Origin: Candidatus Planktophila sp.
GTDB lineage: Bacteria; Actinomycetota; Actinomycetes; Nanopelagicales; Nanopelagicaceae
DNA: 64,000 nucleotides
Direction of reading: 5' to 3'
Assembly (NCBI GenBank): GCA_030681675.1
Contig: JAUXRP010000040.1
Span: forward strand, 186,001-250,000
Of this stretch, positions 1 through 64,000 are shown one piece after another. How positions within the stretch are numbered: position 1 is the stretch's first letter; each line of letters begins with the position of its first letter. A program made the position numbers and the translations under genes. The notes under the pieces are model-generated. The model did not search any database. It was not told the DNA's origin and worked only from the letters and a program-made list of their open reading frames with translations.

Positions 1-790
1 TCGATATAGTTGCAGCGAAAGGCAGATTAATACTGAAATTTTGGTAGACAACATTTCCCAACATCTGTAGTTTCCCACCGAGAATCTGAGCGGTAATGTA
101 GTCTCCAAGGCTCAATGAAAAAGTAAACATAGAACCTGCCACCAGCGATGGAAAGATTAGAGGCAAAATTATTTTTCTAAATGTATAGAAATTATGTGCC
201 CCTAAATCCCCAGATGCATCTAAAAGGTTATTGGGAAGTCTTTCTAAACCAGCGAAAATTGGAAGAATCATGTAAGGAAGCCATAGATATGAAAGCCCAA
301 TAATAATTGCTGGTCCTCCAAAACCAGGAGAGTGAATTCCGAGAGAGCCAAAGAGCCAGTCAACCACGCCCGTATTGGGTTCTAACATGGTGCGCCAGGC
401 ATAGATTTTTACTAAGTATGAAGCCCATAGCGGAGTGAGAACGAGTGCTACTAGGAGCTTTTGTGACTTCGGTTTTGCAATTTTTGCCATATAAAAAGCC
501 ATAGGAATTGCCAGAATTGAACAAATAACTGTGACACCAATAGCTATTCCAAGTGTTCTTAAAACTACGTTTTTATATGCGGCATCGGTGAACATGTCGT
601 AGAAATTCTCAAGGTTAAATTTTTTGACAACATTTCCTGTGAAGCTATCAATTGTGAAGAACGCTGTGACAAGTAGTGTGGCTAGTGCGCCTAGATAGGC
701 AACTACTAACCATAAAACAGGTGCAGTTAATAGAACCGCCAATCGAAGACGTGGCTTACGGTGCATCGAAGTTGCGAGTGAATCCAACAT
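1..790 (-). CDS. potB: ABC transporter permease, polyamine type (PotB-like), 3' end outside the window
   Basis: Inner-membrane permease subunit of an importer for spermidine/putrescine-type solutes. The minus frame reads from an ATG at 790 to the window edge, about 263 residues without a stop. Several hydrophobic helices are visible, and near the visible end there is an EAA-type cytoplasmic loop (NLLDASGDLGAHNFYTFRK, then an ILPL-like end) that docks onto the ATPase. AAGGGG lies 6 nt before the ATG. It is the third gene after the ATPase and binding protein and is separated from the latter by a hairpin. A second permease (PotC type) would be expected beyond position 1. The substrate is inferred from family resemblance only. 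Confidence 0.85.
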   Translation of the reverse strand, partial: MLDSLATSMHRKPRLRLAVLLTAPVLWLVVAYLGALATLLVTAFFTIDSFTGNVVKKFNLENFYDMFTDAAYKNVVLRTLGIAIGVTVICSILAIPMAFYMAKIAKPKSQKLLVALVLTPLWASYLVKIYAWRTMLEPNTGVVDWLFGSLGIHSPGFGGPAIIIGLSYLWLPYMILPIFAGLERLPNNLLDASGDLGAHNFYTFRKIILPLIFPSLVAGSMFTFSLSLGDYITAQILGGKLQMLGNVVYQNFSINLPFAATIS

Positions 791-810
791 CTTTGCCCCT
801 TATCTAATAA

Positions 811-846
811 AAGGCCGGGTATGAGGTAATACCTCATACCCGGCTT
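811..846 (-). terminator. Intercistronic hairpin between binding-protein and permease genes
   Basis: Bases 814-828 and 830-844 are perfect reverse complements, so a 13-15 bp stem with a tiny loop can form. On the minus strand it is followed by CTTTTATTAG. Placed just after the solute-binding-protein gene and before the permease gene, it probably stops or stabilises part of the transcript so that the binding protein is made in excess. The U tract is interrupted, so readthrough is likely. Confidence 0.75.
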
Positions 847-851
847 AGAAT

Positions 852-2045
852 TTATGAGTTACGTAAACTAGACCAGGCTTTCACCCATTCAGAGTACGGA
901 ACGCACTTCACATCTTTCCGGCCATCAAGGCAGGCTTCAGTTGCAGTATTCCAGTAATAAACATCTTCCCAGTAGGCATCATCTGCTGCATGGAAAGTTG
1001 TGCAGTGATTTGGATCAGCAGTTAAGGCACATGATTTAGCGTTAGAAGGAGCCTCACCAAACCATTCTGCAACTCCAGCATTTGCTTCAGGAGATGCAAT
1101 GTGGTTGATCCACATGTAGGCACAATTAGGATTCTTAGCTTTACTGCTCACCATCCATGTATCTGACCAACCCGTTGAACCTTCGATTGGTTTAATTCCT
1201 TCAACAGGAGTCTTTTCACCCTTAGCTAAATTAATGTTTATTTGCCAAGTAGTTCCAAGAACTGTTCCGCCAGATTTGAGAGAGGCAACGTGCTTTAGGT
1301 AGTCGCCCCAATACTCACCAATGAGCGGCTTTTGGACTTCAAGAAGTGCAATCGCAGCATCAAACTGTGCCTGATCAAGGGCGTAGGGGTATGTAATACC
1401 AAGATCAGGTTGGGTTGCCATTAAGTACAAGGCAGCATCTGCTATATAAATCGCCGAGTCGTATGCAGTTATTGTGCCCTTATATGGCGAGTTAGCGTCG
1501 AAGACAGAACTCCAAGATGTAGGAGCAGGCTTGACTATATCGGTGCGGTAGGCCAGTAAATTAGCTCCACGTCCATGAGGCACTCCATAAGCAACACCAT
1601 CAACTGAGTTCCACTGTTGCATCTTCAAATTCTCAAAGACATCAGCATAGTTTGGAGTCAGGTCAGTGTTTATGGGTGCAACATCGCCGCCATAAATTAA
1701 ACGAAGAGAGGCATCACCAGAGGCAGATACAACATCATATTCACCGGTCTTCATCAATGCGACCATGTCGTCAGAGGATGTGCCATTTTTTACATTTACT
1801 TTGCAACCAGTTTCAGTTTCAAAACCAGTGACCCAGTCAACTGCTGGATCGGTCGATCCATTCTCGACATACCCTGCCCAAGCAACAACATTAACTTGAC
1901 CTTCACCTGTGCCAAGCTCCTGCATCATCTCTATTTCAGGCAGAGCTCCTTCGGATGCAGAGTCGCTACCTGAACTGCATCCAGCGAGAATAAGTGCTGC
2001 AACGGATGCAACAGCAATTCGTGAAAACAGACGCTTCTTTTGCAT
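852..2045 (-). CDS. potD: Extracellular polyamine-type solute-binding lipoprotein (PotD-like)
   Basis: Captures the solute outside the membrane and delivers it to the permeases. The N-terminus has basic residues, a hydrophobic stretch and a lipobox (LILAGC), so a lipid-anchored protein is expected. The mature part starts with a VNVVAWAGYVENG strand typical of the spermidine/putrescine-binding family, and the length (397 residues) fits the family. The open frame begins at 2057, but GGAGG overlaps that first ATG and lies 5 nt before the ATG at 2045, so I place the start at 2045. It sits 55 nt after the ATPase gene, in one operon. Spermidine/putrescine specificity is inferred; related amino-acid ligands are possible. 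Confidence 0.85.
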   Translation of the reverse strand: MQKKRLFSRIAVASVAALILAGCSSGSDSASEGALPEIEMMQELGTGEGQVNVVAWAGYVENGSTDPAVDWVTGFETETGCKVNVKNGTSSDDMVALMKTGEYDVVSASGDASLRLIYGGDVAPINTDLTPNYADVFENLKMQQWNSVDGVAYGVPHGRGANLLAYRTDIVKPAPTSWSSVFDANSPYKGTITAYDSAIYIADAALYLMATQPDLGITYPYALDQAQFDAAIALLEVQKPLIGEYWGDYLKHVASLKSGGTVLGTTWQININLAKGEKTPVEGIKPIEGSTGWSDTWMVSSKAKNPNCAYMWINHIASPEANAGVAEWFGEAPSNAKSCALTADPNHCTTFHAADDAYWEDVYYWNTATEACLDGRKDVKCVPYSEWVKAWSSLRNS

Positions 2046-2100
2046 CTGTACCTCCATCTATACAGTCCACATTCAGCGGTTGAATGTGGTTCTTAGCTCT

Positions 2101-3075
2101 TCATTGAACTAAGAATTCCTTTTCCTTATCCCACGACAGGGTAACGGATTCACCAATTGAGATATCCTCTGTCGGATTTGTTGAAATCATTGTGCTTCCA
2201 AGAGTTGTATCAATTAAATATCGGGTTACGGCACCTACAAAAATCGCATCTCTCAAGGTTCCTTGTATCGAACAATCACCAAAACGCGTGGTTTTTGAAA
2301 CCGAAATGAATTCTGGTCGAATATTTACCTTCCTACCCTCAATTTCAATTTTATTAGTTTGTCCCACAAATTCTGAAACAAATAAACTTTGGGGATTTTC
2401 GTATATTTCACGTGGTGATCCTAACTGTTCAATACGCCCGTGATTAAACACAGCAATGCGATCACTCATTGTTAATGCTTCCTCTTGATCGTGAGTAACA
2501 AATATAAAAGTGATTCCAACTTCGCGCTGCAACTCTTTGAGTTCAATCTGCATCTGCTCCCGTAACTTCAAATCCAGTGCACCTAAAGGCTCGTCGAGAA
2601 GCAGAACCGATGGCCTATTCACCAACGCACGAGCTAGTGCAACTCGTTGCCGTTGACCCCCAGATAACTGCGCGGGCTTGCGGTTTTCATAACCCTCTAA
2701 CCGAACCTGCTTTAAGGCTTGTATAGCCCGCTCACGTCGCGATGATTTATCAACACCTTTAACCCGTAGGCCATATTCAATATTAGAAATAACATCCATA
2801 TGAGGAAAGAGTGCATAGTCTTGAAAAACCGTATTTACGTCGCGATCATAGGGCGGAAGTTGAGAAACATCTTTACCTCCAAGAACTATGGATCCCGAGT
2901 CTGGTTTTTCAAAGCCGGCAATCATCCGCAACACGGTTGTCTTGCCTGAGCCTGAAGGTCCAAGCAGTGTAATGAATTCACCTTCAAATATATCTAAATC
3001 CACTCCAGCAACTGCACGAATATCTCCAAAAGATCGAGTAAGCCCTCGGATTGAAACAATTACTGGCTTAGTCAC
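2101..3075 (-). CDS. potA: ABC transporter ATP-binding protein, polyamine type (PotA-like)
   Basis: Cytoplasmic ATPase that powers the importer. Visible motifs: Walker A GPSGSGKTT at residues 39-47, signature LSGGQRQRVALARAL, Walker B VLLLDEPLGALD, and the switch histidine in FVTHDQEEA. The C-terminal third after about residue 240 looks like the TOBE domain of PotA/MalK-type ATPases. The length of 324 residues is slightly short for PotA. The start is a GTG; there is no Shine-Dalgarno, and a TACAGT hexamer lies 7 nt upstream. It is the first gene of the ATPase-binding protein-permease operon. Confidence 0.88.
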   Translation of the reverse strand: MTKPVIVSIRGLTRSFGDIRAVAGVDLDIFEGEFITLLGPSGSGKTTVLRMIAGFEKPDSGSIVLGGKDVSQLPPYDRDVNTVFQDYALFPHMDVISNIEYGLRVKGVDKSSRRERAIQALKQVRLEGYENRKPAQLSGGQRQRVALARALVNRPSVLLLDEPLGALDLKLREQMQIELKELQREVGITFIFVTHDQEEALTMSDRIAVFNHGRIEQLGSPREIYENPQSLFVSEFVGQTNKIEIEGRKVNIRPEFISVSKTTRFGDCSIQGTLRDAIFVGAVTRYLIDTTLGSTMISTNPTEDISIGESVTLSWDKEKEFLVQ

Positions 3076-3082
3076 AACCGAT

Positions 3083-3088
3083 ACTGTA
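3083..3088 (-). promoter_or_regulatory. Putative -10 element of a leaderless promoter for the ABC importer operon
   Basis: On the minus strand TACAGT is followed by 7 nt and then the GTG start of the ATPase gene. No Shine-Dalgarno is present, so transcription probably starts at or beside the start codon. Confidence 0.5.
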
Positions 3089-3168
3089 CTTAAAAACCCC
3101 TTGTTAAGTAAGCAAAAATCGCCTTAAATTTAAGCTTCCCCTGTTCCTAATTTCTAAGTGCATTTGGC

Positions 3169-3174
3169 TAGGCT
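3169..3174 (+). promoter_or_regulatory. Putative -10 element for the glycosyltransferase gene
   Basis: TAGGCT is followed by 7 nt and the ATG at 3182, the same TANNNT-to-start spacing seen at many other genes here. It supports the ATG at 3182 over the upstream in-frame GTG at 3158. Confidence 0.45.
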
Positions 3175-3181
3175 AAGGCTC

Positions 3182-4582
3182 ATGGCAAAACCAACAATCA
3201 TTCTCGCCACTAGTAATGGTGTGGGAATGGGACATCTTGCCCGTACTACTGCAGTTGCGTTGGCGTTAAAAGAATTTGCCAACCCAATTATTGTTTCAAT
3301 GGCTGGTGGAATCGCTGAAATCCCAGCTTTTATGGATATTCGCTGCGAATACATACCGGGGCGCGATCGATTATGGATGCCGCGAGAAAAGTGGGACTCA
3401 TACCTTTGTGAGCGATTACTCGCTCTTATCGAAGAAACCGGGGCAAGCATTTTAACATTTGATGGTGTCGTTCCTTATCCAGGTGTCTTTGCTACCAAAA
3501 TTAAAAATGGAAATCTTTGTCTTGTTTGGATTAGGCGAGGATTCTGGCAGAGAAATCTCTTAAGATTTGTTTTGCCTGTCTATTCAAAAGTTATGGATAT
3601 TGTAATTGAGCCAGGAGATATTGCTAAAGCTTTCGATTTCGGACCGACTTCAAAACGTAAAGAAGCGATTTTAACTTCACCGGTATCACTATTTGAGAGA
3701 GAAAGTGCAATGTCACGCGATGATGCACGTCGAGCTTTAGGTTTAGATTTAGAACGACCAGTTGTTCTTGTTCAGCTGGGTACGGGAGACGGTGATGTTA
3801 ATAGCAAGATGACCGCTGCTCTAGAAGGTTTAGTCGGCTGGAAAGAACTTCAGATTGTTCTTACTAAAGAGCCAATAGATAAAGATGGTAATTCACTTGC
3901 TCCGGACGGCCTGGATATTAAAGTTGTGCGCTATTTCCCGCTCGCAAGGGTACTAGAGGCATTCGATGCAAGTATTTGTGCAACTGGATATAACGGAGTT
4001 CACGAGCTATTACCAGCACGAATTCCGAGCGTCTTTGTGTCAAATATTCGTGGAACCGATGATCAAGAGGGAAGAGCGAGGTGGTGCCAAGAGTTTGGAT
4101 ATGCCCTAAGGGCAGATCACAGCAATTTAGGTGACATAACGGCAACCGTGAAAAAATTACAAAACCCTAAAGTGCGCGAGCAACTTTCAGCAAAATGCTC
4201 AGAGCTTCCAGGCACGACGGGCGGAGCTGAAATTGCAAAAATATTATTTAATTTATCTCTGCCGGAGAGGCCAAGCAAGCCTGCAGGTACTTCCCAAGTA
4301 TTTCGCAAACTTGTTTATGTAAGTATTCGGCGAATGAGCCTTATATATCGTTATTTAAGGCCACATGCGGTTAGGCAGTCAACTGTGGAGGGATTAGCAG
4401 TCTTTGCAGATACAACTAAACCCAGCGAGATTCGCGAATTTATCACCTCAAAAATCCGCTTTGAGCATCTCATTGCAGGTGCATCTCCACATTATCGCGC
4501 ACGTCGAGAAAAGATTGCCAATTCAGCCTATGGTAAGTCGAGTAGAAGGGAGGCAAGAGATGAATTTTCGACGGTGGATTAA
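3182..4582 (+). CDS. Predicted GT-B fold glycosyltransferase (MurG/UGT-like)
   Basis: Probably transfers a sugar from a nucleotide sugar to a cell-envelope or lipid acceptor; donor and acceptor are unknown. The N-terminus has a beta strand and Gly-rich loop (SNGVGMGHLART) typical of MurG-like enzymes. Around residues 265-310 there is the GT28-type C-terminal pattern: ICATGYNGVHELLPARIPSVF followed by GTDDQEGRA. About 100 residues beyond the usual end form an unassigned tail rich in Arg and Tyr. The start is placed at the ATG at 3182; an in-frame GTG lies at 3158. The next gene starts inside its last 23 nt, so the two are translationally coupled. Confidence 0.7.
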   Translation: MAKPTIILATSNGVGMGHLARTTAVALALKEFANPIIVSMAGGIAEIPAFMDIRCEYIPGRDRLWMPREKWDSYLCERLLALIEETGASILTFDGVVPYPGVFATKIKNGNLCLVWIRRGFWQRNLLRFVLPVYSKVMDIVIEPGDIAKAFDFGPTSKRKEAILTSPVSLFERESAMSRDDARRALGLDLERPVVLVQLGTGDGDVNSKMTAALEGLVGWKELQIVLTKEPIDKDGNSLAPDGLDIKVVRYFPLARVLEAFDASICATGYNGVHELLPARIPSVFVSNIRGTDDQEGRARWCQEFGYALRADHSNLGDITATVKKLQNPKVREQLSAKCSELPGTTGGAEIAKILFNLSLPERPSKPAGTSQVFRKLVYVSIRRMSLIYRYLRPHAVRQSTVEGLAVFADTTKPSEIREFITSKIRFEHLIAGASPHYRARREKIANSAYGKSSRREARDEFSTVD

Positions 4583-4880
4583 GAAAACCCGAGCTGGACA
4601 AGTTCTGTGGAAGGTTTTCATTGGGGTTCTCGGGGGAGGAATAACTGTCCTTGGTGGTATTGCACTTATTGGTCCAGGACCTGGTGTATTAGTTGTTCTC
4701 GCGGGGTTAGGAATCTTGGCTACAGAGTTTGCGTGGGCGGGTGATGCAATGATGCATACGAAGAGAATCGCCAAGAAGACAGCCGATCGAGCGGGACTTC
4801 CAAAGTGGGCAAACTATTTCTTAGTATCAGCTGCAGCCTTAATTTCAATAATTTTTATTTTAATCTATTACTCCCGCTAA
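4560..4880 (+). CDS. PGPGW-family small transmembrane protein
   Basis: A 106-residue membrane protein of unknown function. Two hydrophobic segments flank a glycine-rich turn (ALIGPGPGVLVVLAGLG) followed by ATEFAWA, the hallmark of the PGPGW transmembrane family. A second hydrophobic helix ends the protein. The start at 4560 is chosen because GGGAGG lies 7 nt upstream; the longer open frame from 4404 overlaps the preceding glycosyltransferase too far. The overlap with that gene suggests a shared role at the envelope, which is inference. Confidence 0.75.
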   Translation: MNFRRWIKKTRAGQVLWKVFIGVLGGGITVLGGIALIGPGPGVLVVLAGLGILATEFAWAGDAMMHTKRIAKKTADRAGLPKWANYFLVSAAALISIIFILIYYSR

Positions 4881-4897
4881 TATATTTCCATACGTAA

Positions 4898-5695
4898 TTA
4901 AAAGCGAGAGCGGATCTCCCAAAGATCCTTAAAAGCTGGATTGAAAAGCGTGCTCGACAGATACTCAACTCCAGTAGAGCCACCAGTACCAATTTTTCGG
5001 CCGATTGTGCGCTCAACCATTTTCACATGGCGATAACGCCACTCCTGAATTCCTTCATCGATATCTAATAATCGTTCACATACCATGGCGCTTTCTGGAT
5101 CATTGCGGTGGATTTCGAGTAGAACATCTTGCACGCGAAGATTTGCTTCATAAGCACTGGTGCGGTCGCGGGTGAGCACGTCAGTAGGAATTGAATGCCC
5201 GCGTTTTGCTAAATAGGCAAGAGCCGAATCCCACACGGAGTTTTCTGAGGTAATGAGGGCAATTTCGGCTTGGATTGCTGGTGGCAAATGACCGGCCATT
5301 TTAGTATCTCTACGCCCTAGTAGCGCTTCAACTTTTCTAAATTGGGCAGACTGGAAACCACTAGATGATGATAAATATGAGCGAAATGCGTTGAACTGCA
5401 ATGGCGTCATTGTTTCCAATATATCGATTTGGGTGACACAAACTTTCATGATTGTTCGGATTCGACCTAGTAGGGCAAGAGAATAATGTGTATCGCCGGC
5501 CTCCATTGCTCGTTGGGCCTGCACAAACTCATGAATCAGCTGCTTAAACCACAGTTCATACGTCTGATGGATAATAATGAAGAGCATTTCATCATGTTCA
5601 GGTCCAACCGATAATGGACGCTGCAGACTTAAAAGTTCATCAACGGCTAAATATGATGTGTAAGTGATTGCAGACTCGAAGTCATTTTCTTTCAT
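4898..5695 (-). CDS. kynA: Tryptophan 2,3-dioxygenase
   Basis: Haem enzyme that opens the indole ring of L-tryptophan to give N-formylkynurenine, the first step of the kynurenine pathway. The family signatures are clear: TYTSYLAVDELLSLQRPLS near the N-terminus, then HDEMLFIIIHQTYELWFKQL, and FRSYLSSSSGFQSAQFR in the middle. The length of 265 residues is normal for the bacterial enzyme. The start overlaps the kynU stop by 4 nt (ATGA). No kynurenine formamidase gene sits in this two-gene unit. Confidence 0.93.
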   Translation of the reverse strand: MKENDFESAITYTSYLAVDELLSLQRPLSVGPEHDEMLFIIIHQTYELWFKQLIHEFVQAQRAMEAGDTHYSLALLGRIRTIMKVCVTQIDILETMTPLQFNAFRSYLSSSSGFQSAQFRKVEALLGRRDTKMAGHLPPAIQAEIALITSENSVWDSALAYLAKRGHSIPTDVLTRDRTSAYEANLRVQDVLLEIHRNDPESAMVCERLLDIDEGIQEWRYRHVKMVERTIGRKIGTGGSTGVEYLSSTLFNPAFKDLWEIRSRF

Positions 5696-6966
5696 GTGAC
5701 TCGTGAACCACCTTCTTTTACCTCTTTATAGCGGCCCGATGCCACTAAATCGCGCATACGTTCAAAGCCATCCCAGACTTCAACATAAGAAGTTGGTAAC
5801 GGAGATATTGCAAGACGAATGGAGTTAGGGGTTCGGTAATCAGGAATTACATTCGAAATTTGGCGAAGGGCAATACAAATTTGTGCCGCATCTGGGTGTA
5901 CTAGCGAAATGTGTCCACCGCGCTCGTGAGATAGACGCGAAGTATTTAACTCTAAACCAAGAGGAGCGAGCCACGCATCGTAGAGTTCAATCATCATCTG
6001 GGTTCCAATTGCCGCTTTTTTTGCAATTGCGTTGATGCCCGCCTTATGAATCATTGAAAAAGCAGTCTGCACGCACCGGATTCCCATCAAAGTGGGGCTG
6101 GCAATCTGGAAGCCACGAATTCCTTGGGCTTTTTCAAAGACCGGACCCATTTCAAATTGAGCACCTTGGGCAAACCAACCTTGAATTGGCACTTGTAGTT
6201 TGTCTTGGATTTTTTTGTTGACGTATAACCAAGCTGGTGATCCAGGCCCAGAGTTACCGTATTTATAGGTACACCCCACACAAAGATCGACACCATTGTC
6301 ATCTAAATTTAATTCGATTGCACCTACTGCATGGCTCGCATCCCAAACCACTAATCCGCCAATAGCTCCAACTTGATCTGTAATTGCTTTAATGTCAGTT
6401 CGAGCTCCTGAGCGATATTGAATAACCTCGAGAGTTACTAAAGCAACATCATCATTGAGGTATGGGGCTAAAACATCGGTGGTGATTCGCTCATGAGTAG
6501 CAATTGAGGGGTTTTCATTGTCAATAATGACAAGCTTCAAACCAAACTGCTTTGCTATTCCATCGAGAATATATCTATCTGTTGGAAAATTTGCTGCATC
6601 AGTGATTATTGTCTTTCGTCCAGGGCGAGCATTGATTGCAGCTAAACATAATTGATAGAAATTGATTGAAGTTGTATCGCAGACCAGCACCTGCCCTGGT
6701 CCAGCACCTAATGCAGCCGCCCCCAATAAATCACCGGTGGGTTGCGCTTCATCTACCCAATGCCCCCAGCCCATAACCACTTCTGGACCCCATTCGTCAA
6801 CCATGAAACTATTGAGTGCAATCACCGTTGCTTTAGGTAAACGGCCGAGAGAGTTTCCATCCAAATAACACATGTCGGGATCACTGACTACAAACTGCGA
6901 TTTAAAATGAGCTAAAGGGTCATTTCTGTCGAGTTCCAGTGCAAATTCGCGGTCAGTGACAGTCAT
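5692..6966 (-). CDS. kynU: Kynureninase
   Basis: PLP enzyme that cleaves kynurenine to anthranilate and alanine. The PLP-binding lysine is probably K235 in GCTYKYGNSGPGS, and VWDASHAVGAIELNL before it carries the Asp and His that hold the cofactor. The N-terminus YLDGNSLGRLP is typical of kynureninases. The length of 424 residues is as expected. It is the first gene of the kynU-kynA unit. A TACCTT hexamer lies 6 nt before the ATG, with no Shine-Dalgarno. Confidence 0.93.
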   Translation of the reverse strand: MTVTDREFALELDRNDPLAHFKSQFVVSDPDMCYLDGNSLGRLPKATVIALNSFMVDEWGPEVVMGWGHWVDEAQPTGDLLGAAALGAGPGQVLVCDTTSINFYQLCLAAINARPGRKTIITDAANFPTDRYILDGIAKQFGLKLVIIDNENPSIATHERITTDVLAPYLNDDVALVTLEVIQYRSGARTDIKAITDQVGAIGGLVVWDASHAVGAIELNLDDNGVDLCVGCTYKYGNSGPGSPAWLYVNKKIQDKLQVPIQGWFAQGAQFEMGPVFEKAQGIRGFQIASPTLMGIRCVQTAFSMIHKAGINAIAKKAAIGTQMMIELYDAWLAPLGLELNTSRLSHERGGHISLVHPDAAQICIALRQISNVIPDYRTPNSIRLAISPLPTSYVEVWDGFERMRDLVASGRYKEVKEGGSRVT

Positions 6967-6972
6967 GGATGA

Positions 6973-6982
6973 AAGGTACGCT
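6973..6982. promoter_or_regulatory. Overlapping divergent -10 elements, kynU / ABC-F gene
   Basis: On the minus strand TACCTT (6978-6973) lies 6 nt before the kynU ATG. On the plus strand TACGCT (6977-6982) lies 8 nt before the ATG at 6991. The two hexamers share the central TA. Only 24 nt separate the two start codons, and neither gene has a Shine-Dalgarno. Confidence 0.5.
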
Positions 6983-6990
6983 CTCCCATC

Positions 6991-8760
6991 ATGGCGCGCA
7001 ATGTTGTAAATATCGAAGAGGTTTCAAAGGCCTTTGATATTAAAGAGCTACTTATCTCGGTTTCTCTTGGTGTTTCCGAAGGTGATCGAATTGGAATCGT
7101 CGGAAGAAATGGATCTGGTAAAAGTACTTTAATGAGAGTTATCGCTGGCATAGAAGCCCCTGATGCTGGGCGCGTTACAAAATCAAACGCAGCACGCATC
7201 GGCATTCTCTCTCAAGTTGATTCTGAAAACCCCGAGAGCACTGTTGGTGAAGTGGTTTTAGGAGATACTGCAAAACATGAGTGGGCGAGTGAACCGAATA
7301 TCCGAGAGGTTTTCACTGGGTTATTTGGGAGCTTTGATGACCATATCTTTGACCGCAAATTTGGTCATCTATCAGGTGGAGAACGACGACGTGTTGGTTT
7401 GGCAAAGCTTCTGATAAATGAATTGGATCTGATTCTGCTCGATGAACCGACAAATCATTTAGATGTCGAGGGCGTTGCTTGGCTTGCAAACTATTTAAAT
7501 AATCAAAAAGCTTTAGCGATTACGGTTGTAACTCACGATAGATGGTTTTTAGATGCTGTGACGAGTCGGACTTGGGAAGTTGTTGGTGGAAATGTTGAAG
7601 AGTATGACGGTGGTTACAGCGCTTTTGTTTTAGCTAAGGCCGAGCGCGCTCGCCAGAGCTCTGTCATGGATGCGCGACGTAATGGATTGATTCGTAAAGA
7701 GTTAGCTTGGTTGCGCCGAGGGGCACCGGCTAGAACTACAAAACCAAAATTTCGTGTCGATGCTGCTAACGTCTTAATCGCTGGAGAGCCTGAACCGCGC
7801 AATCAAGGAGAACTTCTCAAGTTCGCACTTAATCGACTTGGAAAAACTGTGTATGAAGCACATCATCTAAGTATTAAACTCGGTGATAATGAATTAATTA
7901 AAGATCTCTACTGGAATATAGGTCCTGGCGACCGCATTGGCGTAGTGGGAGTTAATGGTGCAGGGAAAACAACTTTAATACGTACGTTAATTGGAGAAAT
8001 TCAACCAACATCCGGAAAGCTGGTCACTGGAGTGACTGTTAAGCCAGCATTTTTAACCCAACATTTAGATGAGTTAAATCCCACATGGCGTGTATTGGAA
8101 GCGGTAGAGAAAATTGCACATCGCGTGGAGCTAGGTGGCGGACGCGAACTTTCAGCGTCGCAACTGTGTGAGCGTCTAGGTTTCAATCGAGAATCACAAT
8201 GGACACCAGTAGGCGACTTATCCGGCGGAGAAAAAAGGCGCTTGCAGCTGACCCGCTTATTAATGGATAGCCCAAATGTGCTCTTGCTCGATGAACCAAC
8301 AAATGACTTTGATATTGAAACATTGACTGAGCTTGAAGATTTACTTGATAGCTATGGTGGAACATTGATCGTGATCTCACACGATAGATACTTCTTGGAG
8401 CGAGTGTGTGACCGATTTGTGGGATTGCAAGGTGATAAATCCGTGCGTGATTTACCACGCGGAGTAGATGAGTATTTAGAGCTTCGTGAGGCGAGCATTA
8501 ATCAGTCGGCTGGGGCTCAGAGAGTGAAAAGAAGTTCAAGCGCCGCCGAAGAGCGCCAATTAAAAAAGGATAAAGCCCGCCTTGAACGACAGCTAGAGAA
8601 GGCAAATGCGAGAATTTCGGATTTAGAAATCGAACTCGAAGCGGTGTCATTGAAAGCTGAGGAGCTTCTTGAAATAACAAAGAATTTAGAAATCGAGAAC
8701 AATCTTAGGAACAATTTAGAGGAAGAGTGGCTCCAGATCACACTAACTCTTGAAGATTGA
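6991..8760 (+). CDS. uup: ABC-F family ATPase (Uup-like)
   Basis: Soluble tandem ATPase with no membrane domain; ABC-F proteins act on ribosomes or structured nucleic acids. Two nucleotide-binding domains are seen: Walker A GRNGSGKST, signature LSGGERRRVGLAKLL and LLDEPTNHLDVEG in the first; GVNGAGKTT, LSGGEKRRLQLTRLL and LLDEPTNDFDIET in the second. The inter-domain linker is basic. The last 80 or so residues form a charged coiled coil, which points to the Uup subgroup rather than EttA. The 589-residue length fits. It is divergent from kynU. Confidence 0.85.
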   Translation: MARNVVNIEEVSKAFDIKELLISVSLGVSEGDRIGIVGRNGSGKSTLMRVIAGIEAPDAGRVTKSNAARIGILSQVDSENPESTVGEVVLGDTAKHEWASEPNIREVFTGLFGSFDDHIFDRKFGHLSGGERRRVGLAKLLINELDLILLDEPTNHLDVEGVAWLANYLNNQKALAITVVTHDRWFLDAVTSRTWEVVGGNVEEYDGGYSAFVLAKAERARQSSVMDARRNGLIRKELAWLRRGAPARTTKPKFRVDAANVLIAGEPEPRNQGELLKFALNRLGKTVYEAHHLSIKLGDNELIKDLYWNIGPGDRIGVVGVNGAGKTTLIRTLIGEIQPTSGKLVTGVTVKPAFLTQHLDELNPTWRVLEAVEKIAHRVELGGGRELSASQLCERLGFNRESQWTPVGDLSGGEKRRLQLTRLLMDSPNVLLLDEPTNDFDIETLTELEDLLDSYGGTLIVISHDRYFLERVCDRFVGLQGDKSVRDLPRGVDEYLELREASINQSAGAQRVKRSSSAAEERQLKKDKARLERQLEKANARISDLEIELEAVSLKAEELLEITKNLEIENNLRNNLEEEWLQITLTLED

Positions 8761-8762
8761 GT

Positions 8763-8768
8763 TAAAAT
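8763..8768 (+). promoter_or_regulatory. Putative leaderless -10 element for the UPF0114 gene
   Basis: TAAAAT is followed by exactly 6 nt and the ATG at 8775. It sits at and just after the stop codon of the preceding gene. Confidence 0.5.
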
Positions 8769-8774
8769 TTCCGC

Positions 8775-9305
8775 ATGAATCGAATATCAAGCAGCATAGA
8801 AGCAATTCTATTTCGTTCCCGTTTTCTCCTAGCTCCTCTCTATCTTGGTTTAGTTGGGGCACTCTTTCTATTGACTTACCGTTTTCTAATTGAGTTTTAC
8901 CACATTGCCATACAAATAGGAGAGGCAACGCCTCAGAGTTTTACACTTGACTTGCTCGCCTTGTTGGACCTAACTCTTCTTGCTAATCTGATTCTGATGG
9001 TGATTTTCGCAGGGTATGAAAACTTTGTTTCCAGAATCGATATTGCTACCGAATCCAAGGATCGTCCTCACTGGATGGGAACGATCGACTTTAGTGGATT
9101 GAAGATTAAATTGATTGGCTCGCTGGTTGCTATATCTGTCATTGAACTTCTTAAAGATTTTATTGAATTAGCAGGCCAAGATCATGTGGGTGGCGGCACA
9201 AAGTGGCGAATTGTTATTCATCTTACTTTTGTTGCCTCAGGTGTCTTATTTGCACTTATGGATTGGATTGCAGATAAAAGAGAGTTCCACGGCACTCATA
9301 CTTAA
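8775..9305 (+). CDS. UPF0114 (YqhA-like) membrane protein
   Basis: Integral membrane protein of unknown function. About four hydrophobic helices are visible. Family-typical segments are the opening FRSRFLLAPLYLGLVGAL, the loop LTLLANLILMVIFAGYENFVSRID, and SGLKIKLIGSLVAISVIELLKDF. The length of 176 residues matches YqhA proteins. Its stop overlaps the start of the next transporter by one base (TAATG), so the two are co-expressed. Confidence 0.83.
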   Translation: MNRISSSIEAILFRSRFLLAPLYLGLVGALFLLTYRFLIEFYHIAIQIGEATPQSFTLDLLALLDLTLLANLILMVIFAGYENFVSRIDIATESKDRPHWMGTIDFSGLKIKLIGSLVAISVIELLKDFIELAGQDHVGGGTKWRIVIHLTFVASGVLFALMDWIADKREFHGTHT

Positions 9306-10249
9306 TGAGACTAGATCTCCTTGCCGCACTCTCTGGCGTAATGATTGCATTGCAAGCTCGAGCCAATGGTGAGCTCTCATATCGTTTAAACAGTGGTTTA
9401 CAGGCTGCACTTGTTTCATTTGGCTCAGGCTTAATCATTATCGTCGCAATTTCACTGTTTAATCCTGCAATCAAAATGGGAATTTCCAATATTCGCAGCG
9501 CAGTCAAAAACGGCGAAATAGCTCGTTGGAAACTACTAGCTGGTGCACTTGGTGGAAGTTTTGTTGCAATTCAAACTCACATCGTTCCGCTCATTGGGGT
9601 TGCCATCTTCTCAGTGGCATCGATAGCTGGTCAAACAGCAACCTCTTTACTCGTTGATCGAATTGGATTGACAGGGGGAGGCAAAAAGGCGATTACCAAG
9701 CGCCGAATTACGGCAGCGGTGTTGACCGTCATTGCAGTCTTAGTCTCAGTTTTAGATCGCATTGATGCTAAAAATCTATCTATGATTGCGGTAATTGCAG
9801 GTTGTATTGCGGGTGCAGTAGTTGGAGTTCAACGTGCACTGAATGGTCAGATAAATGAGCACTCTCATCAAAGCTTTACGACCTCGTTATTGAACTTCAT
9901 CACAGGAACTTCACTTCTACTAATTGTGTTTCTTATTGCAGTCGCAACGCATCGCACAAACTTCGTCTCGCTGCCACATGGACCATGGTGGATTTATACG
10001 GGGGGATTGATTGGGGTAATCTATATAGCTTTTACCTCAACAATTGTTCAACATTTGGGAGTACTAACTTTCACTCTCTTTAGTGTGGGCGGGCAGCTTG
10101 TTGGCTCACTCGTGATTGATTTAGTTTCTCCAACGGCTGGTGTGAAAGTTAGCTCCTACTTAGTCACTGGCATTGTTATGACGTATGCAGGGGTAATCGC
10201 AGGTGGCATAAGTAGTTCACGAGTGCAGAAACCAGCGAGGCATAAATGA
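9305..10249 (+). CDS. DMT-superfamily transporter (YdcZ/DUF606 type, duplicated)
   Basis: Membrane protein of 314 residues with about ten hydrophobic segments in two related halves. Each half opens with a similar motif: MIALQARANGELSYRLNSGLQAALVSFGSG in the first and GAVVGVQRALNGQINEHSHQSFTTSLLNFITG in the second. This internal repeat is typical of DUF606/YdcZ-type DMT proteins, whose substrates are mostly unknown. It is coupled to the UPF0114 gene and converges on the malic enzyme gene. Confidence 0.78.
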   Translation: MRLDLLAALSGVMIALQARANGELSYRLNSGLQAALVSFGSGLIIIVAISLFNPAIKMGISNIRSAVKNGEIARWKLLAGALGGSFVAIQTHIVPLIGVAIFSVASIAGQTATSLLVDRIGLTGGGKKAITKRRITAAVLTVIAVLVSVLDRIDAKNLSMIAVIAGCIAGAVVGVQRALNGQINEHSHQSFTTSLLNFITGTSLLLIVFLIAVATHRTNFVSLPHGPWWIYTGGLIGVIYIAFTSTIVQHLGVLTFTLFSVGGQLVGSLVIDLVSPTAGVKVSSYLVTGIVMTYAGVIAGGISSSRVQKPARHK

Positions 10250-10267
10250 AGAATGCTGCAAGTTCGA

Positions 10268-11647
10268 TCATACTGACCTTTTCACTGCTGCAGCGACAGC
10301 TTTAGTTACATTGGGATCAAAAACACTAGGAACAATAAATGAAGCATTAAGTTGTTCAGGAGATACGCAATCTGCAATTGCTTCAGCCGCTGCAACCAAT
10401 AATTTATCGGTTATTTTGTGTGCATTTGCATCTAATAAACCACGAAAAATACCGGGGAATGCCAACACGTTATTGATTTGATTTGGCTGATCACTTCGGC
10501 CGGTTGCAACAACTGTCGCATATTTGCGTGCAATCACTGGATCAATTTCGGGATCTGGATTGGCTAGAGCGAAAATAATTGAATTCGGTGCCATCGATGC
10601 AACATCCTGCTCTATCAAAACATTTGGCGCACTCACTCCTATAAATACATCCGCATCCTTCATTGCACCCGATATTTCCCCGGTATAATTATCTGGATTA
10701 CTATTGTCTATAAACCAATTACGCATCTCATCATCAGAGCGAAGCAAAGATTTTGAAATTACTCCATCTTTGTCAAAACCAACAATTTGTGATGCCCCGC
10801 GTAAAACTAACAGGCGCGCAATTGCAGTTCCAGCAGCGCCAGCGCCGCTCATCACAATTTTTACATCTTTGAGCTCTTTATTGACGAGCCTTAAGGCATT
10901 GCGTAATGCGGCCGAAACAACTATCGCAGTACCGTGTTGATCATCATGAAAAACTGGGATATCTAAAAGCTCTCTTAATCGACGCTCAATTTCAAAGCAG
11001 CGAGGGGCTGAAATGTCTTCCAAATTAATCCCTCCATATACCGGAGCGATTAACTGAACTGTGCGAACAATTTCATCCACATCCTGAGTATCAAGACAGA
11101 CCGGCCAAGCATCAACATCGGCAAAACGCTTGAACAGTGCAGCCTTGCCTTCCATCACTGGAAGCGCGGCAGCGGGGCCAATGTTTCCAAGACCTAAAAC
11201 CGCCGAACCATCGGTTACGACGGCAACGGTGTTACGTTTAATAGTTAAGCGTCTAGCATCGGCCGGATCATCAACAATTGCTTGACAAATTCGTGCGACA
11301 CCTGGGGTGTAAGCACGGGATAAATCATCGCGAGTCTTGAGCGGAACTTTAGAGGAAATCTCAATCTTTCCACCTAGGTGCAATAAGAATGTTCGATCAC
11401 TCACCTTGCGAACAGTTAGACCTGAATTCTTTGAAAGAGCGAGCGTAATTTCTTCGGCATGTGCCAGGTCTGTGGTATCGCAGGTAATATCCAGAACAAC
11501 TTTTTCTAAATGTGACTCAACTACATCAAGAGCAGTAATAGTTGCACCTGCACCTGAAATAATCGTTGTTGCTAATGCGACGGGTTGAGCAGAAGCTGGA
11601 CCCTCAACACGGATTGTGATTCCGTAGCCAGGAGATGTCGAGGCCAC
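10268..11647 (-). CDS. NAD(P)-dependent malic enzyme with N-terminal ACT domain
   Basis: Oxidatively decarboxylates malate to pyruvate, linking the TCA cycle to gluconeogenic and anabolic pools. Residues 1-75 form an ACT-like ligand-binding domain (ITIRVEGPASAQPVALATTI...), followed by the malic domain (SRAYTPGVARICQAI; catalytic Lys region around GNIGPAAALPVMEGKAALFK; metal ligands in INLEDISAP and FHDDQHGTA) and the Rossmann domain (MSGAGAAGTAIARLL). The start is a GTG overlapping the region just after the upp stop, so it is co-transcribed with upp. Confidence 0.88.
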   Translation of the reverse strand: MASTSPGYGITIRVEGPASAQPVALATTIISGAGATITALDVVESHLEKVVLDITCDTTDLAHAEEITLALSKNSGLTVRKVSDRTFLLHLGGKIEISSKVPLKTRDDLSRAYTPGVARICQAIVDDPADARRLTIKRNTVAVVTDGSAVLGLGNIGPAAALPVMEGKAALFKRFADVDAWPVCLDTQDVDEIVRTVQLIAPVYGGINLEDISAPRCFEIERRLRELLDIPVFHDDQHGTAIVVSAALRNALRLVNKELKDVKIVMSGAGAAGTAIARLLVLRGASQIVGFDKDGVISKSLLRSDDEMRNWFIDNSNPDNYTGEISGAMKDADVFIGVSAPNVLIEQDVASMAPNSIIFALANPDPEIDPVIARKYATVVATGRSDQPNQINNVLAFPGIFRGLLDANAHKITDKLLVAAAEAIADCVSPEQLNASFIVPSVFDPNVTKAVAAAVKRSV

Positions 11648-12286
11648 CTACACAACACCATATAAGCGATCGCCAGCATCGCCAAGTCCTGGAACGATAT
11701 ATCCGAGTTCATTCAACTTTTCATCAAGTGCGCCAGTGACGATTGTGATAGGTACCTCACTTGAAGCAAACTCCTTTTCAACTGCAGCAATTCCCTCGGG
11801 GGCTGAGAGAATGCAAATTGCGGTAATGTCATTTGCTCCTAAATCAATTAAGTAATGAAAAGCGGCAATCAAAGTACCGCCAGTTGCAAGCATGGGATCT
11901 AACACAAAAACCTGGCGCCCAGATAAATCATCTGGCAATCGATTGGCGTATGTGCTGGCCTGAAGGGTTTCTTCATCGCGAACCATTCCAAGAAAACCAA
12001 CTTCAGCCGTTGGAATTAGTTTGCTCATGCCTTCAAGCATTCCAAGGCCAGCGCGCAAGATGGGAACTACAACGGGTCGTGGTTCGGCCATTTTCAACCC
12101 ATTAGTTTTAGTAACTGGTGTTGTTATCGCCACGGCGTGCGTACGAACATCTCGCGTGGCCTCGTAGGCAAGAAGAGTTACAAGTTCTTCTACTAAACGA
12201 CGAAAGGTCGGTGAATCGGTACGTTCGTCGCGTAAAACCGTTAATTTATGGGCTATCAGTGGGTGATCTGCAACATGTACCTTCAT
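11648..12286 (-). CDS. upp: Uracil phosphoribosyltransferase
   Basis: Salvages uracil to UMP using PRPP. The PRPP-binding loop is visible as [21 protein letters not shown], and the C-terminal uracil-binding stretch as [15 protein letters not shown]. The N-terminal [21 protein letters not shown] is characteristic. The length of 212 residues is normal. A TAAGGT hexamer stands 7 nt before the ATG. The malic enzyme gene follows directly. Confidence 0.95.
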
Positions 12287-12293
12287 ACCCCTT

Positions 12294-12299
12294 ACCTTA
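12294..12299 (-). promoter_or_regulatory. Putative leaderless -10 element for upp
   Basis: Minus-strand TAAGGT lies 7 nt before the upp ATG. The AAGGGG after it ends only one base before the start codon, too close to act as a Shine-Dalgarno. Confidence 0.45.
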
Positions 12300-12340
12300 C
12301 AGGGGTTTCATTCCTTTCCAATGAGTGGAACTATAAGCGC

Positions 12341-12892
12341 ATGCCTGAATTCGACGATGACCTCGACGATGACATCGAAGAATTCGATGTCCAAGACGAA
12401 GTCGGCGTGCCAGAGACCAAAGAAAGTAGCCCGCCTAATGAATTGGACATTGCAGTGGCGGCTTGGCATGAAGACGGCCGCTGGACCTTAGGTATATTGC
12501 CCGACCCTACGGATATTGCGCAGATAATAACAAGTCTTAAATCACAGCAAACAAATGGCGGAGCAATTGCGTTGATTTCAATAGACGAAGAGTTTTTCAT
12601 TATTATTCGAGTTCTTGGATCGCACATTTCTTTATTCTTAAGTGACTCATCATGTGCTTTTGATTACCCAGTTGCCGAAGAGTTATTAGAGATTGCCGAT
12701 CTACCAATGCCTGAAGATGACGATGATGCAAATCCAATTGGTCATATTGAAATTTTGTCAGATCTTGGAATGAATGGCATGGAAATCTCTGCTCTTTGCG
12801 ATGATCCCGAACTATTTCCAGATGAACAACTTGAAGCTATAGCAAATCGGTTGGGTTTTGGAGATCAGTTTGCCGAACTTTTGCAACTGTGA
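12341..12892 (+). CDS. Putative tRNA adenosine deaminase-associated protein
   Basis: Acidic protein of 183 residues found beside tadA in actinobacteria and named for that association; its biochemical role is unproven. The N-terminus is strongly acidic (EFDDDLDDDIEEFDVQDE), followed by a mixed alpha/beta domain with VAAWHEDGRWTLGILP and IRVLGSHISLFLSD, and an acidic turn PEDDDDANP. I start at the ATG at 12341, where the acidic family-type N-terminus begins; the open frame upstream overlaps the upp promoter. Its stop overlaps the tadA GTG by 4 nt. Confidence 0.8.
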   Translation: MPEFDDDLDDDIEEFDVQDEVGVPETKESSPPNELDIAVAAWHEDGRWTLGILPDPTDIAQIITSLKSQQTNGGAIALISIDEEFFIIIRVLGSHISLFLSDSSCAFDYPVAEELLEIADLPMPEDDDDANPIGHIEILSDLGMNGMEISALCDDPELFPDEQLEAIANRLGFGDQFAELLQL

Positions 12893-13347
12893 ACGATGAG
12901 GAGTTAATGCGTGTAGCAATTGATGCGGCGCGCAGTTGTCATGTAAGTGGAGACGTTCCTGTCGGCGCATTGGTCATCAATCAAATTGGTGAAATTATTT
13001 CAATAGGCCATAACGAGCGTGAGCTTCATGGAGACCCCACAGCTCATGCTGAGATTGTTGCTCTGAGGCGAGCAAGTGAAAAAACTAAGACATGGCGCTT
13101 AGACAATCACACTCTCGTGGTAACCCTTGAACCTTGCTCGATGTGTGCAGGAGCAATCGCTCAAGCTCGTATTTCGACGCTCATCTTTGGGGCTTGGGAT
13201 GAAAAAGCAGGTGCAGTTGGCTCTGTCTGGGATATTTTGCGAGATCCTCGTTCATTATTTAAAGTTGAAGTCCGAGCTGGTGTTTTAAAGGATGAATGTG
13301 CTTTACTTCTTAAAGATTTTATACAAGGAGTTCGTACGAAGGATTAA
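12889..13347 (+). CDS. tadA: tRNA adenosine(34) deaminase
   Basis: Zinc deaminase converting A34 to inosine in tRNA-Arg(ACG). The zinc and catalytic residues are seen as H53-A-E55 (TAHAEIVAL) and C83/C86 (EPCSMCAGA). GDVPVGALVI at residues 21-30 is the conserved first strand. The start is a GTG overlapping the upstream associated protein. The last 29 nt overlap the end of the convergent permease gene. Confidence 0.93.
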   Translation: MNDEELMRVAIDAARSCHVSGDVPVGALVINQIGEIISIGHNERELHGDPTAHAEIVALRRASEKTKTWRLDNHTLVVTLEPCSMCAGAIAQARISTLIFGAWDEKAGAVGSVWDILRDPRSLFKVEVRAGVLKDECALLLKDFIQGVRTKD

Positions 13348-15658
13348 GAATGACCATCGATCCATTTTCTTCCCCGACCATACCTTCGGCACGTAATTGG
13401 GATCCAACTTCGAGGCCAGCAATATCTCGTCGACCCAAGAAATGGAGCGAGACCCCACCCGTTTCATCCCAAATCTCTACTTGCAAAGTTGGTGCTGCCC
13501 CACGTGGTGCGGATTTAATTGATGTTACTTGACCTTGAACTTTGGCACGCTTTCGCCATTGAATTTCACCGATTAACGTAACGTTTTTAGTGTGGTGGCT
13601 TATTGGTTCACTATTTTCGGGTTCAGTTTTCTTGATAGGCGTCTTCATCACAATCGAGGAATCTGGCTTTACTTCATGAGATTGGTGAATTTCAATGTTG
13701 GACATTGAAGTGATGCGGTCTACATCGAAGGGAACGATAGTTGCAACGACTTTAGGTAATTGAGAAATCGGTGCAGCAATTTGTTCTGCGGTCTGATCAT
13801 GTAATAAACGGCCTAAGAATCCAGAGTAGGCACGACGAGGTAATAACAAAGTCAATTCAACATCGCTGCGCTCGGTTGTACGAATTGCGTAATCAAGTGC
13901 TGAATTTGCCAGGCGTCGATCCGGACAGTCGATTAATTCGAGGGCAACATCACTTACCGCCTCGGACGCGGCCCAGGCTTTTTGAATATCTTCTGCGCGT
14001 CGATCATCAATTACGAAGTGAACCGCGGCCAAGTTACGGGGATTAAGGCTTCGGGCATATCGAATCGCACCAACTGTGGCGATATCGAGGCTATCGACAA
14101 AGACAGTGACATCATGTCGGGTAATTGAAGTTGCCCGCTTTTGATGCTCTTTGACTGAGAGTGCTTCTTGCTCGCTAACGTACTGCTTGCGTAAACGAAG
14201 GAAAGTTACAACCAAAATTGGTGCGGTAACCAAAACCAACCAGGCACCTTCCGTGAATTTAACTACTGAAAAGATAATCACAATGAGGAAGGAAATTGAG
14301 CCGGCTAGAGCATTAATAAAGACTTTATATCTCCAAGCGCCTTCTTTGTGTCGCAATGCATGGCGAGTCATCCCAAAGCCAGCTAAACAAAAGCCAGTAA
14401 ATACACCAAGTGCGTAGAAGGCTACAAGGTGTTCAACCGATCCTGCAGTAAATAGAACTAAGAATATTCCGCCACCGGCTAAGAGAAGAATTCCATTTGA
14501 AAATGCCAAACGGTGGCCACGCTTGGTCAGCTGTCGAGGCAAGTATCCATCAGTTGCAACGAAGTTACACAATAGCGGGAAGGCACTATACGTTGTATTA
14601 GCGCCAGCAAACAAAATTAACATAGTTGCGAGCTGCACCATCACGAACATAAAAGAGCCAAAGACACCGTCGCCAACGATAGTCTTTGCAATCTGGGAAA
14701 TAACAGTCGGTGTACCTGATTCATAAGGCATCGCATAAACTTTGTGAGCAAACCATGAAACCCCGAGAACTAATGTTCCGAGCAGTCCACTCATTATAAA
14801 TAAAGTGCGGCGTGCGTTAACGTGTTCAGGCTGCTGGAATAATGCCACACCATCAGAGATAGCCTCTAATCCAGTCAGAGATGAACCACCATTAGCAAAT
14901 GCGCGGAGCAGAATGAATATCGCAGCAAAAGTTAGAAGACCTTGCTCTTGGCCGACTTCAACGGCACCAGGAAGGTTAGTCGCCAGTTGATCGAGAGTTC
15001 CATTAAATTGACGGTAAAGACCCATCGAAAAAACGATAAACATGCATGCGATGAAGAAGTAAGTTGGAAAGGCAAAGGCTTTACCTGCCTCTTTAACGCC
15101 GCGGAGATTTCCATATGTTAGAAGTACAATCACTAATAAAATCATAGGAATTTTCCATGAATGGAGCCCTGGAAAAGTTGAAATAATTGCGGCTACTCCT
15201 GCAGCAGATTGAATCGCAACAGTCACAATGTAATCAAGCATTAATGCAACGGCCGCAATTTGTGCAACGACCGGGCCAAAGTTATCTCGAGCGACAATGT
15301 AAGCGCCGCCAGTTTTGGTATACACATTGATTACATTGCGGTAAGAAAGCGTAATAATCGTCAAGATAACGAGAACGACGGCCGTCATCGGCATCAAAAT
15401 TGCAAACGCCGCTAACCCAAATGCTGGCAATAAGGCAATAAGAATCTGTTCAGAGCCATATGCTGAGGATGAAATACAGTCAGAGGCTAGGATTCCGAGT
15501 GCGAAACGCTTTTTTAATCGCTGATGAAGAAGCGTGTGCCTATTTAGCGCATTTCCTAAGAGCTTTCGCTTTATTTTGTATGCAAATGTATCTTTCAGAT
15601 GTGCATGATCCTGCAGCACAACTGGTGTGGGCGCATCATCGGTCCACGCTTTTGGCAC
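13319..15658 (-). CDS. KimA-like APC-superfamily permease fused to an OB-fold domain
   Basis: Probable proton-coupled potassium or amino-acid importer. Residues about 50-480 carry twelve or so hydrophobic helices with LASDCISSSAYGSEQILIAL and YRNVINVYTKTGGAYIVARDN, closely like KimA/YdaO potassium permeases. Residues about 510-660 are a soluble alpha/beta region, then a variable linker. The final 88 residues (NVTLIGEIQW to the end) form an OB-fold-like domain with TLQVEIWDETGGVSLHFLGRR and ILNPSYELLV, matching the stand-alone OB-fold proteins near trk genes in other actinobacteria. AAGGAG overlaps the first GTG (15664), so I use the second GTG (15658). Confidence 0.82.
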   Translation of the reverse strand: MPKAWTDDAPTPVVLQDHAHLKDTFAYKIKRKLLGNALNRHTLLHQRLKKRFALGILASDCISSSAYGSEQILIALLPAFGLAAFAILMPMTAVVLVILTIITLSYRNVINVYTKTGGAYIVARDNFGPVVAQIAAVALMLDYIVTVAIQSAAGVAAIISTFPGLHSWKIPMILLVIVLLTYGNLRGVKEAGKAFAFPTYFFIACMFIVFSMGLYRQFNGTLDQLATNLPGAVEVGQEQGLLTFAAIFILLRAFANGGSSLTGLEAISDGVALFQQPEHVNARRTLFIMSGLLGTLVLGVSWFAHKVYAMPYESGTPTVISQIAKTIVGDGVFGSFMFVMVQLATMLILFAGANTTYSAFPLLCNFVATDGYLPRQLTKRGHRLAFSNGILLLAGGGIFLVLFTAGSVEHLVAFYALGVFTGFCLAGFGMTRHALRHKEGAWRYKVFINALAGSISFLIVIIFSVVKFTEGAWLVLVTAPILVVTFLRLRKQYVSEQEALSVKEHQKRATSITRHDVTVFVDSLDIATVGAIRYARSLNPRNLAAVHFVIDDRRAEDIQKAWAASEAVSDVALELIDCPDRRLANSALDYAIRTTERSDVELTLLLPRRAYSGFLGRLLHDQTAEQIAAPISQLPKVVATIVPFDVDRITSMSNIEIHQSHEVKPDSSIVMKTPIKKTEPENSEPISHHTKNVTLIGEIQWRKRAKVQGQVTSIKSAPRGAAPTLQVEIWDETGGVSLHFLGRRDIAGLEVGSQLRAEGMVGEENGSMVILNPSYELLV

Positions 15659-15749
15659 TCTCACTCCTTAATTAGTCGCGAAAAACGCAACACAATTGCA
15701 ATGACCCTATCGTAGAGCGCGCAGACTTCAACTTCTTGCAGGCTGAGCG

Positions 15750-15755
15750 TATGCT
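15750..15755 (+). promoter_or_regulatory. Putative leaderless -10 element for the semialdehyde dehydrogenase gene
   Basis: TATGCT, a near-consensus -10, is followed by exactly 6 nt and the ATG at 15762. There is no Shine-Dalgarno. Confidence 0.55.
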
Positions 15756-15761
15756 CGCCCC

Positions 15762-17180
15762 ATGCATACACAGTTATATATCGATGGCCAATGGGTTGAT
15801 GGAATCGGTACAGTCGCCGTCCATGACCCCAGTGATGGATCAGTTATTGCCCAAGTTTCACTCGCTAGCGATGCCCAATGTGAAGCGGCGGTGGCGGCTG
15901 CTGATGCCGCGGCGGTGACGTGGGCCAATACAGCGCCTCGATATCGCTCGGAGATACTTCGTAAAGCATTTGAAATTATGAGCAGTGAAATTGAAGCGAT
16001 TGCTACGTTAATCTCTCGCGAAAACGGCAAAGCAATGCCTGATGCTCGTGGTGAAGCTACTTATGCCGCTGAATTTTTCCGCTGGTTTGCCGAGGAAGCT
16101 GTGCGTACCCCAGGCGATTTCCGTAAATCTCCATCGGGGGACAAGAGGATATTAGTAACACATCAACCAATTGGTCTCTCAATTCTCATTACGCCCTGGA
16201 ACTTCCCAGCGGGCATGGCCACTCGCAAAATTGGTCCGGCTGTGGCAGCTGGCTGCACGATGATTTTAAAGCCAGCGACCGAAACACCACTAACTGCGAT
16301 GTACATCGTTGACATTATGGAGCGGGCTGGCCTACCAAAAGGTGTTTTGAACTTGGTACTTCCAGAAAAGACTGGCCCAGCAATTTCAAAGATGTTACAC
16401 GATTCGCGCGTTAAGAATCTTTCATTTACTGGATCAACTGAAGTGGGCCGAGTACTTTTGAAAGAGGCGGCAGACAAAATCATTCGTTGCTCAATGGAGC
16501 TTGGTGGAAATGCTCAAGTGATTATTCATGATGACGCCGATCTAGCGATAACTATTCCGCAATTGCTTCTAGCTAAAATGCGTAATGGAGGAGCGGCATG
16601 CACGTCAGCAAATCGAATTTATGTTCAGCGTGCGATTGCGGACAGGTTTATTGCCGAGTTTACTAAATCCATGTCAGCCTTTGTTATGGGTCGCGGAATT
16701 GATGCAACCACAACACTTGGTGCAAGTGTTTCAATGAAAGAGCGCAATAAAATCGCTGAGATTGTTGATGAATCGATCGCCGCTGGCGCAAAAGTAAAGG
16801 TTGGCGGAACTAAACCCGATGGCGATGGCGCTTTTTATCCTGCAACGGTTTTGACAGTAGAAAAAGATAATCCAATTCTTCACCATGAAATATTTGGACC
16901 AGTTGCGCCAGTTGTAATCTTTGACACCGATGCAGAAGGCATAGCATGGGCAAATGACACCGATTTCGGTCTCATTAGTTATGTGTTCTCTAAGGATCTA
17001 ACCCGCGCTTTACGCACCGCCGAGGCAATGGAGTCCGGGATGGTCGCCATAAACAAAGGCGTAATTTCAGATCCTGCAGCCCCATTTGGTGGCGTTAAAC
17101 AATCTGGCTTGGGCCGTGAAGGCGGCTTTGATGGAATCCATGAGTTCTTGCAAACTAAATATATCGGCGTTGAAATTTAG
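15762..17180 (+). CDS. gabD: NAD(P)-dependent succinate-semialdehyde dehydrogenase
   Basis: Oxidises succinate semialdehyde to succinate, the end of GABA and putrescine breakdown. Aldehyde dehydrogenase motifs: the Asn region ITPWNFP, the coenzyme loop FTGSTEVGR, the general-base Glu in MELGGNAQ, the nucleophilic Cys in GGAACTSANR, and the C-terminal PFGGVKQSGLGREGG. The 472-residue length fits the GabD group. With a polyamine importer in the same window, a role in polyamine use is plausible but unproven, because other aldehyde dehydrogenases share these motifs. Confidence 0.85.
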   Translation: MHTQLYIDGQWVDGIGTVAVHDPSDGSVIAQVSLASDAQCEAAVAAADAAAVTWANTAPRYRSEILRKAFEIMSSEIEAIATLISRENGKAMPDARGEATYAAEFFRWFAEEAVRTPGDFRKSPSGDKRILVTHQPIGLSILITPWNFPAGMATRKIGPAVAAGCTMILKPATETPLTAMYIVDIMERAGLPKGVLNLVLPEKTGPAISKMLHDSRVKNLSFTGSTEVGRVLLKEAADKIIRCSMELGGNAQVIIHDDADLAITIPQLLLAKMRNGGAACTSANRIYVQRAIADRFIAEFTKSMSAFVMGRGIDATTTLGASVSMKERNKIAEIVDESIAAGAKVKVGGTKPDGDGAFYPATVLTVEKDNPILHHEIFGPVAPVVIFDTDAEGIAWANDTDFGLISYVFSKDLTRALRTAEAMESGMVAINKGVISDPAAPFGGVKQSGLGREGGFDGIHEFLQTKYIGVEI

Positions 17181-17184
17181 TGAG

Positions 17185-18399
17185 TTAAACTCGACCTGCA
17201 TACGGCATCATCCCATCCATCCCGTACATGTCTGAATAACGAAGACCGGATTTAGTAGATCGCGCTTCCCAAACCATTCCATTTCCGGCATAGATAGACA
17301 TATGGTGAATTGTGCTAATGGTTCCCTTATAGGAGTAGAAAATAAGATCGCCTGGTTGAATCTCACTTAACGGGATCTGTTTTGTATATGTGTAATACAA
17401 ACCTGAGTTAAGTCGATCCCAAATTGGCCAACCCAATCCTGCATATTTATATGCCGCATAGACCAAACCTGAACAATCGAATGAGTCCGGACCTTCATCT
17501 CCCCAGACGTATGGCTTATTGGCAAGAACTTGTTTTTTTGCAAACTCTACTGCTTTTAATCTCTGAGCCTCTGTGGTTCTGAAAGTGCTTTTCCCGTTTG
17601 GTCCTCCAGTTTTCCAAATCTTCGCTTGGCCTTTTACTTTGCCAGCTTCGATCGATCTTGCCTCTTCCAGGATTGCTAGTTGGCGCTTCTGCTCTAATGT
17701 GATTCTAACTTTCTTAGCCGAAGCTAAGTCTCTCTGTAATTGATCTTGAACCGCTTGAAGCTTGTCAACCTCTTTTTGTTGCTCAGCTTCGGCCGCATCA
17801 GCCTCCATTTTCGCCGAAGCAACTTTAATAGTTATTAATGCCTGCTTTTCCTTCGCAAGATTGGCGGCAATTTTTGCCCGCTGTGCAACTTCCTCGGCTG
17901 CCTGAAACCTATTTAGCGCTGTCTTGTTTCCTGATCCAAGGTTTTCAAGTGTTGAAATCCGGTCCATCATTTCCTGGGGTCCGCTTGCACTAAGAATTGC
18001 CTCAAGATCTGTGAACCCACTACCTACCACATAGGCGTTGACAGCTAATTTTCCAATCTGGCGATGAGTTTCACTCACCAAGACAGAGGCCTTGGAATAT
18101 ATCTTTGCGGCACGGGCTGACTGCTTTGTAGCTACCTGGAGCTCATTTTTCGCAGAGAGATACTTCCATTTTGCAACCAACGCGAGGGCAACTAACCTTT
18201 TTAATCCCTGCTGTTCTCTCACTAATAGTTTTGTTGCCTCTTCAGTAATTTTCCTCTTCTCTTCTTCGATCTGCTTCGCTGCTTCGATCTGCTTCAAAGT
18301 CGGCTTATGTTTACTCGCCCCTGCAAATTGGGGCGTGACTAAACCAGATATTAATGATATTGAAAGCAGTAGTGGAATAAGCGACCTAATCTTTTTCAA
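17185..18399 (-). CDS. Secreted NlpC/P60 peptidoglycan hydrolase with coiled coil
   Basis: Predicted cell-wall endopeptidase. A signal peptide (basic start, LIPLLLSISLISGL) is followed by about 230 residues of Lys/Ala/Glu-rich coiled coil and then an NlpC/P60 domain from about residue 285. The catalytic Cys is in DSFDCSGLVYAAYK and the His in IHHMSIYAG. This is the RipA/RipC-like actinobacterial layout. The ATG overlaps the stop of the similar upstream gene by 4 nt, so two paralogous hydrolases are translated in tandem. Confidence 0.85.
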   Translation of the reverse strand: MKKIRSLIPLLLSISLISGLVTPQFAGASKHKPTLKQIEAAKQIEEEKRKITEEATKLLVREQQGLKRLVALALVAKWKYLSAKNELQVATKQSARAAKIYSKASVLVSETHRQIGKLAVNAYVVGSGFTDLEAILSASGPQEMMDRISTLENLGSGNKTALNRFQAAEEVAQRAKIAANLAKEKQALITIKVASAKMEADAAEAEQQKEVDKLQAVQDQLQRDLASAKKVRITLEQKRQLAILEEARSIEAGKVKGQAKIWKTGGPNGKSTFRTTEAQRLKAVEFAKKQVLANKPYVWGDEGPDSFDCSGLVYAAYKYAGLGWPIWDRLNSGLYYTYTKQIPLSEIQPGDLIFYSYKGTISTIHHMSIYAGNGMVWEARSTKSGLRYSDMYGMDGMMPYAGRV

Positions 18400-19394
18400 A
18401 GCCTTCGCGCTCCTACAAATGGTTTATAACCAAATTTCAAAGCGAATGGGACGACTTCAACTTTCTTTCCCGGACGGGGAGCTTGAACCATTTTTCCTCC
18501 GCCCGTATAGATGGAGACATGACTGATTGGGTTTCCAAAGAAAAGCAGATCCCCAGGCTTTAAAGATTTATAAGAAACAGATTTCCCGTAATTAATTTGG
18601 ATGCGAGAAGAGTGTGGAAGAGAAACACCAGCTTGCTGGAAAGACCGCATGGTCAACCCTGAACAATCCCACCGTGTCGGACCAGCTGCTGCCCAGACAT
18701 AGATATCGCCAATCTGCTGGAGCGCATATTTTAGAGCTATCGAGCCCCGCGTGTTATCTCCCTTATAGCCCTTTGCATATTTCTTAGATGAAGTAAAAAT
18801 CTTTTTCTCTCGAGCTTTTTCTGCTCGAGCTAAACGTGCCCGATCTTCCTTCTTCATTGATTTCAGAATTTTTTCTGCTCTAGTCAAAGCCGCTCTTGCG
18901 CTCAAAACCTCGGCATTAAGTCTCTTTTGTTGCGCCTGTAATAATGCAGTTTTATCGCCTACAACTAGCTGGCTGGCCTCAAGTCGTTGTTGGGCTGAGG
19001 CAAATTTACGGATAGAAGAGGAGTACTTTTTGCCGACCATTTCCAAAATTGAGGCATCGGAAAGGTATTTGCTCGGATCACGAGAAAAAAGGAGCCCAAA
19101 ACCTTGGCTGAAACCATCGCTCTTGTACTGGTCAATGGCCATTCGGGCAAGAGTATTACTAGCTTCATCGCGTTCGTTTCGAGCCATCAATTCTTTGACT
19201 TTCAAAATGCTTGTCTCTTTCTGCAGCATTCCTACCTTGATCTTTATCTCATTTGCTGCCTCGAATTTTGTGGCAGCTTGAGTTCGAAGTCGGTTCACCT
19301 CTTGTTGCACCGAGGCGGAAGTAGGAGCAGCAGACGCAGTCGGAAGCTGAGTTGCTAAAGCAACTATCAGCATGAAAGAAATAATTCGTCTCAT
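18396..19394 (-). CDS. Secreted NlpC/P60 peptidoglycan hydrolase, second paralogue
   Basis: Same layout as its downstream neighbour: signal peptide (RRIISFMLIVALATQLPTASA), coiled coil and C-terminal NlpC/P60 domain with catalytic Cys in TRWDCSGLTMRSF and His in NPISHVSIYTGG. An in-frame TTG at 19412 overlaps the DUF305 stop; I prefer the ATG at 19394 because it begins directly with a normal signal peptide. The gene is coupled to both neighbours, so the two hydrolases and the DUF305 protein are probably co-expressed. Confidence 0.83.
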   Translation of the reverse strand: MRRIISFMLIVALATQLPTASAAPTSASVQQEVNRLRTQAATKFEAANEIKIKVGMLQKETSILKVKELMARNERDEASNTLARMAIDQYKSDGFSQGFGLLFSRDPSKYLSDASILEMVGKKYSSSIRKFASAQQRLEASQLVVGDKTALLQAQQKRLNAEVLSARAALTRAEKILKSMKKEDRARLARAEKAREKKIFTSSKKYAKGYKGDNTRGSIALKYALQQIGDIYVWAAAGPTRWDCSGLTMRSFQQAGVSLPHSSRIQINYGKSVSYKSLKPGDLLFFGNPISHVSIYTGGGKMVQAPRPGKKVEVVPFALKFGYKPFVGARRL

Positions 19395-19408
19395 AAAGTC
19401 AAACTCAC

Positions 19409-19957
19409 TCAACCAAGTTTTGAGAGCATTTTCTTCATTGTAGCTATCTCACCCGACTGAGCGGCTCTAATATCCTTTTCCAGCTTCTTAGCCTCTGAAT
19501 TTTTAGTCGCCTTAAGGTAACCAGCCATCTCAAGAGCACCGAGGTGATGTTTAATCATTGCTTCAAGATAAAACTTGTCAAAATCTTTCCCCCGTAGAGA
19601 CTTAAGAGTTTTCATCTCACTTGCACCAAGCATGCCGTTCATTCCCATATCGTGAGCCATAGCATTAGCAGATTTCGTTGCAGTTAGCCAATATTTCATT
19701 TGCAAGATTTCTTTCTTTTGAGCAGAAATAATTGCTTTAGCAAGAATCTTAACCTCTCGACCGGCCCCATTTTTCAGAGCTGTCTTTGACATATCGATTG
19801 CCTGTTGGTGATGCGGGATCATTAGTTGAGCAAACATAATGTCGTTAGCTCCGAGATTATTTAAAGATTTTGCATGGGAGGTAGCGTGAACTGGGGTTGC
19901 TGGAAAAACTAGTGCCAGGGAAATTAATACAAAGACAAATTTTTTGAACATTTTCAA
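19409..19957 (-). CDS. Secreted DUF305 (CopM-like) protein
   Basis: Exported four-helix DUF305 protein. It has a signal peptide (FKKFVFVLISLALVFPATPVHA). Two His/Met-rich repeats mark the family: FAQLMIPHHQQAIDMSKTALK and YLEAMIKHHLGALEMAGYLK. Such clusters can bind copper, and some DUF305 proteins are linked to copper tolerance. The neighbouring CopZ-type gene supports a metal role, but the downstream wall hydrolases make this unsettled. Confidence 0.83.
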   Translation of the reverse strand: MKMFKKFVFVLISLALVFPATPVHATSHAKSLNNLGANDIMFAQLMIPHHQQAIDMSKTALKNGAGREVKILAKAIISAQKKEILQMKYWLTATKSANAMAHDMGMNGMLGASEMKTLKSLRGKDFDKFYLEAMIKHHLGALEMAGYLKATKNSEAKKLEKDIRAAQSGEIATMKKMLSKLG

Positions 19958-20004
19958 ATCCTTCTCTCAAGTTAGAATAATTGATTTTAGGGACAAGAAT
20001 TTGT

Positions 20005-20379
20005 TTAGATTCGAAATACTCCAAGTTGTGGTAACGAAAGACGGAGAACCAAATTTGGCGGACGCGTGAAATTCATGAGTCTCAGACGGTCAATTTTGCC
20101 CGCAAGCTCGGAGTGAGTAGTAATTTTGCCGTGTAAGTATTTGCGGCCAACAATAAGCAACAAAAATATTGCACCTATGCAGACATCAGTGATAAGTGTG
20201 TTAGGAGCAACATGATTGAGCTCGAGTGATGATCCGGTTGCGGCACTTGAACTAAAGTCGGAGTGCGGCGTGGAGTAAGAGTGGCCTTGGTGCGCAAAAG
20301 AGAGGCTCATTGCAAGCAAGAAAAGAGTTAAGATACCTATGCCAACGAATCGCCATGATTTCAATTTGAGTGCTGACAT
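20005..20379 (-). CDS. Small membrane protein with His-rich exported segment
   Basis: Not recognised as a named family. The 124 residues hold a hydrophobic N-terminal helix ending SFAHQGHSYSTPHSDF, a possible periplasmic metal-binding stretch, then a second transmembrane helix (LITDVCIGAIFLLLIVG) and a basic cytoplasmic tail. A TACACT hexamer lies 6 nt before the ATG. The gene leads into the DUF305 gene 47 nt downstream and is divergent from the CopZ-type gene, so a role in copper or other metal handling is a reasonable guess. Confidence 0.6.
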   Translation of the reverse strand: MSALKLKSWRFVGIGILTLFLLAMSLSFAHQGHSYSTPHSDFSSSAATGSSLELNHVAPNTLITDVCIGAIFLLLIVGRKYLHGKITTHSELAGKIDRLRLMNFTRPPNLVLRLSLPQLGVFRI

Positions 20380-20385
20380 AATGAA

Positions 20386-20391
20386 AGTGTA
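20386..20391 (-). promoter_or_regulatory. Putative leaderless -10 element for the His-rich membrane protein operon
   Basis: Minus-strand TACACT is followed by exactly 6 nt and the ATG at 20379. Confidence 0.5.
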
Positions 20392-20534
20392 GCAAAGCTT
20401 ACAAATTAGCTGTCAAATCAGAAATTCAATGTGGCGTTTCTGTGATATTACTTAGAAATCAATTGAACCTGCATTATTACATTCATTTTCTTAACTCGGT
20501 ATCACCGTCATAATCTTAGTCATGAGAATTTCGG

Positions 20535-20540
20535 TATGAT
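20535..20540 (+). promoter_or_regulatory. Putative -10 element for the CopZ-type gene
   Basis: TATGAT, one base from the -10 consensus, lies 34 nt before the ATG, giving a short leader that carries AAAGGA as Shine-Dalgarno. CGGTATCA (20498-20505) and CGGTATGA (20532-20539) form an imperfect direct repeat that could be a regulator site; no clear -35 is seen. Confidence 0.4.
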
Positions 20541-20574
20541 AGGCATTATTCAAATTGTGTAAGAAAGGATAGAG

Positions 20575-20778
20575 ATGCAAACAACTATAAAGATTAAAGG
20601 CATGACATGTGGCCATTGTGAGGGAAAAGTTAACACTGAGCTTGGAAAAATCTCTGGTGTAACAGAGGTGAAGGCAGTGGCTGCCGACGGAGTAGCAGTA
20701 ATTACTTCAAATGAAGCGCTCAATTCGGAGGAAATTTCACAGGCGGTTAAAACGGCAGGTTATAAAGTAATAGCATAA
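20575..20778 (+). CDS. copZ: Heavy-metal-associated domain protein (CopZ-like copper chaperone)
   Basis: Single HMA domain of 67 residues. The metal-binding loop GMTCGHCEGKV gives the CxxC pair, and the beta-alpha-beta pattern continues to AVKTAGYKVIA. Such proteins bind Cu(I) in the cytoplasm and pass it to an exporting P-type ATPase or to a CsoR-type sensor. No ATPase gene is present in this window. AAAGGA lies shortly upstream. Confidence 0.87.
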   Translation: MQTTIKIKGMTCGHCEGKVNTELGKISGVTEVKAVAADGVAVITSNEALNSEEISQAVKTAGYKVIA

Positions 20779-20821
20779 TAATTTCCGTTGAAGCCCCCTT
20801 CCATTACCTTTAAATTAATTA

Positions 20822-20827
20822 TAAATT
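20822..20827 (+). promoter_or_regulatory. Putative leaderless -10 element for the Asp-box protein gene
   Basis: TAAATT is followed by exactly 6 nt and the ATG at 20834; no Shine-Dalgarno. Confidence 0.45.
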
Positions 20828-20833
20828 CAAGAC

Positions 20834-22087
20834 ATGAGGATCAGGCCTTATCTTGCAGTTCTTGCTTTAGTACTGAGTCAATTAATAACCCTTTCAGTTT
20901 CATTCGGTGCATCCCCCGAGATTCCCAAGGGAGCTTTCGATGCCACTCTTCTAAGTTTTAAGGCATTAACGCCGAATATGTTTGGTGTGAGTACGGGGCA
21001 ACCCGTGGCTGATGTCTCTGTAATTTTGTTATCAAATGGAAAACTCAGAGCATATGTCTTCGCACAAAATAAAGGCATAGAGATTGCCGAGTCTTCGGAC
21101 AACGGGAAAACTTTTACCCGAGTCGGAAATGCATTTGGTGGCGATAAAGGTAATGGTCAACCGCGCGCAGTCGCACTTTCAGATGGAAGAGTTCGTTTGT
21201 ACACAACTTCAAGTGGAGGGGTTAACTGTTCAATTTCGACTGATGGTTTGACATTCACATTAGAGAAAGCAAATTGTTTGTTAGCTTCGGACTATTCCGA
21301 ATCATCGGGCCTTGCCGGTCCGGGTGTTGTTCAATTGAGCACAGGTAAATGGAGAGCTTATTTCAGCGGTTTACCTAAAGCGGGAACTGGTCCAGATCCT
21401 TGGAAAATGTATAGCGCATCTTCCGATGATGGCGTTGATTGGATCCGCGATGCAGGAGTAAGAATCGGCACCGGTTCTTCAAGTATTAAACGAAGCGCTG
21501 AACACCCAACAGCTATACGACATAGTGATAATTCAATAACCGTCTTTTACTTTGATGATGGTGCTGATCCAGAAGGCACTGGAAAAATTTATTCCAATGG
21601 AAACGGTTTGCATTATTCGCATAGCAGCGATGGGTTAAATTTTTCTGAGGAAAAATGGTTTGACATGGTGAAGATTGACTCACGCCTGTCGGGCACAGAG
21701 ATGAATGACCCAGATGTTGTTTTGGATAAAGATGGAAATGTACTTTTATTTGGTGGCGGCTTTGCCCATGATTTCGGTGGCTATATAAATGTAATGGTTT
21801 TAAAGCCCGGGCAAGGAACACCTGCTTATACGGGAGATCGTTGCTTGGCCGCAAAAATTCTCCCAGGGGGTCCTCCAAATCCTCCGTGTGGTGTAAACGT
21901 TGTTCAACCAACACCAGTCACACAACCAACACCAAATCCGATTGTGAGTTCAGAACCATCACCTACGCAATCACTGGCGACTAAACCATCGGTAAAGAAA
22001 ATTACGATTACCTGTGTTAAAGGTAAAACTATTAAAAAAATATCAGGCGCTACTCCAAAATGTCCGGCAGGTTATAAGAAGAAGTAA
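20834..22087 (+). CDS. Secreted Asp-box (sialidase-like propeller) protein with basic Cys-containing C-terminal tail
   Basis: Exported protein of 417 residues. After a signal peptide (YLAVLALVLSQLITLSVSFGA) come at least four Asp-box motifs: SSDNGKTF, STDGLTF, SSDDGVDW and SSDGLNF. These are typical of sialidase-like beta-propellers, but the catalytic residues of true sialidases are not obvious, so enzymatic activity is uncertain. A Pro/Thr/Ser linker (PTPVTQPTPNP) leads to a compact basic end with two Cys (ITCVKGKTIKK ... PKCPAGYKKK). I think this tail recurs on other secreted proteins of this bacterial group, from memory only. Confidence 0.72.
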   Translation: MRIRPYLAVLALVLSQLITLSVSFGASPEIPKGAFDATLLSFKALTPNMFGVSTGQPVADVSVILLSNGKLRAYVFAQNKGIEIAESSDNGKTFTRVGNAFGGDKGNGQPRAVALSDGRVRLYTTSSGGVNCSISTDGLTFTLEKANCLLASDYSESSGLAGPGVVQLSTGKWRAYFSGLPKAGTGPDPWKMYSASSDDGVDWIRDAGVRIGTGSSSIKRSAEHPTAIRHSDNSITVFYFDDGADPEGTGKIYSNGNGLHYSHSSDGLNFSEEKWFDMVKIDSRLSGTEMNDPDVVLDKDGNVLLFGGGFAHDFGGYINVMVLKPGQGTPAYTGDRCLAAKILPGGPPNPPCGVNVVQPTPVTQPTPNPIVSSEPSPTQSLATKPSVKKITITCVKGKTIKKISGATPKCPAGYKKK

Positions 22088-22152
22088 GCGAAAATTCTCA
22101 AGTTATCATTTATCATGATGCCGATTTGGTGTCGAGATTTAATATGCTGAAA

Positions 22153-22875
22153 TTAAAGTTTTTTGGTGGTTAGCCATTTCTCGGTTGCCTGCATCCTTTC
22201 AAGTGGTGCCTCGATAAAGGCATAGTGTGCCGCTCCCTTTATGCAGTAATACTCAGATCCCTGAACGCGAGCCTTCATAAATCGTTGCATAGCTGGGGTT
22301 GCTTCATCATTTTCACCGTTTATAAAGAGAGTAGGCACTTTAATGCGGTGGAGCTCCTTCTCTACAGTCCAATCCTTCAGGGAGCCTCGGACTGTAAATT
22401 CAGTAGGTCCCCACATCGCTTCATAAACATGTTTACCGAATTCTCGTTTTGGCTCGTTGTCAATGAGTGAAGGAATCTGTCGAATGTGACGATCAGCAAA
22501 CTCAGTTTTTGCCGCTAGATATTCTTTGCTTGTGTACTTCCCCAACCTCTCATACTTATAGATTGCAGCACGATGTTTTGCCGGCAATTTCGCCACTAGT
22601 TTTCGAGTTTCTCGAACCCATATACGACTAGATGGAAGCGAGTTAGCAATAATTAAACCTTTAAACCCTGGAGGCTTTTTGATTGCGTAATTCAGCGCCA
22701 GCATTTCATCCCAAGATGCACCAGCAAGTATGTAACGCATCTCAATTTTGAGATGTTTTAAAACTCTTGATAATTCTTCTTCGAACAGTCCTATAGTCCA
22801 ATGTGGCCATGGGATGAGATTAAGCCTAAACCCATAAAAAGAGCGGAGGATGTCCGAGCACAATGACTTCAGCAC
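22153..22875 (-). pseudogene. Proline iminopeptidase-like alpha/beta hydrolase, 5'-truncated remnant
   Basis: The body resembles proline iminopeptidases: WTIGLFEEELSRVLKHLKI, ALNYAIKKPPGFKGLIIANS, the acid in NGENDEATP and the His in GAAHYAFIEAP. The normal N-terminus with HGGPG and the DQLGCG segment is missing, and the nucleophile elbow is altered: GASWDE in place of GxSWGG, so the Gly after the Ser is lost. The first 12 codons (MLKSLCSDILRS) come from a repeat that also occurs at 25428-25481, so the frame was created by a rearrangement. I call it a decayed gene; a shortened new function cannot be excluded. Confidence 0.7.
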
Positions 22876-22894
22876 GGGGCACTGGTTCCAGGTT
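22841..22894. repeat. Direct repeat R1, copy a
   Basis: 54 bp matching 25428-25481 with one mismatch. It contains GCGGAGGAT, the same bases as the tRNA-Ser acceptor end, then GTCCGAGCAC. The truncated peptidase frame begins within it. Confidence 0.85.
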
Positions 22895-22943
22895 AATTAG
22901 TGTATAAATCAATTCGTGATTCAGCTGGAGCGAGTAAAACGAG

Positions 22944-23026
22944 CGGAGGATGAGGGATTTGAACCCTCGAGACTTTCGTCTACGTGTGTTCGAGACGCGC
23001 ACACTCGGCCACTATGCGAATCCTCC
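22944..23026 (-). tRNA. tRNA-Ser (anticodon CGA), slightly degenerate copy
   Basis: 83 nt with a 7-bp acceptor stem (GGAGGAT/ATCCTCC), a T-arm GAGGG-TTCAAAT-CCCTC, a long variable arm with a 4-bp stem and GAAA loop, and anticodon loop CTCGAAC, so anticodon CGA reading UCG. G73 is present; CCA is not encoded. Compared with the copy at 24272-24354 it has two changes, giving a C:A mismatch in the anticodon stem and a G:U pair in the D stem. It may be weakly functional or decaying. The 255 nt between it and the next gene (23027-23281) hold nothing I can identify. Confidence 0.88.
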
Positions 23027-23281
23027 TGAAGTGCGAAATATATCCTAGAGAGAGTTAATGGATTATCCCCGAAAGGCATCTCACTAGAACCGCAACAGAG
23101 ACAAAATACACTTAAGCAATGTGGATTAGATTGTGATAGCGCCCAGCACTACACCAAAACAGCTTATTGTTTTTTACTGCATCCTTGGAATTAACTATAG
23201 GAATTCTTCTCAGTTTGCGGATGACCTCATTATTTCGAAGCAGCCAGATTCAGGCAGGATAAAGTTCTGAGTCAACTTCAC

Positions 23282-23620
23282 TTATTTATTTAACAAGACA
23301 TTAGTTTCACATTGCGCAAAAAAGAGTGGTAAATAACTAAGTCTTCCTGATTTACGCCACCCAGTACGCACCCAGGTTTTTTCCCTAAAAGTCTTTCCAC
23401 CATCTTTTGAAACTTGAAATGAACAGCCAACCCGATCCAATTTGTAACGAACGAAAAATTCCTTTATCTCCAGTTCAATTTTACGATTCTTGACTAGTTC
23501 TTGGGTCTGTAGTTCATAGCGCGAAGCATTCTTAACTCCGAGTTCTGCCATGAATTCAAAGTAGGCGAGCTCTTGATCTGAATCTCGCGGAGTTAGAGAA
23601 CTTTTACTTGGTTCAACCAT
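23282..23620 (-). CDS. Small cytosolic protein of unknown function, module copy A
   Basis: 112 residues, no signal peptide or membrane helix. It is a diverged paralogue of the protein at 24632-24961: both share an LTP motif near the start, ASRYELQ/RSRYELQ in the middle, a following K/R-rich strand ending in a YK(L/I) pair, and a C-terminal FFAQ(C/S)E. It follows the secreted-protein gene after 14 nt, the same gap as in the second copy, so the pair is a conserved two-gene unit. No family recognised. Confidence 0.65.
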   Translation of the reverse strand: MVEPSKSSLTPRDSDQELAYFEFMAELGVKNASRYELQTQELVKNRKIELEIKEFFVRYKLDRVGCSFQVSKDGGKTFREKTWVRTGWRKSGRLSYLPLFFAQCETNVLLNK

Positions 23621-23634
23621 GAAATTAGTTTAAC

Positions 23635-24117
23635 TCAGGTACCGCATTTAATGGGGAAAATATGTTCTGAAATAGTTCTAGGCGTCTTAAATTGATGTCC
23701 TTTGATGTAAGCCTCAGCGTAGGCAATACCGTAATACCGCGAAACTTTCTTATTCGTGCAGTACTCAAAAGTAGATTGATTCTCGATCAAAGAATTGGCA
23801 GGGATAAATCCATTGACTTCTGTAGTGTGACTAGTAATGAAGTAGTGAGTGAATCTTCCAATCTTATAAATCTCAACTGTTAGACGTAAATCCTGTATGA
23901 ATTTGTCGCATTTTGAATCTGCGTTGACCTTGACAGCCCCTTTACCTTGAGTTCGAAGAATATATTTGGATATATGCGCATCATGAATTTGAATGTGACA
24001 CTTGGTTAAAGGTGGCGTTGCACCTGTTGCCAAAGCCGGTGTTACTGAAACGATTAGTTGCGTGATGATGGCGAATATCGCGAATATGAGTTTGGTTGAA
24101 GGATTTATTAATGGCAT
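23635..24117 (-). CDS. Small secreted Cys-containing protein of unknown function, module copy A
   Basis: 160 residues with a signal peptide (LIFAIFAIITQLIVSVTPALA). The mature part has four Cys, enough for two disulfides, and ends in CGT at the stop. Conserved with the paralogue at 24976-25302 are the HIQIHDAHISK region, GAVKVNADSKC, YYGIAYAEAYI and PIKCGT. No Shine-Dalgarno is seen before the ATG. A TAACTT element overlapping a DnaA-box sequence lies about 40 nt upstream. No family recognised; secretion is the only supported property. Confidence 0.65.
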   Translation of the reverse strand: MPLINPSTKLIFAIFAIITQLIVSVTPALATGATPPLTKCHIQIHDAHISKYILRTQGKGAVKVNADSKCDKFIQDLRLTVEIYKIGRFTHYFITSHTTEVNGFIPANSLIENQSTFEYCTNKKVSRYYGIAYAEAYIKGHQFKTPRTISEHIFPIKCGT

Positions 24118-24156
24118 ACCGCAAGGATGACAAGAAGTCGTGACGAGACTTAAAAG

Positions 24157-24165
24157 TTATCCACA
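24157..24165 (+). promoter_or_regulatory. Perfect DnaA-box sequence in the upstream region of module copy A
   Basis: TTATCCACA. Read on the minus strand it gives TGTGGATAACTT, whose TAACTT could be the -10 of the secreted-protein gene. The same 12 bases and a following TCGTCACG occur upstream of copy B. Confidence 0.45.
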
Positions 24166-24202
24166 AGGCCGATTGAGGGAGCGGATGATGTCCGAACCAA
24201 AA

Positions 24203-24271
24203 GACTTCCTGTATCAGGCAGGGGTTCCGCGGAAATTTGTACTTGGAGAAATTTGAGCTTTGACCCGAGAG
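24203..24271. repeat. Direct repeat R2, copy a, directly downstream of tRNA-Ser(CGA)
   Basis: About 69 bp matching 25495-25562 with three substitutions and one indel. It contains the 10-bp palindrome TTCCGCGGAA at 24225-24234 and runs straight into the tRNA 3' end, so it is the tRNA trailer region of both copies. Confidence 0.85.
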
Positions 24272-24354
24272 CGGAGGATGAGGGATTTGAACCCTCGAGA
24301 CTTTCGTCTACGCGTGTTCGAGACGCGCGCACTCGGCCACTATGCGAATCCTCC
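24272..24354 (-). tRNA. tRNA-Ser (anticodon CGA)
   Basis: 83 nt with all stems intact: acceptor GGAGGAT/ATCCTCC, anticodon stem CGCGT/ACGCG around loop CTCGAAC, variable arm AGAC-GAAA-GTCT and T-arm GAGGG/CCCTC. G73 is present and CCA is not encoded. This is the better-paired copy of the two CGA genes. The 277 nt to the next gene (24355-24631) hold only an unconvincing open frame. Confidence 0.95.
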
Positions 24355-24631
24355 ATGGGAAGCATACGTGTTTATTGGAAAGTTCAGTAGCCAAGCGCCA
24401 GATTTCTGATCGATTCAGTGTCAACACGTTTTTCTTGGCAACCGAGATCTAATTGAAGAAAACCAAAATAATATTTTTGTTCTCCAATTGACTGGTCGAA
24501 AGGTACCTTGTAAAAGCCGTCGCTCTCTTCGGGATTTTGAGTTAGAAAAATAACCAACCTCTAACTTCTGCCCGCCCACCCGCTCTTTAATGTGAACGCC
24601 ACCGCCTAGGCGGCGCATCGCTTGTTATCCA

Positions 24632-24961
24632 TTAGCTCATAAATCCTGCTTCACTTTGAGCAAAAAATTCGACTAGTTGTTCAATTTGTTCGGCTCGAGA
24701 TTTAGGAATGGGAGCTTCGCCTGAGTAACTATTTTCAGTTGCTAAAGCAGGGAGGGCGTGCCAGACAAATCGATCATCCTTAATTTTGTATTTGAGCAAG
24801 TAGTTACCGTTTTGACGGGAAAAGGATCCTTTTTCAAAAAGAATTGCGGCTTGCAATTCATATCTTGACCTCTCTACTTGGATTAATCTGAAACATTCAG
24901 CAATAACTTCCGACTCCCTAATCTGTTGCGCGGGAGTTAAGAAACTTTCATCGACGCCCAT
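24632..24961 (-). CDS. Small cytosolic protein of unknown function, module copy B
   Basis: 109 residues, no signal peptide or transmembrane helix. It is the paralogue of the protein at 23282-23620, aligning from the N-terminal LTP through RSRYELQ to the C-terminal FFAQSE. Divergence is large, so the duplication is not recent or selection differs. It follows its secreted partner after 14 nt. Function unknown. Confidence 0.63.
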   Translation of the reverse strand: MGVDESFLTPAQQIRESEVIAECFRLIQVERSRYELQAAILFEKGSFSRQNGNYLLKYKIKDDRFVWHALPALATENSYSGEAPIPKSRAEQIEQLVEFFAQSEAGFMS

Positions 24962-24975
24962 GGAAAAAGAGTATC

Positions 24976-25302
24976 TTAAGTTCCACAGTCGATGGGATTA
25001 ATAATGCGTAACAGCACGTGACGTGCGTACTGCCATTTTCCTTCAATAAATGCCTTTGAGTAAGCAATACCGTAATATGAAAATGTAACTTTACTTTGTG
25101 GTGAGTGACATCTTGAGAATGCATCTACTTTCACCGCGCGCTTCCCAGTTTTGATCCAAAGGTTCTTTGATATATGGGCGATACTAATTTCGATGCGGCA
25201 AGGCAATTTTGTACTTTGTGCCTCCGCGCTGTGATTACCAATTAGGGTAGTTATGACAAGTAATAAAGCAGTTATGAGCGCAGATACTTTTTGTGTCTTC
25301 AT
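24976..25302 (-). CDS. Small secreted protein of unknown function, module copy B with internal deletion
   Basis: 108 residues with a signal peptide (VSALITALLLVITTLIGNHSAEA). It aligns with the 160-residue copy A protein at both ends (CRIEISIAHISK, RAVKVDAFSRC, YYGIAYSKAFIEGK, PIDCGT) but lacks about 50 residues between the second and third conserved Cys regions, leaving three Cys. The frame is preserved, so the deletion may be tolerated. The upstream region shares TGTGGATAACTT with copy A. Confidence 0.63.
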   Translation of the reverse strand: MKTQKVSALITALLLVITTLIGNHSAEAQSTKLPCRIEISIAHISKNLWIKTGKRAVKVDAFSRCHSPQSKVTFSYYGIAYSKAFIEGKWQYARHVLLRIINPIDCGT

Positions 25303-25341
25303 GTGCGAAGAGTCGCAATATGACGTGACGACTCTCGGAAG

Positions 25342-25350
25342 TTATCCACA
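25342..25350 (+). promoter_or_regulatory. Perfect DnaA-box sequence in the upstream region of module copy B
   Basis: TTATCCACA, the same element as at 24157-24165. On the minus strand it reads TGTGGATAACTT, followed a few bases later by TCGTCACG, 40 nt before the secreted-protein start. Confidence 0.45.
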
Positions 25351-25427
25351 GCTTTTTAATAAAATGACGGAGATTGATATTTGTTGTGTGATTGCCTTCG
25401 CCCAGATAAATCCGAAGCGAGTGAAAT

Positions 25428-25481
25428 GAGCGGAGGATGTCCGAGCACAATTACTTCAGCACGGGGCACTGGTTCCAGGTT
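25428..25481. repeat. Direct repeat R1, copy b
   Basis: 54 bp, 53 identical to 22841-22894. On its left it is flanked by AGCGAGTGAAAT, nearly the same as the sequence flanking the tRNA at 22944 (AGCGAGTAAAAC), which indicates past recombination within this array. Confidence 0.85.
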
Positions 25482-25494
25482 TGTCCTAACTTGT

Positions 25495-25562
25495 GACTTC
25501 TGTATAAGGCAGGGGTTCCGCGGAAATTAGTACTTGGAGAAATTTGAGTTTTGACCCGAGAG
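25495..25562. repeat. Direct repeat R2, copy b, directly downstream of tRNA-Ser(GGA)
   Basis: Matches 24203-24271 with three substitutions and one indel and runs into the tRNA 3' end. The palindrome TTCCGCGGAA is kept. Confidence 0.85.
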
Positions 25563-25647
25563 CGGAGGATGAGGGATTTGAACCCTCGATAGGTTGCCCT
25601 ATACACGCTTTCCAAGCGTGCGCACTCGGCCGCTATGCGAATCCTCC
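25563..25647 (-). tRNA. tRNA-Ser (anticodon GGA)
   Basis: 85 nt. Acceptor GGAGGAT/ATCCTCC and T-arm are identical to the two CGA genes. The anticodon stem CACGC/GCGTG encloses TTGGAAA, anticodon GGA, reading UCC and UCU. The variable arm is long (TAGG-GCAA-CCTA). CCA is not encoded. It lies next to the SRP RNA gene, an arrangement I would expect in actinobacteria. Confidence 0.95.
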
Positions 25648-25690
25648 CGAGGGGTGAACTCTATCGGTGGCAATAACTATGATTACGCCA

Positions 25691-25784
25691 GATCCCTCGT
25701 ACGGCGCTACCGTGCTGAACTCCCCCAGGGCAGGAATGCAGCAAGGGTAGGTACGCTCTGGCGGGTGTACGGGGGATCCCTTTT
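25691..25784 (+). ncRNA. ffs: Small signal recognition particle RNA (4.5S type)
   Basis: Bases 25691-25702 and 25767-25778 pair to form a 12-bp terminal helix with one G:T. The core GTGCTGAACTCCCCCAGG and GGAATGCAGCAAGGGTAGG is the domain IV hairpin bound by Ffh, closely like mycobacterial ffs. TTTT follows the helix and may end transcription. It stands between tRNA-Ser and dnaX. Exact ends are estimated. Confidence 0.9.
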
Positions 25785-25854
25785 ATCGTATTTAATGAGT
25801 TAGTTTTTAATGGAATAGTCAGGCGTCGATGAGTAGGGATGGAGGAGCGCGGCA

Positions 25855-27552
25855 ATGTCACTAGCTTTGTATCGAAAATATCGCCCCTCTGTATTTGCCG
25901 ATGTCATTGGTCAAGACCATGTCACCGTTCCATTATCAAATGCATTAACTGGTGATCGCACACATCACGCATACTTATTTTCAGGTCCCCGCGGTTGCGG
26001 AAAAACATCGAGTGCGCGAATCATGGCGCGCTCGCTCAACTGTGAAAAAGGTCCAACACCTGATCCATGTGGCGAGTGTCAATCCTGTAAAGATTTAGTT
26101 GCAAATGGTCCAGGATCACTAGATGTTATCGAACTCGATGCGGCGACACATGGTTTAGTCGATGATGCACGCGATTTACGCGACAAAGCATTTTTTGCAC
26201 CAGTTCAAGGTCGTTACAAGATATATATTATTGATGAAGCACACCAACTTGGACCAGGGGCCGCTAACGCTCTTTTAAAAGTTGTAGAAGAGCCGCCTCC
26301 GCACGTTATTTTTATTTTTGCGACAACCGAACCCGATAAGTTAATTGCAACAATTCGCTCGCGCACACATCACTATCCATTCCGTTTAGTACCTCCCGGA
26401 ATCTTGGCTGCGCATTTAGAAAAAATTTGTAACTTTGAAGGAGTAAGTGTGGCTAAGGGAGTTATTCCATTAGTTGTACGTGCATCCGGCGGTTCAGTTC
26501 GCGATGCTCTATCAGTGCTTGGGCAACTTCTTGCAGGTGCTGGTGTTGATGGAGTTAGTTACGACATCGCAATTCAATTACTTGGCTTCACCGATGGTGC
26601 ATTGCTAGATGATGCGATCGATGCAATTGCCGCTCGCGATGGAGCAACTCTGTTTAAAACTATTGATCGTGTCATCGAATCTGGTCACGATGCACGTAGA
26701 TTTACGGCCGATTTGTTGGAGCGAATACGTGATTTAATGATTGTTGATGCGCTAAAAGATTCAACTTCTAACTCAATTCTTCGCGAAATGCCAGATGATC
26801 AGATGGAGCGGATGCGCAATCAAGCTGCACATATCGGCGCAGCCAACTTATCGCGTGCCGCCGATATCGCCGCCGAAGGCCTAACCCAGATGCGTGGGGC
26901 GACTGCGCCACGTTTGATGCTCGAACTCATTTGTGGCCGCATCCTTTTGCCAATCGGCGATTCAAGCGAATCCGGAATGTTGTCACGTATTGAACGCTTA
27001 GAGCGTGCGGAAAACCTAGCTCCAATGACGTCCGTTCGCTCATCAGAGGCTCACACTGTGGAGCCAAAAGAAACTACAGGCTCCACTCATGCGACCTCTG
27101 AAGTCATTCACTCCAAAGTTGAAGAAGCGAAACCAGCTGCTGTTCAGCCTGAGACAAAACAACACGGCGCATTCGACATCACTGCGCTACGTCGTGCATG
27201 GCCCGACGTTATTGAAGACGTAAAGAAGCGCCGCAGACTTACGTGGTCACTACTTAGCGCATCGGCTCAAGTATTGGCTGTTGACGATACTGCGATCACA
27301 ATTGGAATTGTTAACGCCGGCGCACGTGATTCATTTATTCGATCTGAATCCGATGAAATTCTACGGAAAGCATTTATAGATGTTGTTGGCATTGATCGCC
27401 GAATCGAATGTGTCGTTGATCCATCAATTGATACAAATACCCCACTAGCAAGAGAGACGCGAACTTCTGAGGCACCAACGGATAAGACTCTGCTAACTGG
27501 TGCAGCGTTATTGGCACAAGAACTCGGTGCTAAAGTGATTGAGAAACAATAG
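25855..27552 (+). CDS. dnaX: DNA polymerase III subunit tau/gamma
   Basis: Clamp-loader ATPase. Walker A GPRGCGKTS at residues 44-52, four zinc-binding Cys (63, 72, 75, 78), IIDEAHQL, and sensor region IFATTEPDKLIATIRSR. After about residue 370 comes a Thr/Glu/Pro-rich linker and then a C-terminal domain, so a full tau-length protein of 565 residues is encoded; I saw no slippery frameshift site. GGAGGAG precedes the ATG. recR starts on the base after its stop. Confidence 0.95.
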   Translation: MSLALYRKYRPSVFADVIGQDHVTVPLSNALTGDRTHHAYLFSGPRGCGKTSSARIMARSLNCEKGPTPDPCGECQSCKDLVANGPGSLDVIELDAATHGLVDDARDLRDKAFFAPVQGRYKIYIIDEAHQLGPGAANALLKVVEEPPPHVIFIFATTEPDKLIATIRSRTHHYPFRLVPPGILAAHLEKICNFEGVSVAKGVIPLVVRASGGSVRDALSVLGQLLAGAGVDGVSYDIAIQLLGFTDGALLDDAIDAIAARDGATLFKTIDRVIESGHDARRFTADLLERIRDLMIVDALKDSTSNSILREMPDDQMERMRNQAAHIGAANLSRAADIAAEGLTQMRGATAPRLMLELICGRILLPIGDSSESGMLSRIERLERAENLAPMTSVRSSEAHTVEPKETTGSTHATSEVIHSKVEEAKPAAVQPETKQHGAFDITALRRAWPDVIEDVKKRRRLTWSLLSASAQVLAVDDTAITIGIVNAGARDSFIRSESDEILRKAFIDVVGIDRRIECVVDPSIDTNTPLARETRTSEAPTDKTLLTGAALLAQELGAKVIEKQ

Positions 27553-28155
27553 ATGTCTGGTATGTACGAAGGCGCGATTCAAGATCTCATCGATGCATTA
27601 GGTCGACTGCCCGGAATTGGACCTAAGTCTGCTCAACGCATTGCTTTTCATATTTTGCAAGCCGAACCTGAAACCGCAGCGGCGTTAGTTGATTCAATTC
27701 GCACAGTGAAAGAGCGCGTTAAATTCTGTACGATATGCGGAAATGTTTCAGAGGAAGATGAGTGTCGAATCTGTCGAGATCCCCGCCGAGAGAATACGTC
27801 AATATGTGTTGTTGAAGAGAGTAAAGATGTAATAGCTATCGAGCGCACTCGGGAATTTCGCGGGAAGTATCACGTACTGGGTGGCGCTATTTCTCCTATC
27901 GATGGAATCGGACCGGATCAGCTACGCATTCGAGAATTAATGGCCAGACTCAGCGATCCTGAAATCGTTGAGGTAATTTTGGCAACGGATCCAAACCTTG
28001 AGGGCGAGGCGACGGCGACCTACTTAGCTCGCATGATTAAGCCGTTAGAGATTAAAGTTTCACGATTAGCCTCAGGCCTGCCAGTAGGTGGCGATCTCGA
28101 ATATGCCGACGAAATCACGCTCGGCCGAGCCTTTGAGGGCCGCCGCAATGTTTAA
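27553..28155 (+). CDS. recR: Recombination protein RecR
   Basis: Forms a DNA clamp with RecO for RecA loading. It has an N-terminal helix-hairpin-helix ([20 protein letters not shown]), a four-Cys zinc finger (CTICGN ... CRICRD), and a Toprim domain ([16 protein letters not shown] ... [13 protein letters not shown]). The 200-residue length is normal. It directly follows dnaX; the YbaB/EbfC gene that often lies between them is absent. Confidence 0.95.
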
Positions 28156-28245
28156 TCCCACATTGTGGTACATCTAGCGTCTCACATAGTAAGAAATGCA
28201 GAGAATCGCTTCGCGCCACGTAATTAATTAGTCCACCATTGAGCC

Positions 28246-29517
28246 ATGGGACTCATTGTTCAGAAATACGGCGGCTCATCGGTTGCCGATGCTGAGGGTA
28301 TGAAGCGCGTAGCAAATCGAATAGTGGCGGCAAAACGCGACGGAAATCAAGTCGTTGTCGTTGTTTCAGCAATGGGTGATACGACCGACGAGCTCATTGA
28401 ATTAGCAAAACAGATCACACCAATGCCATCAGGGCGTGAGTTAGATATGTTGCTAACTGCAGGCGAGAGAATTTCAATGGCCTTGCTTGCAATGGCGATT
28501 ACGAATTTAGGTCATGAGGCCCGTTCATTTACTGGAAGCCAAGCTGGAGTGATTACAACGTCGGCACATGGGCGTGCTCGAATTATCGATGTAACTCCGG
28601 GGCGCATCCAAGGGGCATTAAAAGAAGGTGCAATCGCAATCGTTGCTGGCTTCCAAGGAATTTCGCAAGATACCAAAGATGTAACAACTCTAGGTCGTGG
28701 TGGCAGTGATACAACGGCGGTCGCATTAGCCGCGGCATTAGATGCCGATGTTTGTGAAATCTATACAGATGTTGATGGTGTATTTAGTGCAGATCCTCGC
28801 GTTGTACCAAATGCACGAAAGTTAAAAACGGTCACGTATGATGAAATGCTTGAGCTAGCTGCGAGTGGAGCAAAAGTTCTGCACTTGCGTTGTGTTGAAT
28901 ATGCACGACGCTATGACTTACCGATTCACGTACGTTCATCTTTTTCTACTAACGAAGGAACATGGGTGGTCAAAGATCATCCAGAAGGAGCAGACATGGA
29001 ACAAGCAATCATTTCGGGTATAGCACACGATAAAAGTGAGGCCAAGATTACAATCGTTGGCGTACCAGACCGTACGGGTGTAGCAGCAAGAATTTTCCAA
29101 GCTATCGCCGATGCCGATATTAATATTGACATGATTGTTCAAAACGTTTCTGCGGCAGCAACTGGTTTAACTGACATCTCATTTACTCTTCCAAAAGCTG
29201 AAGGCGCTGATGCGACAGGAGTTTTACAAAAACTTCAAGGCGAAGTTGGGTTCGCCTCGATTCAATACGATGATCAAATCGGGAAACTTTCCTTAGTTGG
29301 TGCTGGAATGCGCTCGCACCCAGGAGTAACAGCTACATTTTTTGGTGCACTTTCAGCAGCGGGCGTTAATATTGAGATGATTTCCACTTCGGAAATTCGC
29401 ATTTCAGTCATCTGCCGAGAAGCCGATATCGAGCGTGGAGTAAGGGCTGCTCACACCGCCTTTGAACTCGATGCCGATCAGAATGAGGCCGTTGTATATG
29501 GCGGTTCAGGTCGATGA
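28246..29517 (+). CDS. lysC: Aspartate kinase
   Basis: Phosphorylates aspartate at the head of the lysine, threonine, methionine and diaminopimelate pathways. The kinase domain opens with [15 protein letters not shown] and includes [16 protein letters not shown] and [16 protein letters not shown]. Two C-terminal ACT domains after about residue 265 ([17 protein letters not shown] and [14 protein letters not shown]) are the feedback sites. The 423 residues fit the actinobacterial alpha subunit. It overlaps asd by 4 nt. Confidence 0.94.
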
Positions 29518-30563
29518 GTAAACCATCTTTAGCAGTAGTGGGGGCGACCGGTGCAGTCGGAACGGTGATGCTTGGAATTTTGTCAGAACGGCCTGATGTA
29601 TGGGGAGAAATCCGCCTAATCGCTTCTGCCCGAAGCGCAGGCAAAAAACTTATGTGCCGTGGAGAAGAGTTGACGGTTGTTGCGCTTTCACCAGAGGCAT
29701 TCGACGGAATCGATGTTGCAATGTTTGACGTTCCTGATGAGGTTTCAACAGAGTGGGCACCTATCGCAGCAGCTCGCGGATCCGTTGTCGTTGATAACTC
29801 TGGAGCTTTCCGAATGGATGCTGATGTTCCACTAGTGGTTCCTGAAGTTAATCCGCAAGAAGTTAAGAATCGTCCACGCGGAATTATTTCGAACCCTAAC
29901 TGCACAACACTTTCAATGATCGTGGCGCTCGGTGCGTTGCATCGAGATTATGAATTACAAGAGTTAGTCGTTTCTTCGTATCAAGCTGCATCTGGTGCTG
30001 GCCAAGCAGGTATTGATATCTTGCGTGAACAAATTAACCTCGTTGCTGGAACAAACGCTGGAGACATTGCAGGAGATCTTCGCGAAATTGTAAAAGATAA
30101 CGGTCCATTTCCTGCTCCACTCGCGCTCAATGTTGTGCCTTGGGCGGGCTCTTTGAAAGAAGACGGGTATTCCTCGGAAGAGTTAAAAGTTCGTAACGAG
30201 TCGCGTAAAATCTTAGGCTTACCGAATCTGAAAGTCGCAGCAACCTGCGTGCGTGTGCCAGTTTTAACTACGCACTCACTAACGGTTCATGCCGTATTTG
30301 CTAAAGAGCCATCGCGTAAAGGTGCTCAAGATATTTTGCAAAAAGCGGCCGGAGTTAAATTGGTCGATGATCCTGAAAACTACAAATTTCCGACACCAGC
30401 CGATGTAGTGGGCACGGATCCAACATGGGTTGGACGCGTGCGAAAAAGCATAGACAACCCAATGGCATTAGATTTGTTTGTTTGCGGTGATAATTTACGC
30501 AAGGGAGCGGCCTTAAACACTGCTCAGATCGCTGAACTTCTAGCGATAGAGTTCACATCATGA
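29514..30563 (+). CDS. asd: Aspartate-semialdehyde dehydrogenase
   Basis: Reduces aspartyl phosphate to aspartate semialdehyde with NADPH. The nucleotide fold starts [16 protein letters not shown]. The catalytic Cys is in [12 protein letters not shown] and the His in the [12 protein letters not shown] region. The [13 protein letters not shown] segment is typical. Stop and start overlap by 4 nt with lysC upstream and yqeY downstream. Confidence 0.95.
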
Positions 30564-31012
30564 GTATTAAAGAGAGCCTTCGTAGCAATCTCACCGAAGC
30601 AATTCGTAGTCGAGATGAGATTACCTCGAGCACTATTCGCATGGTTTTAACGGCGATTACCAATGAAGAAGTAGCTGGCAAAGAAGCCCGTGTTTTAAGT
30701 GACGATGAGATTATTACCGTTTTATCACGCGAAGCTAAAAAACGTCGTGAAGCGTCGGAGGCATTTGAAAATGCGGGCCGGGCAGATAAGGCGGCACTTG
30801 AGAGGGCGGAGGGCGAGGTAATCGCCAAATACTTACCAGCCCAATTAAACGTTGATGATATAAAGAAGTTGATCGCCGATGCGATTACATCAACCGGTGC
30901 AGCCGGACCTGCCGATATGGGAAAGGTCATGGGAGCTGTCAAGCCTTTGATCGCTGGAAAAGCCGATGGTTCCATTGTTTCAACCCTAGTGAAAGAAGCG
31001 TTAAATAAATGA
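30560..31012 (+). CDS. yqeY: GatB/YqeY domain protein
   Basis: 150-residue helical protein related to the tail domain of the GatB amidotransferase subunit; its own role is not settled. Family motifs: [39 protein letters not shown] and [14 protein letters not shown]. It is coupled by 4-nt overlaps to asd and the small DUF4177 gene. Confidence 0.9.
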
Positions 31013-31164
31013 AATTTGAATATGCAACAGTCCCTTTACTTTCTCATGCGACTAAACAAATTCTCGATACTTGGGGATCAGATGGTTGGGAACTCGTTCA
31101 AGTTATTCCAGCGCCAGGTACTGGCGAACAACTAGTGGCTTACATGAAGCGAGAGATTAAATGA
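31009..31164 (+). CDS. DUF4177-like small protein
   Basis: A 51-residue gene bounded by ATGA overlaps on both sides, which strongly supports translation. The protein starts [20 protein letters not shown], contains WGSDGWELVQVIPAP and ends in YMKREIK, the pattern of the DUF4177 family. Function unknown. It lies between yqeY and the RidA gene. Confidence 0.85.
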   Translation: MKFEYATVPLLSHATKQILDTWGSDGWELVQVIPAPGTGEQLVAYMKREIK

Positions 31165-31628
31165 ACACAGTCGATGTGCGCGCAAAATTAGCTGAACTTG
31201 GTCTAGAACTACCAATAGCTGCTAAGCCTGTCGCAGCGTATGTTCCAGCTATCCGAACTGGAAACATCGTCTTTACTGCCGGTCAGTTGCCACTACTTAA
31301 TGGTGAGATGGCCGGTGTTGGTAAAGTGGATGGTGAAATCACTCCAGAACATGCCAAAGAGCTCGCCCAAATCTGCGCCTTGAATGCCTTGGCCGCCGTT
31401 GAAACAGTTGCAGATATAAATAAAATTACAAAGATTGTTCGAGTTGTTGGATACGTTAATGGTGTGCCCGGCTTTATCAATGCACCGCTCGTTGTAAACG
31501 GGGCCAGTGAACTCTTTCTAGCAATTTGGGGAGATGATGCAAAACATGCACGCAGCGCAGTTGGAATTGCCGAGTTACCGTTAAATTCACCGGTTGAAAT
31601 TGAATTAACCGTAGAGATTACGGACTAA
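31161..31628 (+). CDS. RidA/YjgF-family enamine or imine deaminase
   Basis: 155 residues. RidA proteins remove reactive enamine/imine intermediates produced by PLP enzymes. Seen here: YVPAIRTGNIVFTAGQLPLLNGE, KIVRVVGYVNGVPGF and the active-site Arg region HARSAVGIAELPLNSPVEIEL. It belongs to the longer YjgH/RutC-like group. Last gene of the lysC operon and convergent with crp. Confidence 0.87.
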   Translation: MNTVDVRAKLAELGLELPIAAKPVAAYVPAIRTGNIVFTAGQLPLLNGEMAGVGKVDGEITPEHAKELAQICALNALAAVETVADINKITKIVRVVGYVNGVPGFINAPLVVNGASELFLAIWGDDAKHARSAVGIAELPLNSPVEIELTVEITD

Positions 31629-31696
31629 AAAACAAATTACTGAAGTAGATAGTTAACGCGGAACCTCTCACAACTGTATGCGTGAGGTGGCTTCGG

Positions 31697-32380
31697 TCAT
31701 TTACCGCGCTTGGATAAGCGCTCGAAATCTGTAATCAATACTGCACGCCCATCTAGTTTTAACCAACCACGACCAGCGAAATCGGCTAAAGCTTTATTTA
31801 CAGTTTCGCGAGAAGCGCCAACTAATTGAGCCAACTCCTCTTGAGTTAAATCATGATGCACATAGAGACCCTCTGGGTTTTGCTTGCCAAAGCGTTCGCC
31901 GAGATCGATAAGTGCTTTAGCGACACGACCTGGAACATCAGAGAAAACCAAATCTCCAACGGCCTCATTCGTGCGGCGAAGTCTTTGCGCTAGACGCTCG
32001 AGTAGATGCAGAGCAACCTCTGGGTTTTTTGCTAACCAGGGAATTAACTCTTTATGACCAAGGCTTAGTAATTTTGCATCCGTTACAGCAGTTGCAGTTG
32101 ATGTTCGCGGGCCTGGATCGAAAAGGCTTAGTTCGCCAAACATTTCGCCAGGACCAAGGATGGATAGGAGGTTTTCTCGTCCATCACCACTTGAGGTACC
32201 GAGCTTTAATTTTCCTTCGACAATGACATATAAATGGTCACCTTCATCGCCCTCTGCAAATAACACAGTTCCTTTGGAAATCTTTACGGAATCCATCGAT
32301 GCACGCAATGAATCGGCAGCTTCATCATCTAAGGCGGTGAAGAGCGGGGCTCTCCGGAAGACAGCTTGTTCTGGGGTCAC
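31697..32380 (-). CDS. crp: Crp/Fnr-family transcription regulator (cAMP receptor type)
   Basis: Global regulator of the GlxR/Crp type. The cyclic-nucleotide domain is at residues 1-120, with the phosphate-binding cassette FGELSLFDPGPRTSTATA keeping the Glu and Arg that hold cAMP. A dimer helix and a winged helix follow, with recognition helix QLVGASRETVNKALADF. The start is a GTG with a TAAAGT hexamer 7 nt upstream and no Shine-Dalgarno. Only 18 nt separate it from the divergent nth start, as in other actinobacteria. Confidence 0.92.
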   Translation of the reverse strand: MTPEQAVFRRAPLFTALDDEAADSLRASMDSVKISKGTVLFAEGDEGDHLYVIVEGKLKLGTSSGDGRENLLSILGPGEMFGELSLFDPGPRTSTATAVTDAKLLSLGHKELIPWLAKNPEVALHLLERLAQRLRRTNEAVGDLVFSDVPGRVAKALIDLGERFGKQNPEGLYVHHDLTQEELAQLVGASRETVNKALADFAGRGWLKLDGRAVLITDFERLSKRGK

Positions 32381-32386
32381 GGGGAG

Positions 32387-32393
32387 TACTTTA
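32387..32393. promoter_or_regulatory. Overlapping divergent -10 elements, crp / nth
   Basis: The plus-strand TACTTTA contains TACTTT (32387-32392), 6 nt before the nth ATG, and read on the minus strand TAAAGT (32393-32388), 7 nt before the crp GTG. The two -10 hexamers overlap by five bases, and both transcripts would be leaderless. Confidence 0.6.
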
Positions 32394-32398
32394 GCCTC

Positions 32399-33097
32399 AT
32401 GCCCGCAAATAAAGAAAGCCGCACGCAGGCACGGACCATGTACCGGATTTTGACCACGACATATCCTGAGATCCGATGCGAGCTAGATTATCAAAACCCT
32501 CTGCAACTAACTATTGCCACCGTGCTCAGCGCTCAGTGCACAGACAAGCGGGTCAATAGCTTGACTCCCGCACTATTTAAAAAATACAAAAATGTAAAGG
32601 CGTTTGCAGGGGCGGATTTACAAGATATTGAGAGGCTGATATTTCCCGCCGGTTTCTATAAAGTAAAAGCCCGACACATAAAAGGGTTGGCCACGAAGAT
32701 TCTCACCGAATTCGGTGGTGAAGTTCCGAGCAGCTTAGAGGAGTTAATTACCCTCCCAGGGGTTGGACGAAAGACTGCAAACGTTGTCTTAGGACATGCT
32801 TTTGATATTCCAGGAATAACCGTAGATACACATTTTGGTCGGCTCGCACGCCGATTTGGATGGACCACTGAAAAAGATCCAGTAAAAGTCGAAAGAATTG
32901 TTGGAGAGTTGATTCCGCGCAAAGAATGGACGAATCTCTCACAAAGAATGATTTGGCATGGAAGGCGTATCTGTCACTCACGAAAACCAGCATGCGGCGT
33001 TTGTCCGATGGCAAAGATTTGCCCTAGCGTTGGCATAGGAGAAATGAATATCGAAAAAGCTAAACTACTTGTAAAGACAGATAAGGATTTTCATTGA
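32399..33097 (+). CDS. nth: Endonuclease III (DNA glycosylase/AP lyase)
   Basis: Removes oxidised pyrimidines. The helix-hairpin-helix LPGVGRKTANVVLG carries the catalytic Lys, and ITVDTHFGRLARRFGW the catalytic Asp. The [4Fe-4S] cluster ligands follow the C-x6-C-x2-C-x5-C pattern near the C-terminus. I place the start at 32399 because it gives the family N-terminus and fits the -10 spacing; the frame is open to 32366 but that would overlap crp. It overlaps the next gene by 4 nt. Confidence 0.93.
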   Translation: MPANKESRTQARTMYRILTTTYPEIRCELDYQNPLQLTIATVLSAQCTDKRVNSLTPALFKKYKNVKAFAGADLQDIERLIFPAGFYKVKARHIKGLATKILTEFGGEVPSSLEELITLPGVGRKTANVVLGHAFDIPGITVDTHFGRLARRFGWTTEKDPVKVERIVGELIPRKEWTNLSQRMIWHGRRICHSRKPACGVCPMAKICPSVGIGEMNIEKAKLLVKTDKDFH

Positions 33098-33618
33098 AAA
33101 AAATCGCTGCAGCGCTCTCCTTATTACTTCTCACAAGTTGTGCAGCGCCAACAACTGAAACCGCAGGCATCCTTGTTTCTTGCACAACTTTGCAAACTCA
33201 AAATGTTGCCAAGCCCATTGAAATTGGTTGCTTAGATGGTTCAGTAGGTGCTTCAGTAAACGCTTTACGCGGCCCAGCAATTATCAATGTCTGGGGATCA
33301 TGGTGTGCTCCTTGCAAGGAAGAGATGCCTATCTTGAAATCTTTCTATGCAAAGGGAAAAGGAAAACTGCAGTTAGTTGGCGTTGATGTTGAAGAAGCGT
33401 CTATTAAAGATGGCCAAGAGTTTGTATTAAAAAACGGGGTCACATGGCCAAACCTTTTTGATAGCAATGGCAGTACACGCGCTTATTTTGGAATGGGCGT
33501 ACCAGTTACATGGTTTATTGCCGCCGATGGCAGCGTGGCATATAAACGCATTGGTGTGTTAAAAAATGAAATCGAACTAATAAAGCTCACCTCTAAATAT
33601 CTAGGGGTGAGGCTTTAA
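33094..33618 (+). CDS. TlpA/ResA-like thioredoxin-fold lipoprotein
   Basis: Membrane-anchored thiol-disulfide oxidoreductase, probably acting in cytochrome c or other extracytoplasmic thiol handling. It has an N-terminal lipobox (LLLLTSC), the redox motif [13 protein letters not shown], and the cis-Pro loop GVPVTWFI. It starts at a TTG overlapping the nth stop. Convergent with acs, overlapping its end by 4 nt. Confidence 0.85.
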
Positions 33619-35576
33619 TCCTCATCTTTTGCACTCTGTAAACCTTCAGCAATCTTTTTCATGATATTTGGGTCGGCTAAAGTTGTGGCATCACCAACTA
33701 AACGATCTTCGGCGACATCTTTCAATAGTCGGCGCATAATTTTGCCACTACGAGTTTTCGGAAGTTCATTTACGATTAAAATTTGTCTTGGCTTTGCAAT
33801 TGCACCAATTTCTTTTGCAACGTGATTACGAAGTTGTGTATTAAGTTCCTCGCCATCTGCATGTGCGATACCGGCGCGCAAAATAACAAAAGCAACAATT
33901 CCTTGACCAGTCATTGCATCTGCAGCACCGACAACGGCCGCCTCGGCAACTGCTTCATGAGAAACTAGAGCGGATTCAACCTCTGTCGTTGAAATTCGGT
34001 GGCCAGAAATATTCATAACATCATCAACACGACCAAGGAGCCAGATGGCGCCTTCATCATCTAGCTTTGCACCATCGCCTGCGAAGTAGATGCCTTCAAA
34101 ACGAGACCAGTACGTTTCTTTATATCTGGCATCTTCTCCCCAAATACCGCGCAACATTGCTGGCCATGGTTGGTCAAGAATTAAGTAGCCACCATGTCCA
34201 TCAGCTACAGGAGATGCACTGTCGTCAACGACTTTGGCGCTAATACCAGGTATAGGTCGCATCGCAGATCCCGGTTTAGTAACTGTAATTCCAGGTAAAG
34301 GCGAAATCATAATCGCACCGGTTTCAGTCTGCCACCATGTGTCAACAATCGGGCAACGATTGCCACCAATAATTTCGCGGTACCACATCCATGCCTCAGG
34401 GTTAATTGGTTCACCGACACTGCCCAATAAGCGAAGTGATTCCAAATTATGCGCTTGCGGAAATTCATCGCCCCACTTCATCCATGTTCGAATTAATGTT
34501 GGCGCTGTATATAAAATTGTTACGCCATATTTAGCAATAATTTCAAAAATACGACCTTTATGCGGCGTATCTGGTGTTCCCTCATACATTACTTGCGTTG
34601 CCCCGTTCATCAATGGTCCATAAACAACATAGGAGTGGCCAGTAATCCAACCAACATCGGCAGTGCACCAATACACATCGGTTTCTGGTTTGATGTCAAA
34701 GACAACTTTGTGGGTATAGGCGACCTGAGTTAAATATCCTCCAGTTGTATGAAAAATACCCTTGGGCTTCGCGGTGGTGCCCGATGTGTACAAAATAAAT
34801 AATGGATGCTCTGAATCAAAGCTTTCCGCAATGTGTTCAGAAGATTGACGGTCGACTATGTCATGCCACCAAATATCACGGTCAGTCCAAGCAATTTCCT
34901 GTTTAGTGCGCTCAACAACTAGTACTTTTTCTACATTGTGCTTGCCTTGTAAAGCCTCATCCACGGCTGGCTTTAATGCAAAAGCCGAACCCTTTCTAAA
35001 TCCACCATCAGAGGTAATAACTAATTTTGCATCGGCATCTTGGATTCGCGAAAGTAGCGCATCGGCTGAAAAACCACCAAAGACAACTGAGTGTGGTGCA
35101 CCTATCCGGGCACATGCCAACATTGCAATTGCAGCTTCGGGAATCATAGGCATGTATATGGCGACTCGATCGCCAGCACAGATTCCAAGTTCAATAAGTG
35201 CATTTGCAGTCTTTTTTACTTCGATAAGTAATTGAGAGTACGTGATAGTTTTTGTATCACCCGGCTCGCCTTCAAAGTGAAAAGCGACACGATCTCCTCT
35301 GCCCTCTTCAACATGACGATCAAGTGCGTTGACCGAAGCATTGAGCCTTCCTCCCACGAACCATTTGGCATAGGGCGAGTTCCACTCCAGAACAGTGTCC
35401 CATTTCGCGTCCCACGTTAACTCACGTGCCTGCCTATCCCAGAAAGCCAGACGATCCATATTTGCATATGCATATTCACCGTGTTGAGCATTTGCCTGCA
35501 TGACAAATTCTGAGCTAGGCAGAAAGTGTCGATTCTCGCTGAGTAGATTTTCGAGTGATTCGTGATCCTGGTTCAT
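33615..35576 (-). CDS. acs: Acetyl-coenzyme A synthetase
   Basis: Activates acetate to acetyl-CoA with ATP. Adenylation motifs: [51 protein letters not shown] and the acetylation-regulated Lys in [13 protein letters not shown]. At 653 residues it is of standard length. Upstream, minus-strand TACCCT lies 8 nt before the ATG, and a TGTGA half-site adjoins it. Confidence 0.95.
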
Positions 35577-35584
35577 AAAGTGTG

Positions 35585-35590
35585 AGGGTA
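35585..35590 (-). promoter_or_regulatory. Putative -10 element for acs
   Basis: Minus-strand TACCCT with 8 nt to the ATG; no Shine-Dalgarno is visible. Confidence 0.35.
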
Positions 35591-35682
35591 CCTGTTCGCT
35601 CTAGTTATCAACAGAGTTTAAGCAGTGCTCTATCTCATCTCCGAAAGCCTAGAAAGATGCGGACTCCAACGAAGGGAGAAGA

Positions 35683-35790
35683 ATGAGTATTACCGCATTT
35701 ATCATGATCTTTCTCAAACTCTTAAGTAACCCAGCTCTGGTCGCCGCCTTTGCTAAATTCTTGAATAATGTGCTTAAGTCCATGATGTAG
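35683..35790 (+). CDS. 35-residue cationic amphipathic peptide
   Basis: A short gene with GGGAG 6 nt before its ATG and a strong terminator 11 nt after its stop, so it looks like a dedicated transcription unit. The peptide starts MSITAFIMIFLKLLSNPALV and continues to LKSMM. It has three Lys and no acidic residue. The N-terminal half is hydrophobic; after a Pro at 17 the second half forms an ideal amphipathic helix, with K25, N28, N29, K32 and S33 on one face and L19, V20, F23, F26, L27, V30 and L31 on the other. It resembles small membrane-active peptides, toxins or bacteriocin-like peptides, but no family is recognised and there is no signal peptide. Confidence 0.7.
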   Translation: MSITAFIMIFLKLLSNPALVAAFAKFLNNVLKSMM

Positions 35791-35801
35791 CCGCTGAACC
35801 C

Positions 35802-35833
35802 AAAGCCCCCGAGCTTGATTTCGGGGGCTTTTT
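35802..35833 (+). terminator. Rho-independent terminator of the small peptide gene
   Basis: An 11-bp GC-rich stem (35802-35812 with 35821-35831), loop GCTTGATT and a run of five T (35829-35833). It is the clearest terminator in the window. Confidence 0.93.
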
Positions 35834-35943
35834 CGCGCCGCTTTTGTGGGAATTGGCTTGGAAGTGAGAGGATTGGCCGTAAGCCTCTAGTTGGTTCAAT
35901 GAAGCGCTCCTAGAGTTTTACACTAGAGCCAATAGGAGCAAAA

Positions 35944-36972
35944 ATGCCAATTGCAACCCCAGAAATCTATGTCGAAATGTTGGATCGCGCTAAAAAGGGC
36001 GCTTTTGCATATCCGGCAATCAACGTTTCATCGTCGCAGACAATCACCGCCGCTATCCGTGGTTTTGCCGAAGCTGAATCTGATGGAATTATTCAATTTT
36101 CATGGGGCGGTGCCGAATACGCATCGGGTTCGACTGTAAAAAAAATGGTAGATGGCGCAGTCGCTTTAGCTGAATATGCACATGTCGTTGCTAAAAATTA
36201 CAAGGTCAATATCGGAATTCACACCGATCACTGTCCAGCTGAAAAGCTAGATGGATTTATGCGTCCACTTTTGGAGTTTGGCGCTCAGCGTCTTGCATCA
36301 GGAAAGTCCCCTTTATTTAACTCCCATATGTGGGATGGATCTGCGGTTTCTATGACCGAAAATATGAAAGTTGCAAAGGAGATGTTAGCGATGTCAGTCG
36401 CGGCTCGCACATTGCTCGAGATTGAAATTGGGGTTGTTGGAGGAGAAGAAGATGGAGTTGAAGCAAAGCACGATGCAAAGCTGTACTCAACACCAGATGA
36501 TGCACTGTTGACTATTGAGACACTTGGAAGTCAAGCTCGATACTTAGTGGCGGCCACATTTGGCAATGTCCACGGTGTGTACAAGCCGGGCAATGTCGTT
36601 TTGCAGCCAAAGATATTGGCAACTTTGCAGGAGGCGGTGTCTCAGAAACTCGGCCTTCCTGAGGGAAGTAAGCCAATGGATCTAGTTTTCCACGGCGGTT
36701 CGGGCTCGCTTCTTTCAGAAATCCGTGAATCTTTGGATTACGGTGTTATCAAAATGAATATTGATACAGATACCCAGTACGCCTTCACTCGTCCTGTTGT
36801 AGATCACATGCTGAAGAACTACGAGGGAGTTCTTAAAATCGACGGTGAAGTAGGAAATAAAAAGCTTTATGACCCACGTGCTTGGGGCAAAGCGGCCGAA
36901 GCTGGAATGGCTGCCCGTGTAGTGCGTGGTTGTGAGGATCTTCGTTCAACTGGCACTTCATCACTCAAGTAG
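35944..36972 (+). CDS. fbaA: Class II fructose-bisphosphate aldolase
   Basis: Zinc aldolase of glycolysis and gluconeogenesis. Zinc and catalytic motifs: GIHTDHCPAEK, the EIEIGVVGGEEDGVE region, TFGNVHGVYKPGN, VFHGGSGS and VIKMNIDTDTQYAF. The length of 342 residues is typical of the actinobacterial Fba. AGGAG lies 6 nt before the ATG. It precedes the purine cluster, with 28 nt to purA. Confidence 0.95.
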   Translation: MPIATPEIYVEMLDRAKKGAFAYPAINVSSSQTITAAIRGFAEAESDGIIQFSWGGAEYASGSTVKKMVDGAVALAEYAHVVAKNYKVNIGIHTDHCPAEKLDGFMRPLLEFGAQRLASGKSPLFNSHMWDGSAVSMTENMKVAKEMLAMSVAARTLLEIEIGVVGGEEDGVEAKHDAKLYSTPDDALLTIETLGSQARYLVAATFGNVHGVYKPGNVVLQPKILATLQEAVSQKLGLPEGSKPMDLVFHGGSGSLLSEIRESLDYGVIKMNIDTDTQYAFTRPVVDHMLKNYEGVLKIDGEVGNKKLYDPRAWGKAAEAGMAARVVRGCEDLRSTGTSSLK

Positions 36973-36979
36973 TTTCTAA

Positions 36980-38284
<1,305 letters not shown>

Positions 38285-38286
38285 CG

Positions 38287-39531
38287 ATGAAAATCCTCCT
38301 AGTCGGAAGCGGCGGTCGCGAACACGCACTTGGACTAGGTCTTGACGCAGATCCTGCCTGCACTTCGCTACATGTTGCTCCAGGTAATCCAGGTATATCG
38401 CAGTTTGCTCAGTGTCATCCAATTGATATTTCAAACAATGCGCAAATTGTTGCGCTAGCCCAAGAAATCGCGGCTGATTTAGTTGTCATTGGCCCCGAAC
38501 TTCCTTTGGTTAACGGCTTAGCAGATGATTTACGTCGATTGAAAATCGCAGTATTCGGACCATCTAAAGCCGCGGCACAATTAGAAGGATCAAAGACTTT
38601 TGCCAAAGAAGTAATGTCCGATGCTGGTGTTTTAACTGCACAGAGTTTTACCTGTTCTAATCAAGCTGAATACGAAAAAGCATTAGATACTTTCGGTGCA
38701 CCATATGTTGTTAAAGACGATGGATTAGCCGGTGGAAAGGGAGTTGTAGTCACCCAGAATCGTCAAGAGGCATTGGCCCATGCAATTGCATGTAAACGTG
38801 TCGTTATCGAGGAGTTCTTGGAGGGACCAGAGGTTTCACTCTTTGGAATTAGCGATGGTGTTTCAATATTGCCCATGCAACCGGCACAGGATTTCAAACG
38901 CTCGGGCGATAACGATGTTGGACAAAATACAGGGGGAATGGGTGCTTATTCACCATTGCCATGGGCGCCTTCAGACATAATTGAGGACACATATAAACAA
39001 GTTCTTGCTCCCATGATTGCAGAAATGAATGCCCGGGGGACGCCGTTCGTCGGTTTGCTTTATGCAGGCCTTGCATTAACCGATCGAGGTACTCGAGTTA
39101 TTGAATTTAACGTTCGCTTTGGAGACCCTGAAACTCAAGTATTAATCCCTCTGCTTAAAACACCGCTGGCGATGCTCTTATATAAAGCTGCAACTGTTGG
39201 TCTTGCCGATACCGTTTTAGAGTGGCGTGATGAATCGGCAGTAGCTGTAGTTTTAGCGGCCGAAGGCTATCCAACTGCCCCGCTAAGTGGAGGCAAGATC
39301 TCACCCTTCCCGGCAATAGAAAACGTACAAATATTTCATGCCGGGACTTCCTTTAGTGGAGAAGGTTTAGTCTCATCCGGCGGTCGAGTCCTAACCGTGA
39401 CCGGAGTTGGATCTGATCTTACCGAGGCGAGAGATCGTGCCTATCGAGCAATCAGTCAGATCTCCTTGCCCGGCTCTTTTTATCGAAACGACATAGCCCT
39501 TAATGCCGCAGTGGCAGAGAAGGGCAATTAA
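38287..39531 (+). CDS. purD: Phosphoribosylamine-glycine ligase
   Basis: ATP-grasp enzyme for step 2 of purine synthesis. N-terminal LLVGSGGREHALGLGL, ATP-grasp core VVKDDGLAGGKGVVVT, EEFLEGPEVSLFG and the metal-binding EFNVRFGDPETQ. The length of 414 residues is normal. It lies 2 nt after purA and abuts purB. Confidence 0.97.
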   Translation: MKILLVGSGGREHALGLGLDADPACTSLHVAPGNPGISQFAQCHPIDISNNAQIVALAQEIAADLVVIGPELPLVNGLADDLRRLKIAVFGPSKAAAQLEGSKTFAKEVMSDAGVLTAQSFTCSNQAEYEKALDTFGAPYVVKDDGLAGGKGVVVTQNRQEALAHAIACKRVVIEEFLEGPEVSLFGISDGVSILPMQPAQDFKRSGDNDVGQNTGGMGAYSPLPWAPSDIIEDTYKQVLAPMIAEMNARGTPFVGLLYAGLALTDRGTRVIEFNVRFGDPETQVLIPLLKTPLAMLLYKAATVGLADTVLEWRDESAVAVVLAAEGYPTAPLSGGKISPFPAIENVQIFHAGTSFSGEGLVSSGGRVLTVTGVGSDLTEARDRAYRAISQISLPGSFYRNDIALNAAVAEKGN

Positions 39532-40953
39532 ATGGCCGATAATTCACCCGTGAGCCTCATTGCAGATAGATACGCATCCGCAGCGATGCGAAAGATATTT
39601 GCACCCCAGGAGAAAATTATTCTTGAACGTCGGCTTTGGCTTTCAGTTATGCGAAATCAAGCCGCATTAGGTCACCCGATCGCTGAATCCGTCATTGATG
39701 ATTATAAAAAAGCTATCTTTACCGTAGATCTTGCTTCAATTGATGCTCGTGAAAGAGCAACTCGTCATGACGTTAAAGCCCGCATCGAAGAGTTTAATGC
39801 GCTTGCAGGTCACGAAGCGATTCACGCGGGAATGACGAGCCGTGACTTAACCGAAAACATTGAAGCACTTCAAATCCGAAATGGATTAGAAATAGTCCAT
39901 GGAAAAACGGTGACACTTCTTGCACGTTTAGCAGAGCGAGCAACAGAGTTTGCTGATCAACCTATTGCTGGGCGTTCGCACAATGTTCCGGCACAAGTAA
40001 CCACACTCGGAAAACGCTTTGCAACTGCGGCTGAAGAGCTTTTATTTGCATATGAGCGTTTAACTGCATTGCAGGATCGCTATCCAATGCGCGGCATAAA
40101 AGGTCCAGTTGGTACTGCGCAAGATTCAATTGATTTACTCGGCTCTTTTGAGGCGCATGCAAGCATGGAGGTATCCATTGCAAATGAGTTGGGTTTCAGC
40201 AGGGTTTTGGACTCTGTTGGGCAGATATATCCTCGTTCATTTGATTATGATGTAGTTACGACGCTGGTTCAATTAGCATCTGCACCTTCATCCCTTGCGA
40301 CATCAATTCGTTTAATGGCTGGCGCTGAACTCGTAACCGAGGGTTTCAAAACGGGTCAAGTCGGTAGTAGCGCAATGCCGCACAAAATGAATACACGTTC
40401 TTGCGAACGTGTAAATGGGTTAGCCGTTGTTCTTCGTGGTTATGCATCAATGGTGAGTGAACTTGCAGGTGACCAGTGGAATGAAGGCGATGTTTCGTGC
40501 AGTGTTGTTCGCCGCGTAGCTCTGCCAGATGCCTTTTATGCCATCGACGGCATACTTGAAACAGTGTTGACGGTACTCGATGAGTTTGGAGCATTTCCAG
40601 CGGTAATAGGGGCTGAATTAGAGCGTTATATGCCGTTTTTAGCGACAACAAAGTTTTTAATGGCAGCCGTTAAGGCCGGCATTGGTCGTGAGGTAGCCCA
40701 CGAACTTATAAAGGAACATGCAGTAAAAGCTGCGCTCGGAATGCGCGATGGCAAATCCAATACACTCCTTGACGATTTAGCTAATGATCCAAGTTTTCCG
40801 TTAGATCTCAGCGCACTAAATAAGTTAATAAGTACACCACTTGAATTTACTGGCGATGCGCGCCAACAAGTTGCTCGAGTTGTTAATCGCATTGACGCGA
40901 TTACTTCCGCGCATCCTGCAGCAGTGCAGTACAAGCCCGGCTCAATTCGGTGA
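39532..40953 (+). CDS. purB: Adenylosuccinate lyase
   Basis: Works twice in the pathway: on SAICAR and on adenylosuccinate. The fumarase-family signature GSSAMPHKMN is clear, preceded by HAGMTSRDLTEN and GRSHNVPAQVTTLGKRF. The 473 residues fit the bacterial enzyme of this subtype. It overlaps the purC GTG by 4 nt. Confidence 0.95.
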   Translation: MADNSPVSLIADRYASAAMRKIFAPQEKIILERRLWLSVMRNQAALGHPIAESVIDDYKKAIFTVDLASIDARERATRHDVKARIEEFNALAGHEAIHAGMTSRDLTENIEALQIRNGLEIVHGKTVTLLARLAERATEFADQPIAGRSHNVPAQVTTLGKRFATAAEELLFAYERLTALQDRYPMRGIKGPVGTAQDSIDLLGSFEAHASMEVSIANELGFSRVLDSVGQIYPRSFDYDVVTTLVQLASAPSSLATSIRLMAGAELVTEGFKTGQVGSSAMPHKMNTRSCERVNGLAVVLRGYASMVSELAGDQWNEGDVSCSVVRRVALPDAFYAIDGILETVLTVLDEFGAFPAVIGAELERYMPFLATTKFLMAAVKAGIGREVAHELIKEHAVKAALGMRDGKSNTLLDDLANDPSFPLDLSALNKLISTPLEFTGDARQQVARVVNRIDAITSAHPAAVQYKPGSIR

Positions 40954-41831
40954 GTGGTTTTGGTTTAGCTGGTCCACCGCCAGCACCTTCGATACCTGGG
41001 TGGACTCATCTGCGTACGGGAAAAGTTCGCGACTTGTACACAAATGAGAAAGAAGAGATTCTCTTAGTAGCATCTGATCGAGTATCAGCTTTCGACTGGG
41101 TAATGCCTTCAACGATTCCAGGGAAAGGGGCGGTTCTTACCCAGCTCTCATTATTTTGGTTTGAACTACTTGAAGATATAGTTCCTAATCACATTGTATC
41201 TTTAGATGTTCCAACAATTGTTGAAGATCGCGCGATAATTGTTCAACCACTTGATATGTTTGAAATTGAGTGCGTTGCTCGTGGCTATCTAACTGGAAGT
41301 GGTTGGAGCGAATATCAAAACAACGGTGCTATTTGTGGAAATTCTCTGCCTGAAGGTTTATTAGATGGCTCTAAACTTCCAGCCACAATATTTACTCCTG
41401 CAACTAAAGCCGATGTTGGTGACCATGACATTAACATTGACTTTGAAACTACCGTAAAAAGTATTGGGGCTTCTGAGGCTCAAAAATTGAAACAGCTAAC
41501 GATCGCGCTGTATGACACGGCTGCAGATTTTGCTAGAGAGCGCGGAATTATTCTCGCCGATACCAAATTTGAATTTGGTCGCAACGCTTTAGGAGAGATA
41601 GTTCTAGCCGATGAGGCTTTAACCCCTGATTCATCAAGGTTTTGGGAGCTATCGACCTGGATTCCTGGTGCTTCGCAAGCATCTTTTGATAAACAGTTCT
41701 TGCGTGACTACCTAATTTCACGTGGCTGGGATAGAAATAGCCCACCCCCGCTACTTCCGCAAGAGATCATCGAAAAAACAGCAGCGCGCTATGAAGAGGC
41801 TTTTTACCGGTTAACTGGCAGCAAGTTCTAA
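40950..41831 (+). CDS. purC: SAICAR synthetase
   Basis: Joins aspartate to CAIR. Family motifs: LRTGKVRDLY near residue 25, LVASDRVSAFDWVMPSTIPGKG, CVARGYLTGSGW and ILADTKFEFG. The 293 residues match the longer actinobacterial form. GTG start overlapping purB. Confidence 0.96.
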   Translation: MSGFGLAGPPPAPSIPGWTHLRTGKVRDLYTNEKEEILLVASDRVSAFDWVMPSTIPGKGAVLTQLSLFWFELLEDIVPNHIVSLDVPTIVEDRAIIVQPLDMFEIECVARGYLTGSGWSEYQNNGAICGNSLPEGLLDGSKLPATIFTPATKADVGDHDINIDFETTVKSIGASEAQKLKQLTIALYDTAADFARERGIILADTKFEFGRNALGEIVLADEALTPDSSRFWELSTWIPGASQASFDKQFLRDYLISRGWDRNSPPPLLPQEIIEKTAARYEEAFYRLTGSKF

Positions 41832-41849
41832 CACAGGGAGAAAAATACA

Positions 41850-42095
41850 ATGGCAAAAATCGTGGTTGACGTGATGTTAAAGCCCGAGATTCTTGACCCT
41901 CAAGGAAATGCTGTTGCATCTGCACTACCTCGACTCGGGTTTACTTTTGCCAACTCGGTGCGACAAGGCAAGAGATTTGAAATTGAAATTGATGGCGAGC
42001 CAACTCCTGCTCAAATGGCTGAAGTAGAAAAAGCTGCAGAAGTTTTACTCTCAAATCCAGTAATTGAAACCTATGAAGTGAGAGTCGAGAAGTAA
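41850..42095 (+). CDS. purS: FGAM synthase subunit PurS
   Basis: 81-residue structural subunit that bridges PurQ and PurL in the three-part FGAM synthase. Recognisable by [21 protein letters not shown] and [24 protein letters not shown] precedes the ATG. The last base is shared with the purQ ATG. Confidence 0.95.
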
Positions 42096-42763
42096 TGCGC
42101 ATTGGAGTCATAACTTTTCCCGGAACTCTAGATGATCGCGATGCAGCGCGAGCGGTGAATGTAAGTGGAGCCGAGGCCGTTGCCTTATGGCATGCCGATG
42201 CCGATTTAAGGAAAGTCGATGCCGTGATTTTGCCTGGTGGTTTTTCTTATGGTGATTACCTTCGCTGCGGTGCAATCTCTCGTTTTGCTCCAGTAATGAA
42301 GTTAGTTATCGAAGCTGCAGGTAAAGGTATGCCAGTGCTAGGTATCTGTAATGGTTTCCAAGTTTTGTGTGAATCTCATTTATTGCCAGGTGCGTTGACT
42401 CGAAACTCGGATCTTCATTTCTTGTGCCGAGATCAAGAGATCGAAATTACAAATAACGCAACGGCCTGGACAACATCATTTGCCAAAGGCGAGCGAATTA
42501 CTATTCCCCTTAAAAATGGTGAAGGCTCATTTCAATGTGATGATCAAACTCTCGCCACACTAGAGAGTGAGGATCGAGTAATTGCGCGTTATGTTGGTGT
42601 AAACCCAAATGGTTCTCGAAATTTAATCGCCGGGATTACAAATGAGCGTGGAAATGTAGTTGGCCTAATGCCTCACCCAGAGCACGCAATTGATCCATTA
42701 ACTGGTCCATCAGCTCAAGGCCTAGGCTTTTTTACTTCCATTTTGAAAGCGATGGTTAAGTAA
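42095..42763 (+). CDS. purQ: FGAM synthase subunit PurQ (glutaminase)
   Basis: Class I glutamine amidotransferase delivering ammonia to PurL. Triad: Cys in [14 protein letters not shown], His and Glu in [12 protein letters not shown]-terminal [18 protein letters not shown] is typical. Single-base overlaps with purS and purL. Confidence 0.96.
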
Positions 42764-44994
42764 TGTCCTTGGATACGGTTGCAATTGCACAATCCACACC
42801 TGAGAATAAACAACCTTTTGCTGAGCTTGGACTAAAACCTGATGAGTACGCTCGTATTAAAGAGATTTTAGGTCGCCGCCCAACATCATCGGAGTTAGCG
42901 ATGTATTCAGTGATGTGGTCCGAACACTGTTCGTATAAATCTTCAAAAGTACATTTGAAACAGTTTGGCGATAAAGCTCCTAAATCTGAAGCATTATTAG
43001 TAGGTATCGGTGAAAATGCTGGAGTGGTTGATGTCGGTCAAGGCTATGCCGTTACTTTCAAAATCGAATCACATAACCACCCATCTTTTGTCGAGCCATA
43101 TCAAGGGGCCGCGACTGGAATCGGTGGCATTGTTCGAGATATTTTAACCATGGGTGCAAGGCCCATCGCCGTAATGGATCCACTTCGATTCGGTCCGGCA
43201 GATGCGCCAGATACTCGCCGAGTATTACCAGGAATTGTTGCTGGTGTTGGTGGATATGGAAACTGTTTAGGTCTACCAAATATTGGTGGAGAAATAGTCT
43301 TCGATGAAACATATGCCGGCAATCCTTTAGTAAATGCGCTATGTGTTGGAGTCATGAAACACAGCGATATTAAGTTGGCGAAAGCGGCAGGCGCTGGCAA
43401 TTTAGTCGTGCTCTTCGGTGCCAAAACAGGCGGAGATGGAATTGGTGGAGTTTCTGTTCTTGCCTCTGAAACATTTGGCACCGGAGGATCAACTAAACGT
43501 CCAAGCGTGCAAGTGGGAGATCCTTTTGTAGAAAAGATTTTGATTGAATGCTCACTTGAAATTTTTGCAGAGGATTTAGTTGTTGGAATTCAAGATCTGG
43601 GAGGAGCAGGTTTATCGTGTGCAACAAGCGAACTTGCATCAGGTGGTTCAGGTGGCATGAAAGTAGCGCTGGATAAGGTTCCGCTGCGCGATCCATCACT
43701 TTCTCCTGAAGAGATTTTAATGTCAGAGTCACAGGAGCGTATGTGCGCAATCGTTGAACCTCATAAACTGCAACGTTTTCTCGAAATCTGTAAAAAGTGG
43801 GATGTAACCGTTACAGCGATCGGTGAAGTCACTGACGGCGAGCGTTTAGAGATCACATGGAACGGCGAAGTAATCGTGAATGTTCCTCCACGTACAGTCG
43901 CTCATGAAGGCCCTGTTTACAATCGCCCGCTCGCCCAGCCTGCCTATATCGATGTAGTGAATGGACAGAAAGTAACCCTTCCGATCCTAAATAGCGCTTC
44001 AGATATTAAAGCTGCAGTTCTCAAACTTGCTGGCACACCAAATCTCGCTGATAAATCATGGGTCACTTCGCAGTATGACAAATATGTGCAAGGAAACACG
44101 ATTCAATCGCAACCTGATGATTCGGGAATGGTACGAATTGATGAGAGTACGCATTTAGGTATTGCAATCTCAACCGATGCCAATGCTAACTGGTCATATT
44201 TGAATCCGTATCAAGGAGCTAAATTAGCTTTAGCTGAAGCGGCGCGTAACATTGCAACTGCAGGCGCACGACCACTTGCCGTTACCAATTGCTTGAATTT
44301 TGGTTCACCTGAAGATTCAGGAGTTATGTGGCAGTTCGCTGAAACTGTTCGAGGTTTAGCCGACGGATGTTTAGAAATGGATCTGCCTGTGACCGGAGGC
44401 AATGTATCTTTCTATAATCAAACAGGTGCGGAAGCCATCTTGCCAACCCCAGTTATTGGAGTTCTTGGCGTAATTCAAGATGTTAGAACTCGCACCCCGA
44501 TGAGTTTTAATGTGGCTGGATTAGATCTTTACTTATTGGGTGATACGTATGAAGATTTTGCCGGGAGTGAATGGGCTTTTTTAAATGGTGAACGCATCGG
44601 ACAATCTCCAACAGCTGATTTAGCCCGTGAAATGCAGCTTATAGAGCTACTTCTTGAGGGGCACGCCGAGGGGTTGTTTAGAGCCGCTCATGATTTGAGT
44701 CAGGGTGGATTATCGGCTGGCTTAACAGAAATGGTTTTGCGCAACTTCGTTGGTGCAACAATCACATTGGGTAATGTTGGGATTGAATTACTAAGTGAAT
44801 CACCAGGGCGAGTTGTCGTCGCGATAGATTCCAACACCGCTCTAGCGCTGAATGGATTGGCGGAAAAATATTCGATAACTCTTTCAAAATTAGGTACTAC
44901 CGGTGGTGATTCGCTAATTATCAATGAGTGCATCATCCCTCTTAGTGAACTTCGCACTGCACATACCTCTACTTTTCCAACCTTGTTTGGGTGA
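42763..44994 (+). CDS. purL: FGAM synthase subunit PurL
   Basis: ATP-dependent synthetase subunit of 743 residues, the short bacterial form that needs PurS and PurQ. Motifs: [52 protein letters not shown] and NCLNFGSPE. Overlaps the small SCP-like gene by 4 nt. Confidence 0.97.
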
Positions 44995-45296
44995 TGCAGA
45001 TGCGAGATCCTAAAATATTAGACGAGGTAAAGAGCACTTTGGCGCTTCTTGCGGCTAAAGCACCTGGTCGTGCGATTGAAGTTCGAATCCCACCCTATGC
45101 AGCGATTCAATGTGGAGAAGGTCCAACACATACACGCGGTACACCAGCAAATGTCATCGAAATGGCAGCAGCGACGTGGATTGCCTTAGCTTCCGGTGAA
45201 ATCTCGTGGAGCGAGGCTTTAAACAGCGGCGCAGTAACTGCTTCCGGCCTTCGTGCCGATTTAACACCGTACTTACCACTTAAGATGACGACATGA
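44991..45296 (+). CDS. Sterol-carrier-protein-like (SCP_3) small protein
   Basis: 101-residue protein of the bacterial SCP orthologue family, often next to purL or purF in actinobacteria. Motifs [21 protein letters not shown] and [21 protein letters not shown]. The ligand and role are unknown. 4-nt overlaps with purL and purF tie it to purine gene expression. Confidence 0.8.
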
Positions 45297-46765
45297 GCCG
45301 GCGCCCTGATGGGTTACTAAATCACGATATTTTAGATTCAGATAAAGGTCCACAAGATGCCTGTGGTGTATTTGGAGTGTGGGCACCCGGAGAAGAAGTT
45401 GCGAACTTAGCTTTTTACGGTTTATATGCGTTGCAACATCGAGGACAAGAGTCTGCAGGAATTGCAACAAGTGATGGAGAACGAATTCTTGTCTATAAAG
45501 ATATGGGCTTAGTCTCACAGGTTTTTACCGAAAGCGATCTTGCGACATTACCGGGTGATTTAGCAATTGGACACTGTCGTTACAGTACGACCGGATCCAG
45601 TACATGGGTCAATGCTCAACCAACGCTACGCCCAACTAAGTACGGAACACTGGCTTTGGCACACAATGGTAATTTGACTAATACGGGAGAGCTCGCTGAG
45701 TTAGTCCAAAAACTAGAGCCAAGTACAGGCCGCGACCGCGGAGCAACTACAGATACAGAAATAATGACAGCGCTTATTTCACTTCAAAATGAAAAGAATG
45801 TTGAGGCAAGTGCGATTTCTGTTCTACCTCAATTAGAAGGCGCATTCTCAATAGTCTTTATGGATGAGCACACTTTATATGCAGCGCGAGATCGACATGG
45901 TGTGCGCCCGTTAGTTCTTGGCAAACTAGAAACCGGTTGGGTAGTTGCATCAGAGAGCGCTGCACTTGACATTGTCGGTGCCGCCTTTGTCCGTGAAATT
46001 GAACCTGGAGAATTTATTGCAATCGATATAAATGGTGTCCGCTCGCAACGTTGGGCGGTAGCAGAACCTAAAGGTTGCCTCTTCGAATACGTCTACTTAG
46101 CGCGACCAGATACATTGATCGCAGGACAAGGAATTCACGCAACTCGTGTTGCGATTGGAGTGCGTCTGGCTCAAGAGGCACCAGTAGAGGCGGATTTGGT
46201 AATTCCAGTTCCTGAATCTGGCACTCCGGCGGCAATTGGATATGCAAAAGGTTCAGGTATTCCATTTGGAATTGGTCTGGTTAAGAATTCATATGTAGGT
46301 CGCACATTTATTCAACCATCTCAAACTATTCGCCAACTTGGCATTCGTTTGAAACTCAACCCTTTACGCGAAATCATTGAAGGCAAACGTATTGTTGTTG
46401 TTGACGATTCAATCGTGCGTGGAAATACTCAACGCGCGATTGTTCGAATGCTTCGTGAAGCTGGTGCCCGCGAAATTCATGTGCGTATCTCATCGCCGCC
46501 AGTTAAATGGCCATGCTTTTATGGAATCGATTTTGCTACGCGGGCTGAACTCATTGCTAGCGGCTTAGAGATCGAAGAGATTCGACGTTCGATTGGTGCC
46601 GATTCTCTTGGATATGTCTCTCTCGAAGGACTCATTGAGTCGACACAAATTGATGAAAACAAGCTATGTTCTGCCTGCTTTACTGGCACATATCCGATTC
46701 GCATCCCTGCAGATATGTCTGAAGGAAAGATGCGCCTTGAAATTACCGAGGTACATGGTCACTAG
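45293..46765 (+). CDS. purF: Amidophosphoribosyltransferase
   Basis: Commits PRPP to purine synthesis. A 23-residue propeptide precedes the nucleophile C24 (DACGVFGVW), followed by GHCRYSTTGSS, LAHNGNLTN, and the PRPP site IVVVDDSIVRGNTQ. Cys residues for an Fe-S cluster are suggested by KWPCFYG and LCSACFTG, so the oxygen-sensitive Bacillus type is likely. Confidence 0.96.
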   Translation: MSRRPDGLLNHDILDSDKGPQDACGVFGVWAPGEEVANLAFYGLYALQHRGQESAGIATSDGERILVYKDMGLVSQVFTESDLATLPGDLAIGHCRYSTTGSSTWVNAQPTLRPTKYGTLALAHNGNLTNTGELAELVQKLEPSTGRDRGATTDTEIMTALISLQNEKNVEASAISVLPQLEGAFSIVFMDEHTLYAARDRHGVRPLVLGKLETGWVVASESAALDIVGAAFVREIEPGEFIAIDINGVRSQRWAVAEPKGCLFEYVYLARPDTLIAGQGIHATRVAIGVRLAQEAPVEADLVIPVPESGTPAAIGYAKGSGIPFGIGLVKNSYVGRTFIQPSQTIRQLGIRLKLNPLREIIEGKRIVVVDDSIVRGNTQRAIVRMLREAGAREIHVRISSPPVKWPCFYGIDFATRAELIASGLEIEEIRRSIGADSLGYVSLEGLIESTQIDENKLCSACFTGTYPIRIPADMSEGKMRLEITEVHGH

Positions 46766-47824
46766 ATGAGTACATATAAAGATTCCGGTGTAGATATTGA
46801 CGCGGGTGCTCGCGCAGTTGAGCTTATGAAGGCATCGATCGCAAAAGCTTCGCGGCCAGAGGCGATGGGTGGAATTGGCGGATTCGCCGGCCTCTTTGAT
46901 GCAAGTGCGCTCAAGAGCATGAAGAAGCCTTTGCTGGCGACATCAACCGACGGAGTGGGAACTAAAACTGAGATTGCTCGCGCATTGGGTAAGTACGACA
47001 CAATCGGAGAAGATTTAGTTGCCATGGTTGTCGATGATTTAGTTGTGTGTGGTGCAGAGCCTCTATTTATGACCGACTACATTGCTGTCGGCAAAGTTAT
47101 ACCCGAGCGCATTGCAGAAATTGTTGCAGGTATTGCGCGCGGTTGTGGGAAAGCAAATACCGCTCTCATAGGGGGAGAAACTGCTGAACATCCAGGCTTA
47201 CTGGGCGAGGATGAGTTTGATATCGCAGGAGCTGCTACCGGAGTAGTTGATGCAGACAATCAACTTGGTGCACATCTAGTGCAAGCCGGGGATGTACTGA
47301 TTGCAATGCCATCAAGTGGTTTTCACGCAAATGGTTTTTCACTTGTCCGCCAAATTATTAAAACTCAAAAACTGTCATTGGAAGCACATGTAAGTGAGTA
47401 CGGCAAAACTTCAGGAGAAGTATTTTTAACTCCTACTGAAATCTATACTCTCGATTGCTTAGCTCTTATTAAATCCATGTCTGGTTCATTGCGTGGATTC
47501 ACACACATCACCGGAGGTGGAATCGCAGAAAACACCGCACGCGTTATTCCTTCCCACCTCACCGCAATTTATGATCGCTCAACATGGTCCTTGCCGGTTG
47601 AAATGGAGTTCATGGCAAAAATTGGTGGAGTGCCGCAATCCGACATGGAGCGCACATGGAATGCAGGCATCGGCATGGTGGCTATCGTTTCGGCCGATGC
47701 GGCCGATTTAGCCCTAGCCTCGTTGGCTGCGCGAGGGATGAAAGCCTGGGTCGCAGGCCTTGTGGAGCCTTCTGGTAATAATGAAAATCGACGCTCATAC
47801 TTGGTCTCTGACTTTAGGAGATAG
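46766..47824 (+). CDS. purM: AIR synthetase (phosphoribosylformylglycinamidine cyclo-ligase)
   Basis: Closes the imidazole ring. Motifs: YKDSGVDIDAGARAVE, LATSTDGVGTKTEIA, VVDDLVVCGAEPLFMTDY, GGETAEHPGLLGEDEFDIAG and HITGGGIAENTARV. The length of 352 residues is normal. It starts one base after the purF stop. Last pur gene in the cluster. Confidence 0.97.
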   Translation: MSTYKDSGVDIDAGARAVELMKASIAKASRPEAMGGIGGFAGLFDASALKSMKKPLLATSTDGVGTKTEIARALGKYDTIGEDLVAMVVDDLVVCGAEPLFMTDYIAVGKVIPERIAEIVAGIARGCGKANTALIGGETAEHPGLLGEDEFDIAGAATGVVDADNQLGAHLVQAGDVLIAMPSSGFHANGFSLVRQIIKTQKLSLEAHVSEYGKTSGEVFLTPTEIYTLDCLALIKSMSGSLRGFTHITGGGIAENTARVIPSHLTAIYDRSTWSLPVEMEFMAKIGGVPQSDMERTWNAGIGMVAIVSADAADLALASLAARGMKAWVAGLVEPSGNNENRRSYLVSDFRR

Positions 47825-47829
47825 GTCGT

Positions 47830-49200
47830 ATGGCTAGTAAATCGAAGTTAGTTCGGCAGCAGGCAATAAAGAAGAGCAATAAAGATAATTTTTACCTAGT
47901 TGCCATTCCACTTTTAGCTTTTGCAATCAAATTGATCACGATGACAAACATCAGTGGTGGAGGATGGCTGGGATCTGATGGCGAAAGTTGGCTTGCTGGC
48001 GCTGATGGGCTTCTTAAGCAGGGTTATTACTCTGATGCAAGTGTACTTTCGTACATGCCCGCGGGTTATCCAATTTTAATTTGGTTGATTGCGAAAATTT
48101 CAGTAGTTCATGGAGTATGGCTACTCTCATTCGTGCAGAGCGCGTTTTATGCCTATGCAAGTTACTTCTTTGTGAAACAACTTCGCGATACAAAACTTCG
48201 TCCCTATATCTTTCTCATTGGAATTGCGATCGCTTTTAATCCGACGCTTTCTCTGAGCACGCTTGTGGTTGGATACGAAAGTTTGCTTTCTACAAGTATG
48301 TTGCTGATTGTTGGTTTTATTATTAAATCAAAAAATTTAGCGGGAGACGTTAAAATTGGAAAGTTCATTTTTGGAGTGGGAGCAATTTCAGCGCTTGCCA
48401 CTTTTATACAACCTCGATGGATTTTAACAACAATAATAATTGCTATTACATGGGCACTCATGTTTAAGAATCATAAGGTTCAAGCTGCAATTCTTGTTGG
48501 CGTAATCGGAATTATGTCTATTGCGCCAGCCCTAATAGTTCAACGAAATATTCAATCTGTGAATAAGGCAGTGGTTGCATCCATTCTTGGCGGAAATATG
48601 GCCGTTGGCGCAGGCGATGAAACCTCTGGCGGATATCCTCATACAGGTGCGGTTGTGCCGTGTGAACCAACTCCTCCTGCGACTGCCGTATCTGATAGCG
48701 ATATGTTTAAATGTGTAATTAAGTGGTATGCGGGACATCCAGTCAAGGGAGTTCGCTTATTCTTGAATAAAGGTTTTTTCTTCTGGTCCCCATGGTCTGG
48801 TCCTCTAGGAGAGGGAACGATGGCGCGTAACCCTTGGCTGAAAATAAATCCCTTAACCAGTATTGCCAAGGGAAGCCAAGAGGGAAGTGATTTAATTAAT
48901 AAATTGCCAGGAAAAATAATCTCCTTCGCCTGGGTATTGGGCTGCATTTCAATGATGTTTATCGGCTTCTTCTGGCTCCGCTCCATGAAGGGGCTTTATG
49001 CCAATATTGCCTACCTGACACTCATTCCGGTCGCCATCTCGTGGTTAGTTACTTTAGGAACGGTGGGGGATCACAGATATCGCATCCCCACAATGCCGTT
49101 GAGCCTGTTTCTTCAAGTAATGGGCTATTTTGCCCTACGCCACAAGGCAAAAACTCGCTCATTTGCTATCACTTTGGAGCCTAGCGCCAAGGCACGGTAA
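47830..49200 (+). CDS. Polytopic membrane protein, probable GT-C-type glycosyltransferase
   Basis: 456 residues with about ten hydrophobic helices after a basic N-terminus. The first extracytoplasmic loop is GWLGSDGESWLAGADGLLKQGYY, with acidic residues placed as in GT-C (PMT/ArnT-like) enzymes, and RWILTTIIIAITWAL follows later. A long outer loop around residues 255-330 contains Cys. Exact donor and acceptor are unknown. It sits 5 nt after purM, between purM and the DUF3073 gene. Confidence 0.6.
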   Translation: MASKSKLVRQQAIKKSNKDNFYLVAIPLLAFAIKLITMTNISGGGWLGSDGESWLAGADGLLKQGYYSDASVLSYMPAGYPILIWLIAKISVVHGVWLLSFVQSAFYAYASYFFVKQLRDTKLRPYIFLIGIAIAFNPTLSLSTLVVGYESLLSTSMLLIVGFIIKSKNLAGDVKIGKFIFGVGAISALATFIQPRWILTTIIIAITWALMFKNHKVQAAILVGVIGIMSIAPALIVQRNIQSVNKAVVASILGGNMAVGAGDETSGGYPHTGAVVPCEPTPPATAVSDSDMFKCVIKWYAGHPVKGVRLFLNKGFFFWSPWSGPLGEGTMARNPWLKINPLTSIAKGSQEGSDLINKLPGKIISFAWVLGCISMMFIGFFWLRSMKGLYANIAYLTLIPVAISWLVTLGTVGDHRYRIPTMPLSLFLQVMGYFALRHKAKTRSFAITLEPSAKAR

Positions 49201-49242
49201 CCTACCTCTCTGGCAAACATATACAAGTAAGGAGGTCGCACT

Positions 49243-49419
49243 ATGGGTCGCGGCCGATCAAAAGCTAAGCAGACAAAAGTTGCACGAGACTTAAAGTACA
49301 ACGCCCAAGATATGGATCTCGATCGTCTTACGAAAGAGCTTCATGGCGAAATCGATACGTCGAATAAAAAAGAGGATGACGATCCCTTTGCTGAGGGCAA
49401 TTACATCCCACGTGCGTGA
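49243..49419 (+). CDS. DUF3073 small basic/acidic protein
   Basis: 58-residue actinobacterial protein. It begins MGRGRSKAKQTKVARDLKY and ends DPFAEGNYIPRA, the DUF3073 pattern. Function unknown; the basic head suggests nucleic acid binding. A perfect AAGGAGG lies 8 nt before the ATG. Its stop overlaps the GTG of the next gene. Confidence 0.9.
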   Translation: MGRGRSKAKQTKVARDLKYNAQDMDLDRLTKELHGEIDTSNKKEDDDPFAEGNYIPRA

Positions 49420-50231
49420 GACCAACTCCGTACGTAGCCTCTCTTCGTATCTACGAGCCACTTTCGGCCTTCGAACCTGCTGATCGTTTACGTTGGCAGA
49501 ATATTGATGTTAATTCCGCGAGCTATATTTCTGAAGAAGAGTTAGCACTTCGTCGTTTAGTTTTTCCGGAACCACCAGTGGGTCGACCAGATGGAGTTCA
49601 CATTCTCGAGATTGATGGTGAACGCTTTGTTTCACCATGGGCAACTGCAACTCGTTGTTGGGCAGCACTTGATAACTTTAAGGAATCTCTACCAAGTACT
49701 GTTATTCCGTTTTTTATCACTCCGGCGATGGAAGATGTCATCACAGCTGGAGTTGACTTACTCGAAGACAAAGTCCCACATATTCTCAATGAGACCTGGG
49801 TTATTCCACCCCGCTGGTTCTTACTGTTTCAACCTAGCGAGCGGCATCGAGGTGAAAATGGCGACGGAGTATTTACAACTGCACGAACAACTATTGCACG
49901 TGCTAAGTCTCGAGCGCAGTCAGCTCACGAAACGGTTGTTAGTGCATTCGGTGAGGGACCAGTCGAACAAGATTTGGAAAATCTATTGGCATGGCTTGAA
50001 ATGTTTCACCCAAACTCCTATGTTGAATTAGATTACGGCGGTTTAGCCACCTATTTAGAAAAATCACTTCGTGATAATGGTGAAGATGGATTGTCTGCAG
50101 ATACATCTATTGAGGATGTTTTGCACTCACTATCGGGTTTAGCCGCCTCTGATCGCATGATGGCAGGCCAAGGGTATGAGCGCTTAATGTCACGATGGCG
50201 CTATGTTCAGGCTCTGGAATCGGCAAATTAA
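49416..50231 (+). CDS. Conserved actinobacterial hypothetical protein
   Basis: 271 residues, no signal peptide or membrane helix. Its position between DUF3073 and bldC is the one I recall from other actinobacteria. Visible features: SLRIYEPLSAFEPADRLRW near the start, ETWVIPPRWFLLFQPSER in the middle, and a helical C-terminus. GTG start coupled to DUF3073. No function can be assigned. Confidence 0.75.
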   Translation: MRPTPYVASLRIYEPLSAFEPADRLRWQNIDVNSASYISEEELALRRLVFPEPPVGRPDGVHILEIDGERFVSPWATATRCWAALDNFKESLPSTVIPFFITPAMEDVITAGVDLLEDKVPHILNETWVIPPRWFLLFQPSERHRGENGDGVFTTARTTIARAKSRAQSAHETVVSAFGEGPVEQDLENLLAWLEMFHPNSYVELDYGGLATYLEKSLRDNGEDGLSADTSIEDVLHSLSGLAASDRMMAGQGYERLMSRWRYVQALESAN

Positions 50232-50328
50232 TCGGTTTTTAACTCTTGCTTTAGGCGTGGTAAATCGCAATACTTCACGGCAATAAGGAACAAAGCGGAC
50301 ATGGTGCGATGGGCACAGAGGGGATCCA

Positions 50329-50532
50329 ATGGAGTTAGACCGTGCGCCAGCCCCAGAGGTTTTATTAACCCCCAAAGAGGTAGCTCTGCGCTTTCACGTG
50401 AATCCAAAGACCGTCACACGCTGGGCAAAGGCCGGCAAACTTACAGCGATTCGCACTCTTGGTGGACATCGGCGCTATCGTGAATCAGAAGTATTAGAGC
50501 GACTTCGCGAGTATAAAGAGAGCTCGAACTAA
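50329..50532 (+). CDS. bldC: BldC-type MerR-like DNA-binding protein
   Basis: 67-residue winged-helix regulator with almost no effector domain. The sequence LLTPKEVALRFHVNPKTVTRWAKAGKL, then IRTLGGHRRYRESEV, matches Streptomyces BldC, which binds direct repeats cooperatively and controls development. In a free-living planktonic cell its regulon is likely different. GAGGGGA precedes the ATG. Confidence 0.93.
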   Translation: MELDRAPAPEVLLTPKEVALRFHVNPKTVTRWAKAGKLTAIRTLGGHRRYRESEVLERLREYKESSN

Positions 50533-50547
50533 AGATAGGATAGGTTC

Positions 50548-50742
50548 ATGGCCGATGAAAAGAAACCCGCAGATGATGCCCGTGCGAAGTTTTTAGAGGC
50601 GTTGGAAAAAAAGAAGCACAAAAACTCATCACTTCCCGGTGGCGGAAATGCATCTGGCCCAAAGGTCGGTGGAACACAGGCAGGCGGCGCACCAGCACCA
50701 CGTTTTCAACGCAAGTCAGGTCCTTCGGGCTCTGCAGGTTAA
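50548..50742 (+). CDS. DUF5302 small protein
   Basis: 64 residues, hydrophilic and probably disordered: ADDARAKFLEALEKKKHK, then a Gly/Ser/Pro-rich tail ending FQRKSGPSGSAG. This is the DUF5302 pattern of actinobacteria. It lies 15 nt after bldC and abuts the DUF167 gene. Function unknown. Confidence 0.82.
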   Translation: MADEKKPADDARAKFLEALEKKKHKNSSLPGGGNASGPKVGGTQAGGAPAPRFQRKSGPSGSAG

Positions 50743-51054
50743 GTGTCCGGGCAGCTCCTTATTGATATTCGGGTCCGCCCTAATGCTTCGCGAAACAAAG
50801 TTGGTGGAACCGCAGGTGATCCTCCACGCTTAGTTGTTGCTGTTCAAGCCCCAGCGGTCGAGGGCAAAGCTAATGAAGCGGTAATAAAAGAACTTGCGAA
50901 GGCTTTTGATATTCGCGCTCGCGACCTCACAATCGTTTTCGGCGAACTTGCACGCGACAAAAGATTATTAGTGAGTGGGGATATCGACCGACTCTCGCAA
51001 AGATATTCGGAGTTACAACAGCCCGCGACGTTTCAACAGCGGCTCGATCTTTGA
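50743..51054 (+). CDS. DUF167 (YggU-like) protein
   Basis: 103 residues. Motifs IRVRPNASRNKVGG, LVVAVQAPAVEGKANEAVIKELAKAF and GELARDKRLLVSGD define DUF167, a small alpha/beta fold of unknown role. GTG start directly after the DUF5302 stop. Its last 42 nt overlap the end of the convergent M3 peptidase gene. Confidence 0.87.
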   Translation: MSGQLLIDIRVRPNASRNKVGGTAGDPPRLVVAVQAPAVEGKANEAVIKELAKAFDIRARDLTIVFGELARDKRLLVSGDIDRLSQRYSELQQPATFQQRLDL

Positions 51055-53052
51055 ATCGCGACCTCTGAAGTTTCTAAACATCTGCATCGAATCAATTGAA
51101 CCGCCACGCCCAAGAAGTGAATTTTTGAAATGCTCTCCATTTTCACGTGTCAATCCACCGTTATCCTTAAACCAATCAACAGTGTCGGCATCTAGAACTT
51201 CGGACCAGATATATCCGTAATAGCCGGCAGAATAACCACCAGCAAAGATATGGCTGAAATACGTTGAACGGTATCGCGTCGGAACTGGTTCAAAATCTAA
51301 GTCGTAATCTTTAATTGCTTGCGCTTCGAAGGCTTCGACATCAGTAACTCTTTTAGCTTGTTCACTTGAAAGGGAGTGCCAGGCTAAATCTAAAATCGCC
51401 GCTGCTAAATAACTTGTAGTCGCATATCCTTCATTGAATGTAGAGGCGGCCTTTAGGTTATCAATCCAATCTTGGGGCAGCCTCTCGCCAGTTTCAAAGT
51501 GGCGGGCATAATTTTCTACCACCTCCGGCCACAATATCCACATCTCATTTACTTGTGATGGGAACTCGACAAAGTCACGCTGGACATTTGTTCCTGAGAC
51601 TCGTGGATATTTAACTTGGGAGAGAAGCCCATGAATTGCATGTCCAAACTCGTGGAACAACGTTGTGGTCTCATCGTAAGTAAGTAAAGTTGGTTTGCCA
51701 GCACCAGGTTTAGGGATGTTCAAGTTATTTACAACCACAGGGAGTTGACCAAATAAGAAGTTTTGATCGACAAGGTTATTCATCCACGCTCCGCCACGTT
51801 TTGAATCACGTGTGTAGAAATCACCGATAAATAAACCAACTCTTGATCCGTCTTCATTATTTACTTCAAAAGCGCGAGCCTCAGGGTGATACGTCACCAA
51901 ATCTGGTCGCTCCTTAAATGAAATTCCGAACAGCTTATTGGCGGCGAAGAAGACCCCATCATGGAGAACTCGCTCTAACTCAAAGTAGGGACGCATTTTG
52001 GTTGTATCGATGTTGTACTTTTCAAGTCGAACTTTTTCGGTGTAATAACCCCAATCCCAGCTGTGAACTTCTGTGCCCGCTGAAGATTGAAGATCTTCAG
52101 CCTCGGCCTTAGCGTTACGAAGGGCTGCGGGAGCTATTTTTCGGAGCATCGCATGGACGTTGTCAGGATGCTCGGCAGTCTGGACGGCGATCACATGTTC
52201 TGCATGTGTCTTCTTTCCAAATAATTCGGCTCGCTCTGCACTCAATTTAACCATTTCAAGGAGCACGGGCTTATTGTCATGTGCATTTGGACGGTTAGCT
52301 TTAAGTTTTGACGCCTCCATAATTTTCTTACGGAGTTCGCGATTAGTAAGCGAATCCAACACGGGGTTACCAGTAAAATTCACCATTCCAATCAACCATT
52401 TATCAACTAGCCCTCGATCACGCGCAGCCGCTGCTGCTGCCTCAATTTCATTAGTGCTAAGGCCATCCAAATCTTGCAAAGAATCTACTATTACAGCTAG
52501 GTCATTTGTATCTGCCAAAACGTTTTTTGAAAACTGAGTTTCTAATTTTGAAAGCTGCTCATTGAGCTGCATTAGGCGTTCTCGCTGAGTAGTGGTCAAG
52601 TGAGCGCCTGCATAGAGTAAATCTTTGTAGTAGCGCTCAAGTAACCATGAATCTTCGCTATTTAATCCAAGTGATTCACGGTTCTCAAAAAGATCTTTGA
52701 TTCGTTGAAAAAGGGCAGGATTTAAATTAATAGCATCTTGATGTGCGGCAAGCTTGGGTGCCATTTCCTCTTCAATTGCATCTATGGCATCGTCAGTATC
52801 GCTAGAAGATTTGTTGTAGAAAACCAAAAGCATACGTGTCAACATCTGCCCACTTTTTTCAAGCGCAACGATTGTGTTTTCGAATGTTGGAACACCCGGG
52901 GTATCGAGAATCGCCTGCACTTCTGCTAACTGTCGAGTACAGCCTTCATAAAAGGCAGGCAAATAATGCCCAACTTGAATTTCAGCAAATGGGGGTAGTT
53001 CAAAATCAAGTGTGCTGCGATTGGCAAATGGATTAGCTTCAATGTTGGTCAT
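51013..53052 (-). CDS. M3-family oligopeptidase (Dcp/PrlC-like)
   Basis: Cytosolic zinc metallopeptidase that degrades short peptides. The zinc motif is TTLFHEFGHAIHGLLS, with a downstream Glu ligand in PSQVNEMWILWPEV. C-terminal HIFAGGYSAGYYGYIWSEVLDADTVDWF is typical of Dcp and oligopeptidase A. At 679 residues it is of standard length. TAGAAT lies 7 nt before the ATG, without a Shine-Dalgarno. Confidence 0.92.
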   Translation of the reverse strand: MTNIEANPFANRSTLDFELPPFAEIQVGHYLPAFYEGCTRQLAEVQAILDTPGVPTFENTIVALEKSGQMLTRMLLVFYNKSSSDTDDAIDAIEEEMAPKLAAHQDAINLNPALFQRIKDLFENRESLGLNSEDSWLLERYYKDLLYAGAHLTTTQRERLMQLNEQLSKLETQFSKNVLADTNDLAVIVDSLQDLDGLSTNEIEAAAAAARDRGLVDKWLIGMVNFTGNPVLDSLTNRELRKKIMEASKLKANRPNAHDNKPVLLEMVKLSAERAELFGKKTHAEHVIAVQTAEHPDNVHAMLRKIAPAALRNAKAEAEDLQSSAGTEVHSWDWGYYTEKVRLEKYNIDTTKMRPYFELERVLHDGVFFAANKLFGISFKERPDLVTYHPEARAFEVNNEDGSRVGLFIGDFYTRDSKRGGAWMNNLVDQNFLFGQLPVVVNNLNIPKPGAGKPTLLTYDETTTLFHEFGHAIHGLLSQVKYPRVSGTNVQRDFVEFPSQVNEMWILWPEVVENYARHFETGERLPQDWIDNLKAASTFNEGYATTSYLAAAILDLAWHSLSSEQAKRVTDVEAFEAQAIKDYDLDFEPVPTRYRSTYFSHIFAGGYSAGYYGYIWSEVLDADTVDWFKDNGGLTRENGEHFKNSLLGRGGSIDSMQMFRNFRGRDSKIEPLLKRRGLL

Positions 53053-53059
53053 AGAGCTA

Positions 53060-53065
53060 ATTCTA
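53060..53065 (-). promoter_or_regulatory. Putative leaderless -10 element for the M3 peptidase
   Basis: Minus-strand TAGAAT is followed by 7 nt and the ATG at 53052. Confidence 0.45.
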
Positions 53066-53094
53066 AGCAGCTACGGCGCTAGCCGTGGTCGTGA

Positions 53095-55176
53095 TTAGTG
53101 AGGGCGGCGACGACGCTGACTTGAGTTGGGGCGTGGACGCTTATTGCCTCCATTACGTACCGACTTTTCAACGATAGGCACGATGTACGGGACACCGGAT
53201 GGCTCCTGTGCGCCAGTAATCTTCATTAATTCAGTACTAAGTGGAGTTACCCCAACGAACCTCGGTGTAACACCAGCGCGAGAAGTGATCCCACCGATTG
53301 ATTTCTGCTGCCTAGTTGTAGCAATAGTTACAACAGTTCCGGCTTCCCCAGCACGTGCAGTACGACCTGCGCGGTGTAAGTAATCCTTGTGATCTGTTGG
53401 AGCATCGACGTGAACAACTAATGAAATTCCATCAACATGGATACCACGAGCTGCAACATCGGTTGCAACAAGTGCGGCATTGGAAGATTCCTTGAAGAGT
53501 GCAAGTGTGCGAGTACGTACTGCTTGTGACTTACCACCGTGCAATGCACCAACTGCAACACCTGCGTGAGCAAGTTTATCAGCTAAGCGATCTGCGCCAC
53601 GTTGTGTCTTAACAAACATAATTGTCTTACCATTACGGGCAGCGATTTGATTAGTGATGTCATCCTTATCACCTGGGTTCATCACAAGAACAAAGTGATC
53701 CATTGTTGATACAGAAGCACGATCATTTTGAAGTGAGTGAGTCTTTGGGTTCTTCAAGTATTGACGAACTAAGGAATCAACTCCGCGATCAAGGGTTGCC
53801 GAGAACAATAGGCGCTGTCCATCGAGCTTAGCTTGGTCCAAAATCTCTTTAACAACCGGTAAGAATCCCATATCGGCCATTTGATCGGCTTCATCAAGAA
53901 CAGTTATCTCTAACTGGTCTAGTTGAATTTCACCCTTGTTGAGCAAGTCAATCAAACGGCCAGGAGTTGCAACCAAAATTGCCGTTCCACGACGCATTGC
54001 GGTGATCTGCTTTGCATAGGACATTCCTCCAGCGACAACAACTGATTCATGACCAATTGAGCGCGCTAACGGCATCAAGACTTCATCGATCTGCTGGGCT
54101 AGTTCGCGTGTTGGTGTAAGTACAAGCGCAAGTGGCTTATGTGGCTTTGCAACACGGCCATTTAAATTATTGAGAAGGGCTAGACCGAAGGCAAGAGTTT
54201 TACCAGAACCAGTCTGCCCACGACCCAAAATGTCGTAGCCCGCTAACGCATCAGGCAAAGTAGCGATTTGAATCGGGAAGGGATGAATAATTCCCTGTTT
54301 AGCAAGGGCATTAACTAATGGTGCTGCGATTCCTAAATCACTGAAAGTTGTAGTTATCTCAGTTAATGGAGTTGCATCAATTAAATTAGCGTCAGCTAAA
54401 TTTGCCGAAATATAGTTATCATCTGCTCCAAAATCGACCGCGGCATTGGTGTGCGTCTTAGATGAATGCTTGAAATCATCACGGGCATATGCCGGTGATT
54501 CATTGCGACGATCACGAACTGGACGCTCTGCGCGAAAGTTTGCCGCGCGTGTATCTGGAGCTTCAGAGCGTTTCTTCGGGCGAGTTGGATCAAATTTTTC
54601 AACTTTGCGCGGAATAAAGTTAGGGCGGCCATCATCAGTGCGCGAAACCTTTGCAATTGCTGCATCGCGGCGATTTGTTGGACGTGTATCTGATTTTTTG
54701 TATTCGGTCTTTTTGAAATCTATTTTCTTATCCAATGGACGCTTAGCACGCTCAGTGCGCTCTGCAACAAACTTCTTTGCGCGGCTTTCGGGCTTTTGTG
54801 AAAGTTCAATACGGGCTTTGCGCTCTTCAGGCGCTTCAAGTGGGCGTGGACGAGAAGCTGTTTTTTTTTGGAAGCGCTGTGCGCGCAGTTTTGAACGGTC
54901 AGTCAAGCGAACCTCTTTTTTCGAAATTGTTGATGGATCGGAATCTGAATAGCGGCGCGTGGTGGCTGCCTTCTTTGATTTAGTCACAACAGATTTACCC
55001 ACAGCGGATTTATTGAGGGCAGCTGCGCCTTTGCGCGCATTCTTTTGGGCAGTTGTGTGGCGAGCTTTTGGATCTACCGCGTTAAACTCAGCGGCCTTCT
55101 TCGTGCGCTTAGGTTTTCCTACAGATGCTGCCCGACGTGCTTTTCCGGGCGCGGTTGTACGTGGTTGTAGAGACAT
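53095..55176 (-). CDS. DEAD-box RNA helicase with long basic N-terminal region
   Basis: ATP-dependent RNA helicase of the RhlE/DeaD type. The first 260 or so residues are Lys/Arg/Ala-rich and probably disordered, an RNA-binding extension. The helicase core follows: GQTGSGKT, PTRELAQQ, VATPGRL, VLDEADQM, FSATLD, VATDVAARGI and HRAGRTARAG. A short basic tail ends the protein. I use the ATG at 55176; the frame is open to a TTG at 55203, but that lies inside a hairpin. Confidence 0.9.
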   Translation of the reverse strand: MSLQPRTTAPGKARRAASVGKPKRTKKAAEFNAVDPKARHTTAQKNARKGAAALNKSAVGKSVVTKSKKAATTRRYSDSDPSTISKKEVRLTDRSKLRAQRFQKKTASRPRPLEAPEERKARIELSQKPESRAKKFVAERTERAKRPLDKKIDFKKTEYKKSDTRPTNRRDAAIAKVSRTDDGRPNFIPRKVEKFDPTRPKKRSEAPDTRAANFRAERPVRDRRNESPAYARDDFKHSSKTHTNAAVDFGADDNYISANLADANLIDATPLTEITTTFSDLGIAAPLVNALAKQGIIHPFPIQIATLPDALAGYDILGRGQTGSGKTLAFGLALLNNLNGRVAKPHKPLALVLTPTRELAQQIDEVLMPLARSIGHESVVVAGGMSYAKQITAMRRGTAILVATPGRLIDLLNKGEIQLDQLEITVLDEADQMADMGFLPVVKEILDQAKLDGQRLLFSATLDRGVDSLVRQYLKNPKTHSLQNDRASVSTMDHFVLVMNPGDKDDITNQIAARNGKTIMFVKTQRGADRLADKLAHAGVAVGALHGGKSQAVRTRTLALFKESSNAALVATDVAARGIHVDGISLVVHVDAPTDHKDYLHRAGRTARAGEAGTVVTIATTRQQKSIGGITSRAGVTPRFVGVTPLSTELMKITGAQEPSGVPYIVPIVEKSVRNGGNKRPRPNSSQRRRRPH

Positions 55177-55192
55177 AGAAATGCATACCAAT

Positions 55193-55213
55193 CGAGACGA
55201 CAAGCGCGTCTCG
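55193..55213 (-). other. Hairpin in the leader of the DEAD-box helicase gene
   Basis: CGAGACG and CGTCTCG, 7 bp, enclose a 7-nt loop, 16 nt before the ATG. DEAD-box genes are often controlled by cold or by autoregulation through leader structure; such control here is a guess. Confidence 0.45.
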
Positions 55214-55377
55214 GGTTTGACTGGCGCTCAAAGGGGCCGTCAAGATAGTGATAAGACTCGCAAGTAGCGCGGCTTCTGCTGCGCTTAGGGGAAGTTCCTT
55301 GATGCGGTTGCATCAACGTGGGCAATTCTACCGTGGATTATTGTTCATCTTTACCATCGATATCGAGTGTGATTCAC

Positions 55378-56289
55378 ATGTATCTTCACGTTGTGGATGG
55401 TGAGAAGAGGTCTTGGATCGGCCTCTATCTCGCTTTAGGCGTTGTTTGGGGCTGTTCCTTTATCTTCATCAAATTAGGTCTTGAGTTTTTAACACCCATC
55501 GGAGTTGCCTTTGGTCGAGTATCAATGGGGGCGCTGACCTTAGTTTTTTGGGCTCGATTTAAAAAAATCCCACTTCCAACAGGCAAAGAGATCTGGTTTC
55601 ATCTTTGGATTGTTTCGCTGCTTCTCAATGTCATTCCGGGTGTTCTCTTTGCAGTTGCTGAAACTGAAGTTACTTCGATTTTGGCAGGGATTATCAATGC
55701 AGTAACTCCGCTAATGACTTTACTTGCAATCATGATTGTTTTTCGTGAAGAAAAGCTCAAGAACTATCAAGTGCTAGGTCTGCTTCTTGGCTTCATTGGT
55801 GTACTTACTGTCCTCGGCGCATGGAAGGGTCTCGGCGAAAATCCTATAGGGGCGGTGCTCGCACTTCTACTCGCGGTGACATGCTATGGATTCTCTTTTC
55901 CTTACTCACGTAAGTTTGTATTACCTAGAAAATTACAACCTGAAGCCTTAGCGGCGATGCAAGTTTCAGCCGGCGCTCTCACACTTCTACCTTTCTATTT
56001 AATAGATGGAATAGCCAAAGATGAATATCGGCCTGGTCCGGTGTTTGCCATGATCGCCCTCGGTGTATTTGGAAGTGGCTTTGCCTATATTTGGAACTTT
56101 AAAATTATGGAAGCTGCGGGAAGTGCAATCGCTAGCACCGTAACGTATGTAACACCAGTAGTGGCTGTGATAGTCGGAATAATTTTCCTTGGCGAAAAAG
56201 TTGCATGGTACGAACCTGTTGGTGCTGGAATCGTTTTATTAGGTGCAGCCATCGGGCAACAACGTTTAAAGATTTTTAGTCGATCTTAA
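55378..56289 (+). CDS. EamA/DMT-superfamily transporter
   Basis: About 303 residues with ten hydrophobic helices in two EamA halves: GLYLALGVVWGCSFIFIKLGLEFL in the first and the AVLALLLAVTCYGFSFPY region in the second. These exporters carry amino acids or other metabolites; substrate unknown. I choose the ATG at 55378; the open frame from 55318 adds 20 unlikely residues. It converges on the nickel transporter gene with a 14-nt overlap. Confidence 0.82.
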   Translation: MYLHVVDGEKRSWIGLYLALGVVWGCSFIFIKLGLEFLTPIGVAFGRVSMGALTLVFWARFKKIPLPTGKEIWFHLWIVSLLLNVIPGVLFAVAETEVTSILAGIINAVTPLMTLLAIMIVFREEKLKNYQVLGLLLGFIGVLTVLGAWKGLGENPIGAVLALLLAVTCYGFSFPYSRKFVLPRKLQPEALAAMQVSAGALTLLPFYLIDGIAKDEYRPGPVFAMIALGVFGSGFAYIWNFKIMEAAGSAIASTVTYVTPVVAVIVGIIFLGEKVAWYEPVGAGIVLLGAAIGQQRLKIFSRS

Positions 56290-57463
56290 ATCCATCTTTA
56301 ATCGGTCCAAGGTCTATGCCGGCCGCAGTGTGATTGCTTTGTTCTCCACGAGCTTGTTGAGCCTCATGAGCCTTATTGTGCCATCGCTCTTCGATATTGC
56401 CGTACTTCCAAAGCAGTAAAGCCACAGCCCAGACCACTACGAATGCCCCTACGATGAAGTAGCCAGCGCTATTTAAATTAAAAGCAAGTGCATAATCCCA
56501 AAGTCCACCCTTTAGATTCAACTGTTGGGCGACAATTTGGAGAATTTGAAGCCCGCCAACAAAAAGTGCAACGGCTACAGAGAGACCAGTAATAATAATG
56601 TTGTAGTACACCTTGCGAACAGGTTTTGAAAATGCCCAACCATAAGCAAAATTCATAAACGATCCATCAATAGTGTCAAGCAAACTCATTCCACCGGCAA
56701 AGAAAAATGGTAATGAAATCATCGCCCACCATGGCAGGCCTGCAATTGTTGATGATCCCGCTAGAATAAGTAGCCCTACTTCGGTTGCAGTGTCAAAACC
56801 CAGTCCAAATAAAATTCCAAGAGGATACATCTTCCATGATGTATCGATTCGCCGGGCGATTGGCCCGAAGAAACGCATTAATAACCCACGAGAGTCAAGA
56901 TGTTTCTCTAACTCTTCCTCGCTATAAGCTCCTTTGCGCATCTGAATAAAGACGCCAACTATTGAAATTAAAACTATTAAATTTAAGATTCCGATTAGCA
57001 TCAAGAAAGTACCACTGACTGAAATTCCAATTAACCCCGTATAGTGCTGCAGCGCCGAATTATCATCGTTTAGCTGTGATCCCAGAGTCTTAATTCCAAA
57101 GCCAAGTAATATAGTGAGTAGGAAAACTACTGATGAGTGACCCAGTGAGAAAAAGAAACCAACCGCCAATGGACGTTGGCCTTCAGACATTAACTTTCTA
57201 GTTGTGTTATCAATGGCACTGATGTGATCGGCATCGAATGCATGGCGCATGCCTAAAATGTAGGCAAGGGCAGCCGTACCCCAACCAAAGAGTGAACCGT
57301 CCCCGAGTCTGTAGTTGCCCGTCGTGGCCTTCCACATCAATAGCGCCCCAGCAATGTGTAAGAAGAGAATGACGCCAAACATTGCGCCCATTCGGCGCCA
57401 TTCATCAGCGCTGAGGAGTTGGCGTAGAGGTGTGCGCTCACTCTTTTTAATGACGGCGTTCAT
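56276..57463 (-). CDS. NiCoT-family nickel/cobalt permease
   Basis: High-affinity Ni2+ (or Co2+) uptake. Helix II carries the signature RHAFDADHI at residues 73-81, and GFFFSLGHSSVVF and LGFDTATEVGLL are the other two family signatures. Eight hydrophobic segments fit. GGAGAG precedes the ATG. A Nur-like operator upstream supports nickel as the substrate. Confidence 0.9.
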   Translation of the reverse strand: MNAVIKKSERTPLRQLLSADEWRRMGAMFGVILFLHIAGALLMWKATTGNYRLGDGSLFGWGTAALAYILGMRHAFDADHISAIDNTTRKLMSEGQRPLAVGFFFSLGHSSVVFLLTILLGFGIKTLGSQLNDDNSALQHYTGLIGISVSGTFLMLIGILNLIVLISIVGVFIQMRKGAYSEEELEKHLDSRGLLMRFFGPIARRIDTSWKMYPLGILFGLGFDTATEVGLLILAGSSTIAGLPWWAMISLPFFFAGGMSLLDTIDGSFMNFAYGWAFSKPVRKVYYNIIITGLSVAVALFVGGLQILQIVAQQLNLKGGLWDYALAFNLNSAGYFIVGAFVVVWAVALLLWKYGNIEERWHNKAHEAQQARGEQSNHTAAGIDLGPIKDGFKID

Positions 57464-57517
57464 GATCTCTCCTCTGCTGCCCCTCTGCTGCCCCAGGTCG
57501 CCCTAAATGGCCGCTAG

Positions 57518-57534
57518 ATGCGAATCATTTGCAA
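57518..57534. promoter_or_regulatory. Fur-family (Nur-like) operator upstream of the nickel transporter
   Basis: On the minus strand TTGCAA-ATGAT-TCGCAT matches the published Streptomyces Nur box (tTGCaa-N5-ttGCAA) at 10 of 12 positions. It also fits a Fur-type 7-1-7 repeat, TGCAAAT-G-ATTCGCA. It lies about 55 nt before the transporter start, where a nickel-responsive repressor would act. Confidence 0.6.
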
Positions 57535-57637
57535 GTAGAAAGCGTAAGGCCGCTTCTACCCCTTGTCTATTCGAACGAAGAATTAAGTATTTGCGTATAG
57601 AGTCGCGTAAAGAACCTGCACGGGAGAGGCGGTCTGC

Positions 57638-58576
57638 GTGAGCGAAGACGATGATATGGAAGATATAGTCACAGAAGAGATGCTCTGGGATCGGATTCCT
57701 GAAGTCGATGGCGAAGAGCGGGCTAGCACATATTACGAACTCAGCGCCAGAATCTATGCACGGGGACAGTATGACGAAGCCTTAGCTCTTGCTGAAACTG
57801 CACGGGATATCTATTCAACTTTAGGAGCTAGTGCATCAAGTGAAGGGTTAGCTCAAGCATATTCAGCTATTGGATATAACCTCAATCAATTAAAGCGTAT
57901 GGATGAGGCTGCATCTGCAATGAGCAAGGCCGTTGAAATTTTGAGAGAGAATAAGTCGCCCATTGCATTGGAGCTTGCATGCACGTTAGGCGAATGGTGG
58001 TACACGTCTAAACAATATGAAAAAGTTGTATTGACTATGGGTGAGTGTGCTCAAGAACATTTAGTAGATGGAAATGAAATAGGTGCAGCTAACGATCTTC
58101 ACTTAATTGGCTGTGCCGAGCGCGAGTTGAAGAACTATGAAAAAGCCATTGCTGCTTTCAAAGAGGCGAGAATTTTATTTAAACACAACAAAGAAGTTAT
58201 TCACGTCGCTCGCTGTGATCAAAAAATGGCTTCTTGTCTTATTGAATTGAACGACGGTGAACTCGCACTTATAACAGCCCGAAAAGCACTTGATGTTTTT
58301 GAAACGGCTCATGATCATCGACGTGAAACCTTTGCACTTTTTGAGTATGGCAAAGCGCAAATTCTCTTAGAGAAGTTCGATGATGGTCTCGCAACACTCG
58401 AGCAAGTGCTCGCAGTTGTTAGCGATGACGAACCTAAGGATTTTGAATTCATCATTGATGTGGAATCCAGGATTGCAAAAATAGTACGTATGCAAGGACG
58501 CATTGACGAAGCCAACGAAATCGAACGGCGATTGAAGTCAGTACAAGAGATGCTAGAGGATGAGCCAGAGGTTTGA
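57638..58576 (+). CDS. Tetratricopeptide repeat protein
   Basis: 312 residues, soluble, acidic. Several helical pairs fit TPR: YYELSARIYARGQYDEALALAETA, AYSAIGYNLNQLKRMDEAASAMSKA, DLHLIGCAERELKNYEKAIAAFKEA and FEYGKAQILLEKFDDGLATLEQV. TPRs bind protein partners. No enzymatic domain. GTG start with GGGAGAGG upstream. Coupled to the phosphatase gene by a 4-nt overlap, so the phosphatase may be a functional partner. Confidence 0.85.
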   Translation: MSEDDDMEDIVTEEMLWDRIPEVDGEERASTYYELSARIYARGQYDEALALAETARDIYSTLGASASSEGLAQAYSAIGYNLNQLKRMDEAASAMSKAVEILRENKSPIALELACTLGEWWYTSKQYEKVVLTMGECAQEHLVDGNEIGAANDLHLIGCAERELKNYEKAIAAFKEARILFKHNKEVIHVARCDQKMASCLIELNDGELALITARKALDVFETAHDHRRETFALFEYGKAQILLEKFDDGLATLEQVLAVVSDDEPKDFEFIIDVESRIAKIVRMQGRIDEANEIERRLKSVQEMLEDEPEV

Positions 58577-59094
58577 TTTCGCACTTAAAAAGCCTGCCAG
58601 AGGTACGAATCACAATGGTCTGCATGGGAAATATCTGTCGTTCTCCAATGGCCGCAGCAGTTCTTGCTAACCGAACTTCCGAATGGAAAAGCCCTAAAAT
58701 CATTGTCGAAAGCTCTGGCACTGGGGCTTGGCATATCGGTCAAGGCCCACACCCAACTTCAAAGAAAGTTTGGGAGAGCGCGGGCTATAGTTATAGACAT
58801 ACTGCGCGCCAATTTCAATCTAGTGATTTCCACGCATTCGACTTGATCCTCGTTATGGATTCAAGCAATTTCAGTAATGTAATTAAGCTCGCAGATAGTA
58901 CTGAATCGGTAAACAAAGTATTTTATCTACGAAGTTTTGATGCTTCTCTCTCAGCAATTGACCCAGCATCAGAGCAGTTTTATAAGCTCGAAGTGCCAGA
59001 TCCCTATAACCAAACGATTGCAGCGTACGAAGAAACTTTGATTATGATTGAGCGCGCCGTAGATGGTTTATTGCAAGAGTTATCGAACCCATAA
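58573..59094 (+). CDS. Low-molecular-weight protein-tyrosine phosphatase
   Basis: 173 residues. The P-loop VCMGNICRSPMA gives the CX5R pair C17 and R23; the general acid Asp is in EVPDPYNQ. This fold dephosphorylates protein tyrosines, and relatives may act as arsenate reductases, but the NICRS loop and DPY favour the phosphatase. TTG start overlapping the TPR gene; its last 53 nt overlap the end of the convergent MFS gene. Confidence 0.9.
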   Translation: MISHLKSLPEVRITMVCMGNICRSPMAAAVLANRTSEWKSPKIIVESSGTGAWHIGQGPHPTSKKVWESAGYSYRHTARQFQSSDFHAFDLILVMDSSNFSNVIKLADSTESVNKVFYLRSFDASLSAIDPASEQFYKLEVPDPYNQTIAAYEETLIMIERAVDGLLQELSNP

Positions 59095-60205
59095 GCGCTC
59101 CGACGGCGGCAATAATCAGAGGCCATTGAATATCTCCACTGCTCCATAAAGCACCACCCCAAATTCCAGCACCAAGCACGGCGAAATTCATTGAGGCTTG
59201 ATACACGCCTTGCGCGCGACCGCGATGGTTGTCTTCACTCAACGAGGCTATCCATGCCTTACCTACACCGTCAGTAAAAGCAGGAAACAAACCATAAACA
59301 ACGAGTGCGATTAAGGCGAGTGAGTGGTTTTGGGTTAATCCCAATGTTGCATATGCTGCGGCGAAAGCAAGCAGTCCAACAGCATAGACAACCCTAGGTG
59401 AAAACTTGTCGGCAATATAACCACCAGGAAAAGCTGCGAGAACGGTCACTCCGCTAAATAGCATGTATGAAAGAACTACGCCTTGTGTCGAAAAACCAAT
59501 GTCATGCAGACGCAATAATAGAAGCAGGTCCGGAATGTTAGTCAATTGAATCAATACTAAAATTGCAATTGAACGTTTTAAGGTTTTGGGTAAGCGTGGG
59601 TGTTGCTTTTTCTCTGCTTTAACTCGTGGAACTTTTACAAAACTCTCCTTAAGCAAAAGAGTCAAAAACCCCGAAATAAGCGCTGGAATCAACGCCCATT
59701 TTGCTACAGCCCGGACATCGCCATCGAGCATAGCGAGCCCTATAAGCGCAATGGCCGGGCCAATCACCGCGCCGATATTGTCGCCAGTGCGATGGAAACC
59801 AAAGGCGCGTCCTAAGTGGGCTTTGCCTACTGAATCTGAAATCAAAGCATCCCGTGGTGCACTTCGGAGACCTTTGCCAATTCGATCCGTAACTCGACCT
59901 AAGAAAACCAATGGCCAGTTCGTTGCAACCACAACCAGAGCTTTACCTATTCCAGCCAATGTATATCCCGAGATGACGAAAGGCTTTCTACCTAAACGAT
60001 CACTAGATGTGCCACTAATTAACTTAGTAAAACCCGCCGCAGCTTCAGCGCAACCCTCGATAAGTCCAAGTGCTAAGGGCGCAGCTCCAATAACACCTGT
60101 CAATAAAATCGGTAAGAGTGGGTACAACAACTCACTTGCTGCATCTTGGGCTAGCGAAACGAGCGTTAAGAGGATTAGATTTCGGGTGAGCCAGATTCTT
60201 TTCAT
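59042..60205 (-). CDS. MFS transporter
   Basis: 387 residues with about twelve hydrophobic helices. The loop 2-3 motif is SDRLGRKPFVISGYTLAG, and a similar RVTDRIGKGLRSAPRDALISD follows, which is typical of drug or metabolite efflux MFS proteins. Substrate unknown. Its start overlaps the methyltransferase stop by 4 nt. Confidence 0.85.
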   Translation of the reverse strand: MKRIWLTRNLILLTLVSLAQDAASELLYPLLPILLTGVIGAAPLALGLIEGCAEAAAGFTKLISGTSSDRLGRKPFVISGYTLAGIGKALVVVATNWPLVFLGRVTDRIGKGLRSAPRDALISDSVGKAHLGRAFGFHRTGDNIGAVIGPAIALIGLAMLDGDVRAVAKWALIPALISGFLTLLLKESFVKVPRVKAEKKQHPRLPKTLKRSIAILVLIQLTNIPDLLLLLRLHDIGFSTQGVVLSYMLFSGVTVLAAFPGGYIADKFSPRVVYAVGLLAFAAAYATLGLTQNHSLALIALVVYGLFPAFTDGVGKAWIASLSEDNHRGRAQGVYQASMNFAVLGAGIWGGALWSSGDIQWPLIIAAVGALMGSITLAINHLRRAQS

Positions 60206-60849
60206 TTAGGTAGGTGCTGCATTGCCCAGTGATACATAGCGATGGCACCGGCGGCAGAAGCATTCATTGAACGCGTAGATCCATATTGGTTAATTTCATA
60301 CACAATTTCACAGATCCCAATCCCTTCTTCAGACATTCCCGCCCCTTCTTGCCCAAACAAAAGTACGCACCGTTCTGGCAGTTGTGCCCTCTCTAAACGT
60401 TCTGAACCAGGAACATTGTCGATTCCAATAATTGGCAAGTCATTTTCTGCACACCAGATTGCAAACTCTCTCACTGTTGGATGGTGATGGACGCTCAAGT
60501 ATCTATCTGTCACCATGGCTCCACGCTTGTTCCAATCGCGTTTTCCTACGATATGTACGCCAGAGACGTTAAATGCATTCGCAGTCCGAACAATTGAGCC
60601 GATATTCAAATCATGTTGCCAGTTTTCAATGGCAATATGTAATTTATGCCGTTTTGTATTTAAATCGGCAACAATTGCATTAACACTCCAGTATCGGTAA
60701 TGATCCAAAACATTGCGGCGGTCACCATTCAGTAATAACTCAGCATCGTATTGGGGGCCTTGCGGCCAGGGCTTTTCATGAGGTCCGACACCAACAACTG
60801 GAAAAAACTCACCCGGACCAATAGTGCCGGGCGTTGTTGGTGTAGACAT
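60202..60849 (-). CDS. SpoU/TrmH-family RNA methyltransferase
   Basis: Ribose 2'-O-methyltransferase of the SPOUT superfamily. Motif 1: HDLNIGSIVRTANAFNVSGV; motif 2: LLFGQEGAGMSEEG; motif 3: INQYGSTRSMNASAAGAIAMYHW, forming the SAM-binding knot. The target tRNA or rRNA position is not evident. The ATG is 6 nt after a TAGAGT hexamer. Confidence 0.88.
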   Translation of the reverse strand: MSTPTTPGTIGPGEFFPVVGVGPHEKPWPQGPQYDAELLLNGDRRNVLDHYRYWSVNAIVADLNTKRHKLHIAIENWQHDLNIGSIVRTANAFNVSGVHIVGKRDWNKRGAMVTDRYLSVHHHPTVREFAIWCAENDLPIIGIDNVPGSERLERAQLPERCVLLFGQEGAGMSEEGIGICEIVYEINQYGSTRSMNASAAGAIAMYHWAMQHLPK

Positions 60850-60855
60850 GGATGC

Positions 60856-60865
60856 ACTCTAAACT
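60856..60865. promoter_or_regulatory. Overlapping divergent -10 elements, methyltransferase / membrane protein
   Basis: ACTCTAAACT contains minus-strand TAGAGT (60861-60856), 6 nt before the ATG at 60849, and plus-strand TAAACT (60860-60865), 6 nt before the ATG at 60872. The hexamers share the central TA and both start codons are at the same distance. Confidence 0.6.
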
Positions 60866-60871
60866 GATTCC

Positions 60872-61219
60872 ATGGCCACTATCAATACAATCCTCTATAT
60901 CCTGCATGTTCTCAGCGTTGTAGTGATACTTGTATTGCTTTTGCAGCAATGGAATAAGGATCCGCGAAAACTCAACCCGGGGATTTTACATGCAGGACTA
61001 ACCGCTCTTATTGCCGGTTTAGCGATGGTGGGAATGTTTGCAACTGTTAACCCAGATGAAGATCTGAATCAAACAAAAATTGGAGTTAAACTTCTAATTC
61101 TGATTGCAATTCTCGTTATTGGTTTTCGCAAGGTAAAGAAACCCGTACTTGCAAAGAACACATGGTTAGCACTAATTGGATTAACGGTATTAAATATTCT
61201 CATTGCATCTCTATGGTAA
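60872..61219 (+). CDS. Small integral membrane protein of unknown function
   Basis: 115 residues, four hydrophobic helices: ILYILHVLSVVVILVLLLQQW, LTALIAGLAMVGMFATV, LLILIAILVIGF and LALIGLTVLNILIASLW. No family that I can name with confidence. It is leaderless by the promoter spacing and runs into the PBP4 gene with a 7-nt overlap, so it may act with cell-wall enzymes. Confidence 0.72.
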   Translation: MATINTILYILHVLSVVVILVLLLQQWNKDPRKLNPGILHAGLTALIAGLAMVGMFATVNPDEDLNQTKIGVKLLILIAILVIGFRKVKKPVLAKNTWLALIGLTVLNILIASLW

Positions 61220-62406
61220 AGACCTATGCAATGCGACACAAAGTAATTTTTATATTACTTGCTCTGGTTGTCGCACTAAACGTTGTTCCGAGCAATGCAG
61301 CTTTATCACCATCGGCAATACCTGCTGTTTTTGACAAACTCTTAGCAGTTCCTGCTCTATCCAATCCAGCGATGATTCTCATTGACGGAACTACCGGAGA
61401 GATTGTTTATCAGAGGAAAGCTTATTCACAACGCAAACCTGCCTCCGTTATGAAATTACTTTCAGGGGTTGCAACACTGAAGTATTTAGATCCAGAGTCG
61501 ATTTTCTCAACTAATGTTTCAGTTGGAGTGGACAGCAGAACTCTAGTGATTCAAGGAAGCTACGACCCTTGGATCAGTACCAGTTACATCGCTGCTCGTA
61601 AAATGAATCGCGCATCTCTGCCTAGCCTTGCAAATAGATCCATGGCTATGCTCAAGAAGGCCAATGGAGGTTCTCTTGAGGAAATTACGGTCATATATTC
61701 GAAATTGTTTTCACAGGATGTTTCAAATTTTAAGAGTTTTTGGGCCCAGCGAGGTTTCAAACCAGAGATGAGGGCCGTGAGTAGTGCCGAAAGTTTAGCT
61801 GAAGCGAGCGAAATTACCGCAAGTGAAGAATCACCAAAGCTTTATGAGATTTTGGAATTCACACTTCTATGGAGTGATAATCTCTTGGCCGAACGTTTAG
61901 CTAGGCTCGCCTCTCGCGCTGCCGGGTATACCTTTAACATTGAAGGAGTAGCCCAAACTTTTGCTCAAGTGCTGACAGATTTAGAAATAGATCCCACTAA
62001 ATTGAGGGTTTTGGATGGCAGTGGTTTATCTAAGCAGAATCGAGTAACAGCGTTAATGGTAGGTCAGTTACTTTTTAAACTCCGCCAGGACGAGAAGTTT
62101 AAATATATTTACGATTCTCTTCCAGTCGGTGGTATTTCCGGCACCTTGGAATCTAGATTTTTAACAACAGCACCAGTTGCGGTTGGTTTAGTTCGCGCTA
62201 AGACTGGAACTCTCAATGGAACGGTAACTTTGGCGGGTTTTGTAGAATCAGTTGACCGTGAATATGTTTTTGTAACTTTAGCTGATGACATCCAACGAGG
62301 CGTTCGAGCAAGCGACAAGGCTCGTGCTGCCATAGATCGAATCCTCGGACGAATTGCGGCTCCAAATATTCCAACTGAAATCTCTGAGGTTGAACCTACG
62401 CCTTAA
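61213..62406 (+). CDS. dacB: D-alanyl-D-alanine carboxypeptidase/endopeptidase, PBP4 class
   Basis: Exported penicillin-binding protein that trims peptidoglycan. Signal peptide VIFILLALVVALNVVPSNA. Active-site motifs: S78-V-M-K81, then SDN in LLWSDNLLAERLARL, and KTG in VRAKTGTLNGTVTL. At about 397 residues it is shorter than E. coli PBP4, consistent with actinobacterial forms. The start at 61213 overlaps the previous stop; an ATG at 61231 would also give a signal peptide. Confidence 0.92.
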   Translation: MVKTYAMRHKVIFILLALVVALNVVPSNAALSPSAIPAVFDKLLAVPALSNPAMILIDGTTGEIVYQRKAYSQRKPASVMKLLSGVATLKYLDPESIFSTNVSVGVDSRTLVIQGSYDPWISTSYIAARKMNRASLPSLANRSMAMLKKANGGSLEEITVIYSKLFSQDVSNFKSFWAQRGFKPEMRAVSSAESLAEASEITASEESPKLYEILEFTLLWSDNLLAERLARLASRAAGYTFNIEGVAQTFAQVLTDLEIDPTKLRVLDGSGLSKQNRVTALMVGQLLFKLRQDEKFKYIYDSLPVGGISGTLESRFLTTAPVAVGLVRAKTGTLNGTVTLAGFVESVDREYVFVTLADDIQRGVRASDKARAAIDRILGRIAAPNIPTEISEVEPTP

Positions 62407-63486
62407 CTACTTATTATCAAAGACTTTAATTGAACCACCATAACAGGCAACCCATGTTCGTTGAGTCGGTACATCAAAGGTGACACCTATGGGTTCATTA
62501 CACACCTTAATAGTTTGAATTAACTTCATATTGCTCGTACGAACTTTGGAAACTGTGTCACTCACAAAATTAACTACAAACAGTGCAGAACCATCACTTG
62601 ATATAGCCAATGACCGTGCCGCTTTTCCAGTAGTTACAGACTTGCCTGGCTTATTGGTGAGTAAGTTCCAAGAAGCAACTTTGCCCGATAAGTTCATAGT
62701 TACGTACATTGTGGAGTTATCAGGTGAAAGGACAATCGCACGCGGATTTCTACCAATAGGAATATAAGAGCGTGAGAAATCTTCGAGGTCTATAACATGT
62801 ATTCGGTTACCTCCCATTTCTGCAATGTAAGCATGTTTACTATCACTACTTACGGCAATTCCACGAGGATATCGCCCAATATTTATTGTTTTCATCGTTT
62901 TTTGAGTATCCACAGATATGACTTTTAGATCATATGAACACCAATTCGAAACAAGAACGTATTTATTATCCGGAGTCACTTCAACTACTTTTGGAACTGA
63001 ACCCACTGGATAGACGGCATCAATTTCGTAACCGCTTAAGTTGATTCGATACAGAAAACTAGAATCGTAGCGAGAAGCTGGTGAGCACGTGTCGTGGCCC
63101 TCTCGTTTAAAACCCCTTCCATACATTGCATAGTTAGTGACATATAAATACTTTCCGTCAGGAGAATAAGCACCCTCTACTGGGGCACCTTTAAAGTAAG
63201 TTGAGTATTTTGATGCGCCAAACTTTGAAAGCTGGACTGAATCAGAGACTGTCTTTATGAGTTCAAAAGTATTGGAATCATAAATTGTGACACTATGCCG
63301 ATACATCATATTGTGGGCGCTCACTAGACCAGTTCCCGAAGATCTAACTGATTTTGGTGAGATATCTCCAGTAATTGACTTGACTAGAACCATCTTGTTT
63401 TCACTAGTAAGAACGTCACTCTGTGCCGGTATAGAGATGGCACAGAGTGATGTTATTACTGCAAGAGATAGATAATTACGGCGCAT
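62407..63486 (-). CDS. Secreted YncE-like beta-propeller protein
   Basis: 359 residues. Signal peptide RRNYLSLAVITSLCAISIPAQS. Repeats of about 40 residues of the YVTN/YncE type: VEVTPDNKYVLVSNW, IAVSSDSKHAYIAEMGGNRIHVIDL, IVLSPDNSTMYVTMNLSGKVASWNL and LAISSDGSALFVVNFVSDTVSKVR. These form a seven-bladed propeller; function unknown. TACAGT stands 6 nt before the ATG. Its stop abuts the convergent dacB stop. Confidence 0.8.
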   Translation of the reverse strand: MRRNYLSLAVITSLCAISIPAQSDVLTSENKMVLVKSITGDISPKSVRSSGTGLVSAHNMMYRHSVTIYDSNTFELIKTVSDSVQLSKFGASKYSTYFKGAPVEGAYSPDGKYLYVTNYAMYGRGFKREGHDTCSPASRYDSSFLYRINLSGYEIDAVYPVGSVPKVVEVTPDNKYVLVSNWCSYDLKVISVDTQKTMKTINIGRYPRGIAVSSDSKHAYIAEMGGNRIHVIDLEDFSRSYIPIGRNPRAIVLSPDNSTMYVTMNLSGKVASWNLLTNKPGKSVTTGKAARSLAISSDGSALFVVNFVSDTVSKVRTSNMKLIQTIKVCNEPIGVTFDVPTQRTWVACYGGSIKVFDNK

Positions 63487-63492
63487 ATTCTA

Positions 63493-63498
63493 ACTGTA
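63493..63498 (-). promoter_or_regulatory. Putative leaderless -10 element for the YncE-like gene
   Basis: Minus-strand TACAGT followed by exactly 6 nt and the ATG at 63486, in the short gap after the acidic-tail gene. Confidence 0.45.
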
Positions 63499-63509
63499 AT
63501 GCCTACGAG

Positions 63510-63926
63510 TTAGTCGTCGTCCTCTTCGTCATCATCTTCGTCGTCCTCATAGTCGTCGTCATCGTCGTCCTCATCGTCATCTTCATACTCGAGAACATCA
63601 TCATCATCTTCTTCTTCTCCGAAGATAGGCAATGTCCCAATTGATGGGTTCTTCACTTCATCTGAATTTTGTGTTTCAATCGATTGAATGGCGACGGTTG
63701 CTGTAGTTGGCTCGGTTGCCTGCGAAATCGGAGCGGCAGGAGCAGTTATCTCGATAGCATTGGTCGGACTATCTTCCGCAGAATGCGCGAAGAGGTTGCC
63801 CACACCTAAAATCGAGGCAGTCACAACTAAGGCGATAACCGGCAGACCCTTGGAAACAGTGCGGGGAAATGTGGGAGTGTCCTGCTCGGCAATCTCAATC
63901 CATTCGGGCTTCTGTGGAGGTGTCAT
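63510..63926 (-). CDS. Single-pass membrane protein with extreme Asp/Glu tail
   Basis: 138 residues. A short cytoplasmic N-terminus is followed by one transmembrane helix (LPVIALVVTASILGVGNLF), a Thr/Ala/Pro-rich stretch, and a C-terminal 35 residues made almost entirely of Asp, Glu and a few Tyr. The topology places the tail outside. The tail could bind Ca2+ or other cations or interact with basic partners, which is inference. GGAG 8 nt before the ATG. No family recognised. Confidence 0.6.
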   Translation of the reverse strand: MTPPQKPEWIEIAEQDTPTFPRTVSKGLPVIALVVTASILGVGNLFAHSAEDSPTNAIEITAPAAPISQATEPTTATVAIQSIETQNSDEVKNPSIGTLPIFGEEEDDDDVLEYEDDDEDDDDDDYEDDEDDDEEDDD

Positions 63927-64000
63927 GTGAAGCTCCTTTCATTAGGAGAAAAGTAGCCTTTTACCTTGTGAAGCCTCTGTGAAGTGAGCCCTAGTTTGCT

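Follow-up and report, generated by a model that had tools for sequence, protein, structure and literature searches.

A tRNA-Ser cassette hotspot of Nanopelagicaceae and a two-gene cargo with a DnaA box in its promoter

Additive flexible genomic islands anchored at tRNA genes are known from streamlined actinobacteria and are exemplified by fGI1 of Ca. Actinomarinales (PMC7771536), which shares with the locus described here small cassettes at tRNA genes, direct tRNA 3'-end repeats and turnover between close relatives. Like this locus, the tycheposons reported for Methylophilaceae (PMC10872708) carry cargo adjoining a tRNA gene in a streamlined aquatic bacterium. As for regulation, the DnaA-regulated genes dnaA, nrd and sda (PMC8203912) resemble the genes studied here by a DnaA box that lies in the promoter region and is the same as in oriC.

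The window (the whole stretch of 64,000 nt that was analysed) comes from Candidatus Planktophila sp., a member of the Nanopelagicaceae. Planktophila is a common freshwater bacterium that belongs to one of the most abundant groups of freshwater bacteria. A literature search found no description of the locus, and the DnaA-box promoter is the new result on it.

Organization and turnover of the tRNA-Ser hotspot

As the sequence-only reading had reported, three tRNA-Ser genes accompany two A-B units, with all three tRNA genes on the minus strand, and the A-B gap is exactly 14 nt in both units (Table 1). Downstream of tRNA-Ser(GGA), unit A2-B2 and then unit A1-B1 are each followed by a tRNA-Ser(CGA) gene; the two CGA genes are near-identical copies (98% identity). 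The synteny tRNA-Ser(GGA)-SRP RNA-dnaX is conserved, and SRP RNA and one tRNA were the sole matches of the Rfam search.

Table 1. Features of the tRNA-Ser array, in the order in which they are read (positions in the window)
Feature	Position	Strand	Remarks
tRNA-Ser(GGA)	25562..25647	-	hotspot anchor
tRNA-Ser 3'-end second copy	25428..25439	-	closes ~120-nt mini-element behind tRNA-Ser(GGA)
DnaA box TGTGGATAAC	25341..25350	-	38 nt upstream of A2 start
-10-like hexamer GACTCT	25309..25314	-	26 nt past box, 6 nt ahead of A2 ATG
A2	24976..25302	-	exported Cys protein, 108 aa
TACTCT	24968..24973	-	putative leaderless -10 of B2, between A2 stop and B2 start
B2	24632..24961	-	cytosolic partner, 109 aa
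Family C remnant	24384..24557	-	third partner family
tRNA-Ser(CGA) copy 1	24271..24354	-	
tRNA-Ser 3'-end second copy	24179..24190	-	1 mismatch, end of mini-element
DnaA box TGTGGATAAC	24156..24165	-	38 nt upstream of A1 start
-10-like hexamer CATCCT	24124..24129	-	after TGT (extended -10 like), 6 nt ahead of A1 ATG
A1	23635..24117	-	exported beta-sandwich protein, 160 aa, Cys 40/70/120/158
TAAACT	23627..23632	-	putative leaderless -10 of B1
B1	23282..23620	-	cytosolic partner, 112 aa, predicted model HH-EEEE-H
tRNA-Ser(CGA) copy 2	22943..23026	-	
tRNA-Ser 3'-end second copy	22841..22852	-	array's outer end

Most copies of A and B occupy one tRNA-Ser hotspot that has dnaX on one side and an aldehyde dehydrogenase gene on the other. 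In relatives, the flanks are dnaX-SRP-tRNA-Ser(GGA) and aldehyde dehydrogenase-permease, and the content between them varies. G000 carries two AB units, and its nearest relatives, G037 and G053, carry one and none, respectively; the order of the units is inverted in G039.

The 3' end of the tRNA recurs as a 12-nt copy 90–132 nt beyond each tRNA gene, giving six tRNA 3'-end copies in the window (0.21 expected), and such repeats are also present in many relatives. They enclose an element of about 90 nt that is conserved across genera. A decayed CGA tRNA gene was ruled out as the source of this mini-element, its internal sequence giving no alignment to tRNA. Among the PF00589 matches listed, none lies at the tRNA-Ser locus; these matches mostly number two per genome, as would Xer-like recombinases. 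Its variable cargo and its direct tRNA 3'-end repeats qualify the locus as an additive tRNA-anchored island. Recombination at the repeated tRNA-Ser 3' ends and at the flanks would swap the cassettes without a local integrase.

Two protein families of Nanopelagicaceae

A class-wide search found A and B confined to Nanopelagicaceae. Among 296 genomes of the order, 70 encode A, 67 encode B and 56 encode both; 14 genomes carried A without B and 11 B without A at the thresholds used, some of these cases being contig ends or divergent partners. The distances of A and of B co-vary (r = 0.74, reached in 0 of 2000 permutations). The earlier proposal, a conserved system of two genes with unknown function, is supported, and the system is linked to tRNA-Ser. 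The profile searches suggested as a check found the two genes nearly always paired and tracking tRNA-Ser, so that neither of the outcomes named beforehand as refuting, i.e. no homologues outside this genome or no pairing elsewhere, was observed.

The exported protein A consists of a beta-sandwich in which four cysteines are conserved (Cys4), preceded by a signal peptide in short-type A and by an N-terminal membrane anchor in long-type A. B is a cytosolic alpha/beta protein devoid of any export signal. Both are under purifying selection (dN/dS of 0.19 for A1 and 0.38 for B1). Compared with its relatives, A2 has an in-frame internal deletion of about 46 aa that takes out the third conserved cysteine, and it may be decaying. 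A third family, C, represented by a remnant in the window, is intact in one genome (G045, locus L060), exactly 14 nt 3' of an A gene. The paralogy of the units, first proposed by eye, is clear for A1 and A2 (BLASTP, 3e-11). For B1 and B2, the pairwise similarity is weak (0.009), but profiles built from a single B type recover the other type with E values of 3e-4 and 2e-6.

Searches of Pfam, NCBIfam, PHROGs and the PDB gave no match for A or B apart from scattered hits below threshold, different ones for different members. The B family did not match PADLOC-DB (best single-member E value of 0.003), and no relatives of either protein were found in viral contigs or PHROGs. Broad alignments proved too diverse for a pattern search. 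The fold search with A gave weak likenesses to several beta-sandwiches and no confident functional match. The LEA14-, arrestin- and TMEM106B-like proteins resemble A as secreted or luminal beta-sandwiches, but with a TM score of at most about 0.5 and no sequence relation, so that the likeness is one of fold. The fold search with B gave nothing significant; repeated hits to sliding clamps were set aside (E above 0.2, TM about 0.2). A and B are two previously undescribed protein families, neither of a recognised type.

A DnaA box at fixed promoter geometry

The upstream element that the sequence-only reading had described as shared by the units does exist and has two parts, the tRNA 3'-end repeat element and a DnaA box 38 nt before both A starts. 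That reading overlooked the box at its fixed promoter geometry, as well as the resemblance of the 14-nt gap to a leaderless promoter. DnaA is the protein that starts chromosome copying. In 34 of the 44 distinct A copies, the box (TGTGGATAAC) lies 37–39 nt upstream of the start codon, always oriented toward the gene, with its centre about 43 nt upstream; the remaining ten lack a strict box, most having near-matches at the same place. A -10-like hexamer follows at a fixed 26–27 nt past the box: the pattern.A...T is found at offset 26 in 29 of the 34 copies and at any other offset in at most nine. Across 845 kb of hotspot loci, TG[TG]GGATAAC occurs 35 times, and 34 of these sites directly precede A in the same orientation. 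The full layout of box and hexamer occurs nine times in 101 genomes, always ahead of A genes, and never in the control.

The same box is found in the dnaA promoter and in the dnaA-dnaN gap (G000, P. versatilis), and five of the 18 occurrences of TTATCCACA in 1.83 Mb are at oriC, two others being the boxes of these units. Because the box of the A promoters is identical to those of oriC, DnaA is the predicted bound factor. An oriC-identical box at a promoter with fixed geometry would thus place AB in the DnaA regulon. The distance of box and hexamer is constant to the A start rather than to the tRNA, which disfavours transcription of A and B from the tRNA promoter.

In short-type B genes, a TANNNT motif lies about 6 nt upstream of the start codon and overlaps the A stop codon (TANNNT N5-7 ATG; background 2.7%). 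The 14-nt A-B gap thus fits a putative leaderless B promoter that overlaps the A stop codon.

Proposed function, alternatives and comparison with described systems

Taken as a whole, the locus is probably an additive tRNA-Ser cassette hotspot whose main cargo in Nanopelagicaceae would be a two-gene accessory operon with a DnaA-wired promoter. DnaA would occupy the box in an upstream-activator position, so that AB transcription would follow the cell's DnaA state, although repression by DnaA could also be conceived. The AB transcripts would be leaderless, A would be exposed at the envelope or set free from it, and B would be its partner inside the cell. A DnaA-gated, envelope-exposed accessory pair swapped as tRNA-Ser cassettes is, on balance, the favoured explanation.

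Other explanations can be weighed against it. The best of them, although unlikely, makes A a receptor or sensor at the cell surface and B its transducer or regulator within the cell, which might act back on DnaA or replication like Sda, a checkpoint protein under DnaA control. The module would then pass an outside cue to the replication cycle. The co-divergence of an envelope protein with a cytosolic one, the DnaA box of most A promoters and the fact that DnaA is a transcription factor with checkpoint targets (PMC8203912) are all consistent with this. However, short-type A has no lasting membrane anchor for signalling, no signalling or DNA-binding fold is recognisable in B, and an accessory, frequently lost system would be unusual for a cell-cycle controller. 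Somewhat less probable is the binding of another regulator that shares the recognition sequence of DnaA by chance. The site alone cannot identify the protein that binds it, and long-type A promoters use a variant, TGGGGATAAC; but the 9-mer at the core of the site is identical to the DnaA box that forms the cluster at oriC, and the variant too is found once beside dnaA.

The lead model of the sequence-only reading, an exported toxin (A) with its immunity protein (B), now appears improbable. The strict gene order, the tight linkage and the polymorphic, co-diverging pairs of a hypervariable locus would suit it, but intact A without detected B and B without A both occur at the thresholds used (some of these cases being contig ends or divergent partners), the two proteins are in different places, with A exported and B cytosolic, and a membrane anchor is present in one subtype of A. 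Moreover, neither protein matches a toxin, immunity, defence or phage family or fold (B alone was scanned in PADLOC-DB), and a promoter with a DnaA box would be unexpected. Still more improbable is that the box itself matters, as a datA-like site for titration or timing, the proteins being passengers: the genome has few perfect oriC-type boxes, two of them here, but each unit has a single one, titration would need no fixed position relative to the start codon and -10 hexamer, A and B are under purifying selection, and many relatives lack the site. Nothing was found in favour of the metal system that had also been proposed.

For the favoured DnaA-gated pair, a role in the interaction with phages or competitors is plausible. 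Biotic interaction, phage exclusion or competition first, is tentatively retained as the likeliest role because the cassette would be surface-exposed and is rapidly gained, lost, swapped and left to decay. It is possible, though doubtful, that this inter-strain cassette uses the host DnaA as a switch: a module for defence or interaction, exposed at the envelope, would be turned on by the replication state, e.g. when a phage halts replication of the host. Cultured carriers exist (among named genomes, Ca. Planktophila versatilis MMS-IA-79 and IMCC25003), which makes binding assays, the mapping of transcripts and tests with phages or competitors practicable. The analysis firmly defines two undescribed protein families, places them at a locus and proposes for them a control circuit that can be tested.

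Compared with fGI1, the tRNA is that of serine, the cassettes consist of one or two genes and, in place of envelope sugar genes, a dedicated pair under a DnaA-box promoter of its own dominates the cargo. Whereas tycheposons are reported to span 4–200 kb, the Planktophila locus covers a few kb, has a tiny element of about 90 nt between tRNA 3'-end repeats and shows no tyrosine recombinase among the PF00589 matches listed. Unlike dnaA, nrd and sda, the AB target is an accessory, exchangeable pair rather than a replication, repair or sporulation gene, and its one box has a near-invariant spacing to a leaderless-type -10. The DnaA-box promoter of a swappable cassette suggests a direct link between an accessory trait and the replication initiator; if this is true, the DnaA regulon would reach beyond genes for replication and checkpoints and take in exchangeable traits of the cell surface.

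The conserved box upstream of A

The strongest result of the analysis is a conserved box upstream of A, the gene of an exported four-Cys beta-sandwich family that forms the two-gene unit AB with B, its cytosolic partner. The box, TGTGGATAAC (TGGGGATAAC for most long A), precedes the start codon by 37–39 nt in 34 of the 44 distinct A copies (four one-base variants counted in) and keeps one orientation throughout. Near-matches occupy the corresponding position in most of the other ten. Within 845 kb of hotspot sequence, in which a few loci are near-duplicates, 34 of the 35 TG[TG]GGATAAC sites precede A. A.A...T hexamer begins exactly 26 nt after the box (27 in long A) in 29/34 cases, other offsets reaching at most 9, and box plus hexamer occurs nine times in 101 genomes, always before A genes, with no control matches.

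TTATCCACA, present in only 18 copies genome-wide, clusters at the dnaA promoter and in the dnaA-dnaN gap, both in this genome and in P. versatilis, and is the DnaA box of this genome. If transcription begins at the start codon, the box centre falls near -43; activators that touch RNA polymerase usually sit around this position. DnaA, which can activate and also repress (PMC8203912), would bind the box before A and would control AB in one direction or the other.

Elsewhere, two perfect DnaA boxes downstream of gyrA, ~10 kb from oriC, possibly form an extra DnaA site. Five B genes that lack A immediately upstream have the motif ACTACTGCGGGTAAY in common, ~25 nt before their start; it may be a variant of the DnaA box or what is left of one.

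Families, pairing and spacing

Among the 296 genomes of the order, A was found in 70 and B in 67, each in 8 of 17 genera and with every match inside one family; A was not found outside this family in a class-wide sample. A relatives from named organisms belong to Candidatus Planktophila and further members of the Nanopelagicaceae; P. versatilis MMS-IA-79 and IMCC25003 are cultured examples. The pairing proposed in the sequence-only reading is borne out: 56 genomes have both families, and for 69 of 88 A segments a same-strand B follows within 600 nt. Distances of cognate A and B correlate (r = 0.74; highest among 2000 permutations, 0.23).

A is either short, with a signal peptide, or long, with an N-terminal anchor, these export signals being called from sequences and a modelled N-terminal helix without a dedicated predictor; B has ~110 or ~170 aa, the long type accompanying long A. 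For A, the model is a high-confidence beta-sandwich (pLDDT >90 over the domain); for B it is HH-EEEE-H (pLDDT 79). Structure comparison gave no confident PDB relative for either, and neither matched reference family libraries. Against closest homologues, dN/dS is 0.19 for A1 and 0.38 for B1, versus 0.03–0.08 for recR and dnaX: A1 and B1 evolve under constraint yet faster than housekeeping genes. The paralogy noticed between units is clear for A1 and A2; for B1 and B2, pairwise similarity is weak, but profiles from one B type alone join both types. Unit 2 may be decaying, since A2 is missing ~46 residues that relatives of its own type have, a conserved Cys (one of four) among them. At two loci (L071, L154), the A open frame extends back through tRNA-Ser as a 244-aa ORF, and gene-calling software could place the N-terminus wrongly at these loci.

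The three tRNA-Ser genes and two A-B units, both with a 14-nt gap, are present in the window as described. Of 36 non-redundant pairs, 14 share this exact 14-nt spacing, across genera; the junction reads stop-GA-TANNNT-N6-ATG in nearly all. TANNNT lies 5–7 nt before the start of 29 B genes, of the short type only (background: 2.7% of all ATGs, 27% of long ORFs). The fixed gap is therefore best read as a putative promoter of B overlapping the A stop, from which transcription would be leaderless. Long B genes instead overlap A or lie directly against it. In one genome (G045), a third small protein family, beginning MAEVDPLDDSIVRYVIRRH, takes the place of B exactly 14 nt after A.

Coordinates of the features in the window and in related loci (L numbers)
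Feature	Position	Strand	Remark
A1; B1	23635-24117; 23282-23620	-	unit 1
A2; B2	24976-25302; 24632-24961	-	unit 2
tRNA-Ser(CGA)	22943-23026; 24271-24354	-	
tRNA-Ser(GGA)	25562-25647	-	
~90-nt element	22841-22942; 24179-24270; 25428-25561		motifs GGCTGAATCAC and TGGAACC kept across genera
Third small protein family	L060 6757-7131; L064; window 24384-24557		window copy a remnant
Proline-iminopeptidase-like hydrolase	22153-22875	-	
BNR-repeat-like protein	20834-22087	+	
Two perfect DnaA boxes	L138 (C40:83110-83131)		
B without A just upstream	L073 7286; L076 1056; L077 195; L069 6759; L074 7339		

The tRNA-Ser hotspot

In this genome of 1.83 Mb (46 contigs), one flank of the locus is tRNA-Ser(GGA)-SRP RNA-dnaX, a synteny found class-wide; the other, in relatives, is an aldehyde dehydrogenase-permease block. 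AB does track tRNA-Ser: in most loci it is found on the downstream side of a tRNA-Ser(GGA) or (CGA) gene. Counted over one list of A entries, a same-strand tRNA-Ser lies no more than 1.5 kb upstream in 38/53, and several of the others are cut off by contig ends. Repeats around the tRNA 3' ends are likewise present, with six copies of the tRNA 3' end in the window versus 0.21 expected. Hotspot cargo includes proline-iminopeptidase-like hydrolases, DUF952, GNAT and collagen-like proteins, long AB and short AB. Close relatives carry two units (this genome), one plus a broken long B (G037) or none (G053), and the order of the two AB types is inverted between this genome and G039.

The ~90-nt element, flanked by two tRNA 3'-end copies and kept across genera, may be a minimal non-autonomous integrating element; in the genus sample it occurs in five genomes only, at tRNA-Ser loci except for one match on another contig. 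Most genomes have two integrase matches, equal to the Xer number, and since none among the matches listed is near the hotspot, cassettes would most likely be exchanged by recombination between tRNA repeats or flanks. In Ca. Actinomarinales, cassettes are inserted at tRNAs with 3'-end repeats (PMC7771536).

The hydrolase in the window lacks about the first 75 positions of its family profile; an intact 296-aa version directly follows tRNA-Ser(CGA) in G053 (L083). A secreted BNR-repeat-like protein adjoins the hotspot and is present in G053; it was not seen at the corresponding place in G037.

Possible role and known systems

As the pair is envelope-exposed and rapidly exchanged, a part in phage or competitor interaction is suggested, tentatively; A and B would contact each other. 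The earlier model of an exported effector with its immunity protein (A as toxin, B as immunity) is less likely, because genomes with A alone and with B alone both exist, one of the two types of A carries an anchor, and the two proteins sit in different compartments.

No description of the AB system was found in the reference libraries and open-access papers searched. Hotspots where cassettes gather at tRNA genes are a known kind, and so are genes regulated by DnaA; what is new is that both are joined here, in two undescribed families that form an accessory pair and have a promoter with a near-invariant DnaA box.
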